A stretch of 39,369 nucleotides of DNA from an uncultured Roseibacillus sp. (lineage in GTDB: Bacteria > Verrucomicrobiota > Verrucomicrobiia > Verrucomicrobiales > Akkermansiaceae), in the NCBI GenBank assembly GCA_937949965.1, contig CALFBF010000155.1, forward strand, positions 1 to 39,369, written 5' to 3'. Positions 1 to 39,369 of this stretch are shown one piece after another. The first letter of the stretch is position 1; each line of letters opens with the position of its first letter. The notes under the pieces were generated by a model. It searched no databases and was not told where the DNA came from. It was given only the letters and a program-made list of their open reading frames with translations. A program made the translations under genes and the position numbers.

Positions 1-1
1 G

Positions 2-1135
<1,134 letters not shown>

Positions 1136-1169
1136 AGAATGACACCGGGGAGGTGAAGTCGTTGCGCCA

Positions 1170-2516
1170 TTATTCATGACACCCGTCTAAGCTCTTTCTT
1201 TTCTTTTTTCCCTTCGATTTGACAAGCCTTTCCGAGACTACGGGCGCAGTGTAGGCGCACGGAGCGGTAGCGACTGAAGCCGTAACGCAACCCGTTGTCT
1301 CGGTCGCGCCCCCCGTTTGTCCCTCCTCCAACCGGCCCTCTTCTTCTGCTCTTTCTTCTACCAGCTTTGCCATCTTGCTGAAGATTTTCGAAAGCTTCTC
1401 TTCTAGCTTTTCGGACAGTTCTATCAGGTCGAGTTGAGCCCGAGTTTCACGGAGCTTTCTCTGTTGTTCTAAGCTGACTTTCGGGCACTTCAAAAGCCGA
1501 TCACAGGGGGTCGCCGGAGAATCGTATTTCTTGTGAACTTTACTACCTTCACGTGTCTTTTCCACGAGTTTCATGACCGGACCGAAGTGGTTGAGTAATG
1601 GTAACCACGTGTTTTCGTAGAGGTCGGTGACGAGGTCTCGCACTTCGAGTTCGGCGATTCTCCCGTAACCTAACAGCTGGCGAACGTGGGTGAAATTCTT
1701 CTGTTCAACGTGGGCTTGGTCGTTCTTTTTGTAAGCTCGTGAGCGAGTCCATTTAACTGCTTTTTCACGCTCGAGAAGATACTCTTCTAGGACCGTGTCT
1801 AGGAACTCGCTTCCGTTATCACTATCAAACCCGAGAAGCTCGAAAGGCATCCGTTTTTCAATGCGCTCAAGGCCTACACGCACTTCATTGCCGCTGTTTC
1901 TCCAGAGTGCCGCCAGCTCGGTCCAACCAGTATGTAGGTCCGTTAGAGTAAGACTCTACATAAAATCGCCACTACTATTTCCTCCACCGTGCGACACAGT
2001 GTCAGCCTCCATCCAGCCGGGACGATCTACATCTTGAGGACCGCATTGGATGGGGATGAGCGTTTTCAGACGGTGAGCTGAGCGACCTGTTTTATGCCCC
2101 TTCCACTTCGCTTCGTTCGTCGCACGATGGCTCGCAGTAACACGGTCAAGACTACGCGCACTTAACGAGAGGATGTTTGTGCGTGAGCTTTTTAGGAGTG
2201 TTTCGTAGCGTTTTTCATAGCTATCTAACCAGAGCGGGAGTGTCTCTTTAAGACGGACTTAGCAGGGTTGTTCACTGCATTTCCAGATGACGATGATGAC
2301 GGCTCTTTCAGGCTCGTCACAGCGCGGCTTGGCTCCTCTTCGGCGAGCCTTTTTTCCGAGCGTTACTTTCTCATTGAGAGCCTTGATGGTGTGCTTGCGT
2401 GTCCATCCCATAGCATCGCTGATTTCGTCAATCATGCGGCTCTTACCTTCGCGATTACGACTCGGATACCTTACGCGACAACTTTCCAAATATTCTTGCT
2501 GACTTTTGTGACTCAT
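1170..2516 (-). pseudogene. Integrase-core (rve, DDE) transposase, broken by two stop codons
   Basis: Read in one minus-strand frame, the region encodes about 449 codons of a transposase interrupted by two nonsense codons: TAA at 2259-2261 (after SEQPC) and TAG at 1956-1958 (after SSGDFM, where a Trp codon TGG is plausible). No frameshift is needed to join the three parts. The N-terminus carries a helix-turn-helix region (EISDAMGWTRKHTIKALN). The catalytic core shows the three acidic positions: D in GWMEADTVSH, D in GFDSDNGSEF and E in KNDQAHVEQKN. The C-terminus is Lys-rich. The two stops are ochre and amber, so selenocysteine recoding cannot rescue them. It lies inside matching inverted repeats and is an inactive relic. 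Confidence 0.85.
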
Positions 2517-2537
2517 AATCCCAGGTAGTGTTTTTAT

Positions 2538-2564
2538 CCGGGTGTCATTCTTTCTGGCACAACG
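2538..2564 (-). repeat. Right terminal inverted repeat of the insertion sequence
   Basis: Reads CCGGGTGTCATTCTTTCTGG on the plus strand and continues for seven more bases. Its reverse complement matches the left end beside leuC. It sits 22 bases upstream of the transposase start. Confidence 0.6.
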
Positions 2565-2597
2565 ACCTTCTTCAGCTTCTAAAAATGCCCTCCGTCA

Positions 2598-2620
2598 GTG
2601 TCATTCTATTTGTCGCAATG
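2598..2620 (-). repeat. Solo insertion-sequence end, second copy of the right repeat
   Basis: GTGTCATTCTATTTGTCGCA repeats the right terminal repeat in the same orientation about 57 bases further on (shared GTGTCATTCT, then a similar CAA-ending tail). No second transposase is attached. It is most simply the remaining end of another copy of a related element. The rest of 2565-2727 holds nothing else that I recognise. Confidence 0.45.
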
Positions 2621-2727
2621 TGCGGTGCTCACATCCGCAGTGAGAGGCTTTCGGAACTTTCAAAACTATCGTAAAAGCATCCTTTTCTTCTACGAGAAGC
2701 TAACATCCCAGAATCAACGAAGAATCT

Positions 2728-2762
2728 AAAAAAAGGCTCACCCTTGTGAAGGTGAGCCTTTT
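2728..2762 (-). terminator. Rho-independent terminator of the rpsB-tsf operon
   Basis: A perfect 8-bp stem, GGCTCACC (2735-2742) with GGTGAGCC (2751-2758), around an 8-base loop. It is extended by an A-run (2728-2734) facing T residues (2759-2762). On the minus strand the stem is followed by a run of seven U. It lies 27 bases after the tsf stop codon, so it ends rpsB-tsf transcription. Confidence 0.9.
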
Positions 2763-2788
2763 GGAAAGAGGAATAAACGGTGCCGCGC

Positions 2789-3658
2789 TTAGCCACCCAC
2801 TGCGAAGCGAGTGAAGCGGTTGATGGTGAGAGTGTCACCAAGCTCCTTACCCTTAGTTTCAACGAGTCCTGAGATAGTCGTGTCAGGGTCTTTGACGAAG
2901 CCTTGGTCAACGAGGCATTGCTCGCTGTAGAACTTGCCAAGTTTACCTTCCACAATCTTTTCGAGGATTTCCGGTGGCTTGCCGCTTCCTTCCATTTGTT
3001 TGAGGAAGAGGTCCTTCTCTGCTTGCACAAGGTCGGCAGGGATGTCCTCGCGGTTGAGTCCTGCTGGAGCTGCCGCTGCGATGTGGAGAGTGATGTCTTT
3101 CACGAGGTCTTTGAAGCTGTCTTGAGAAGGAGTATCGTCCTTTTCACAGCCAACTTCCAAGAGCACGCCCACTTTACCACCCATGTGGATGTAAGAGGCA
3201 ATCGCGCCGGAACCAGAAACGTCAAAACGCTCGAAGCGAGAGAACTGGAGGTTCTCGCCGAGTTCAATGACCTTGGCCTTCACCGCGTCAGCGACACTGA
3301 GTTCACCTAGAGAAACAGTGAGTGCCGCTTCAAGGTCTTTTGCGTCAGAAGCTGCAACGGCGGTAGCCACTTCACTAAGGAAGGCTCCGAAGTTGTCGTT
3401 TTTAGCCACGAAATCAGTTTCGCAGTTGAGTTCTAACAGGATACCTGATTTGCCGTCAGCAGAAAGTTGTGCCGTAACGAGGCCTTCTTTGGCTTCGCGG
3501 TCTGCTTTCTTAGCTGCCTTGATCGAGCCTCGCTCACGGAGGTATTTGATCGCAGCATCGATGTCACCATCAGTTTCTTTGAGTGCGCCTTTGCACTCCA
3601 TCATGCCCGCGTTCGTTTTGTCGCGGAGCTCTTTTACTTGAGCAGCAGTAATAGCCAT
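2789..3658 (-). CDS. tsf: Elongation factor Ts
   Basis: EF-Ts, the guanine-nucleotide exchange factor that regenerates EF-Tu-GTP during translation elongation in the cytoplasm. The 289-residue product has the usual family length. The N-terminal UBA-like domain is clear (AAQVKELRDKTNAGMMECK, residues 5-23), and the TDFVAKN motif that inserts into EF-Tu is at residues 81-87 in the core domain. A C-terminal block (LVDQGFVKDPDTTISG) also fits. It follows rpsB by 39 bases on the same strand, the classical rpsB-tsf arrangement, and is closed by a strong terminator. The start at 3658 gives the canonical MAITA beginning. Confidence 0.97.
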   Translation of the reverse strand: MAITAAQVKELRDKTNAGMMECKGALKETDGDIDAAIKYLRERGSIKAAKKADREAKEGLVTAQLSADGKSGILLELNCETDFVAKNDNFGAFLSEVATAVAASDAKDLEAALTVSLGELSVADAVKAKVIELGENLQFSRFERFDVSGSGAIASYIHMGGKVGVLLEVGCEKDDTPSQDSFKDLVKDITLHIAAAAPAGLNREDIPADLVQAEKDLFLKQMEGSGKPPEILEKIVEGKLGKFYSEQCLVDQGFVKDPDTTISGLVETKGKELGDTLTINRFTRFAVGG

Positions 3659-3697
3659 GTCTTTTTGAGAGATTAGGTATTTAGGATGTTAGCGGGA

Positions 3698-4381
3698 TTA
3701 CTTCTTGCCGGCGGCGATGAAGGAATCGACGAGATTTTGAAGGACGAGACGGATGGAGCGCATCGAGTCGTCGTTGGCTGGGATAGGGTAGTCTACTACG
3801 GAAGGATCTCCATTAGTGTCTACGATTCCGATAATGGGCACCTTGAGGCGGCGAGCTTCTGCCACGGCGATGGATTCACGAGCAGTATCGACTACGACAA
3901 CCGCATCCGGCTTTTTCTCCATACCACGGATTCCGTGTAGGTTACGCTGTAACTTCTCTTTTTCCCGGTTCAGAGCCGCCAATTCTTTCTTGGACATGTT
4001 CTTATACTCAGGCTGTTTTTCGATAGTTTCGAGGTAGCGGAGACGCTCCACCGATTGGCGGATAGTGGTGAGGTTGGTCATCATGCCACCGAGCCAGCGG
4101 TGATTGACGTAAAATTGTTCAGTGGCTTCCGCAGCCTCTTGCACAGCCTTTTGGGCTTGGTGCTTACAGCCCACGAAGAGGACCTTTTTGCCCTTGCCCG
4201 AGAGCTCGGAGAGGAAGTCCGAAGCCTTATCCAATTGGCGGACAGTTTCTTCGAGGTTGATGATGAAGATGCCACCCTTGTCCTTCATGAGGTAGGGCTT
4301 CATCTTCGGATTCCACTTACGAGTCTGGTGTCCGTAATGCACACCAGCTTCCACCATTTCTTTGAGTAGGTCGTTTACCAT
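3698..4381 (-). CDS. rpsB: 30S ribosomal protein S2
   Basis: Ribosomal protein S2 of the small subunit, 227 residues. Family blocks visible: [20 protein letters not shown] near the N-terminus, [11 protein letters not shown], the central [15 protein letters not shown] and the C-terminal [20 protein letters not shown] with [10 protein letters not shown]. It is the first gene of the rpsB-tsf operon. The product ends shortly after the conserved core (DSFIAAGKK), so it is a short S2. The start at 4381 matches the family N-terminus ([15 protein letters not shown]). A promoter candidate lies about 110-140 bases upstream. In enterobacteria the operon is autoregulated by S2 at its leader; whether that applies here cannot be seen. 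Confidence 0.97.
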
Positions 4382-4805
4382 TGTCTTGGGTCCCGTGTTA
4401 AAGCACAGCGGGCGCTTCTGAATGAACTGCCGCCTAGGCCCTCCGAGAACTCATCCGTGGTTGATAAAGCGGCATTAATCGAAGGGGCGGCGGTGTTACG
4501 CGCAGGAGAAGAGTTTGTCAATAAGGGGCTTCATCATTTCTAATTTCGAATTGGCGGTCATGCCCTGTTCCAATGGCTACTCTGTAAGCAATTTACTTTT
4601 CCGACTGTTCTTAGTTCAGAGCCCGAAAAAGAAGGATTCTGTCACGATTAGAACGTTTTGAGTGACGCTGGGATATCTTGTGATCAGAAAGACTCTCGGA
4701 TGAAATTTATCTCTCTCCTGACTTGGTCTAAGTGTGTATTTGTTTGGGGTTTTCGTTACTCGTTGACTTTTTGTGTGTGTGTTCTCAGACTTTTAAAAAA
4801 TTGTT
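4382..4805. other. Intergenic region between divergent rpsB and the ClpP-like gene
   Basis: 424 bases. It holds the rpsB leader and its promoter candidate. The right-hand part (4650-4805) becomes AT-rich and runs into the ClpP-like gene. A reading frame at 4658-4888 overlaps that gene's start and shows no recognisable protein. No tRNA or other RNA gene was seen. Confidence 0.6.
4493..4521 (-). promoter_or_regulatory. Candidate sigma-70 promoter for rpsB-tsf
   Basis: On the minus strand a perfect -35 hexamer TTGACA (4516-4521) is followed after 17 bases by TAACAC (4493-4498) as -10. Only the -35 is a full consensus match; the -10 keeps three of six. It leaves a leader of about 100 bases before rpsB, with a small hairpin potential (CCC...GTG CTTTAA CAC...GGG) close to the start codon. 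Confidence 0.5.
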
Positions 4806-5450
4806 ATGAAAATGTTAGCTCCTTTCGTTTGCACGCTAATTTTTTGCTCGGTACTGGTTTCATCCCATGGTCAGCAGACTGTCATTGATACAGATAATTT
4901 GATGGACGTTCTCGTCGGCAATGGATTTGCGCGACAAAGTTGGACTGAGGACGAACCTCTTCTCAAGTTAAGAACGATTATTATTTCGGGGAAAATTCAT
5001 GAGGAGGTTACCAGAGACGTTGTTGGTAAATTGCTTTATCTGGACCATCTCGCTCCTGGAGAACCCATTGATATTTACGTTCGTTCAACGGGAGGATGGC
5101 TTGACGACTCTTTTTCGATTATTGACGTGATGAGTAGAATAAAATCTCCTGTGAATATCCATGCTATGGGTGTTTGTCAGTCTGCCGGAGTTGTACTGTT
5201 ACTCGGAGCAACAGGTGAAAAAACAGCAGGTGTTCATTCAGTAATCTCGCCACATTTCAATCAGTATTTAGGTGAAGATTACTCTAAGAGATCTTCTAAT
5301 TACAAACGTTTCGCGAAAATTTATAAAAATGAAACGAAGATTCCTTTTGAGTGGTATAAGTCAGAGAAAGAAAAAGATAAGTATTATCATTTGAGTGCTA
5401 AGCAAGCTTTGGATTTTGAGGTTATTGATCGGATTCGAGAAAGTAAATAA
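4806..5450 (+). CDS. Secreted ClpP-like serine protease
   Basis: A 214-residue protein of the ClpP/crotonase-type protease fold with an N-terminal signal peptide (hydrophobic stretch about 4-20, ending SSHG). Motifs aligned to ClpP: the glycine-rich oxyanion strand VRSTGGWLDD (92-101), the nucleophile in GVCQSAGVVLLLGA (Ser126), a His at 150 in SVISPHFNQ and an Asp at 191 in EKDKYYHLSAKQA. The order and spacing resemble a ClpP Ser-His-Asp triad, and the end (SAKQALDFEVIDRI) matches the ClpP C-terminal helix. The signal peptide is unusual, since ClpP works in the cytoplasm with an ATPase; here a role outside the cytoplasm without ClpX/ClpA is inferred. Start chosen at 4806 because it begins the signal peptide. 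The next gene encodes another exported protein. Confidence 0.8.
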   Translation: MKMLAPFVCTLIFCSVLVSSHGQQTVIDTDNLMDVLVGNGFARQSWTEDEPLLKLRTIIISGKIHEEVTRDVVGKLLYLDHLAPGEPIDIYVRSTGGWLDDSFSIIDVMSRIKSPVNIHAMGVCQSAGVVLLLGATGEKTAGVHSVISPHFNQYLGEDYSKRSSNYKRFAKIYKNETKIPFEWYKSEKEKDKYYHLSAKQALDFEVIDRIRESK

Positions 5451-5547
5451 TAACCTTATGAATATAGTTACTTCTTGTTTTTGTTTAAGAATTTTTAAGG
5501 ATTTATCATCTTGCTATTTTTTGGGAATTTGTTGTCGTCGTTACTTT

Positions 5548-6402
5548 ATGAGGCAAATGCGTTTATTTTTTTCTGCCGTAGTCATTTTCACACAAATTGA
5601 TGCTTTATCTGGTGAAGAGGTTAATTTTCAGCTCAAATTTGAGCCTGATAAAACTTATCTCAACGATGTTCAGATGAGCCAATCCATGATGATGCCCATG
5701 GCAGGTCGGGAGCTGGAGACAAAGATGATGATGTCTTCGGTGGTTTCTCAAAAAGTGACGAAAACTGAGGAGGGCATTCAGGTTGTTCAAGCAACTGATA
5801 CTGTGAATATTGATATGAATGCTGCGGGCATGAATATTAAGTTTGATTCTGAAAACCCTGAAGGTCCGATGGCGGCGATTTTCAAGCCGATGATGGATGC
5901 GAAAACAGCTGTTGTGCTCAGTAAAGAAGGAGAGGTTCTCTCCGCAAAAGCAGAAACTTTCCCAGGAATGGAAAACTTTGGTCTGAGTGCCGAAGTGATG
6001 GAAAAGGGCGCTACCGAAATCATGTCCTTGATGCCGAATAAGGTTATTCCCCTCGGTGAAAGTTGGAAGGTTACTTCTTCTCTTCCTCTTCCTGGGATGA
6101 CTGAGAAGCCCACTCCTTTAACATATACGCTTACTTTCGCAGAGATGACTGATTTTGAAGGACATAAAGTTGCTAAAATAAATATCGAAGGTGTTGCTGG
6201 TGGAGAGGATAAGAACCTAAAAGTTACGTCAAAGGAATTAAGTGGAGTCATGTTTTTTGACCCAGAGATTGGACAGCCACGAGAATTGAAGATGAAGATA
6301 GGTCTCGAAATCTCAGTGCCAGGAGCAGCACAAGAAGGCGATAAGGCCAAAATGGCACCAATAGAGACTGAGACCGTGACTCGCCTTAAGGAGATTAAAT
6401 AG
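5548..6402 (+). CDS. Secreted protein, DUF6263-like
   Basis: About 284 residues beginning with a signal peptide (RQMRLFFSAVVIFTQIDALS). The mature part has the alternating beta-strand pattern of DUF6263-type proteins: a strand (VNFQLKFEPDKTYLND), a Met-rich stretch (SMMMPMAGRELETKMMMSS), then regions ending in a Thr/Arg strand (ETETVTRLKEIK). The function of that family is unknown to me, and the assignment rests on pattern only. An in-frame ATG at 5458 would add 30 residues before the signal peptide, so 5548 is preferred. It follows the ClpP-like gene by about 97 bases on the same strand, and both share an AT-rich composition. Confidence 0.65.
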   Translation: MRQMRLFFSAVVIFTQIDALSGEEVNFQLKFEPDKTYLNDVQMSQSMMMPMAGRELETKMMMSSVVSQKVTKTEEGIQVVQATDTVNIDMNAAGMNIKFDSENPEGPMAAIFKPMMDAKTAVVLSKEGEVLSAKAETFPGMENFGLSAEVMEKGATEIMSLMPNKVIPLGESWKVTSSLPLPGMTEKPTPLTYTLTFAEMTDFEGHKVAKINIEGVAGGEDKNLKVTSKELSGVMFFDPEIGQPRELKMKIGLEISVPGAAQEGDKAKMAPIETETVTRLKEIK

Positions 6403-6424
6403 AAAAGCGGGAAGTTTTTCTATT
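6398..6424. terminator. Weak AT-rich hairpin after the DUF6263-like gene
   Basis: AATAGAAAA (6398-6406) is the exact reverse complement of TTTTCTATT (6416-6424), with a 9-base loop. It overlaps the stop codon of the upstream gene and lies between two convergent genes. The stem is all A/T except one pair, so termination would be weak. Confidence 0.35.
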
Positions 6425-6479
6425 GTGATAAAATCATTTTCCAAAACTGCACCACTGTTTAGGGGCTATGAGATGACCT

Positions 6480-7499
6480 CTAGGATGAGATTGGGTTCTC
6501 CCGATTCTTAATCTGAGCAATGGCCCATTGGGCGTGTTCCGCGATGAGAGGATCGGGATTTTCCGCTGCCGTTTGTAGCGCGGGAAGATCGTCTCGCGAG
6601 CCAGTATTACCAAGTGCGACACAGACGTTTCGTAAGAAGCGGGGGTGCTTGGATCGCTTAATGGGAGATTTGCTAAAGAGAGTGCGGAAGTCGGCGTCAC
6701 TGAGTGAAAGGAAGTCGCGTAAACTCTGTTCGAAGATGGCTTCCCGAGCATGTAGCTGGCTTTCCTGAGACTTCTTGGCGAAGCGATTCCAAGGGCAAAT
6801 GGTTAAGCAGTCATCGCAGCCATAAATGCGGTCTCCCATCAAAGGTCGTAGCTCCAGAGGAATGGGTCCTTTGTGTTCGATCGTTAGGTATGAGATACAA
6901 CGGCGGGCATCCATGGTGTGAGGAGCGGTGATCGCTTGGGTGGGGCAGGCTTGGATACAGGCCGTGCATTTGCCACAATGATTGGATTGCGGTTGGTCGT
7001 AGGGAAGGGCAAGAGTTGTTAGGAAGTCGGCTAGGAAGAACCAAGTGCCGAGCTCACGATCGATCTGGACGGTGGATTTACCATTCCATCCCAATCCTGC
7101 TTCGGTTGCAAAGTCCCGCTCCAAGACTGGTCCAGTATCGGTGTAGAATCGTTGTGTTCCTCCGTTTTCTTCTAAGAACTCATTCAGCTTTCGTAGCCGA
7201 GGAGTGATGATGTCATGGTAATCACGGTTCCAAGAATAGGAGGCGATACGGTAGTTGGTGGGGGGATGTGCACCAGTGTGGTAGTTGAAGGCTAATACGA
7301 CCACAGACTGACAATCGGGGAGAACGATGCGAGGATCAGAACGGCGATCTGGGTCGCGAGCCATCCAAGCCATGTCCCCGTATTTCTTTTCCTTGACCCA
7401 ATCCTGATAGACGTCGGCGTGTCGTGCCCGTTTGGCAGGAGCTATCCGTAGCTTCGCGAAGCCGAGTTCTTGTGCTTTCTCGGTGAGTTGGCGTTTCAG
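6480..7499 (-). CDS. queG: Epoxyqueuosine reductase
   Basis: QueG reduces epoxyqueuosine to queuosine in tRNA, using cobalamin and two [4Fe-4S] clusters. Both ferredoxin motifs are present: CGKCTACIQACP and CDDCLTICPWNRFAK. Upstream family blocks include GDMAWMARDPDRRSDPR and VVLAFNYHTGAHPP, and a HEAT-like repeat closes the protein (RNVCVALGNTGSRDDLPALQ). The first ATG in frame (7373) would remove about 45 conserved residues. The frame stays homologous further upstream (LKRQLTEKAQELGFAKLRIA) but contains no ATG, GTG or TTG. Candidates are CTG at 7497-7499 or a non-standard ATC at 7512-7514. An ATG exists one frame off near 7524, so a lost base is possible. The 5' end given is a best guess. 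Confidence 0.88.
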   Translation of the reverse strand: MKRQLTEKAQELGFAKLRIAPAKRARHADVYQDWVKEKKYGDMAWMARDPDRRSDPRIVLPDCQSVVVLAFNYHTGAHPPTNYRIASYSWNRDYHDIITPRLRKLNEFLEENGGTQRFYTDTGPVLERDFATEAGLGWNGKSTVQIDRELGTWFFLADFLTTLALPYDQPQSNHCGKCTACIQACPTQAITAPHTMDARRCISYLTIEHKGPIPLELRPLMGDRIYGCDDCLTICPWNRFAKKSQESQLHAREAIFEQSLRDFLSLSDADFRTLFSKSPIKRSKHPRFLRNVCVALGNTGSRDDLPALQTAAENPDPLIAEHAQWAIAQIKNRENPISS

Positions 7500-7608
7500 A
7501 TTAGTGGAGTCGATGGCGGGAACATAACCTGACTGTGCTGACGAAGGGAGAGTCTTTTTTGAACAAGGGGAGACTTGTTTTTTTAGGAAGTGAGCAGACC
7601 TTACTTGC

Positions 7609-8841
7609 GTGGCGAAGGTGAAGGAGTTCCTAGGAAAGCGATGGAAGAAGGTGTTGGCGGTTTATGTGCTGTTAGTCATCGCGTCCCAGTTTTTTTTGGC
7701 TTGGAAGGGAGAGGATGAGCAGGTGGGATCTTCCCTGCAGATTCAGTTGCCTCATGGCATTCTAGCTTATCAAGAGTGGGGACCGCGTGAGGGTGTTCCT
7801 TTGATTCTTTCTCATGGGAGCCCCGCTGTGGACGGAGGTGATTTCAGCTATTTAGCCAACGAACTATCGCAGACGCGCTGGGTCATTGCTCCCGATCGGA
7901 CGGGCTTTGGGCGTTCTAGTAAACGAGCGCCTGACTATTCATTTATTGCTGATGCCAAGGCTACTTTGGCTTTGATGGATGAGTTAGAGATCGAGCAGGC
8001 TGACCTGATGGGGTGGTCCTACGGAGGAGGGGTGGTATTAGAAATGGCTCAGCGCTATCCCGAGCGAGTGCGTAGTGTTGGCCTCTTGGCTGCGATCGGG
8101 ATGCAGGAGGGCGAGGGGAGTGGGAACTACTACATTGAGCAGTTAAAGTATGAAATGCTACGAGTAACACTCCTTTGGTTGCCAGAAGCGATTCCTCACT
8201 TTGGTCTTATCGGGCCAGATTGGATTCGTCGTTCTTTCGTGCGAGATTTTGGCGATGCTGACCAACGACCGATGCGGGCGATTATCGAGAATTTGGAAAA
8301 ACCGGCACTCATCGTCCATGGGAAGAATGATCCTCTCGTGCCAGCTTGGGCCGCAGAAGAACATCATGAACTCTTCCCTAACAGTCGACTCGATATTGTC
8401 GACGGCTCTCATTTTTTTCCGATGGGAGATCAGGGTGGAGAGTTAGGAGTGCAAGCTGTGCAGGAATTTCTAACTGATGTCGATGCTGGTCAAGATGTGG
8501 TACAAACCAACTACGCAACCAAGCGCAAGAGAATGAAGGCTCTTTGGTCAGGGGGGCCCGAGTGGCGGGGGTGGAAGCCTTGGTGGACTGTTTTCTTCCT
8601 CAGTGGTCTTGTTGCCTGGTTTCGGCCGCAATTTACTGTTTTTCTAGTAACTTTAGGTGGAAATTTTCTCCTGTGGGATGCTCTGTTAGGATTGGCTGGT
8701 GTTCTACTCGCGGTGGTATGTCGGAAGCTATTTCTCGCAGCGAAGGAACCGGAAGAAACGCTTCGAAAAAAAGTTACCCTCATGATCGTCAATCTACTCG
8801 CAGGAGGTATTATCGGTAGCTTTCTTCTTCGTTTGACCTGA
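7609..8841 (+). CDS. Alpha/beta hydrolase with N- and C-terminal membrane segments
   Basis: 410 residues starting at GTG. An N-terminal membrane segment (VLAVYVLLVIASQFFLAW, about 15-32) precedes a complete alpha/beta-hydrolase domain: oxyanion HGSP (69-72), DRTGFGRSS (96-104), nucleophile elbow GWSYGGG (Ser137), acid residue in HGKNDPLVP (Asp241) and catalytic His in VDGSHFFP (His268). After about residue 315 the chain adds three or more hydrophobic helices (WWTVFFLSGLVAWF, LLGLAGVLLAVVC, LLAGGIIGSFLL), which is not usual for the fold. The substrate cannot be read from the sequence. It converges with the permease gene, with 6 bases between the stop codons. It starts about 110 bases from queG on the opposite strand. 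Confidence 0.85.
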   Translation: MAKVKEFLGKRWKKVLAVYVLLVIASQFFLAWKGEDEQVGSSLQIQLPHGILAYQEWGPREGVPLILSHGSPAVDGGDFSYLANELSQTRWVIAPDRTGFGRSSKRAPDYSFIADAKATLALMDELEIEQADLMGWSYGGGVVLEMAQRYPERVRSVGLLAAIGMQEGEGSGNYYIEQLKYEMLRVTLLWLPEAIPHFGLIGPDWIRRSFVRDFGDADQRPMRAIIENLEKPALIVHGKNDPLVPAWAAEEHHELFPNSRLDIVDGSHFFPMGDQGGELGVQAVQEFLTDVDAGQDVVQTNYATKRKRMKALWSGGPEWRGWKPWWTVFFLSGLVAWFRPQFTVFLVTLGGNFLLWDALLGLAGVLLAVVCRKLFLAAKEPEETLRKKVTLMIVNLLAGGIIGSFLLRLT

Positions 8842-8847
8842 GCGATG

Positions 8848-9870
8848 TTATTGACCAAGGGCCGCAGTCCAACCGATGGACGCCAAGCCAATCAGGAAGA
8901 AAAGCCCCAGTGCTAACCAGATGATGAAGCGAGTCTTCATGATTGTGGAATAAAGGAAGAGAAGCTTCACGTCCATCATTGGGCCAAAAACGAGGAAGGC
9001 GAGTCGAGCTGCCGTGCGGGCTGCTGCCGGTGGTGCGAGGGTTGCGGCGATAAAGGCGTCGGAGGTGCTGCAAAGGCTGAGAAGGAAGGCGAGGAGCATG
9101 AAGGCTGCTGTCTGTCCAAAGACAGAGCCTTCCATGGATTCCAGCCATTCTGCTCCCGGTGCGATACCAACGTTGAAAAGAGCGGTAATAATGACTCCGA
9201 TCGTGAAGTAAACGCCCACGTCAGTGAAGTCTTTGAGGGCCGCTCGCATGGCAAGAATCAGCCGGTTTTCTCCCTCGTATTTACTTTCATCTCTCGCATC
9301 GTGATCGTGATGGCAGGGACCCGTGCTGCCACAGTCGTGGTGATGTTCATGATCGTCTTCGTGAGAGGCAGAAGACTCTGAGGAGGGTAGAACAGTGCTT
9401 TTGAGGATTCGTTCTATCGGGAACCGAAGTACAATCAGCCCCACAGTTACGGCGGCAAGATAGCCCAAGAGAACGCGAGAGAAGGTGAAAAATTCTGCTC
9501 GATCAGCCCAAGTCTCAAAATCAGGGAAAGCATTCCATGTGGAGAAAATGGTGATAGGATTGACGATGGGCGCTGCCAGCATATAGGCAAAGGCGCAGCT
9601 GACGGGCAGTCCTTTGGAGACCAAGCGACGAATGACAGGCACAACGGCGCATTCACAGACCGGTAGTAGGAGCCCCAGTAATCCTGAAACAAGAATCGCT
9701 GCCGTCTTATTACGAGGAAGCATACGCTCCATAGCACCTGTGGGGAGGTAAATCCCCAAGAACCCGGAGAGCAAAGTCCCTAACAGGATGAAGGGGGCCC
9801 CTTCAAAAAGAATCGATTTAAAGGCGATGGAAAAATTAACAAAATCATCCGGGGACACGCGGGAGAGCAA
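8848..9870 (-). CDS. Permease of the DUF318/ArsP family (PF03773 type)
   Basis: 340-residue integral membrane protein with about eight hydrophobic segments in two halves separated by a hydrophilic loop. The first half shows the family motif LLPVCECAVVPVIRRL (Cys72, Cys74) followed by AAPIVNPITIFSTW. The loop at about 168-195 is very rich in His and Asp with two Cys (HEDDHEHHHDCGSTGPC), a likely metal-binding stretch on the cytoplasmic side. Relatives export organoarsenicals or are uncharacterised. The start is a TTG at 9870; an internal GTG at 9858 is an alternative. It is divergent from the Sec-containing HMA protein, with 195 bases between the starts, so the two may share control and handle the same soft metal or metalloid. 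Substrate is inference. Confidence 0.85.
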   Translation of the reverse strand: MLSRVSPDDFVNFSIAFKSILFEGAPFILLGTLLSGFLGIYLPTGAMERMLPRNKTAAILVSGLLGLLLPVCECAVVPVIRRLVSKGLPVSCAFAYMLAAPIVNPITIFSTWNAFPDFETWADRAEFFTFSRVLLGYLAAVTVGLIVLRFPIERILKSTVLPSSESSASHEDDHEHHHDCGSTGPCHHDHDARDESKYEGENRLILAMRAALKDFTDVGVYFTIGVIITALFNVGIAPGAEWLESMEGSVFGQTAAFMLLAFLLSLCSTSDAFIAATLAPPAAARTAARLAFLVFGPMMDVKLLFLYSTIMKTRFIIWLALGLFFLIGLASIGWTAALGQ

Positions 9871-10065
9871 AGCAAAAAACCGAGTTAGGAGGCCAGCTTT
9901 TTAGAGAATCATTCCGAATGGCTGTTAGATTTCAGGAAACATTTTTCATCTCTTTGTTTGTTTAGTGATTTTTATTTTCAAGGCGTCCACACTTAGATCA
10001 TTTCAATGGTTGCGGCGGGAGATGCTTGTGCTAGCGTCGAAGTGCCCGTGAAGGGCATTGTTAAC

Positions 10066-10644
10066 ATGAAACTCAAATTCGTATTCGCGATGATGGCTGC
10101 TGGCGGTCTCTTTGTTGCGCCTGCTCTTGCTGATCATCACGCTGATGACAAGAAGGCTGCAATGGAAGCTAAAGCAGAAGACTCGGTAGCTGCCTACGTG
10201 GTAGCTGCTAGTGGTGGTGGTTGAGGTGCTGCAAAAAAGGTCAGTTCGGCCTTAGGAACCCAATCTGGAGTTGCAACCGTTATTCTCTCAGGGCTTCGCG
10301 CTACTGTGATTATGGAGGACGGCTCAAGCCTTAGTGAAGCACAAGTGAAGTCTGCTATTGAGAGCAAAGGCATGACCTTTGTTTCCATGGAAAAAGCGGA
10401 ACTTACCCGTCCAAAGGCTGCTTATGAACTTGCCGTTACTGGCGCGACGTGAGCGATCAAAAACGACAAAGCCCGTGCGGCTTTGGAAAAAATCGAAGGA
10501 GTGAGCGGAGCTTATGTCAATAACGACATTGCGCTTCACTTCTCGGAAGATACTGAACTCGATGAGAAAGCTGTTGCAGCTGCGATCAAAGAGTTTGGAA
10601 TGAAAGTCAAAGGCTCCAAGAAAGTCGAAGAACTTCCATTCTAA
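10066..10644 (+). CDS. Candidate selenoprotein: exported protein with two HMA domains, each with Sec for Cys
   Basis: The frame runs from ATG 10066 to TAA 10642-10644 (192 residues) if two UGA codons, 10222-10224 and 10450-10452, are decoded as selenocysteine (residues 53 and 129). A signal peptide (1-22, ending APALA) is followed by two domains with the HMA beta-alpha-beta-beta-alpha-beta pattern. In domain 1 Sec sits in SGGGUGAAKKV; in domain 2 in VTGATUAIKND, followed by ARAALEKIEGVSGAYVN, very like the HMA helix and second strand. Sec takes the place of the first Cys of GMxCxxC; the second Cys is absent in both. The Sec residues are 76 apart, one HMA repeat. Hairpins resembling bacterial SECIS elements follow both UGAs. 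A weak ribosome site (AAGGG, 10051) precedes the start; an upstream ATG at 10006 would bury the signal peptide. Likely a periplasmic soft-metal binder. No sel genes lie in the window. A pseudogene is the alternative, but two disabling changes at equivalent positions, both UGA, are unlikely. Confidence 0.85.
10225..10260 (+). promoter_or_regulatory. Candidate bacterial SECIS element after the first UGA
   Basis: Directly after UGA 10222-10224. The upper stem is AAGGUC (10237-10242) with GGCCUU (10248-10253), six pairs including one U-G. The loop AGUUC starts 18 bases after the UGA and has G-U at positions 2-3. A lower stem GGUGCU (10225-10230) with GGAACC (10255-10260) pairs with one G-A mismatch, and the 5' side carries an unpaired GCAAA. 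Loop G and UGA-to-loop distance agree with the described bacterial SECIS model bound by SelB. Confidence 0.7.
10467..10485 (+). promoter_or_regulatory. Candidate bacterial SECIS element after the second UGA
   Basis: Perfect 7-bp stem CAAAGCC (10467-10473) with GGCUUUG (10479-10485), closing a five-base loop CGUGC. The loop begins 21 bases after UGA 10450-10452. Loop size and the G-U at positions 2-3 match the hairpin after the first UGA, although the primary sequences differ. Confidence 0.7.
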
Positions 10645-10669
10645 TTATTTGGGAACAACTTTCTGACAG

Positions 10670-10706
10670 TGGGCTCGTTGCTTTGTGCGACGAGCCCATT
10701 TTTTTT
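10670..10706 (+). terminator. Rho-independent terminator after the Sec-HMA gene
   Basis: Perfect 9-bp stem TGGGCTCGT (10670-10678) with ACGAGCCCA (10690-10698), loop of 11 bases, followed by eight T (10699-10706). It lies 26 bases after the TAA at 10642, which supports that TAA, not either UGA, as the true end of the gene. Confidence 0.93.
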
Positions 10707-10721
10707 GAACGAAGAAGTTCT

Positions 10722-12128
10722 TTACGGTTTCTTGGTGGTTGAAGCCTGTGGAGGGTCGGAAGCTTTATCCATAATGAGGGCGACTTTTTCGAGGACTTGA
10801 GAGAATTCCTCCCGTTTGGCGAGGTCATCACTCTCTGTTGGATCGTTTTCGAGATCGTAGAGTTCGAGGTCTTGACCAGCACGTTGATGGGCTTTCCAAT
10901 TTTCAAACCGTAATGCTCGCGAGTGTATGCTGAAATCACGATTTGCGAATTCGATGTAGAGATAGTCGTGCTTCTCCTGTTTACCACTCTGGGTGAGAGT
11001 CGGTAGGAGCGAGAGCCCGGTGTTTTGGGCGGGGATGTTTTGTCCTACTAAGTTGGAAAAGGTGGGGAGAAGATCGTGGAACCCACTGAGATGATTGCTC
11101 GTGCTTTTTGCGGGAATCTTTCCCGGCCAACGAGCGAGGAAGGGGGAGCGGATTCCTCCTTCATGCATATCACGCTTGTGCCCACGGAGTCCTGCAGTGG
11201 AGTTCCAAAATTGATATTCGTGACCACCCTCTAGGGCGGGACCATTATCACTGGCGAACATGACGATAGTATCGTCTGCGATACCTAAATCTTCGAGTAG
11301 TTTTAGGATAGAGCCTACTTCATTGTCTAGGTGTTCCATCATGGCAGCAAAGCCAGCAATGGGGTTGATGACGTCCGGGGTTGGTTGGTATTCGTCTTTT
11401 TCAGAATAAGTCGAGGTATATTTGCCAATCTTGCTATCATGTTCGGGGTATTTGAGCCGCCATTTCATGTGCAGTTCTGGCGGCGCATGCATGGCGGCGT
11501 GGGGGATTGCAGTCGGAATATAACAGAAGAATGGTTCTTTGTTTTTGGCATTTTCGGAGATGAAATCACGGGCTCCTTTCATGAGGAGAGTGCTGAGGTA
11601 AGTTCCTGTTTCGAGGGGGATTTCTTGTCCGTTATGGATGTAACTAGTGGGATAGTAGGTATGAGCAATTTTTTGGTTTTTCCATCCTATGAACTCGTCG
11701 AAACCATGAGTAGAGGGGAGTTCTGCTCGGGAAGCGTTAGTTTGTCCCAAGCCCCATTTGCCAAAGGCTCCGGTGCGGTAACCCGCCGCTTTGAAGACCT
11801 CGGGAAGAACAGTTAATTCTTCGGGTAGTGCGGCGAGTTCTTCATCCCCCATGTTGCCGCGGAGATAGCATTTTCCTGATTCTACGCCTGTCATGAGGAC
11901 GGCCCGTGATGGTGAACAGACGGTGTTGCCGGAGTAATGGTTGGTGAATTTCATTCCTTCGTCGGCAAGACGATCAATATTGGGGGTGGAGAACTTTTCT
12001 TGCCCGTAGCAGGACAAGTCTCCGTAGCCAAGATCGTCGGCGAGAATATAAATTACGTTTGGCTTCTTCACTTCAGCAACAAGATGAAGACAGGAAAAGA
12101 AGAGTGGAATCAGCGGTAGTTTCTGCAT
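10722..12128 (-). CDS. Type I sulfatase, exported
   Basis: 468 residues from ATG 12128. The start was chosen because it opens a signal peptide (QKLPLIPLFFSCLHLVAEV); the frame extends 30 codons further without family similarity. The metal site DDLGYGD (31-37) is present, as is the sulfatase signature CSPSRAVLMTG, where Cys71 would be converted to formylglycine by an FGE-type enzyme. The later block FASDNGPALEGG also fits, supplying further metal ligands. The family hydrolyses sulfate esters, often on algal polysaccharides in marine Verrucomicrobiota. The particular substrate is unknown. It follows the lipoprotein hydrolase gene by 114 bases on the same strand. The Sec-HMA terminator lies just beyond its stop, between the convergent genes. 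Confidence 0.92.
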   Translation of the reverse strand: MQKLPLIPLFFSCLHLVAEVKKPNVIYILADDLGYGDLSCYGQEKFSTPNIDRLADEGMKFTNHYSGNTVCSPSRAVLMTGVESGKCYLRGNMGDEELAALPEELTVLPEVFKAAGYRTGAFGKWGLGQTNASRAELPSTHGFDEFIGWKNQKIAHTYYPTSYIHNGQEIPLETGTYLSTLLMKGARDFISENAKNKEPFFCYIPTAIPHAAMHAPPELHMKWRLKYPEHDSKIGKYTSTYSEKDEYQPTPDVINPIAGFAAMMEHLDNEVGSILKLLEDLGIADDTIVMFASDNGPALEGGHEYQFWNSTAGLRGHKRDMHEGGIRSPFLARWPGKIPAKSTSNHLSGFHDLLPTFSNLVGQNIPAQNTGLSLLPTLTQSGKQEKHDYLYIEFANRDFSIHSRALRFENWKAHQRAGQDLELYDLENDPTESDDLAKREEFSQVLEKVALIMDKASDPPQASTTKKP

Positions 12129-12242
12129 AAGGAAATTTGGGTGTTGTAAGGCTTTGAAAAGCTTGTTTGGTCTCTTTTTAAACAAGATAATTGTTCTCAG
12201 GCGAAAGAGAAGTTTCAAAGTTCGTGATTATGTTTTTAGAAA

Positions 12243-13673
12243 TTATCTCAGCAGTCCGATGACTACGGTAGCTGTTTTTTTACTGTGAATGAGCCAATGG
12301 GTTCCTCGAATAACCGTCTCACTATTAGCCCGGGAGAGTCGAGCTGATTTATAAGGGACGACCCAGTCTCCGAATCCAGCTTTAGTGCCAGTTAGGGTTG
12401 CGACTATATTGTGAAGTTCAACTCCTTTTCTAACTGGCATCTCATTGAGAGCTTGGAGTGCGACGCTATCAGAACGCAGACCAGTGACGGATTGGACGCG
12501 GCCGTTGAGCAGATCCATTCCATGTTTAGTGAGAGCTTCTTCGGGAAGTTGTTCTTTACCTTGTGAGGGATTGGTTTTGTTACGGAGGATATTGGCGGGC
12601 TTACGAATTAAGCCTTTTGCAAGCCAAGAGAGAGGACCTCTTGCGAGTCCAGAACCTTGGTTGGGAGTCGCTAAAAAGATAATCTTTTTGGGTTCAGTAA
12701 GTGGTTTGAAGAGAAATTGTTGGCGAAGGCGTTTTTTTTGTTCGTGAGGATAATTCACTTTTGAGAGAGACTGCGTGAAATACTGCTGATAAAGTCGTTC
12801 GGACTGTTCAGAAACTGAGAGTCGGCTAATGAGGCCGCCCATGGAATGGGCAATGAGAGTGGTTTCTTGTCGAAGGGGTCGATCATTTTTATCAGGATCG
12901 AGGGCTTGAGTAAGGGCGCGGAAGTCGCTTCGGAAATGGGCTGCGCTAATTACCCAAGGGTCTCCAGAGGGATAGAAGTAGTACCAAAATTGGTAACGAT
13001 CCCAGAGATCTTCTTCAGCAGCGATGCGAGCAGCTAGCTTTTTAAAGTCGAAAGGAGTTGAAAGTAATCCGTGGATAAAGATGAGAGGAATCTTTTCAGG
13101 ATTATACTCGGTGGCGAGGTAGAAACCACGACGATTACTCCACTTAGTAGGATTAATGAGGGAAAAAAAGCTTGCGAGAGGAGAGTCTTCTTTATGCTCC
13201 GCGTAGTCGAAGGAGAGTTCATGATTTTGCGCAAGAGAATAGCCGTCTAACTGTTTCTGATCTCGGAAGTCAAAGGCAGTGAGAGTGACGCTGCCATCTT
13301 TTTCGCTCCGCCCAACTAAGGTGCCAGGCTGGCTTGTGAACTGCCAAGCGGTCTCTGTAATCGGTTTTCCGGAAGGAGAGTCCTTATGGTGTAACATGGC
13401 CACCGTTCCTAGGTGTTTCTTGTTGTTATCATCTTTGGCGAAATCTCGAGCGGGGGTCAGGGTCGAGATTTGTTGAATCGCGGGGTGGCGATTAAGAAGT
13501 CGGATGGGACGTCCCGAGACTTCAGCTGGATATCCCTTTGCGCTCCAGTGCTCCACGAGCTTGCGAGTCAGGCGTTGTGGTAGATAGCCAGTTTCACTCG
13601 GTAGTTCGGGTGCTCGCGGGACCGAGCTGCACGCTCCTAGAAAAATCGTGAAGAGGAGAAGAAGCGTGCGCAT
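12243..13673 (-). CDS. Lipoprotein alpha/beta hydrolase (lipase/esterase-like)
   Basis: 476 residues with a lipoprotein signal peptide; the lipobox LGAC places the lipidated Cys at 15. The hydrolase domain starts near residue 195 with IPLIFIHGLLSTPFDF (oxyanion HG at 201-202). The nucleophile elbow is LIAHSMGGLISRL (Ser277), a lipase-type motif, and a plausible catalytic His is in RGTHWLIHS near the C-terminus. The N-terminal 190 residues are not recognisable to me. The protein is expected to sit on the membrane facing the periplasm or cell surface. It is upstream of the sulfatase on the same strand. A link to polysaccharide or lipid breakdown is inferred. Confidence 0.83.
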   Translation of the reverse strand: MRTLLLLFTIFLGACSSVPRAPELPSETGYLPQRLTRKLVEHWSAKGYPAEVSGRPIRLLNRHPAIQQISTLTPARDFAKDDNNKKHLGTVAMLHHKDSPSGKPITETAWQFTSQPGTLVGRSEKDGSVTLTAFDFRDQKQLDGYSLAQNHELSFDYAEHKEDSPLASFFSLINPTKWSNRRGFYLATEYNPEKIPLIFIHGLLSTPFDFKKLAARIAAEEDLWDRYQFWYYFYPSGDPWVISAAHFRSDFRALTQALDPDKNDRPLRQETTLIAHSMGGLISRLSVSEQSERLYQQYFTQSLSKVNYPHEQKKRLRQQFLFKPLTEPKKIIFLATPNQGSGLARGPLSWLAKGLIRKPANILRNKTNPSQGKEQLPEEALTKHGMDLLNGRVQSVTGLRSDSVALQALNEMPVRKGVELHNIVATLTGTKAGFGDWVVPYKSARLSRANSETVIRGTHWLIHSKKTATVVIGLLR

Positions 13674-13715
13674 GGTTCCCTGGCAAATTTTTGAAGTGGT
13701 GCTCTGGATGGATTG

Positions 13716-13736
13716 TTCGGGAAGAGCGAGCCCGAA
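13716..13736. terminator. Possible short hairpin after the oxidoreductase gene
   Basis: TTCGGG (13716-13721) pairs with CCCGAA (13731-13736) around a 9-base loop, just past the 3' end of the Gfo/Idh/MocA gene on the minus strand. No U-run follows, so it is at best a weak terminator. Confidence 0.25.
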
Positions 13737-13744
13737 GGGGGAAG

Positions 13745-14788
13745 TTACAGTGTGATCTTTTTACCGTCGTTTTGCGCGCTTTCGTAGATGGCACGAATAA
13801 CGGCAACGGATTTGCGTGCTTCCGCAGCGGAGGTGCTGGGGTCGCGTCCTTCCGCAATGGCCTGCACTATTTCTTCGAAGTTACGCTGATGCTGGTAGAA
13901 GTTGATTGCAGAAGGATCATTCGCTCCCAAGCCTGCTTCCTGGCCCTTCATGTGTTTCGAGAGAATCTGGGTATCAATAGGCTCTTCTTTCATGAAGTCC
14001 CAGATCTCGAAGGCTTCATCTGCTAAGAAGACCGACCCTTCCGTACCAGCAAGTTGCACGCGAGCGGGGTGCCCGTCCTTTGACCAAGTGCAGGTTGAGG
14101 CTTCGATCACGCCGCGAGCACCGTTCTCAAATTCGACAATCGCGACACAGTGATCCTCCACTTCGATGTTCTCGTGTGCGAGGAGGGCGGTATTAGCTTG
14201 CACCGATTTGATAGGACCTGCGAGGTGCAAGAGCGCATCCACGGTGTGGATAGATTGATTCATGAGGGCTCCGCCACCGTCAAGAGCCCAGGTGCCACGC
14301 CAACCTGCTGAGTCATAGTAGGCTTGATCGCGATACCACTTGATGTAGGCAGAAGCCGAGGTGAGTTGCCCGAAGCGGCCTCCTTCGACTGCTGCTTTGA
14401 AGGCGTCCATCCCAGGGTGGAAGCGACGATTCAGCACCGCAGCGAGTGTCCTGCCATTGGCCTTGGCGGCGGCCATAAGTTCATCACAGCGTTCGGTAGT
14501 GACCTCAAGTGGCTTCTCCACGATGGCGTGTTTACCTGCATTAAGCGCGGCGAGAGTGGGGTCGAGGTGTGCGCCGCTAGGAGTGCCGACAGTTACGATT
14601 TCTAATTCAGAATCCGCGAGGAAGTCTTCCATGTTAGAGAAGCCTTTGGCGCCATACTCGGAAGCAAGTTTATCCGCTCGTTCTTGATTGAGATCAAAAA
14701 CCGAGTGGAGAGAGCCGCCTTCCATGGCGGTGATCGCTTTGGCGTGAAAGTGGCCGATCATGCCGGCTCCAATGATTCCGAATTTCAT
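13745..14788 (-). CDS. Gfo/Idh/MocA family oxidoreductase
   Basis: 347-residue NAD(P)-dependent oxidoreductase. The N-terminal Rossmann fold is clear (MKFGIIGAGMIGHFHAKAI), followed by the conserved EKPLEVTTERCDELM segment in which the Lys helps catalysis, and NRRFHPGMDAFK. The C-terminal domain contains GWRGTWALDGGGALMNQSIH, ending in a conserved His-containing helix typical of sugar dehydrogenases of this family. The likely substrates are sugars or inositols; which one cannot be read. No signal peptide, so cytoplasmic. It lies upstream of the lipoprotein hydrolase on the same strand with a 71-base gap, compatible with a loose carbohydrate-use cluster together with the sulfatase. Confidence 0.92.
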   Translation of the reverse strand: MKFGIIGAGMIGHFHAKAITAMEGGSLHSVFDLNQERADKLASEYGAKGFSNMEDFLADSELEIVTVGTPSGAHLDPTLAALNAGKHAIVEKPLEVTTERCDELMAAAKANGRTLAAVLNRRFHPGMDAFKAAVEGGRFGQLTSASAYIKWYRDQAYYDSAGWRGTWALDGGGALMNQSIHTVDALLHLAGPIKSVQANTALLAHENIEVEDHCVAIVEFENGARGVIEASTCTWSKDGHPARVQLAGTEGSVFLADEAFEIWDFMKEEPIDTQILSKHMKGQEAGLGANDPSAINFYQHQRNFEEIVQAIAEGRDPSTSAAEARKSVAVIRAIYESAQNDGKKITL

Positions 14789-14866
14789 AATATAAGAGAG
14801 TTAAAGCGGTTCCCGGTTGGTTTGACAAGTCACCGCGTTAGAACAACTACGCGAGAGATAATTGTT

Positions 14867-16666
14867 TTAGTCACCTGATTTGAGGACTTTGATAAAGGCA
14901 TCTTGCGGGATGTTGACCTTTCCGAAGGCTTTCATCTTGGCTTTACCTTTTTTCTGTTTTTCTAACAGTTTACGCTTTCGTGAAATATCACCACCGTAAC
15001 ATTTTGCGGTTACGTTCTTACGCATTGCGCTGATCGACTCGCGGGCGATGATGCTACCTCCAATCGCGGCTTGGATCGCGACTACGAACATTTGTTGCGG
15101 GATCACTTCCTTTAGCTTTTCGGCCAGCTCGCGGCCGCGTGCTTGCGCTTTGTCACGGTGGACGATGGTGGAGAAAGCTTCTACAGGTTCTCCCGCGATC
15201 AGCATGTCCATCTTGACCATGTTAGCGGCGCGATAGCCAGCGTGCTCGTAGTCCATGGAGCCGTATCCTCGCGTCATCGACTTGAGGCGATCGTTGAAGT
15301 CAACCAGGATATCAGCCAATGGCACGGTGCCCGTGAGCATCACGCGGAACTCATCAATAGTCTCCGTGTTTTCTAACTCCCCTCGTTTTTCCATAATTAA
15401 CTGCATCGCATCCCCGATGTAGTCACCAGGCAACATGATGAAGATACGCACCATCGGTTCCCGGATTTGTTCAATGACTTGCTGTTCAGGAAGGAAGGAG
15501 GGGTTGTCCACAATGAGCTCTTCGCCATCTGTCTTGGTGACTTCGTAGATTACGGAAGGATAAGTCGAGATGACATCCATGTCGAACTCACGGCGTAAGC
15601 GCTCTTGGATAATCTCCATGTGCAGGAGACCGAGGAAGCCACAACGGAATCCAAAGCCCAATGCAGTAGAGCTTTCGTTTTGGAAGGTGAAGGCGGCGTC
15701 GTTAATCTGCAGCTTACCCATCGCCACTTTGAGCGATTCGTAATCCGAGGTATCGATAGGATAAATCCCGGAGAAAACCATGGGGCGGATTTCCTTAAAG
15801 CCAGGGAGAGGCTCGGGGCAGGACTTGTCCTTGTGGGTGATGGTGTCGCCGATTTTGATCTCAGCGGTAGTTTTCATGTTCGCAATCAGGTAGCCCACGT
15901 CCCCAGCACCTAGACTATCTCTTTTGCTCATGCCGGGGGTGAAAACTCCGGTCTCCTTCACTTCATAGCTGTTGTCCGTGTGGAAGAGCTTGATGCGGTC
16001 GCCTTTTTTGACGCTGCCAGACATCACTCGGACGTAGGAGATCACTCCTCGATAGGCATCGTAGAGGCTGTCAAAGACGGAGGCTCGCAGGAGTCCGTCT
16101 TCGCTATCCTCTGGCGGAGGCACGAGCTCGATAACCGCTTCCAGAATATCCTGAATGCCGATGCCTTGCTTGGCAGAGCAGGGGATCGCAGTCTCACCGG
16201 GGATGGCAAGAATGTCTTCGATTTGCTGTCGACATTTGTCGACATCCGCAGCGGGAAGATCGATTTTGTTCAGGACAGGTACGATGGCCAGATCCTGATC
16301 GAGGGCCAGATTGACATTGGCCATGGTCTGCGCCTCAACCCCTTGGGCGGCATCAATGATCAGGATGGCGCCTTCGCATGCCGCCAAGCTACGAGAGACC
16401 TCGTAGGAAAAGTCCACGTGTCCCGGAGTGTCCAGCAAGTTGAGCTTGTAGGTCTTCCCATCCTTGGCCTTGTAAGACATTGTGACGGGGTGGGATTTGA
16501 TAGTGATTCCTTTCTCCCGCTCCAGATCCATGGCATCGAGGAGCTGCGCTTTGGCATCGCGCTCGGCAACGGTTTGCGTGAACTCTAGGAGGCGGTCCGA
16601 GAGCGTGGTCTTCCCGTGGTCGATGTGTGCGATGATGGAGAAGTTACGAGTCAGACGAGTATCCAT
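14867..16666 (-). CDS. lepA: Translation elongation factor 4 (LepA)
   Basis: EF4/LepA, a translational GTPase that acts on ribosomes. The protein is 599 residues, the normal length, when started at ATG 16666 (MDTRLTRNFSIIAHIDHGKT); a longer frame adds 54 unrelated residues. G-domain motifs: P-loop AHIDHGKT (13-20), DTPGHVDF, NKIDLP, and the switch-region sequence DLEREKGITIKSH. The LepA-specific C-terminal domain ends in KMKAFGKVNIPQDAFIKVL. It follows the PAS protein gene by 103 bases on the same strand. Confidence 0.97.
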   Translation of the reverse strand: MDTRLTRNFSIIAHIDHGKTTLSDRLLEFTQTVAERDAKAQLLDAMDLEREKGITIKSHPVTMSYKAKDGKTYKLNLLDTPGHVDFSYEVSRSLAACEGAILIIDAAQGVEAQTMANVNLALDQDLAIVPVLNKIDLPAADVDKCRQQIEDILAIPGETAIPCSAKQGIGIQDILEAVIELVPPPEDSEDGLLRASVFDSLYDAYRGVISYVRVMSGSVKKGDRIKLFHTDNSYEVKETGVFTPGMSKRDSLGAGDVGYLIANMKTTAEIKIGDTITHKDKSCPEPLPGFKEIRPMVFSGIYPIDTSDYESLKVAMGKLQINDAAFTFQNESSTALGFGFRCGFLGLLHMEIIQERLRREFDMDVISTYPSVIYEVTKTDGEELIVDNPSFLPEQQVIEQIREPMVRIFIMLPGDYIGDAMQLIMEKRGELENTETIDEFRVMLTGTVPLADILVDFNDRLKSMTRGYGSMDYEHAGYRAANMVKMDMLIAGEPVEAFSTIVHRDKAQARGRELAEKLKEVIPQQMFVVAIQAAIGGSIIARESISAMRKNVTAKCYGGDISRKRKLLEKQKKGKAKMKAFGKVNIPQDAFIKVLKSGD

Positions 16667-16769
16667 GGAAATAAGCCCAATGAGGGGGCGAGGGAGACTC
16701 TTGAATCCTGCCGAAAGAGTCAAGACAGGGCTGATGCCATCAGTGAAACAACCCGAAGGAGGAATTAAG

Positions 16770-17891
16770 CTAGCTGGCCTCTTTCTGAGAATATGCCTGT
16801 AGCAGCAGGCGGCAGTAACGCTCTCCATCGACTTCGAGTTGCATTAATGTTCCGCGAGCAGGGGTGGTCTTACCATTGCTGTTCCTAACAGAACAATCGA
16901 AGGAGGCGTAGCCCGTTTTGTTGAGCTGCGTCACCGCTTGGCGGAAGTTACGCAAACTCTCGTCGGTGAGGAGATCGTCGACGGGACGGCCCATCAAATG
17001 ACCACCGAGGAGGCCTGTCATCTTCTCAATGTAGGGATTGACCTCAGAGATTCGCCCAAATTGGTCGTAACGGATGAAGCCGTCCGTGGCATTCGCGATC
17101 GAGCGGGCGAGGCTGTCCTCATAGGTGGTGCAACGGATCATCTCTTCTTCCAGATAGCTGAGGTCTCTAACGATGGCGATGATGAGAGGTTGTTCGTAGA
17201 GTTGAAAGTCGGTGAAGTTGATCGAAATCGGGATCGTGCGATTAGCACCGACCTTCATGCGGCATTCGAAGTGGGAGTTAGAACTTGTCTTAAGCTGCCT
17301 TAACGCAGTAAAGGCCGTGGAACGTCCTTCACGAGTTGTTAATTGGCTGACTCTTAGCCCAATCAAGCTATTCTTCGGTTTGCGGGTCATAGAGACCATT
17401 GCTCGATTCGTATTAACGATGTAGCCCCCAGCATCGGTAACGACAATCCCATCAGGGCAAAACTCAAAGAGTGAGCGGGAATATTCCTTTAGGCTCTTAG
17501 TCTTTTGGAGATCTCGCATTCGCCTCTCTTGTTCACAGAGAAGAGAAAGGATGATTTGTAATTTCTTAGTTTCGCATTCTTTATTTAATCCATAGAGAGT
17601 CAGTGTCTTGTTGAAGGGAGGGACTGGGATGTTCTTCACCTGCTGGCCAATAGGTTTCGACGATGAGCTACTTGAGTTGTCCACATAATTCACGTGTTCG
17701 CAGCCTAGGAAGCCGGGACAAAAATCGAGAATCGCAATCAAGTTTAGAGACGGGTCCTTCCCCATCCCGATAATTAAATCCTCGAGATCCGAAGTTGTGG
17801 ATACTTGCTTAGGAGATCGAAGGTGAGGAGTAGAAATTACTCCGGAGACAGGAGAGGCTTTCACTCGAACAGGTTTACTAGTAGAGAACAT
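16770..17891 (-). CDS. Protein with two PAS domains, no recognisable output domain
   Basis: 373 residues from ATG 17891; an upstream ATG at 17933 would add 14 hydrophobic residues. The first 120 residues are unassigned and include a Ser run. A coiled segment (LLCEQERRMRDLQKTKSLKEYSR) leads to PAS domain 1 (about 134-250; FCPDGIVVTDAGGYIVNTN) and PAS domain 2 (about 265-370; NATDGFIRYDQFGRISEVNP). There is no kinase, GGDEF, EAL or DNA-binding domain, so it is a sensor or partner protein whose output lies elsewhere. The PAS calls are firm; ligand and function are unknown. It precedes lepA. Confidence 0.82.
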   Translation of the reverse strand: MFSTSKPVRVKASPVSGVISTPHLRSPKQVSTTSDLEDLIIGMGKDPSLNLIAILDFCPGFLGCEHVNYVDNSSSSSSKPIGQQVKNIPVPPFNKTLTLYGLNKECETKKLQIILSLLCEQERRMRDLQKTKSLKEYSRSLFEFCPDGIVVTDAGGYIVNTNRAMVSMTRKPKNSLIGLRVSQLTTREGRSTAFTALRQLKTSSNSHFECRMKVGANRTIPISINFTDFQLYEQPLIIAIVRDLSYLEEEMIRCTTYEDSLARSIANATDGFIRYDQFGRISEVNPYIEKMTGLLGGHLMGRPVDDLLTDESLRNFRQAVTQLNKTGYASFDCSVRNSNGKTTPARGTLMQLEVDGERYCRLLLQAYSQKEAS

Positions 17892-18192
17892 AAGAAAACG
17901 ACTTGACAATAAAGAAAAACAAAGTTTCAGCAATGATTTTTTAAAGAAGGAGTCGGCGTAATTCGTTAATTCCTTGTGGTTTCTCGTTAGATCCTCATTT
18001 ACCTGTTAAAATATTTCGAAAAACCAACAGAAGTCGTAGATTTTATAAAAAAATCGACAGTTTTCTGGAGGAGGCGGATTGAGCTCATCCTTTGAGAAAG
18101 GTCGGTTGAGCTTCTTCGAGGTCTTAAAGGGATGAGAAGGCTCGTTCCTGCAGGGCCTGATTGAGATTTGTGGAATGTAATTGGCCGGATAC
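17892..18192. other. Intergenic region between lgt and the PAS gene
   Basis: 301 AT-rich bases, containing the PAS gene's upstream region. A 79-codon minus-strand frame overlaps the end of lgt and continues into this gap (18006-18245) but shows no protein-like features. No strong promoter or terminator seen. Confidence 0.5.
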
Positions 18193-19197
18193 TTAAGCCC
18201 TGCCCTTTTGTCGTTGAGCGTGCCAGAGGAAGGCTCCTCCGACAATGATCAGAAAGACCGAGTAGAATTGGCCCTTGGTGAGGAACGAAAAGACCAGTGC
18301 CGAGTCTGGCACGCGGAACTGTTCTGCGAAGATGCGTCCTAAGGCATAGAGGATAAAGAAGAGGCCGGTTAGGATGCCTGAGGTGAGCTTCGGGAAGCGA
18401 AAGCGTAGCAAGATTAAAATGGCAAAAAGAAGAAGCCCTTCCAACAATCCTTCGTAGATTTGTGAGGGATGACGATTGAGAAGGAGAGGTTCAATTGCGA
18501 TAGCGATCGCCTCATGTTCCCGGATCGCGGCCGTTAAGGCAGCCTCTCCTCCGTAGTTAGTCTGCAAAGCTTGTTCGAGAGTTTTCCGGGTTTCTCCGGT
18601 GGAGTTTTCAATGGCGAGTCGCATAATGGTGCCGTAATTCTCACTTTCTTGGCATTTAGAGAGAAAGGCGCTGCTCGGAAACTTGACGAGCCAAGGTAGC
18701 TTGGCTTGGGTCGTGTGGCCAAAGAGTTCTCCATTAATAAAGTTCGCGATACGGCCAAAGAAGATGCCGATAGGTGCCACGCACACCAAGCCGTCGCCGA
18801 GATGGCTCCAGCTCATTTTATGCTTACGAGCATAGAACCAGGTGACGATGATAATTCCAAGAATTCCTCCGTGGGAGGCCATTCCGCCATCCCAGACCTT
18901 AATGATCGTTAATGGATCATCGGCAAGCTGCGCTCGTCCCTCAGGAGATGGAAGCATGTAAAAGAGAACGTAACCTAAGCGGCCACCTAGAAAAACGCCC
19001 AGAAAGGCAACGTAAGCAATGAAATCCGAGACTTGCTCTGGCGCTAGAGGAGAGAGCTTTTTCTCCGCCATTTTTTTGAGGAGCCACCAACCAACGATAA
19101 AGCCTGCCAAGTAGGCGAGACCATACCAACGCACCTTCAAGGTTTCGGTGATCGAGAAAAAGACGGGATCAAGGTCATGGACATAAGCGGCAAGCAC
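18193..19197 (-). CDS. lgt: Prolipoprotein diacylglyceryl transferase
   Basis: Lgt transfers diacylglycerol from phosphatidylglycerol to the lipobox Cys of prolipoproteins in the inner membrane; it would serve the lipoprotein hydrolase in this window. Family motifs: VRWYGLAYLAGF near the N-terminus, GGRLGYVLFY, WDGGMASHGG and the signature GRIANFINGELFG, then HPSQIYEGLLEG and several C-terminal membrane helices. The 334 residues exceed the usual 260-300. The extra length is a polar insert between LFGHTT and HPSQIYEG (about residues 178-250; FLSKCQESENYGTIMR and following). The start is GTG 19197. The 78-base gap to the sigma factor gene upstream suggests possible co-transcription. Confidence 0.95.
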   Translation of the reverse strand: MLAAYVHDLDPVFFSITETLKVRWYGLAYLAGFIVGWWLLKKMAEKKLSPLAPEQVSDFIAYVAFLGVFLGGRLGYVLFYMLPSPEGRAQLADDPLTIIKVWDGGMASHGGILGIIIVTWFYARKHKMSWSHLGDGLVCVAPIGIFFGRIANFINGELFGHTTQAKLPWLVKFPSSAFLSKCQESENYGTIMRLAIENSTGETRKTLEQALQTNYGGEAALTAAIREHEAIAIAIEPLLLNRHPSQIYEGLLEGLLLFAILILLRFRFPKLTSGILTGLFFILYALGRIFAEQFRVPDSALVFSFLTKGQFYSVFLIIVGGAFLWHAQRQKGRA

Positions 19198-19275
19198 GCA
19201 GCTCTTTTAAGGAGAAAAGAGCCGCTGTCGAAATGAAATTGTGTATCTCGACGAATAGGTTTTGATCTTGCCCTG

Positions 19276-19875
19276 TTAGGAATCAAGGTAGCGTTCGAGG
19301 GACTCGCGCAAAGTGTGCCGCGCACGGAAGAGTTGGGATTTAACTGCGGAAACGGAAAGATCGAGTACGGCAGCAATCTCTTCATAGGGTAGATTCTGGT
19401 AACGGCGAAGAACCACCGCCATTCGTTGTTTCTCGGGCAGAGCTTCGATCGCTTGGTCGATGGCCTCACGGAGTTCTGCGTTCAGTTGTTGCTGATCAGG
19501 TTGGTGGCGGGCTTGGGTGGGAGGTTCTAGCTGATATTCGTCTTGCTGCTGGTCGAGTGAGGATTCCTTGCGTCGAGACCTACGCCGTGTCTCATTAAAG
19601 ACGAGATTGCGTGTAATTGTGAAAAGGTAGGTCGTGAACTTCGCGTTCGGTTGATAACGGTGACGAGCTTTCCAGAGACGGAGGAAAACCTGTTGAGCAA
19701 TGTCTTCTGCTTCGCTTGCTCGGCCCAGCATCTTGGCGATCGTTCCGATCACAACGCTCTGATGGCGCTCGATGAGTTCGCGAAAGACCTGGTGATCGCT
19801 CGTGGCTTGCACTTGCAGCATGAGCTCAATGTCTCGCTCGTTCTCAGTTTCAGGGTCAGGAGAAGGTTCAGACAT
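19276..19875 (-). CDS. ECF-type RNA polymerase sigma factor
   Basis: 199 residues from ATG 19875 (MSEPSPDPE); a start at 19893 adds six residues. Region 2 is visible as VFRELIERHQ through SEAEDIAQQVFLRLWKA, with the core-binding DIAQQVFLRLW segment. Region 4 is IEALPEKQRMAVVLRRY through LPYEEIAAVLDLSVSAVKSQLFRARHTL. The linker is Gln-rich. There is no regulatory extension and no neighbouring anti-sigma gene, so its control and targets are unknown. It starts 227 bases from the divergent pseudopilin cassette. Confidence 0.93.
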   Translation of the reverse strand: MSEPSPDPETENERDIELMLQVQATSDHQVFRELIERHQSVVIGTIAKMLGRASEAEDIAQQVFLRLWKARHRYQPNAKFTTYLFTITRNLVFNETRRRSRRKESSLDQQQDEYQLEPPTQARHQPDQQQLNAELREAIDQAIEALPEKQRMAVVLRRYQNLPYEEIAAVLDLSVSAVKSQLFRARHTLRESLERYLDS

Positions 19876-20049
19876 CTTCGCGAACGGTACCATGGGTAGA
19901 AAAGATAGAACTCAATAGCGAGTGGGAAGTTGCGAGGAAAGTGTCCGTATTTCAGATTTTCTTTTTATGATTCTATCGCGCGCGAACACCGATTTTAACA
20001 GTTGAGTGTCTGGGAATTACTTGCAATTCCTCCCGAAGAATAATTTTTA

Positions 20050-20070
20050 TGTGAACACAATGTGTTGACA
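20050..20070. promoter_or_regulatory. 21-bp near-perfect palindrome upstream of the pseudopilin cassette
   Basis: TGTGAACACA, a central A, then TGTGTTGACA: the two ten-base arms are inverted copies except for one position (G opposite G). It ends in TTGACA (20065-20070), a consensus -35 hexamer, though no good -10 lies at 16-18 bases. It is 31 bases before the first cassette gene and about 175 bases upstream of the divergent sigma gene. A dimeric regulator's operator is the simplest reading. Confidence 0.5.
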
Positions 20071-20101
20071 TGAATCGGTGAATATGTCAGTTTATTAAGG
20101 A

Positions 20102-20761
20102 GTGGAAGAGAACAACCAAAACGGATTTACTCTCGTAGAAGTTATCGTCGTTACGGCGGTGCTTGCGATCCTGCTTGTTCTGGGTGCTTCGCTTTTCCGT
20201 GGAATGGGACGCAGTGAGAGTCGTGATGCTGCCCGCACGCTTTTCTTAGCAGGTTTGAATAATGCTCAGACGCGAGCGTTAGTCTCTGGTGAACCGGTTG
20301 CTCTTGTAATGACCCCTTATGACCGAGGTCGAGAAGATGAACTGGGACGCTCGTTCACTCTTTTTGAGGTCCGAAAGGATGAGGTGACTGGGGACTTCAT
20401 TGTCGAGAACCAACTCCGGCGTTGGGCTCGTTTACCAGGACGTTTCATTTTTTCGAAAGAAGAGACGGTAGCTGAGGAGGGGCAGAATGCTTTCGACCAG
20501 CCTGCGGTGGTGAGTGTTAGCGTGCGTGATACCAGAGATGGTTCGCAGCGAATGGTTGAGATGCCCGCCATCATATTCGGAGGTACTGGAAATGTAGTCT
20601 GGCCTGCAGGAGAGGGCGAGCTGGAGATTCATCTCACGGAAGGAGTGGTGCGTGAGGGATCGGTTTTTGGGCAGAATGAAAATTCGAATGATTGGCGCAA
20701 GCGCGAAGTATTTCTCGTCGGGAGGCAAACGGGACGAGCACGATATCTACAAACTCAGTGA
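20102..20761 (+). CDS. Verru_Chthon cassette protein D, GspH-like pseudopilin
   Basis: 219 residues. The prepilin peptidase site is NG/FTLVE with Glu at +5, followed by a hydrophobic helix (VIVVTAVLAILLVLGASLF), as in type II secretion pseudopilins. The rest is a beta-rich periplasmic domain similar in layout to GspH. Neighbours and order match the Verru_Chthon cassette (TIGR02596 family). The only start in frame is GTG 20102, but the purine-rich AAGGA directly abuts it. An in-frame ATG at 20084 is separated from it by a TAA at 20096-20098. First gene of a five-gene cluster on the plus strand. Confidence 0.85.
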   Translation: MEENNQNGFTLVEVIVVTAVLAILLVLGASLFRGMGRSESRDAARTLFLAGLNNAQTRALVSGEPVALVMTPYDRGREDELGRSFTLFEVRKDEVTGDFIVENQLRRWARLPGRFIFSKEETVAEEGQNAFDQPAVVSVSVRDTRDGSQRMVEMPAIIFGGTGNVVWPAGEGELEIHLTEGVVREGSVFGQNENSNDWRKREVFLVGRQTGRARYLQTQ

Positions 20762-20772
20762 AGACTTCACAA

Positions 20773-21363
20773 ATGACAACTTTCCGAGCTGGTTACAATT
20801 TGACAGAAGTCATTTTGGCTATGGCTGTAATGTCAGTTTCAGTTCCCTTGATTCTCGGTCTGGTCGTTGCTGGAGGGGAGAGTAGTCGGCGTGCGGAGCA
20901 AGAGACGCGCGCGGTGATGACCGCTCGCTCAGTCTTCGAAGAACTACGCCATGCCCAAGAGGGCAATAGCGGGATCATCGCAGCTGATGAAATTCCTTGG
21001 GGGGCGGGTCCTGTCAATGCTGGGGTCGCTGGCATTGGCGGAGGTCGCTCTATTCCCGGCCCTCTCAGTGGGAGCGAGAACAGCAATGATGATGGATGGC
21101 TCCTGCTCGAACTCGATGCCGATGGTGCACTGATCGATCTTGCTGACGAGATGGATTATGAGGAGGGTTGGCGAGGGCTGAATGAGCGGGTCACTAGCAT
21201 TGCGGCGGTGCGTGGTTTTTCACAAGAAGTTGAGGATGCCGAGATTTCGGAAGGGCAGCCTCTGCGAGTTTTTCGCATCGAGGTTCGGATTGAGACTCCT
21301 GCCCGTGCTGCGGCGAGGTCGCGGGAAAGGACAGTCTTCATAAAAAGTGATTCCTTGAGATGA
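20773..21363 (+). CDS. Verru_Chthon cassette protein B, GspI-like pseudopilin
   Basis: 196 residues from ATG 20773, 11 bases after the previous stop. Earlier in-frame starts lie inside the upstream gene. The prepilin motif is AG/YNLTE, with Tyr rather than Phe at +1 and Glu at +5, then a hydrophobic helix (VILAMAVMSVSVPLILGLVVAG). The following SSRRAEQETRAVMTARSVFEEL resembles the helix of Verru_Chthon protein B (TIGR02598). The stop overlaps the next start by 4 bases (ATGA), so the two are translationally coupled. Confidence 0.85.
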   Translation: MTTFRAGYNLTEVILAMAVMSVSVPLILGLVVAGGESSRRAEQETRAVMTARSVFEELRHAQEGNSGIIAADEIPWGAGPVNAGVAGIGGGRSIPGPLSGSENSNDDGWLLLELDADGALIDLADEMDYEEGWRGLNERVTSIAAVRGFSQEVEDAEISEGQPLRVFRIEVRIETPARAAARSRERTVFIKSDSLR

Positions 21364-22136
21364 ATATTCACCGAACAAATCAAAGAGACCAAGGAGGTTT
21401 CTCTTTGTTAGAAGTGCTTGTCGCCGCCGCGGTGGGGACAGGGATTATCCTGATGATGGCGACTACGATGCAGGTCGGGACTAGTGGCTTTGACCAGGCC
21501 ACTCGACGCATCGATGCACTCGTGGAGGCGAGGGCTGCGTTGGGTATACTGGCCGATGATGCTGCAACTATGATTGGTGGCGGTACTGATGAGTTCGGTT
21601 GGGCAGAGAGCGATGATCGTTTCCATGAGATTTGGTTTCTGACCCTCAAGCCCATCTCAGCTCAGGACCCCGATCGAGCAGTTGGAGATGTTTGTCTTGT
21701 GCATTATTTCACCGCAATTACGCCTGATGCCCCGGTGACGGACGCTGCCATTTCGCGGAAGCTTTACCGTCGTTTTCTAAGCAGTGCCGATCTCTTATCT
21801 CGTTTGAATAGTGGCACCTTACAGCGTCCCGAAGCAGACCCCGAACGGGCAGAGATCGTGGCTTTCAATGTCACTAGGTTTGTCGCTCAACCGCTTATCG
21901 ATGATACCAATATCGGGCCTCTTTCTGAATGGGAACCAGGGAACGGGATTCCAACTTCGTTGGGGGTCGACTTTCAGGTGGTCGATGGGGATACCGCCGC
22001 TCTCTTTCGGAGAGAAGAGGACTGGAATATCCAGAGTAATGTTGCGCAAGAACTTTTGTTAGAAATTAATGAAGAGGACGAGTCGAGTCGAGGACGTGAC
22101 TTCCGATTAAACCTAGAAATTGGACATGAAGGCTAG
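21360..22136 (+). CDS. Verru_Chthon cassette protein C, GspJ-like pseudopilin
   Basis: 258 residues with the prepilin motif GG/FSLLE (Glu at +5) and a hydrophobic helix (VLVAAAVGTGIILMMATTMQ). It continues with RRIDALVEARAALGILADDAATM, characteristic of Verru_Chthon protein C (TIGR02599) and comparable to GspJ. It overlaps both neighbours: ATGA with protein B and 11 bases with protein A. Exported minor pseudopilin by inference. Confidence 0.88.
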   Translation: MNIHRTNQRDQGGFSLLEVLVAAAVGTGIILMMATTMQVGTSGFDQATRRIDALVEARAALGILADDAATMIGGGTDEFGWAESDDRFHEIWFLTLKPISAQDPDRAVGDVCLVHYFTAITPDAPVTDAAISRKLYRRFLSSADLLSRLNSGTLQRPEADPERAEIVAFNVTRFVAQPLIDDTNIGPLSEWEPGNGIPTSLGVDFQVVDGDTAALFRREEDWNIQSNVAQELLLEINEEDESSRGRDFRLNLEIGHEG

Positions 22137-25100
22137 TATTTCCCAGATGACCGGTCGGGCTGGCTTTGCTCTCCCGGCGGTACTTTTAATTTCAACAGGA
22201 GTGATGATTCTCCTCGTTACTTTAATGACGGTTGTGGAACTCGAACGCACTACTTCAAAGGCTCGAGTGGGTGCTTATCAAGCTGATTTGGCTGTAGAGT
22301 CCGGCTTGGAAGAGGCCAAGATGCTACTGGCGGTAGCTACTGCGAGTGATACCTATGCTATTGCTTCGCTACCCTTTGCGATCGAGTTTGATGACAACGG
22401 AGATGGCAGCATTACTCCAGAAGAGGATGGGGAGCTAGCGCGCGATAGTGGCGAGAGAGGCCGGCCCTACCTTTACGCGATTCAGGGGCAGACTGATGGT
22501 GATGATCTGAACTATAATTGGCTGCCGCTGTTCGCAACTAATAATGGACCTAATACGGACGCCGCTGCGGGGAATGGAGTTCTTCTCACGCCGACAGATC
22601 CCGGGCTAGAACCTGCACAGGGAGGCGATCTCGATGCGGTTACGGCGGTGAATGCGGTTCCTCATCTACAAGCTCCCGTCACTTCTTGGCGTGTGATCCG
22701 CGATCAAGAGGGAGTTCCTATCGCACGCTATTCATATTGGGTCGAGGATATGCAGGGGTATATTGATGCCGAATATGTGCCTGGTAATACTCGTAGAGGA
22801 GCTCATGCACGAGCGAATGAAGGCTGGACGGATAATCTCTCGGAATGGGATTCTCAATTAGGGCTTATCGCACGAGATTATGTCGCCGGTGGAGGACGGG
22901 TACCTCTCTGGCCAGCTCCGGGGCTCAATCCAGGTTATGTCGAGGAGGTGCCGGGATTTTTTAATCCTGAGAACCGATTATTGAGTGAGGCTGCCATTCA
23001 CACCATTGATCGCAGCACGGAAGGGGTAATGGATACGAGTAGTCTCGATGATCGATTGCGAACTCTAACAAGCCGAGCGCTGACACCGGCCAGCCTTCTT
23101 GCGCTCAATGGTGCTCAAGCACCTATTGAGCGCGTTCCTACTGGTCCGAATCGAGGACGCATTGCGATATCGAACGAGAACGAGGGACCTAGTAGCGAGA
23201 ACCGATGGATCGAGGAGAATTTTACAAGCCGTAACCGAGAGTGGGAAGAGCAAGCGCTTATTCCCTTTGTGTCCGGAATCGAGCCTGCCGTGATGGGCTT
23301 TCCTCAGCTGAATTTGAATCAATTGTTAGAAGAAGCCGATGGCCCTAGCTTTGGAGGCCTCTTTTCACCAGCCAATCGGGTGGTGGCTCAGATGGCAGGT
23401 TTTATCAGTCGTGCACTTCCTGATTTTGCACGAGAGCGGCAAGGAGGGTTTCCGGAGGACTACCTCATGACTCTCTCCGCCAGTGCACTCGATTATGCGG
23501 ATGAGAACGATCAGCCGGTAGTAAGCGAAGGAGCATTCCGTGGGATTGATAGTCATCCGTTCATTTCGGAATATTTGATGACGACCAGTTTCCAATGGAC
23601 TTCTCATCCCGATGATGAAGAACCATCTAACCAGTTCCCCGAGCTGGGCGAAATGGAGTTGCAGGGAGAGTGGATATTACGCTCAGGTGACAATACTTAC
23701 CTCTTATTCACCGTGGAGCACTTTTGCGAACTCTGGAATATGAACAACCATCAAGTTGAGGGTGATGTTGAGTTTCGCTTTGAGAATGCGTATTCGATGG
23801 ATGTTCTTTTTGAAGAGCTGACCTTTAGTGGAGATGTCTTAGCGAACCAAGGTGGCCCTGCGAGTAATCGCAGTTGGTCTGTTCATTCAATGGTGAGAGA
23901 CCCCCGCGAGAACGCCTTTTATAGTCCTGCCCGACGGGTTTCACTCTTACCTAATGAACGCCGTCTCATTCGTGTTGGTGCGGTTCGTTATGGATTGCGG
24001 ATTGGAGATCGTTCCGCGTTTTTACCCCCTAACAGTTCCGGGATGGCCTTTGTTGATACCATTAGAGAACAAGTTCCCAATCAAGGATACCGCATGAGAT
24101 GGAACGGCCAAGTGGTCGAACGTAGTGGGGGCGGAGTGTTTCGACGCACCATTAACCAATTAGTGCGACGAGAGACGGTGACTTCTGCTCAGATTTGTGG
24201 CACCTGGGGTGTGGCAGGGAGTTTTTATACCGGTAATCAGGATCTGAGACAATCCTGGTGGGCGGGCGTTAATGGCCGTGAGCAAGGAGCCGTTTCTGAG
24301 AATAGTTACCCTCAGAACTACACTCCTGGACGACGGAATGTCCGTATTGGTTCCCTTGCAGGACGGCCGAATGAGCCCTTCGCAAGGACACTTCCTTCGG
24401 AGTGGCCAGATGGTGGACACGATGAGAGTTTTGAAGTCGGGAGCTTTCGAGATTTAACTCGTGGTCTCAGCGGTTCAGATACACGCCCAGATGATCCCCG
24501 TTTTATTGGCTCCTTGGATAGCGACGGCAGAGGAGGGACTTACCTTGCGCCCGAAGGAGACTTTGCGCCCATCTTTCTCTCGAATCTCGGCCGTTATTTT
24601 AGCGAAACTGAACTCGGGAATGTTTTCGACCCTATCATGTGGAGGGGGCGTTCGAATCCGGGCCAAAGTGTCGAGACTTGGCCTTTTCGCGAACTCAATT
24701 TCGCAGAAGTCTCGCAGGTGAGTAATCGCTCCACCCCAGCGGTTCACGTTGGTGGGGGTAATACTCTCCGTATTGGGCGACCAGAACATGAGAGATTCAC
24801 GAGAGAGCCGGGATTGCGCGCTTCTCGTCTGTTAGATCTCTTTCATTGTGGAGTTCCTCTCTCGCGAGACCCGCGCCGTAGGGTGGGGAATACGCGCTCT
24901 GTCGAGGGACATCTCAATGTGAACACTGCGCCACGAGAGGTGCTGCGAGCACTTGCGGCGGGCTTGTTGGTCACCGACCCCGCGATTGCTAGAGAGCTAG
25001 CCTTTGATACGCAGAATACTTTTGCTCCTCGTGTCGTTGATGCGGGAGAGCCGATCAGCGCTACTACTTCTGCTAGTTCTGGTGAGGGACGTTCGCGTGA

Positions 25101-25512
25101 TGAGGCAGGCTTGATCGCAGATGCCATCGTTGCAGGGAGGCCTTACGTGTCACGTTCGCAATTGGCCGATCTCGAATATACTCAGGACCACCCGAATGAG
25201 GACCTCCGGGGTCAACCAGTGTTTGGGAACAAGCTTAATCATACCATCGGAACGCAACTTCAGCGTTCGGATCGAGCCGCAGAAGAGGTCTTTGCAAGAG
25301 TCTACAATAGTAGCACGATCCGGAGTCGGAACTTTCGGATTCATGTCGTAGGTCAGGCCCTTGAAGAAACTCCCTCGGGGCGTCTCCGGGTGAAGTCGAC
25401 TCGCAAAAAGAGCTACCGCGTTTTCGCCGATGCTGGCAGCAGAAATGTGCGGACAGGTCAGCTCATTCCTGAGAATATCGAAATCGAAACGCTCTATGAA
25501 ACGAATCTCTAG
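22126..25512 (+). CDS. Verru_Chthon cassette protein A, giant GspK-like pseudopilin
   Basis: 1128 residues from ATG 22126; a TTG at 22120 is also in frame. The N-terminus has a prepilin-like site AG/FALPAVLL, without Glu at +5, as in GspK, then a hydrophobic helix (LLISTGVMILLVTLMTVV). The remainder is a very large extracytoplasmic domain. Helix-hairpin-helix-like phrases near the C-terminus (NVNTAPREVLRALAAG and RPYVSRSQLADLE) resemble GspK's repeats. The length fits Verru_Chthon protein A (TIGR02600, over 1000 residues). In type II systems GspK caps the pseudopilus with H, I and J. The stop overlaps the start of the next gene by 17 bases. Confidence 0.88.
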   Translation: MKASISQMTGRAGFALPAVLLISTGVMILLVTLMTVVELERTTSKARVGAYQADLAVESGLEEAKMLLAVATASDTYAIASLPFAIEFDDNGDGSITPEEDGELARDSGERGRPYLYAIQGQTDGDDLNYNWLPLFATNNGPNTDAAAGNGVLLTPTDPGLEPAQGGDLDAVTAVNAVPHLQAPVTSWRVIRDQEGVPIARYSYWVEDMQGYIDAEYVPGNTRRGAHARANEGWTDNLSEWDSQLGLIARDYVAGGGRVPLWPAPGLNPGYVEEVPGFFNPENRLLSEAAIHTIDRSTEGVMDTSSLDDRLRTLTSRALTPASLLALNGAQAPIERVPTGPNRGRIAISNENEGPSSENRWIEENFTSRNREWEEQALIPFVSGIEPAVMGFPQLNLNQLLEEADGPSFGGLFSPANRVVAQMAGFISRALPDFARERQGGFPEDYLMTLSASALDYADENDQPVVSEGAFRGIDSHPFISEYLMTTSFQWTSHPDDEEPSNQFPELGEMELQGEWILRSGDNTYLLFTVEHFCELWNMNNHQVEGDVEFRFENAYSMDVLFEELTFSGDVLANQGGPASNRSWSVHSMVRDPRENAFYSPARRVSLLPNERRLIRVGAVRYGLRIGDRSAFLPPNSSGMAFVDTIREQVPNQGYRMRWNGQVVERSGGGVFRRTINQLVRRETVTSAQICGTWGVAGSFYTGNQDLRQSWWAGVNGREQGAVSENSYPQNYTPGRRNVRIGSLAGRPNEPFARTLPSEWPDGGHDESFEVGSFRDLTRGLSGSDTRPDDPRFIGSLDSDGRGGTYLAPEGDFAPIFLSNLGRYFSETELGNVFDPIMWRGRSNPGQSVETWPFRELNFAEVSQVSNRSTPAVHVGGGNTLRIGRPEHERFTREPGLRASRLLDLFHCGVPLSRDPRRRVGNTRSVEGHLNVNTAPREVLRALAAGLLVTDPAIARELAFDTQNTFAPRVVDAGEPISATTSASSGEGRSRDEAGLIADAIVAGRPYVSRSQLADLEYTQDHPNEDLRGQPVFGNKLNHTIGTQLQRSDRAAEEVFARVYNSSTIRSRNFRIHVVGQALEETPSGRLRVKSTRKKSYRVFADAGSRNVRTGQLIPENIEIETLYETNL

Positions 25513-26179
25513 TTTATTAGTTCTCGTTTTTTTAAGTTCTTTTCTCGGTGCTCAAGATGTTGATCCAGCCAACTATGGCGTCGTCCGCTTCATGAATTTA
25601 GTTGATGCCGGGAGAGGGAACTTACAAATGGTGATCAATGGTAAAGCTCCCAAGAAGGACGGCTTTCGTCTCGGGCAACGTACTGGGCCCATTCCATTCC
25701 AGAAAGGCGCTCTTAAGCTCTTGCTTACTAAGGAAGGCTGTCTTCCTGCGGAACGTAGAATCGAGATCACAGCCGAGACAGCGCAGACGATCGTGATGTA
25801 TGCGGAAGAGGATTTCGATGAAGCAGGTAAATCTCTGGGCTGGCAAATTAAGACTGCCCGCTTGCAGCAACACACGCCTAAAAAGGGGCTCGTGATCACT
25901 TTTGTCTCCTTCTGTAAGAAGGATGTGCTCGACCTTGAGATCGAGGAAGGTTTCTCCGGAAAATTGTTTAAACAGAGTGTTTATAAACTCAAAAGTACTC
26001 GCCTGCAAATTGCGGAAAGCGGTCGTGTCCGAGCAACCGTAAATTATCTCGGAGAGAGAATAGGAACCATCAATGTCGATGAAAACGGGAACTATATCGC
26101 CATGATTTATGAGGACGATGATGGTCAAAAGAAGATCGAAACCTTCTACGATCCCGAGTTCATTGCGGCTGGGGGTTAG
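25496..26179 (+). CDS. Small secreted protein of unknown function, coupled to the pseudopilin cassette
   Basis: 227 residues from ATG 25496, overlapping the end of the protein A gene by 17 bases. A signal peptide is clear (KRISSLLVLVFLSSFLGAQD). The mature part looks like a beta-sandwich: VVRFMNLVDAGRGNLQMVING, then LLLTKEGCLPAERRIEI, ending in a Gly/Asp/Glu-rich strand (IAMIYEDDDGQKKIETF). I recognise no named family. The overlap with protein A argues for joint expression and a role at or beyond the pseudopilus. It converges with the DUF1501 gene, with 5 bases between. Confidence 0.8.
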   Translation: MKRISSLLVLVFLSSFLGAQDVDPANYGVVRFMNLVDAGRGNLQMVINGKAPKKDGFRLGQRTGPIPFQKGALKLLLTKEGCLPAERRIEITAETAQTIVMYAEEDFDEAGKSLGWQIKTARLQQHTPKKGLVITFVSFCKKDVLDLEIEEGFSGKLFKQSVYKLKSTRLQIAESGRVRATVNYLGERIGTINVDENGNYIAMIYEDDDGQKKIETFYDPEFIAAGG

Positions 26180-26184
26180 GCCTG

Positions 26185-27621
26185 TTAGGCCAAGATCGGT
26201 CGCACAATATCGCCGTGGACATCGGTGAGACGGAAGCGGCGGCCTTGGAACTTGTAGGTGAGCGCGGTGTGGTCGATGCCGAGGAGGTGCAGCATGGTGG
26301 CCTGGAGGTCATGCACGTGCACGGCATCTTCGGTGTAGTGATGCTTGGTGGGGGAGATTGGAAGTCCGTCCGCGTTGACGATGTTGTAGCCGTAGTCGTC
26401 GGTATGTCCGTAGGAAGTCCCCCCCTTGATGCCTCCGCCAGCAAGCCACATCGAGAAACAACGGGGGTGATGATCGCGACCGAATTTATCACCATCTAGC
26501 TTGCCCTGCGAGTAGTTGGTGCGACCAAACTCGCCACCCCAAACTACGAGGGTGTCCTCTAACAAACCTCGCTGCTTGAGGTCTTGCACGAGTGCTGCCG
26601 AGGCCTGGTCGGTTTCTTTGCACTGTCTCGCGAGACCACCTTTGAGGTAGCTGTGTTGGTCCCACCCTTGGTGGTAGAGTTGGATGAATTTAACTCCTCG
26701 TTCCGCAAGGCGACGTGCCATAAGGCAGTTGGCCGCAAAGGTTCCTGGGTCGCGGGCCTCTTCGCCATAGAGAGAGAAGGTGGCTTCCGGTTCGTCCTGG
26801 AGGTTGGTGACCTCAGGTACACTGGCTTGCATGTTGAAGGCCATCTCATACTGCGTGATGCGGTCCATAATCGCTTGCTCCTCACTGAGCGCGTGTTGAT
26901 GAGCGTGGAGGTCTGCGAGACGATCTAACAGTTGACGGCGTCCTTTGGTCGAAACGCCTTGAGGATTGTTGAGATAAAGAACAGGATCTTTGCCGGAACG
27001 AAAGCGAATGCCTTGATGCTCTGAGGGAAGAAAGCCCGATCCCCAGAGACGGGAGACCAAGGGCTGCCCCTTTTTGTTCTTGGTCACGAGCACCACAAAG
27101 GAAGGAAGGTTCTCGTTGGTGGTACCGAGACCGTATTGCATCCATGCGCCCATGGAGGGACGGCCGGCGATCTGGGAGCCGGTCTGGAGATAAGTCACCC
27201 CAGGACCATGATTAATGGCCTCGGTATACATGTTCTTAACGACGCAAATATCGTCTGCCATCTTTGCGGTATGTGGGAGTAGCTCAGAGAACCATTGTCC
27301 CGATTGACCGTGTTGAGAAAATTCGAAGGGGGAGCCTGCTAAAGGGATGGAGGATTGGTTCCCTGACATTCCGGTCAAACGCTGCTCTCCTCTCACAAAG
27401 TCGGGCAGCTGTTCGCCATGCTTTTGATTGAGGAGAGGCTTGGGGTCTAGGAGGTCAGCCTGCGAAGGCCCACCTGCTTGGAAGAGAAAGATGACTCGCT
27501 TTGCTTTCGCGATTAGGTGCGGCAACTTGTTGGGTTGGCTTTCTGCTGCCAACATGGAGTTCAGTGCTAGAGTGCCGAAGCCCATGGTGGAAGTTTTGAG
27601 AATGTCGCGGCGGTTGATCAT
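26185..27621 (-). CDS. DUF1501 family protein (pair 1)
   Basis: 478 residues. The N-terminus MINRRDILKTSTMGFG resembles a twin-arginine signal (RRDILK) with a weak hydrophobic stretch. DUF1501 is a sulfatase-fold-related (alkaline phosphatase superfamily) family. Visible blocks: [45 protein letters not shown] and the metal-site-like [17 protein letters not shown]. Ends in FRLTDVHGDIVRP. It is the second gene of a DUF1549-DUF1501 pair, 43 bases after the first, on the minus strand. Catalytic activity is not established for the family; export by Tat is inferred. Confidence 0.92.
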   Translation of the reverse strand: MINRRDILKTSTMGFGTLALNSMLAAESQPNKLPHLIAKAKRVIFLFQAGGPSQADLLDPKPLLNQKHGEQLPDFVRGEQRLTGMSGNQSSIPLAGSPFEFSQHGQSGQWFSELLPHTAKMADDICVVKNMYTEAINHGPGVTYLQTGSQIAGRPSMGAWMQYGLGTTNENLPSFVVLVTKNKKGQPLVSRLWGSGFLPSEHQGIRFRSGKDPVLYLNNPQGVSTKGRRQLLDRLADLHAHQHALSEEQAIMDRITQYEMAFNMQASVPEVTNLQDEPEATFSLYGEEARDPGTFAANCLMARRLAERGVKFIQLYHQGWDQHSYLKGGLARQCKETDQASAALVQDLKQRGLLEDTLVVWGGEFGRTNYSQGKLDGDKFGRDHHPRCFSMWLAGGGIKGGTSYGHTDDYGYNIVNADGLPISPTKHHYTEDAVHVHDLQATMLHLLGIDHTALTYKFQGRRFRLTDVHGDIVRPILA

Positions 27622-27664
27622 GATAGCAAGATACGCTGGGTTTTAGGAAAACGGAGTGGGCCCA

Positions 27665-30661
27665 TTAGGGTTTGATATTGACCTCATGGAGGTTCATGAG
27701 AGCTTGCGTAAGAGCTGTTAGAGCGGCGAGTTGGGGCGTGGTTTCAGTAGGCTTACTTTGACCTTGCGAGAGGAATTTTTTCACTTCGGAGAGGTTTTCT
27801 TGGTAGTGAGTGAGCTGTTCTTCGTAGAGCTGGGTGAGGATGCTTAGCTCGGTCTCATCTGGCTTTCGAGCGGTGAGAGTGAGGTAGATTTGTTGTGCGC
27901 AGTTTACGAAATGAGGGTGTTCCTGAGATGTTTTTTCCGCGAGATTGCGGGCCGCTTCTAGGAACTGAGTACCGTTCAACAGCACGAGTGCCTGAAGGGG
28001 AGTGGAGGTGGTATCACGCTTGGCGGAGCAGACGTCACGCTTACTGGCATCAAAGGCCATCATCGCAGGCGAGGGCGCGGTTCGTCGCCAGTAGGTGTAG
28101 AGCGAGCGCCGATAGAGTCCGTCGTCTTGATCCGGCTCGTTCGGTTTGAAGGATTCCGCGAGGTCATATGGCTTGACCGGAGGACCACCTATTTTTTCGA
28201 CTAAGAGACCGGAGGTGAAGAGGGCTTGGTCGCGGATGACCTCTGCGGTGAGACGGTGGCGAGGACCGCGTGCGAGGAACCGGTTGTCTGGGTCAGCTTC
28301 CAGCTCTGCTGCCGTTGCGAGCGAGCTTTGCTGGTAGACTTTGGAAGAGACGATTTCCTTGAGAAGATCTTTCACGTTCCATCCGTTAGCAATGAAACGA
28401 GCGGAGAGTTCGTTGAGCAGAGGCAGATACTCTGGGTATTCACCCTGGATGCCGAAGTCTTCAGACGTGGCTACTAGCCCACGTCCGAACAGTCCTTGCC
28501 AGAAACGGTTCACGTTCACACGAGCAGTGAGAGGGTTGTCTTTGTGGGTCGTCCATTGCGCGAGATCGAGACGATTCATCACTTTTCCTTCGGAGGCTTG
28601 TAGCCCGAGATCTGGTAAGAAAGCGGGAAAGTTGGGCTCAACAGGTTCGCCGCGGCTGTCGTAAGCTCCTCGTTCCAAAATGTAAGCCTGCTTTGGCTCG
28701 GGGAGCTCAATCATGGTCATGATCTCCACGACCGAGTCTTCAAGTGCGTAGAGCTTGGCTCGTGCTTCTTTGAGCTCTGCTGTTGCCTTTTGATAAGGCT
28801 CGCTGTTCGCGAGTAAGGTTTCGCGATCGGCTGGCGTGGACTCGGAGTGAGAGAGGAAAGCGATCTCCTGCGCAGTGAGCTGTCGGTCAAAGACGCGGAA
28901 GTCGTCCATCATTCCTCCTTTGAAACCACGGTCGCGCATTCGCTCACCGATACGGATGTGAGGGTTTCCTCCTCCTTTGATCATCTTGGTCAATTGGTCA
29001 CGCACCACTGTCGTTGCCAGGGCTTCTCCGTTGAGGAAAATTTGCAATCCGGCGGCCTTCGAAGATCCATCGTAGGTGACCGTGACGTGCTGCCAAGTAT
29101 TAGGTTCGATGACTTGTTCGGATTTTATCGAGATCGCGTTGCCGGGCCAGAAGTGGATGAGAGACCACTGGAGCTGGTTGTCGAGGAGAAGCAGTTCATA
29201 GCCACGAGAGGCGGCATCGGTCCAGGCTTTGGAACGGGAGAAAACGACTGAGCGTTCGAACTTCTCGGGAGCTTGTATCCATGCCGATATTGTGAACGGT
29301 TGCTCGCGGCCAAAGTCGCCGGCTTCGGTCTCCACCGCGTCGTCTCCAGTGAGTTGAATCGCGTTTCCGATTTTTCCAGGCACCGAGGAGTTTGGTCCGG
29401 CTTCGCTGGGGTCATCAAAGTTTAGGTGAAGAGATTGGTTCGAAAGCGGATGGATCAGCTGCTGTTCTTCTTGTTGAAGAAGGTTTTCAGGAGTGAGCGC
29501 GAGGAGTTTTGTCTTGGCGTTGTTAGCCGATTGTTCCAGCGCGGCGAGACTCAGTTTTTCCTCTTCCGAGAGGAGAGGAAGGGTAGGAGTCGGGACCGCG
29601 TCTGGACCAAAGTAGGAATAGAGTCCGGCCTCATCAATGTCGTCGAAGAAAGCAAATAGCGAGAAGTAGTCCTTGGCGGTTGTGGGGTCATATTTGTGGT
29701 CATGGCAGCGGGCGCATTCCATGGTGAGACCGAGAAAGGCGGTGCCGTAGGTCTGGAGTCGGTCGGCGATATATTCGACGCGGAATTCTTCTTCAACCGA
29801 GCCGCCTTCTACTTTTTGTTGGTGTAAGCGAGAGAAGGCTGTCGCGAGACGACTTTCCTGATCCGCATCCAGTAGGAGGTCTCCTGCCAGTTGTTCGTGG
29901 ATGAAGCGATCAAAGGGTTTGTTCTTGTTAAAAGCCTCAATGACATAGTCGCGGTAGGGCCAGGTGAAACGATCCCAGTCCTGCTGGAATCCGTAAGTAT
30001 CAGCATAACGAGCGACATCGAGCCATGGCGTAGCCAAGTGTTCTCCAAAACGTGGACTAGCGAGCAGCCGATCGATTGTGCTAGCGAGATCTTGCGGGTC
30101 GAAGGAAGCGACTTCTTCGGGAGTGGGGGGAAGCCCGGTGAGATCGATGCTCAATCGACGTAAAAGCTCGTGCGGCTGCGCCTGAGGTTTCAGCTTCTTA
30201 CCTTGTTCGGCGAGTTGGCCTGCTACGATTTCATCAATACTCCGTCCCGTTGGTTCGGGAAGGGAGGTAAAGGACCAATGGGCTGTGTATTCGGCGCCCT
30301 CATCAATCCACTGCTCGATGAGTGCGATTTGATCTTCTGAAAGACTGCGATGCGAATCCTTGGGAGGCATCAGTTTCTTGTGTTCCTTATCGAAGCGCAT
30401 GCGCTCGATGATCTCAGATTGAGAAGCGTCTCCCGGCACGATTGCTCCCGCCGTGATGGCTTCTTCACGAAGGTCAAGGCGGAGGTCAGCTTCGCGGTGA
30501 GAGGGATCAGTGCCATGGCAGTAAAAGCAGTTTTCCGAAAGCAGAGGCTGAATATCACGATTATAGTCAATCTCGGCTACTGTTGCTGTTGAGAGACAAA
30601 CAAACGCAATGAGTCGAGCTAGGAAAAGTCGCAAGAGCGATGAAAAAGAGGTAAGGGCCAC
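27665..30661 (-). CDS. PSD1/DUF1549/LamG/DUF1553 protein (pair 1)
   Basis: 998 residues with a signal peptide (LFLARLIAFVCLSTATVA). Domains in order: PSD1-type cytochrome c with CxxCH at 45-49 (ENCFYCHG); DUF1549 with the later CARCHDHKYDP; a LamG/concanavalin-like domain in the middle (QLTGDDAVETE, FTISAWIQAP, FLNGEALATTVV); and DUF1553 with DNPLTARVNVNRFWQ, LFGRGLVATSEDFG and CSAKRDTTSTPLQALVLLNG. The family is typical of Planctomycetota and Verrucomicrobiota and is often near sulfatases. A role in carbohydrate-linked oxidation is proposed in the field but unproven. The LamG domain may bind glycans. Upstream partner of the DUF1501 gene. Confidence 0.92.
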   Translation of the reverse strand: MALTSFSSLLRLFLARLIAFVCLSTATVAEIDYNRDIQPLLSENCFYCHGTDPSHREADLRLDLREEAITAGAIVPGDASQSEIIERMRFDKEHKKLMPPKDSHRSLSEDQIALIEQWIDEGAEYTAHWSFTSLPEPTGRSIDEIVAGQLAEQGKKLKPQAQPHELLRRLSIDLTGLPPTPEEVASFDPQDLASTIDRLLASPRFGEHLATPWLDVARYADTYGFQQDWDRFTWPYRDYVIEAFNKNKPFDRFIHEQLAGDLLLDADQESRLATAFSRLHQQKVEGGSVEEEFRVEYIADRLQTYGTAFLGLTMECARCHDHKYDPTTAKDYFSLFAFFDDIDEAGLYSYFGPDAVPTPTLPLLSEEEKLSLAALEQSANNAKTKLLALTPENLLQQEEQQLIHPLSNQSLHLNFDDPSEAGPNSSVPGKIGNAIQLTGDDAVETEAGDFGREQPFTISAWIQAPEKFERSVVFSRSKAWTDAASRGYELLLLDNQLQWSLIHFWPGNAISIKSEQVIEPNTWQHVTVTYDGSSKAAGLQIFLNGEALATTVVRDQLTKMIKGGGNPHIRIGERMRDRGFKGGMMDDFRVFDRQLTAQEIAFLSHSESTPADRETLLANSEPYQKATAELKEARAKLYALEDSVVEIMTMIELPEPKQAYILERGAYDSRGEPVEPNFPAFLPDLGLQASEGKVMNRLDLAQWTTHKDNPLTARVNVNRFWQGLFGRGLVATSEDFGIQGEYPEYLPLLNELSARFIANGWNVKDLLKEIVSSKVYQQSSLATAAELEADPDNRFLARGPRHRLTAEVIRDQALFTSGLLVEKIGGPPVKPYDLAESFKPNEPDQDDGLYRRSLYTYWRRTAPSPAMMAFDASKRDVCSAKRDTTSTPLQALVLLNGTQFLEAARNLAEKTSQEHPHFVNCAQQIYLTLTARKPDETELSILTQLYEEQLTHYQENLSEVKKFLSQGQSKPTETTPQLAALTALTQALMNLHEVNIKP

Positions 30662-31055
30662 GTTGGTAGGGTTTATTGAAATACGCTTATTCTATTGCGA
30701 TTTTTCCACGAAATTGGGTGCTAACTTTTGAGGGTGGAAATCTAGAATCCGACGCAATTACTTTGCGGTTAAGACTTTGTTTTGAAATTAAGTAATTTTT
30801 TATGGATGATGGCGTATAAAGGAAGAGAGGAGAACCTGCCTGTGATAGCAGGAGATTAAGCCCGTAACTCTTGGCTGTAATCATCTAATAATAGGGTTGT
30901 TGTAATGACGACTTTTTTGGGGAGTAGGGGAATTCCCGTAAGACATGGCGGAGCTAGTAAATACGAGAGATAAGGCTGAAAAAATTGCCAAAAAATAATC
31001 GAGCCATAGACCTAAAAAAAAGCTAATTTATGGCTGTCTAAAGCGTAAACAAACG
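30662..31055. other. Intergenic region between divergent pairs 1 and 2
   Basis: 394 AT-rich bases between the start codons of two oppositely directed DUF1549-type genes, so it should contain both promoters. A small hairpin CCTGC...GCAGG (30837-30852) is visible. A 65-codon frame (30687-30884) has no protein-like character. I recognise no riboswitch. Confidence 0.5.
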
Positions 31056-32981
31056 ATGATGAATAATTTCCGAACTTGGGGACTGACCGCCGTAGCGGTA
31101 CTTCTCCCAACTGCATTGGTAGCCCAGGAACAAAAAAGTGGCGGGAATAGCCCGAGCGCCGAGCAGCTCCGTAACTCGGCTCTTATGGTCGATCGCCATG
31201 TTGCGGCCCTTTACAAATCAAAAAAATTACCAGTGCCTGAGGTCGTAGATGATGCGACTTTTTTACGGAGAAGTTTCTTAGTGGCTGCTGGTCGAATTCC
31301 AAACTTGGAAGAAGCAAGAGCCTTCTTGGAAATTGAAGACACGGACAAAAGAGGCGCACTTGTCAGCTATTTGATGAACTCAGATGGTTATCGCAGCCAT
31401 ATGACGAATTACGTCTTGGACATTCTTCGTGCCCAAGACCGTTTTGGAGACATTCGGACGAGAGATGCTTCTCCGTATTTAAAGTGGATTCACACTTCGA
31501 TGGCCGAGAACAAGCCTTGGGATACCTTTGCGCAGGAGCTTCTTGGTTCGCGGGGATCACTCTGGGAGGAGAATAATGGCTCAGTGGGTTATTTCGTTCG
31601 GGATAAGGGCATGGAGTTGGACAATCTCGCAAATACGATGCGTATTTTCACCGGAACCCGTATGGAATGCGCGCAGTGTCACGATGATCCTTTCGGCGAG
31701 TATCAGCGTATGGACTTCTACCAGTTAGCGGCCTTCACGAATGGACAAACTGAGGTGAACTCTGAAGCCTGGAAGATCGTCTGGCGTGAACTTAGAGAAA
31801 AAAACACAGAACGAAGTGAATTAGGACATCTTGTTCGGTGGTTGGGTGATAATATCCATTATACTTCGCTAGGTGGTGGTGGTGAAGGACGCATTGCTCT
31901 TCCTCGAGATTATCAGTACCGTGATGGTGATCCTGGTGAAATGGTTGGTGGAAAGACCCCTTTTGGGAAGCGGGAACGTACGTCAGATAACCGTGCTCAC
32001 GGGAGTTCACGTGAAACCTTTGCAGAATGGATTTCGAGTCCTGATAACCCTCGCTTCAATGCGACGATTGTGAATCGGATGTGGCAACGTGTCATGGGAC
32101 GTGCCATCTGGGAGCCCGTTGATGAGTATAAAGAACCTACAGAAACCGTCGCACCTGCTCTTGTCGGTGATTTAATCAAATTGATGCAAAGTTTGGATTA
32201 CGATCTTAAAGCCTTCCAAAATGTTCTTCTTTTAACCAAAACTTTTCAATTTGCTGCTAATTCAGAGGCTTTCGACGCGGGAGTTCCACAAGCATTCAAT
32301 GGTCGTCAGCTTGAACGTATGACCGCAGAACAGGTTTGGGACTCAATGGTTACTCTAGTGAAAGGAGATCCCGATTCTCTTCCTAAACGAAAGTTTGGTA
32401 ATGGAGTCAACTATCGAGGTCGTCTCCTTCAAGGAGGGCGCAAATCGATGAAGACGCTCGCGAAGGAGCTGCTTGCGATTAAATCTCCAGACAAATACTA
32501 TGAATATGTTGAAACGATGCTCGAAGAGTTCGAGTCAAAAGGAAGTGGTGGAGAGAGTGACTCTGCGAGTATGATGTCTGGAGGGGTGATTCAAGGACCT
32601 GCGAAAGGAATGGCTCGGGCATCCGAACTCCAGTCACCAGCACCAGAAGGCCACTTCTTACGTCAATTTGGTCAATCGGATCGACTGCTTCTCGACTCGG
32701 CTTCTAACGAGGCGAATATGGCTCAGGTTCTTTCTATGATGAACGGTCATGTCGAGCGGATGGTCGTCAGTAATTCTGACTCTGCTCTCTACAAGGCTAT
32801 CGAAGCGGGAAGCACAGATCGGGATAAAGTGCGTTATGTCTACTACGCGGTCCTTGGTCGGCCCCCTTCTGACAATGAGATGAAGGTCCTCATGCGGGAT
32901 GTTATTGATGGATCAGAAGCCAGTTATCGCAATCTAGCCTCAGCCTTGTTATCCACTCACGAGTTTTTGTTTGTCCAGTAG
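31056..32981 (+). CDS. DUF1549/DUF1553 protein without PSD1 or LamG (pair 2)
   Basis: 641 residues from ATG 31056 (ATG 31059 is also possible), with a signal peptide (WGLTAVAVLLPTALVAQEQ). DUF1549 features: FLRRSFLVAAGRIPNLEEA and ECAQCHDDPFGEYQRMDFY, with CxxCH at 205-209. DUF1553 features: DNPRFNATIVNRMWQRVMGRAIWEPVDE, LLTKTFQF and ERMTAEQVWDSMVTLV. Compared with the neighbours it lacks the N-terminal haem motif and the LamG insertion and has a region rich in Gly/Ser/Met (about 492-530). It is followed after 28 bases by the DUF1501 gene. It is a distinct subfamily, not a truncated copy, since the N-terminal signal and the full end are present. Confidence 0.9.
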   Translation: MMNNFRTWGLTAVAVLLPTALVAQEQKSGGNSPSAEQLRNSALMVDRHVAALYKSKKLPVPEVVDDATFLRRSFLVAAGRIPNLEEARAFLEIEDTDKRGALVSYLMNSDGYRSHMTNYVLDILRAQDRFGDIRTRDASPYLKWIHTSMAENKPWDTFAQELLGSRGSLWEENNGSVGYFVRDKGMELDNLANTMRIFTGTRMECAQCHDDPFGEYQRMDFYQLAAFTNGQTEVNSEAWKIVWRELREKNTERSELGHLVRWLGDNIHYTSLGGGGEGRIALPRDYQYRDGDPGEMVGGKTPFGKRERTSDNRAHGSSRETFAEWISSPDNPRFNATIVNRMWQRVMGRAIWEPVDEYKEPTETVAPALVGDLIKLMQSLDYDLKAFQNVLLLTKTFQFAANSEAFDAGVPQAFNGRQLERMTAEQVWDSMVTLVKGDPDSLPKRKFGNGVNYRGRLLQGGRKSMKTLAKELLAIKSPDKYYEYVETMLEEFESKGSGGESDSASMMSGGVIQGPAKGMARASELQSPAPEGHFLRQFGQSDRLLLDSASNEANMAQVLSMMNGHVERMVVSNSDSALYKAIEAGSTDRDKVRYVYYAVLGRPPSDNEMKVLMRDVIDGSEASYRNLASALLSTHEFLFVQ

Positions 32982-33009
32982 GAGCATTGAAATTAGAAAG
33001 AAAAATACG

Positions 33010-34326
33010 ATGAAAAATTCCCTCAATCATAAAGTCGACGAACTCGATCGGCGCAATTTCATGATCAATGCTGCTCGCTCCTACTTGGGAGTGACGGTGG
33101 CACCCATGTTAGGTGCAAGCTTGGCAACTCCTGCCTTTGGGCAAGGGGTCAAGACCGGACGGAAAACTGCTGAACATGTGATTTTTCTTAACATGCAAGG
33201 CGGGATGAGCCATATCGATACCTTTGATGTTAAGCCTGGTCGCGACGTTCAAGGACCTGTCAAAGCCATTGCCACTAAAGGTGATTTTCAGATTTCAGAA
33301 TTCCTTCCCAAGACCGCTGGCATTGCGGATGATATTTGCGTGATCAACTCAATGACCTCGCAGCAAGGAGCTCATGAACAGGGTCAGTATATGTTGCACA
33401 GCAGTTATTCTCCGCGCGGAACTGTTACACACCCAGCAATAGGATCTTGGGTGGTGCGCCTTAAGGGACGCAAAAACCAAACTCTACCGGGTTTTGTCTC
33501 AGTGGGAGGAAGTCCAAAGACTTCGTCTTCCGGCTTTATGGGCGCTGAGTTTGCAGGGGTCCCACTAGGGCGTGCGAGTGAGGGCTTAAAGGATTCTGAG
33601 CGAGCTAATACGGTGAGCCCAGAGGACTTCGAGGCACGCCTCGCGATTGCTGATACTCTCAACAAAGACTTCCACGAGAAGTATAATGTGCCGCAGGTCA
33701 AAGCTTACGAAAGTCTCTATGATGAGGCCGTTAAGCTGATGAAGAGTAAGGACCTGAAGGCCTTCGATATTAATCAAGAGCCACGTGCAGTTCGTTCGAA
33801 GTATGGAACGGACAACTTTGGACAAGGTTGTCTCCTCGCTCGTCGTTTAGTCGAAGCGGGAGTTCGTTTTGTGGAAGTAACTTTGAATGGATGGGATACC
33901 CACTATGATAACTTTACTTCTGTTGAAGCGCGTGCAGCGGTTCTCGATCAGGGATACTCTGCTCTCATGGCAGACTTGAAAGCGAAAGGTTTGTTGGAAT
34001 CGACTTTAGTTGTCATTGCTACCGAGTTTGGACGTACCCCCGAGATTGTAGAGGGACATAACAATGGTCGCGACCACCATCCTGCTGCTTTCAGCACCGT
34101 CATCGCTGGCGGTGGGGTGAAAGGAGGCGTGAAATACGGTTCAAGTGATAAGGACGGAAATCGTATCGATTCTGAGGGAGTGACTCTTCAGGATCTGAAT
34201 GCAACTATCGCTTACGGTCTCGGCTTAGATCACTCACAAATCATCTTTTCGCCAAGTGGACGTCCATTCCGAATGGGTGGGCCAGATAAGTCTCTCGGCG
34301 AGCCCGTTACTTCGATTTTCTCCTAG
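33010..34326 (+). CDS. DUF1501 family protein, Tat signal (pair 2)
   Basis: 438 residues from ATG 33010; an upstream frame start at 32971 overlaps the previous gene and lies before the signal. The N-terminus LDRRNFMINAARSYLG is a clear twin-arginine motif followed by APMLGASLATPAFGQG. DUF1501 blocks: [47 protein letters not shown] and GRDHHPAAFSTVIAGGG. It is shorter and more divergent than the DUF1501 proteins of pairs 1 and 3, parallel to its divergent partner upstream. Likely folded in the cytoplasm and exported by Tat. Confidence 0.92.
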   Translation: MKNSLNHKVDELDRRNFMINAARSYLGVTVAPMLGASLATPAFGQGVKTGRKTAEHVIFLNMQGGMSHIDTFDVKPGRDVQGPVKAIATKGDFQISEFLPKTAGIADDICVINSMTSQQGAHEQGQYMLHSSYSPRGTVTHPAIGSWVVRLKGRKNQTLPGFVSVGGSPKTSSSGFMGAEFAGVPLGRASEGLKDSERANTVSPEDFEARLAIADTLNKDFHEKYNVPQVKAYESLYDEAVKLMKSKDLKAFDINQEPRAVRSKYGTDNFGQGCLLARRLVEAGVRFVEVTLNGWDTHYDNFTSVEARAAVLDQGYSALMADLKAKGLLESTLVVIATEFGRTPEIVEGHNNGRDHHPAAFSTVIAGGGVKGGVKYGSSDKDGNRIDSEGVTLQDLNATIAYGLGLDHSQIIFSPSGRPFRMGGPDKSLGEPVTSIFS

Positions 34327-34753
34327 TAGGTCACCTCTTCATGTAAAAGTGTCTTTCGAGCTGAGTTACTCGAAAGCACTTATTTACATGGGCTTGTACT
34401 TCAAGGTGACGGAAAGATCTTATTCGACTGAAAAGATTTGTGAATAAATACAAATTGCTATGTTTTCACGATCTTTCATATAGGATTGTGAATGTGGGAA
34501 ATGATTGTTTAAAGGGTCTTGAGATGACTTTGGAGACCTTTGAGTAAAGGTAGATCAGAAGACAACATTTCAGACTTGTTGCAGGGTAATCTGAGATCAA
34601 GAAAAACCGTTTTGTTTGTGTCTTGGTGCGCAAGTTTACTTTATTTTTGTAGAAGTATACCGCAAAGCGTCAGGATACCATTTTTTCGTTGAAATTTCTT
34701 AATTGAAGCTTACGTAATTTTTACGCAGCTAATTTTTTGGCTGAATTTTTGAT
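34327..34753. other. AT-rich intergenic region between pairs 2 and 3
   Basis: 427 bases. It starts with a long stem-loop (34341-34389). The remainder is AT-rich and probably carries the promoter of pair 3, although no convincing -35/-10 combination stands out. No RNA gene recognised. Confidence 0.55.
34341..34389 (+). other. Long stem-loop after the pair 2 DUF1501 gene
   Basis: ATGTAAA (34341-34347) pairs with TTTACAT (34383-34389), AGTG (34348-34351) with CACT (34377-34380), C34353 with G34376 and TTTCGAG (34354-34360) with CTCGAAA (34369-34375). That is 19 base pairs with one single-base bulge and one two-base bulge, around an 8-base loop. No U-run follows, so it is not a classical intrinsic terminator. 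It lies 14 bases after the stop codon. Confidence 0.75.
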
Positions 34754-37700
34754 ATGTCTGTCTTTTCTCGTTTGCGACTAATTTTGGGCTCGATAATAAG
34801 CTTTAACTTTTCTTTGTGGGGGGAAGAGAAGGTCGATTTTAATGACCATGTGCAGCCGATTTTATCGGAGTATTGTTATCACTGCCATGGTCCTGATGCA
34901 GGAACGCGTAAACCGAAGTCGGAACCATATCGCTTGGATCTCGAAGCAAACGCGTTTGAGATTCGTGAAGATTATAACACCCCAGCAATTATTAAGGGGA
35001 ATGCGGAAGCTTCGGAAGTCTATCGGAGAATGATCACCGAAGACGAGGATGAACTAATGCCACCGGATGAGGCTCATAAAACAATGAAGCCTGAGGAAAT
35101 AGAAATCATCCGAAAGTGGATTGATCAGGGGGCCGAATATGAAGCTCATTGGTCTTTTACGCCCATCGAGCGACCGGAAGAGCCAACTCTCTCTGAGGAG
35201 TCGGAAAAGTGGAAACTGAACCCCATCGACTCATTTGTTGCAGCAAAGCATGAACAAGAAGGACTACAACCTGCGGAACCTGAGCAGAGTTCACGTTTGA
35301 TAAGGCGCCTTGCTCTTGATCTTACAGGGTTACCTCCATCAGATGCAGAACTAGAAGCGTGGCAGAATGATTATCAAAGAGTGATCGAGGACTTGCTCAC
35401 CACTGACGCCTATGCGGAACATTTTGCACGGCATTGGTTGGATGCCGTTCGTTACGGAGATACTCATGGGATTCACTATGATAATTTCCGTTCGATTTGG
35501 CCCTATCGTGATTGGGTGATTCGTGCCTTCCGGAGGAATATGCCTTATGACCAATTTACCATCGAACAAGTAGCAGGCGACTTGCTTCCCAATGCGACGG
35601 TTGCTCAGAAGATAGCAAGCGGATTCAATCGTTGTCTCCCAACGACGAGTGAAGGCGGTGCTATTGAAGAAGAATGGGAGGCGATCTATGCCCAAGACCG
35701 GGTGGATACTTTGGCCGGTGTCTGGCTGGGATTAACCACAGGCTGCGCTTCTTGTCATGATCACAAGTTCGACCCGATCTCGGCCAAAGATAATTACTCT
35801 CTAACCGCTTTTTTCCGTAATAACACGATTAAGCCTATGGACGGCAATCGCTCGGTGCATCCTCCTAATCTTTTTGTTCCTAGAATGACAGATTGGGATG
35901 AGTGGTTTAAGCTGTTAGACGAATTTTCGCTAATAGAAAAGAAGCTTCACGAGGTTCCTCAGAACGAAGAGGTATTTCAAAGTTGGGCTGCATCAGCCGT
36001 TCGTGAAGAAGTCGTTAGTGATGATCTTTTGGAACTGAAGGTTTCACTAGATTTCGGTGGTTCGGAGAAGGCCGTGAATGGACAAACTTTCTTTGGAAAA
36101 CGAAAGTGGTCTCAGCCTAAAAAATCTCGTGTAGTCTCTGGTCCAAAAGGGCAAGGAAACGCACTTGTGGTGACAACGAAAACCCCGATGAAATTTGAAA
36201 AAGACTTAGGCGTTTTTCTCGCGCAAGATTCCTTTTCAATCGCTGTTTGGGTGCAAGATCTTAGCGGGACTGGGGGACCAATTGCAGCTCGGATGACTTC
36301 TTCAAGTGGTTCTGGTTGGGATCTTTTTCTCGACAAGAATGGTTATTTGAACCTGCGTCTAGGTGGCCAACAAAACGATAAGGAGCGCCTTATCGCTCGA
36401 ACAAATGAAGCGATGCCCAATGACCGTTGGTATCACTTGGTTGTCAACCGAAAGGGTAGTTTGGGAGAAGAGGAAATCGAGTTTTACCTCGATGGCAAGA
36501 AGCTTTCTTCCACAATTGTTGCCAAGGGCGGCGCACTTGCTCCTGAACTTGGGAAGAACCTTCTTTTAGGTGCTTGGGATAAGAACAGGTCTAAAGACGG
36601 AGGAAAAACCGAGCTCGCACTACACGATTTCCGAATTTATCGACGATTATTAAACGAGACTGAAGCACTCATTTTGGCAGAATCCGATCTTCTTGATCAG
36701 TCTTTTAAGACTCTTCCTGAAAACCGAACTCCCGAGCAGATCGCTATTTTACGGGACTACTATTTTTCTCATATCAGTCCCGTTGCCCAGAAACTCTTGG
36801 AATCTCGCCAAACACTTGCAAGTCGGATTATGGATATGCGAACCCGGGGAGGGATTTCTCTAGTAATGGAGGAAAAGAAAAATCAGCACCCGAAGGCTCA
36901 TATCCTGACCCGAGGCGATTACCGACAAAAGGCTGAAGAGGTAGTCGCGAACGTTCCCGAAGCGCTCCCTGCTCTGCCAGAAGGTGCTCCCGTTAACCGA
37001 CTTGGTTTGGCCCAATGGTTGGTGGACCCGAAGAATCCACTCACCGCACGGGTAACGATGAATCGCCTCTGGTATTACTTCTTTGGTGAAGGGCTTGTCG
37101 AAACTACCGAAGACTTCGGCATCATGGGGGCACGTCCGAGTCATCCTGATTTGTTAGACTGGCTTGCGGTCGAGTTCGTTGAATCAGGCTGGGATCTACA
37201 GCACATGATCCGCCTTCTCGTTACCTCTGCAACCTACGGTCAGTCTAGTCGTTTTACCGAGTGGCAGGCTGAGAACGATCCGAACAACAAGCTCTTGAGC
37301 CGAGGCCCACGTTACCGCCTAGACGCTGAACAAATTCGTGATCTTGCCCTGAAGGCTTCAGGTCTTCTCGTATCAAAAGTAGGAGGACCTTCTGTGAAGC
37401 CGTATCAGCCGAAAGGGGTCTGGGAAGCGGTGGCGATGAATGGATCGGATACGAAAGTCTACCAGGAAGATGAAGGGGATAAGCTCTATCGTCGCTCGCT
37501 TTACACCTTCTGGAAGCGAACGGCTCAGCCTGCCTCCCTTGGTATTTTTGATGCTCCTTCTCGCGAGATATTTTGTGTGCGGCGCGATCGGACCAATACA
37601 CCCTTACAAGCTTTTGTCCTCATGAACGATCCCCAGTTTGTTGAGGCTGCACGTCACATCGCACAAGAAGCTGTGAGGAGGGTTCCTGATTTCGAGAAAC

Positions 37701-37939
37701 GAGTGGACTACATCTTCACCGTTCTTTTGTCACGCCCAGCAGTCGCCGAAGAAGTCGCCATTCTGGAGGAGAGTTACCGTAGTTTCTATCAACGCTACCA
37801 AGGCGATGAAGCTGCCGCGAAGGAATTGCTGAGTTTCGGAGCTTCTCCATTTGATACCAGTATTCCGGTAGCAGAATTGGCCAGTTGGACCATGATTGCG
37901 TCACAAGTTCTGAATTTGGACGAAACGATTACTAAGTAA
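34754..37939 (+). CDS. PSD1/DUF1549/LamG/DUF1553 protein (pair 3)
   Basis: 1061 residues with an N-terminal signal (RLILGSIISFNFSLWG). The PSD1 haem motif CxxCH is at 41-45 (EYCYHCHGPDAG). DUF1549 follows with RLIRRLALDLTGLPPS, HWLDAVRYGDTHG and the second CASCHDHKFDP. A LamG domain lies near 450-640 (FSIAVWVQDL, EIEFYLDGKKLSS, LLLGAWDKN). DUF1553 follows with NPLTARVTMNRLWYYFFGEG, RYRLDAEQIRDLALKASGL and CVRRDRTNTPLQAFVLMND. It has the same architecture as the pair 1 protein. The DUF1501 partner follows after 6 bases, so they form one operon. Confidence 0.93.
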   Translation: MSVFSRLRLILGSIISFNFSLWGEEKVDFNDHVQPILSEYCYHCHGPDAGTRKPKSEPYRLDLEANAFEIREDYNTPAIIKGNAEASEVYRRMITEDEDELMPPDEAHKTMKPEEIEIIRKWIDQGAEYEAHWSFTPIERPEEPTLSEESEKWKLNPIDSFVAAKHEQEGLQPAEPEQSSRLIRRLALDLTGLPPSDAELEAWQNDYQRVIEDLLTTDAYAEHFARHWLDAVRYGDTHGIHYDNFRSIWPYRDWVIRAFRRNMPYDQFTIEQVAGDLLPNATVAQKIASGFNRCLPTTSEGGAIEEEWEAIYAQDRVDTLAGVWLGLTTGCASCHDHKFDPISAKDNYSLTAFFRNNTIKPMDGNRSVHPPNLFVPRMTDWDEWFKLLDEFSLIEKKLHEVPQNEEVFQSWAASAVREEVVSDDLLELKVSLDFGGSEKAVNGQTFFGKRKWSQPKKSRVVSGPKGQGNALVVTTKTPMKFEKDLGVFLAQDSFSIAVWVQDLSGTGGPIAARMTSSSGSGWDLFLDKNGYLNLRLGGQQNDKERLIARTNEAMPNDRWYHLVVNRKGSLGEEEIEFYLDGKKLSSTIVAKGGALAPELGKNLLLGAWDKNRSKDGGKTELALHDFRIYRRLLNETEALILAESDLLDQSFKTLPENRTPEQIAILRDYYFSHISPVAQKLLESRQTLASRIMDMRTRGGISLVMEEKKNQHPKAHILTRGDYRQKAEEVVANVPEALPALPEGAPVNRLGLAQWLVDPKNPLTARVTMNRLWYYFFGEGLVETTEDFGIMGARPSHPDLLDWLAVEFVESGWDLQHMIRLLVTSATYGQSSRFTEWQAENDPNNKLLSRGPRYRLDAEQIRDLALKASGLLVSKVGGPSVKPYQPKGVWEAVAMNGSDTKVYQEDEGDKLYRRSLYTFWKRTAQPASLGIFDAPSREIFCVRRDRTNTPLQAFVLMNDPQFVEAARHIAQEAVRRVPDFEKRVDYIFTVLLSRPAVAEEVAILEESYRSFYQRYQGDEAAAKELLSFGASPFDTSIPVAELASWTMIASQVLNLDETITK

Positions 37940-37945
37940 AAACCC

Positions 37946-39369
37946 ATGAACGATCTGCTTGATTATAATAGCGAAGTCTCTCGCCGCCAATTTTTTCGTA
38001 AGAATGCGACTGGCTTAGGAACTGCCGCGTTGGCGTCTCTTCTTCCGAAAGATGTTTTCGGAGCCGGAGGAGGTGAGTTTGATTTCAAAGCTATTGCTCC
38101 GAAGGCTAAGCGTGCGATATATCTCACTATGGTCGGTGCGCCTTCTCAGTTCGAAACTCTCGACCCTAAGCCTCATCTCCAAGCAGAACATAAGAAGGAC
38201 CTAAAAGATTACCTTACTTCGCAAGGGGAGCGCCTCACTGGAATGACTTCTGGGCAGGCTGCCTTTCCGTTGGCTGCTTCTTCCTTTGATTTCAAGCAAC
38301 ATGGACAGAGTGGGACCTGGGTCAGTGAATTGCTGCCGCATACTGCCAAAGTGGTCGATGACATCTGTGTGATTAACTCGATGTATACTGAGGCCATTAA
38401 TCACGAACCTGCGAATCAGCTGTGCTTCACTGGCAGCGAAATCGCTGGGAAGGCTTCTATGGGCTCGTGGCTTTCCTATGGTTTGGGTTCGCTTAATCAG
38501 AACTTACCGACCTTTGTTGTTCTACAGGCAAAGCACTCCAACCCCAAGGCAAACGTGCAAGCGATCTCGAACCGCCTTTGGGGCTCGGGTTACTTACCGG
38601 GGAAATACTCGGGCGTTCAGCTTCGGACTGAAGGGGACCCTGTTCTTTATCTCAAAAATGCACCCGGGATTGACCGCCAGACCCGTCGTCACATGTTAGA
38701 TGGTCTTTCTGCATTGAATGAGCGCTCTCTCGACTATTTCGGAGACCCGTCTATTCGCACCCGGATTCAACAGTATGAGATGGCCTTCCGAATGCAGGCT
38801 TCGGTACCGGAACTCACTGATTTTTCGCATGAATCTCAATCAACCTTGGATCTCTATGGTCCCGAAAGCTTGAACAAAGGGAGTTTTGCGAATTCGGCTC
38901 TAATGGGGCGTCGCCTTCTGGAGAGGGGAGTGCGTTTTGTGCAGATTTTTCACCGAGGATGGGACCAACACAGTTCCCTCCCTCAGCACCTTCCGGATCA
39001 ATGTCGTGACGTGGATCAAGGATGTTATGGCCTGATCGAAGATCTTAAACAACGCGGGATGTTAGAAGATACCCTTGTGATTTGGGGCGGTGAGTTTGGA
39101 CGCACGGTCTACTGTCAGGGAAAACTCACTGATGAGACTTACGGTCGTGATCATCATCCTCGTTGTTTCTCAATCTGGATGGCTGGTGGCGGAATTAAAC
39201 CCGGCATTACCTACGGAAAGACCGACGACTATAGCTATAATATTTTGGAAAACCCGGTCCATATCCGTGATTTACATGCTACTCTTCTTCACCAGTTAGG
39301 CATCAATCACGAGACTATGACTTATAAGTATCAAGGTCTCGACCAACGTCTAACAGGTGTGCAAAAGGC
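37946..39369 (+). CDS. DUF1501 family protein, 3'-partial (pair 3)
   Basis: The frame is open from ATG 37946 to the window end, giving 474 codons. The N-terminus ([16 protein letters not shown]) carries a twin-arginine motif. Blocks: [53 protein letters not shown] and [17 protein letters not shown]. The last residues ([14 protein letters not shown]) correspond to the FRLTDVHG segment near the end of the family, so only about 10-15 residues are missing. It resembles the pair 1 DUF1501 protein more than the pair 2 one. Second gene of the pair 3 operon. Confidence 0.93.

Follow-up and report, generated by a model that had tools for sequence, protein, structure and literature searches.

An open reading frame in the genome of an uncultured Roseibacillus sp. 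raises the question of whether two in-frame UGA codons are read as selenocysteine (Sec) and, if so, what a protein with two such residues would do. The window, i.e., the whole stretch of 39,369 nucleotides that was analysed, carries on its + strand a single frame (10066..10644) that begins with an ATG at 10066, ends in a UAA at 10642-10644 and comprises 192 residues when UGA is taken as Sec. Direct reading places the first UGA at 10222-10224 (residue 53, context SGGG-U-GAAKKV) and the second at 10450-10452 (residue 129, context TGAT-U-AIKND), 76 codons apart, in agreement with the single two-UGA frame ending in UAA that a sequence-only reading had proposed. Under the standard code, the frame does stop after residue 52, as expected of the 52-residue stub foreseen there for standard gene calling. 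The first 22 residues (10066..10131, +; MKLKFVFAMMAAGGLFVAPALA, ending in ALA with D next) look like a signal peptide by eye; inspection of the N-terminus thus supports the export signal claimed earlier, and the protein is probably exported. Some homologues (L022, L025, L028) carry a lipobox-like motif with Cys near the N-terminus.

Both UGA codons are conserved throughout the family. A homologue set of 98 genomes (own included), searched at E <= 1e-3, gave 28 matches and the family in 26 genomes; the 26 full-length homologues, the window's among them, contain exactly two UGAs each, in the same two alignment columns in 26/26. The other two matches (L035, L036) are weak (about 1e-3), have no stops and are tandem HMA proteins with CxxC. 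The spacing between the two Secs is nearly fixed in the 26 homologues (76 codons in 18, 77 in six and 75 in two). At E <= 1e-5, 59 matches were obtained in 54 of 386 genomes of the order; 50 of these matches represent the family (E <= 4e-43; 50/386 genomes), and the nine weaker ones comprise five without stops, three with one UGA and one with two. Relatives with unrelated codons or stops at these positions and decayed downstream sequence were not found in the family: exactly two UGAs occur in all 50 orthologues of the order sample, and none has another internal stop. Such conservation in 26/26 and 50/50 sequences, in the former set at the same two columns, is far beyond chance occurrence. A sample of 384 genomes of the class yielded 19 with a match: 11 family members with two UGAs, seven weaker matches that contain one UGA, two of which have another stop as well, and an ATPase. 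Of 387 genomes of the phylum, four matched; three of these hold family members and belong to the genus of the window, whose own genome is among them, and the fourth match is the same ATPase. The order, class and phylum samples overlap, and spread outside the order was probed by the latter two alone. A scan of named genomes returned 19 loci with Verrucomicrobiota titles, all with both UGAs (19/19; 10 of the 19 apparently already counted), and the family is present in the named isolates Roseibacillus persicicus KCTC 12988, Rubritalea marina DSM 17716 and Rubritalea profundi SAORIC-165. Plasmids gave no match to the window protein at E <= 1e-3.

Selection acts on the protein on both sides of each UGA. 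The ratio dN/dS was estimated for nine pairs of homologues over the segments before, between and after the UGAs, i.e., 27 comparisons; the 19 that gave a ratio range from 0 to 0.32, alike in the three segments (0.08, 0.06 and 0.06 for L023/L024, for example), and the remaining eight were saturated or lacked synonymous change. In the segment before the first UGA, the pair L029/L030 has no synonymous and two nonsynonymous changes. Homologues with Cys in place of Sec, which the sequence-only reading had led us to expect, did not turn up: the genomes searched contain none of this sequence family, only more distant Cys-containing HMA proteins.

Candidate SECIS elements follow both UGAs. Ungapped alignments of the 48 bases from each UGA in the 26 homologues reveal a seven-pair stem with a five-base loop that starts 11 bases downstream at site 1 and 14 bases downstream at site 2; in the window these candidates lie at 10236..10254 (+; stem of 6-7 bp, loop AGUUC) and 10467..10485 (+; stem of 7 bp, loop CGUGC), with the outermost pair of the first not formed (A-A). 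At site 1, 91.2% of cells are paired, five of the seven pairs show two-sided changes, and 24 cells are changed on both sides compared with 7.2 in shuffles (0/500 as high); the values at site 2 are 93.7%, six of seven pairs, and 37 cells compared with 11.5 (0/500 as high). The count of further pair types is unremarkable, as 125 and 317 of 500 shuffles reached it at sites 1 and 2, respectively. Since related rows can exceed plain shuffles without any structure, and since the sequence is coding, a null with synonymous codons shuffled within columns was added, and in none of its 2000 replicates were the pairing or the two-sided changes as high as observed, whether at site 1 or at site 2; like the plain shuffles, this null treats related rows as independent of kinship. 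When the 3' arm is shifted by 1-3 bases, pairing falls to 21-58% over the two sites. The loops carry GU at positions 2-3 in 25/26 (site 1) and 23/26 (site 2) homologues and resemble the SECIS loop of Escherichia coli fdhF, which has GU. Folding energy against synonymous shuffles is weak at site 1 (mean z -0.53, 16/26 negative) and better at site 2 (mean z -1.60, 21/26 negative). Covariation under the coding-aware null strongly supports the view that each UGA would be decoded via its own downstream hairpin.

The genome encodes most of the machinery that this decoding requires. In the draft assembly (2.73 Mb, 166 contigs, 90.6% complete), tRNA-Sec (selC, 63.9 bits), selB (340.9 bits) and selA (460 bits) each score above their family cut-offs. 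Of the four genes that had been suggested for checking, only selD was not found above its cut-off in this 90.6%-complete draft; it gave two weak hits, the better of which (56.8 bits) sits in a 301-aa ORF that reads like ThiL. All 10 relatives checked possess selD, each with its own in-frame UGA, and the missing copy is probably an assembly gap. The UGA position could be read in nine of these 10 selD loci (not in L098, a shorter locus), and a GU-loop hairpin follows it in 7/9 minimum-energy folds, with the loop about 33 bases past the UGA compared with 18 and 21 bases in the tandem Sec-HMA gene. With selB presence set at E <= 1e-60 (42/98 genomes positive), the tandem gene occurs in 25/42 selB-positive genomes and 1/56 others (Fisher p 3.8e-11, genomes treated as independent of kinship). 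The single exception, G041, has selD with a UGA, and its selB is therefore probably in a gap; conversely, G002, of the same genus as the window, has selB and no match to the tandem gene. With this evidence combined, both UGAs are almost certainly read as Sec.

The protein contains two HMA-type domains in which the metal-ligand motif is reduced to its first position. The model has two HMA folds with beta-alpha-beta-beta-alpha-beta order in both domains (secondary structure; VIA-align comparison), at residues 40-114 (10183..10407, +) and 117-188 (10414..10629, +), which bears out the earlier claim of two HMA-type domains. The HMA profile PF00403 scores 23.0 bits on the window protein compared with a cut-off of 24.8; over the family it matches 11/26 members at E <= 0.01 (best 1.2e-7), and the family profile matches the HMA structures of CopA (E 4.6e-9), ZntA (0.0011) and MerP (0.0066). 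Two matches to viral structures at E <= 0.001 (TM 0.28-0.29, rmsd 18-19) are not meaningful. In the model, Sec53 lies in the loop that joins strand 1 to helix 1, and Sec129 lies immediately before helix 1 of domain 2. Sec129 aligns with the first Cys in two alignments, both with Bacillus CopA, and an 83-row domain alignment places the Sec of both domains in the column of the first Cys. The sequence-only reading had put Sec at the first metal-ligand Cys of GMxCxxC; the position holds, whereas the GMxCxxC motif does not, as the second Cys is absent. None of 52 domains has Cys at U+3 or U+4 (U+3 residues: T 18, A 16, G 6, D 4, K 3, E 2, S 1, P 1 and I 1), and a CxxC pair, with or without U substitution, is not found; only the first position is retained, as Sec. 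Cys is absent after residue 31 in 23/26 proteins, with one in each of the other three, so that in most mature proteins neither domain has a thiol- or selenol-type residue other than its Sec. Invariant glycines (G50, G52 and G126) lie beside both Secs. The loss of the CxxC pair means that the protein cannot work exactly like MerP or CopZ.

Phylogeny of the domains sets the family apart from its relatives. In a tree of 72 columns, in which many forks are unresolved, a supported branch (95/95) separates the 52 tandem-family domains from those of single-domain Sec-HMA, Cys-HMA and Cys-tandem proteins. Within the family, the C-terminal domains group as one clade (100/97) and the N-terminal domains do not, a pattern that fits an origin of the family by duplication of one Sec-HMA domain. 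A genome that holds the window family also encodes another tandem Sec-HMA protein (L148, G057:C47), in which each domain has UxxxC; the two domains of L148 are sisters (100/99), suggesting that the tandem Sec-HMA arrangement arose twice. Among single-domain relatives, the same position is Sec in L175 (TGVTUGGC) and Cys in L176 (TGVTCGGC), an exchange that supports the Sec reading.

Several other HMA proteins were observed in these searches. Single HMA proteins that have UxxC (L153, L154, L171, L175, L181) or CxxC (L176, L182, L166, L174) at one and the same site make up a Sec/Cys exchange series, which takes several changes to explain on the tree. The same bacterial family also has one-domain HMA proteins (L145-L147, L157-L164) whose start is signal-like and whose single UGA sits in UxxxC (e.g., SGLVUAGGC and TGMTUGVGC); in the three that were folded (L145-L147), a hairpin follows the UGA. 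These proteins look like a second undescribed Sec-HMA family. One genome (G077; contigs C79, C31, C126 and C121) has six HMA matches with one UGA each, two of them adjacent on C31. The Cys tandem HMA proteins L035, L036 and L149, whose two domains each have CxxC, begin with a signal-like sequence and have a stretch rich in Cys at the N-terminus; they come from genomes that also carry the Sec tandem.

The gene appears to lack conserved neighbours. A hairpin of 14 pairs (8 GC) followed by a T run (10668..10707, +) suggests that the transcript ends there; three such terminator-like sites were found in the region compared with 1.2 expected. ORF clusters were compared across 26 regions of 7.7 to 18 kb, some without an upstream ORF on the contig, and none of the 26 shares a conserved neighbour with the rest: the widest cluster (median 498 aa) occurs in seven regions at varying distances, and the others in five or fewer. 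No mer gene was found among the 10 window genes scanned (26 large ORFs listed). In the window, an ArsP_1/SO_0444-like permease with a His-rich loop (8848-9870, -; 88.8 bits compared with a cut-off of 300) is divergent from the selenoprotein gene and has no in-frame UGA. An operon or partnership with it as a conserved feature is ruled out, since the permease is not a conserved neighbour across the 26 regions. The neighbourhood gives nothing for or against a metal role.

HMA domains carry soft metals, which favours a metal role with Sec as the ligand. The signal peptide would send the protein out of the cytoplasm, where the mature form would consist of two HMA domains and a short linker, each domain having one Sec in the loop where GMxCxxC is normally found; a separate SECIS hairpin shortly after each UGA would direct its decoding. 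Such a protein would most likely bind a soft metal ion, i.e., Hg(II), methyl-Hg, Cu(I) or Ag(I). With a single ligand per domain and, in most mature proteins, no Cys, the two selenolates may each form a separate site or may jointly hold a single ion in a shared two-coordinate site. We infer the metal role, the identity of the metal and the clamp geometry, and consider the role itself fairly probable; the explanation as a whole, an exported tandem Sec-HMA protein that binds soft metals, is the best available and somewhat better than an even bet. A stronger version is held only tentatively, and we would place it a little below even: Sec would be obligatory, and the two Cys-free domains, derived from a doubled Sec-HMA domain with its SECIS and without a Cys orthologue, would act jointly outside the cytoplasm as a bis-selenolate clamp for a two-coordinate soft metal or as a switchable diselenide. 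The recoding efficiency of UGA in vivo is given as 30-40% in the available text of one study (PMC4513850); two UGAs in series would then leave about 9-16% full-length product, a price that the cell pays for both Secs.

The main rival is an extracytoplasmic redox protein, in which the two selenols would form a diselenide or act as a selenol oxidoreductase or peroxidase and the HMA fold would be a mere scaffold. In its favour, a domain that has lost its second Cys no longer holds a chelating pair, 23/26 proteins have no thiol- or selenol-type residue other than the Secs beyond residue 31, and the spacing of the Secs is nearly fixed (75-77 codons); the majority of uncharacterised selenoproteins likely serve redox functions, according to the available part of a 2026 review (PMC13188914). 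Most members, however, have no resolving Cys, no thiol-redox family appears among the Pfam and NCBIfam matches, no conserved neighbour offers itself as a redox partner, and HMA domains are known as metal binders. We judge the redox alternative unlikely, at roughly one chance in four. A selenium or metal sink, which would store or shuttle selenium or bury toxic metal irreversibly without a specific transfer partner, agrees with the terminator-like hairpin after the gene, the want of conserved neighbours and the presence of two Secs and usually no Cys, but two Secs per about 170 residues make poor storage and the invariant G50, G52 and G126 suggest a defined site; we regard it as improbable. That UGA is not Sec at all is scarcely credible: the standard code ends the frame after residue 52, but a true stop (pseudogene or 52-residue protein) is ruled out by both UGAs in 50/50 orthologues, the low dN/dS downstream and SECIS covariation at both sites, and another residue under a changed code is ruled out because UGA is a usual stop in the window, ending 4/26 large ORFs listed, and tRNA-Sec, SelA and SelB are present.

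The exported soft-metal binder that we favour differs from each known system compared. MerP (TIGR02052) shares the HMA fold and is a single domain with GMTCxxC; the window protein scores 14.2 bits against its model compared with a cut-off of 92.55. The tandem HMA domains of CopA (1p6t, 2rml) and the Cys tandems L035, L036 and L149 likewise have two HMA domains in series, but with CxxC in each, and in the domain tree the Cys tandems group in a clade of their own. The single-domain Sec-HMA proteins of the same phylum (UxxxC in L145-L147 and L157-L164; UxxC in L153, L154, L171, L175 and L181) share the signal-like start, judged by eye, and Sec at the first ligand, whereas they have one domain, keep the second Cys and fall on the other side of the supported branch. 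NF045683 (MerT/CopZ fusion-like selenoprotein) is a Sec protein with a CopZ/HMA part, but it is a MerT fusion and is absent from the window protein's matches at E <= 1. NF041115 (UxxU metal-binding selenoprotein) has an HMA-like domain with Sec at the ligand position, but its 74-position model carries UxxU, whereas the tandem protein has one Sec in each of two domains (motifs UGAA and UAIK; 20.8 bits compared with a cut-off of 95). No NCBIfam model scored above its cut-off for the five of 26 family members scanned. The NF041115 type is listed as a "putative mercuric reductase" in the available parts of selenoprotein reviews (PMC13188914, PMC9312934). A survey of GOS sequences reports, in its available text, two Sec MerP sequences with zero Cys homologues and no motif given (PMC2398784), and these could be kin to the tandem family.

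Sec-HMA proteins as such are already known, and the tandem form with two Secs appears to represent a bacterial selenoprotein family that is so far undescribed. The available text of the 2026 review covers 119 prokaryotic selenoprotein families or subfamilies, with related entries (NF041115 with UxxU, Sec MerT, an ATPase with UxxC and the SO_0444 transporter) and no tandem, Cys-free Sec-HMA protein among them (PMC13188914), and the corresponding portion of a 2022 review has similar entries (PMC9312934). The sequence-only reading knew of no described family with two tandem Sec-HMA domains; those 119 entries agree with this, and a search of the open-access literature (subscription papers and supplements outside its scope) found no description of the family among the matches listed. 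All known selenoproteins seem to have Cys-containing homologues, and the authors of deep-Sep state that their own homology filter needs Cys relatives, both as given in the accessible part of that paper (PMC12013277). A family in which Sec is obligatory would run counter to the former statement. Homology filters that depend on Cys relatives may miss the family, and standard gene calling would end its members at residue 52. If the reading is correct, the family would be a new entry beside the 119 in the available text of that review (PMC13188914), with two Secs, usually no Cys and no Cys orthologue in the genomes searched. It would place Sec in a fold used for metals rather than redox, and it would become testable whether Sec has been selected as a metal ligand and not as a catalyst alone.
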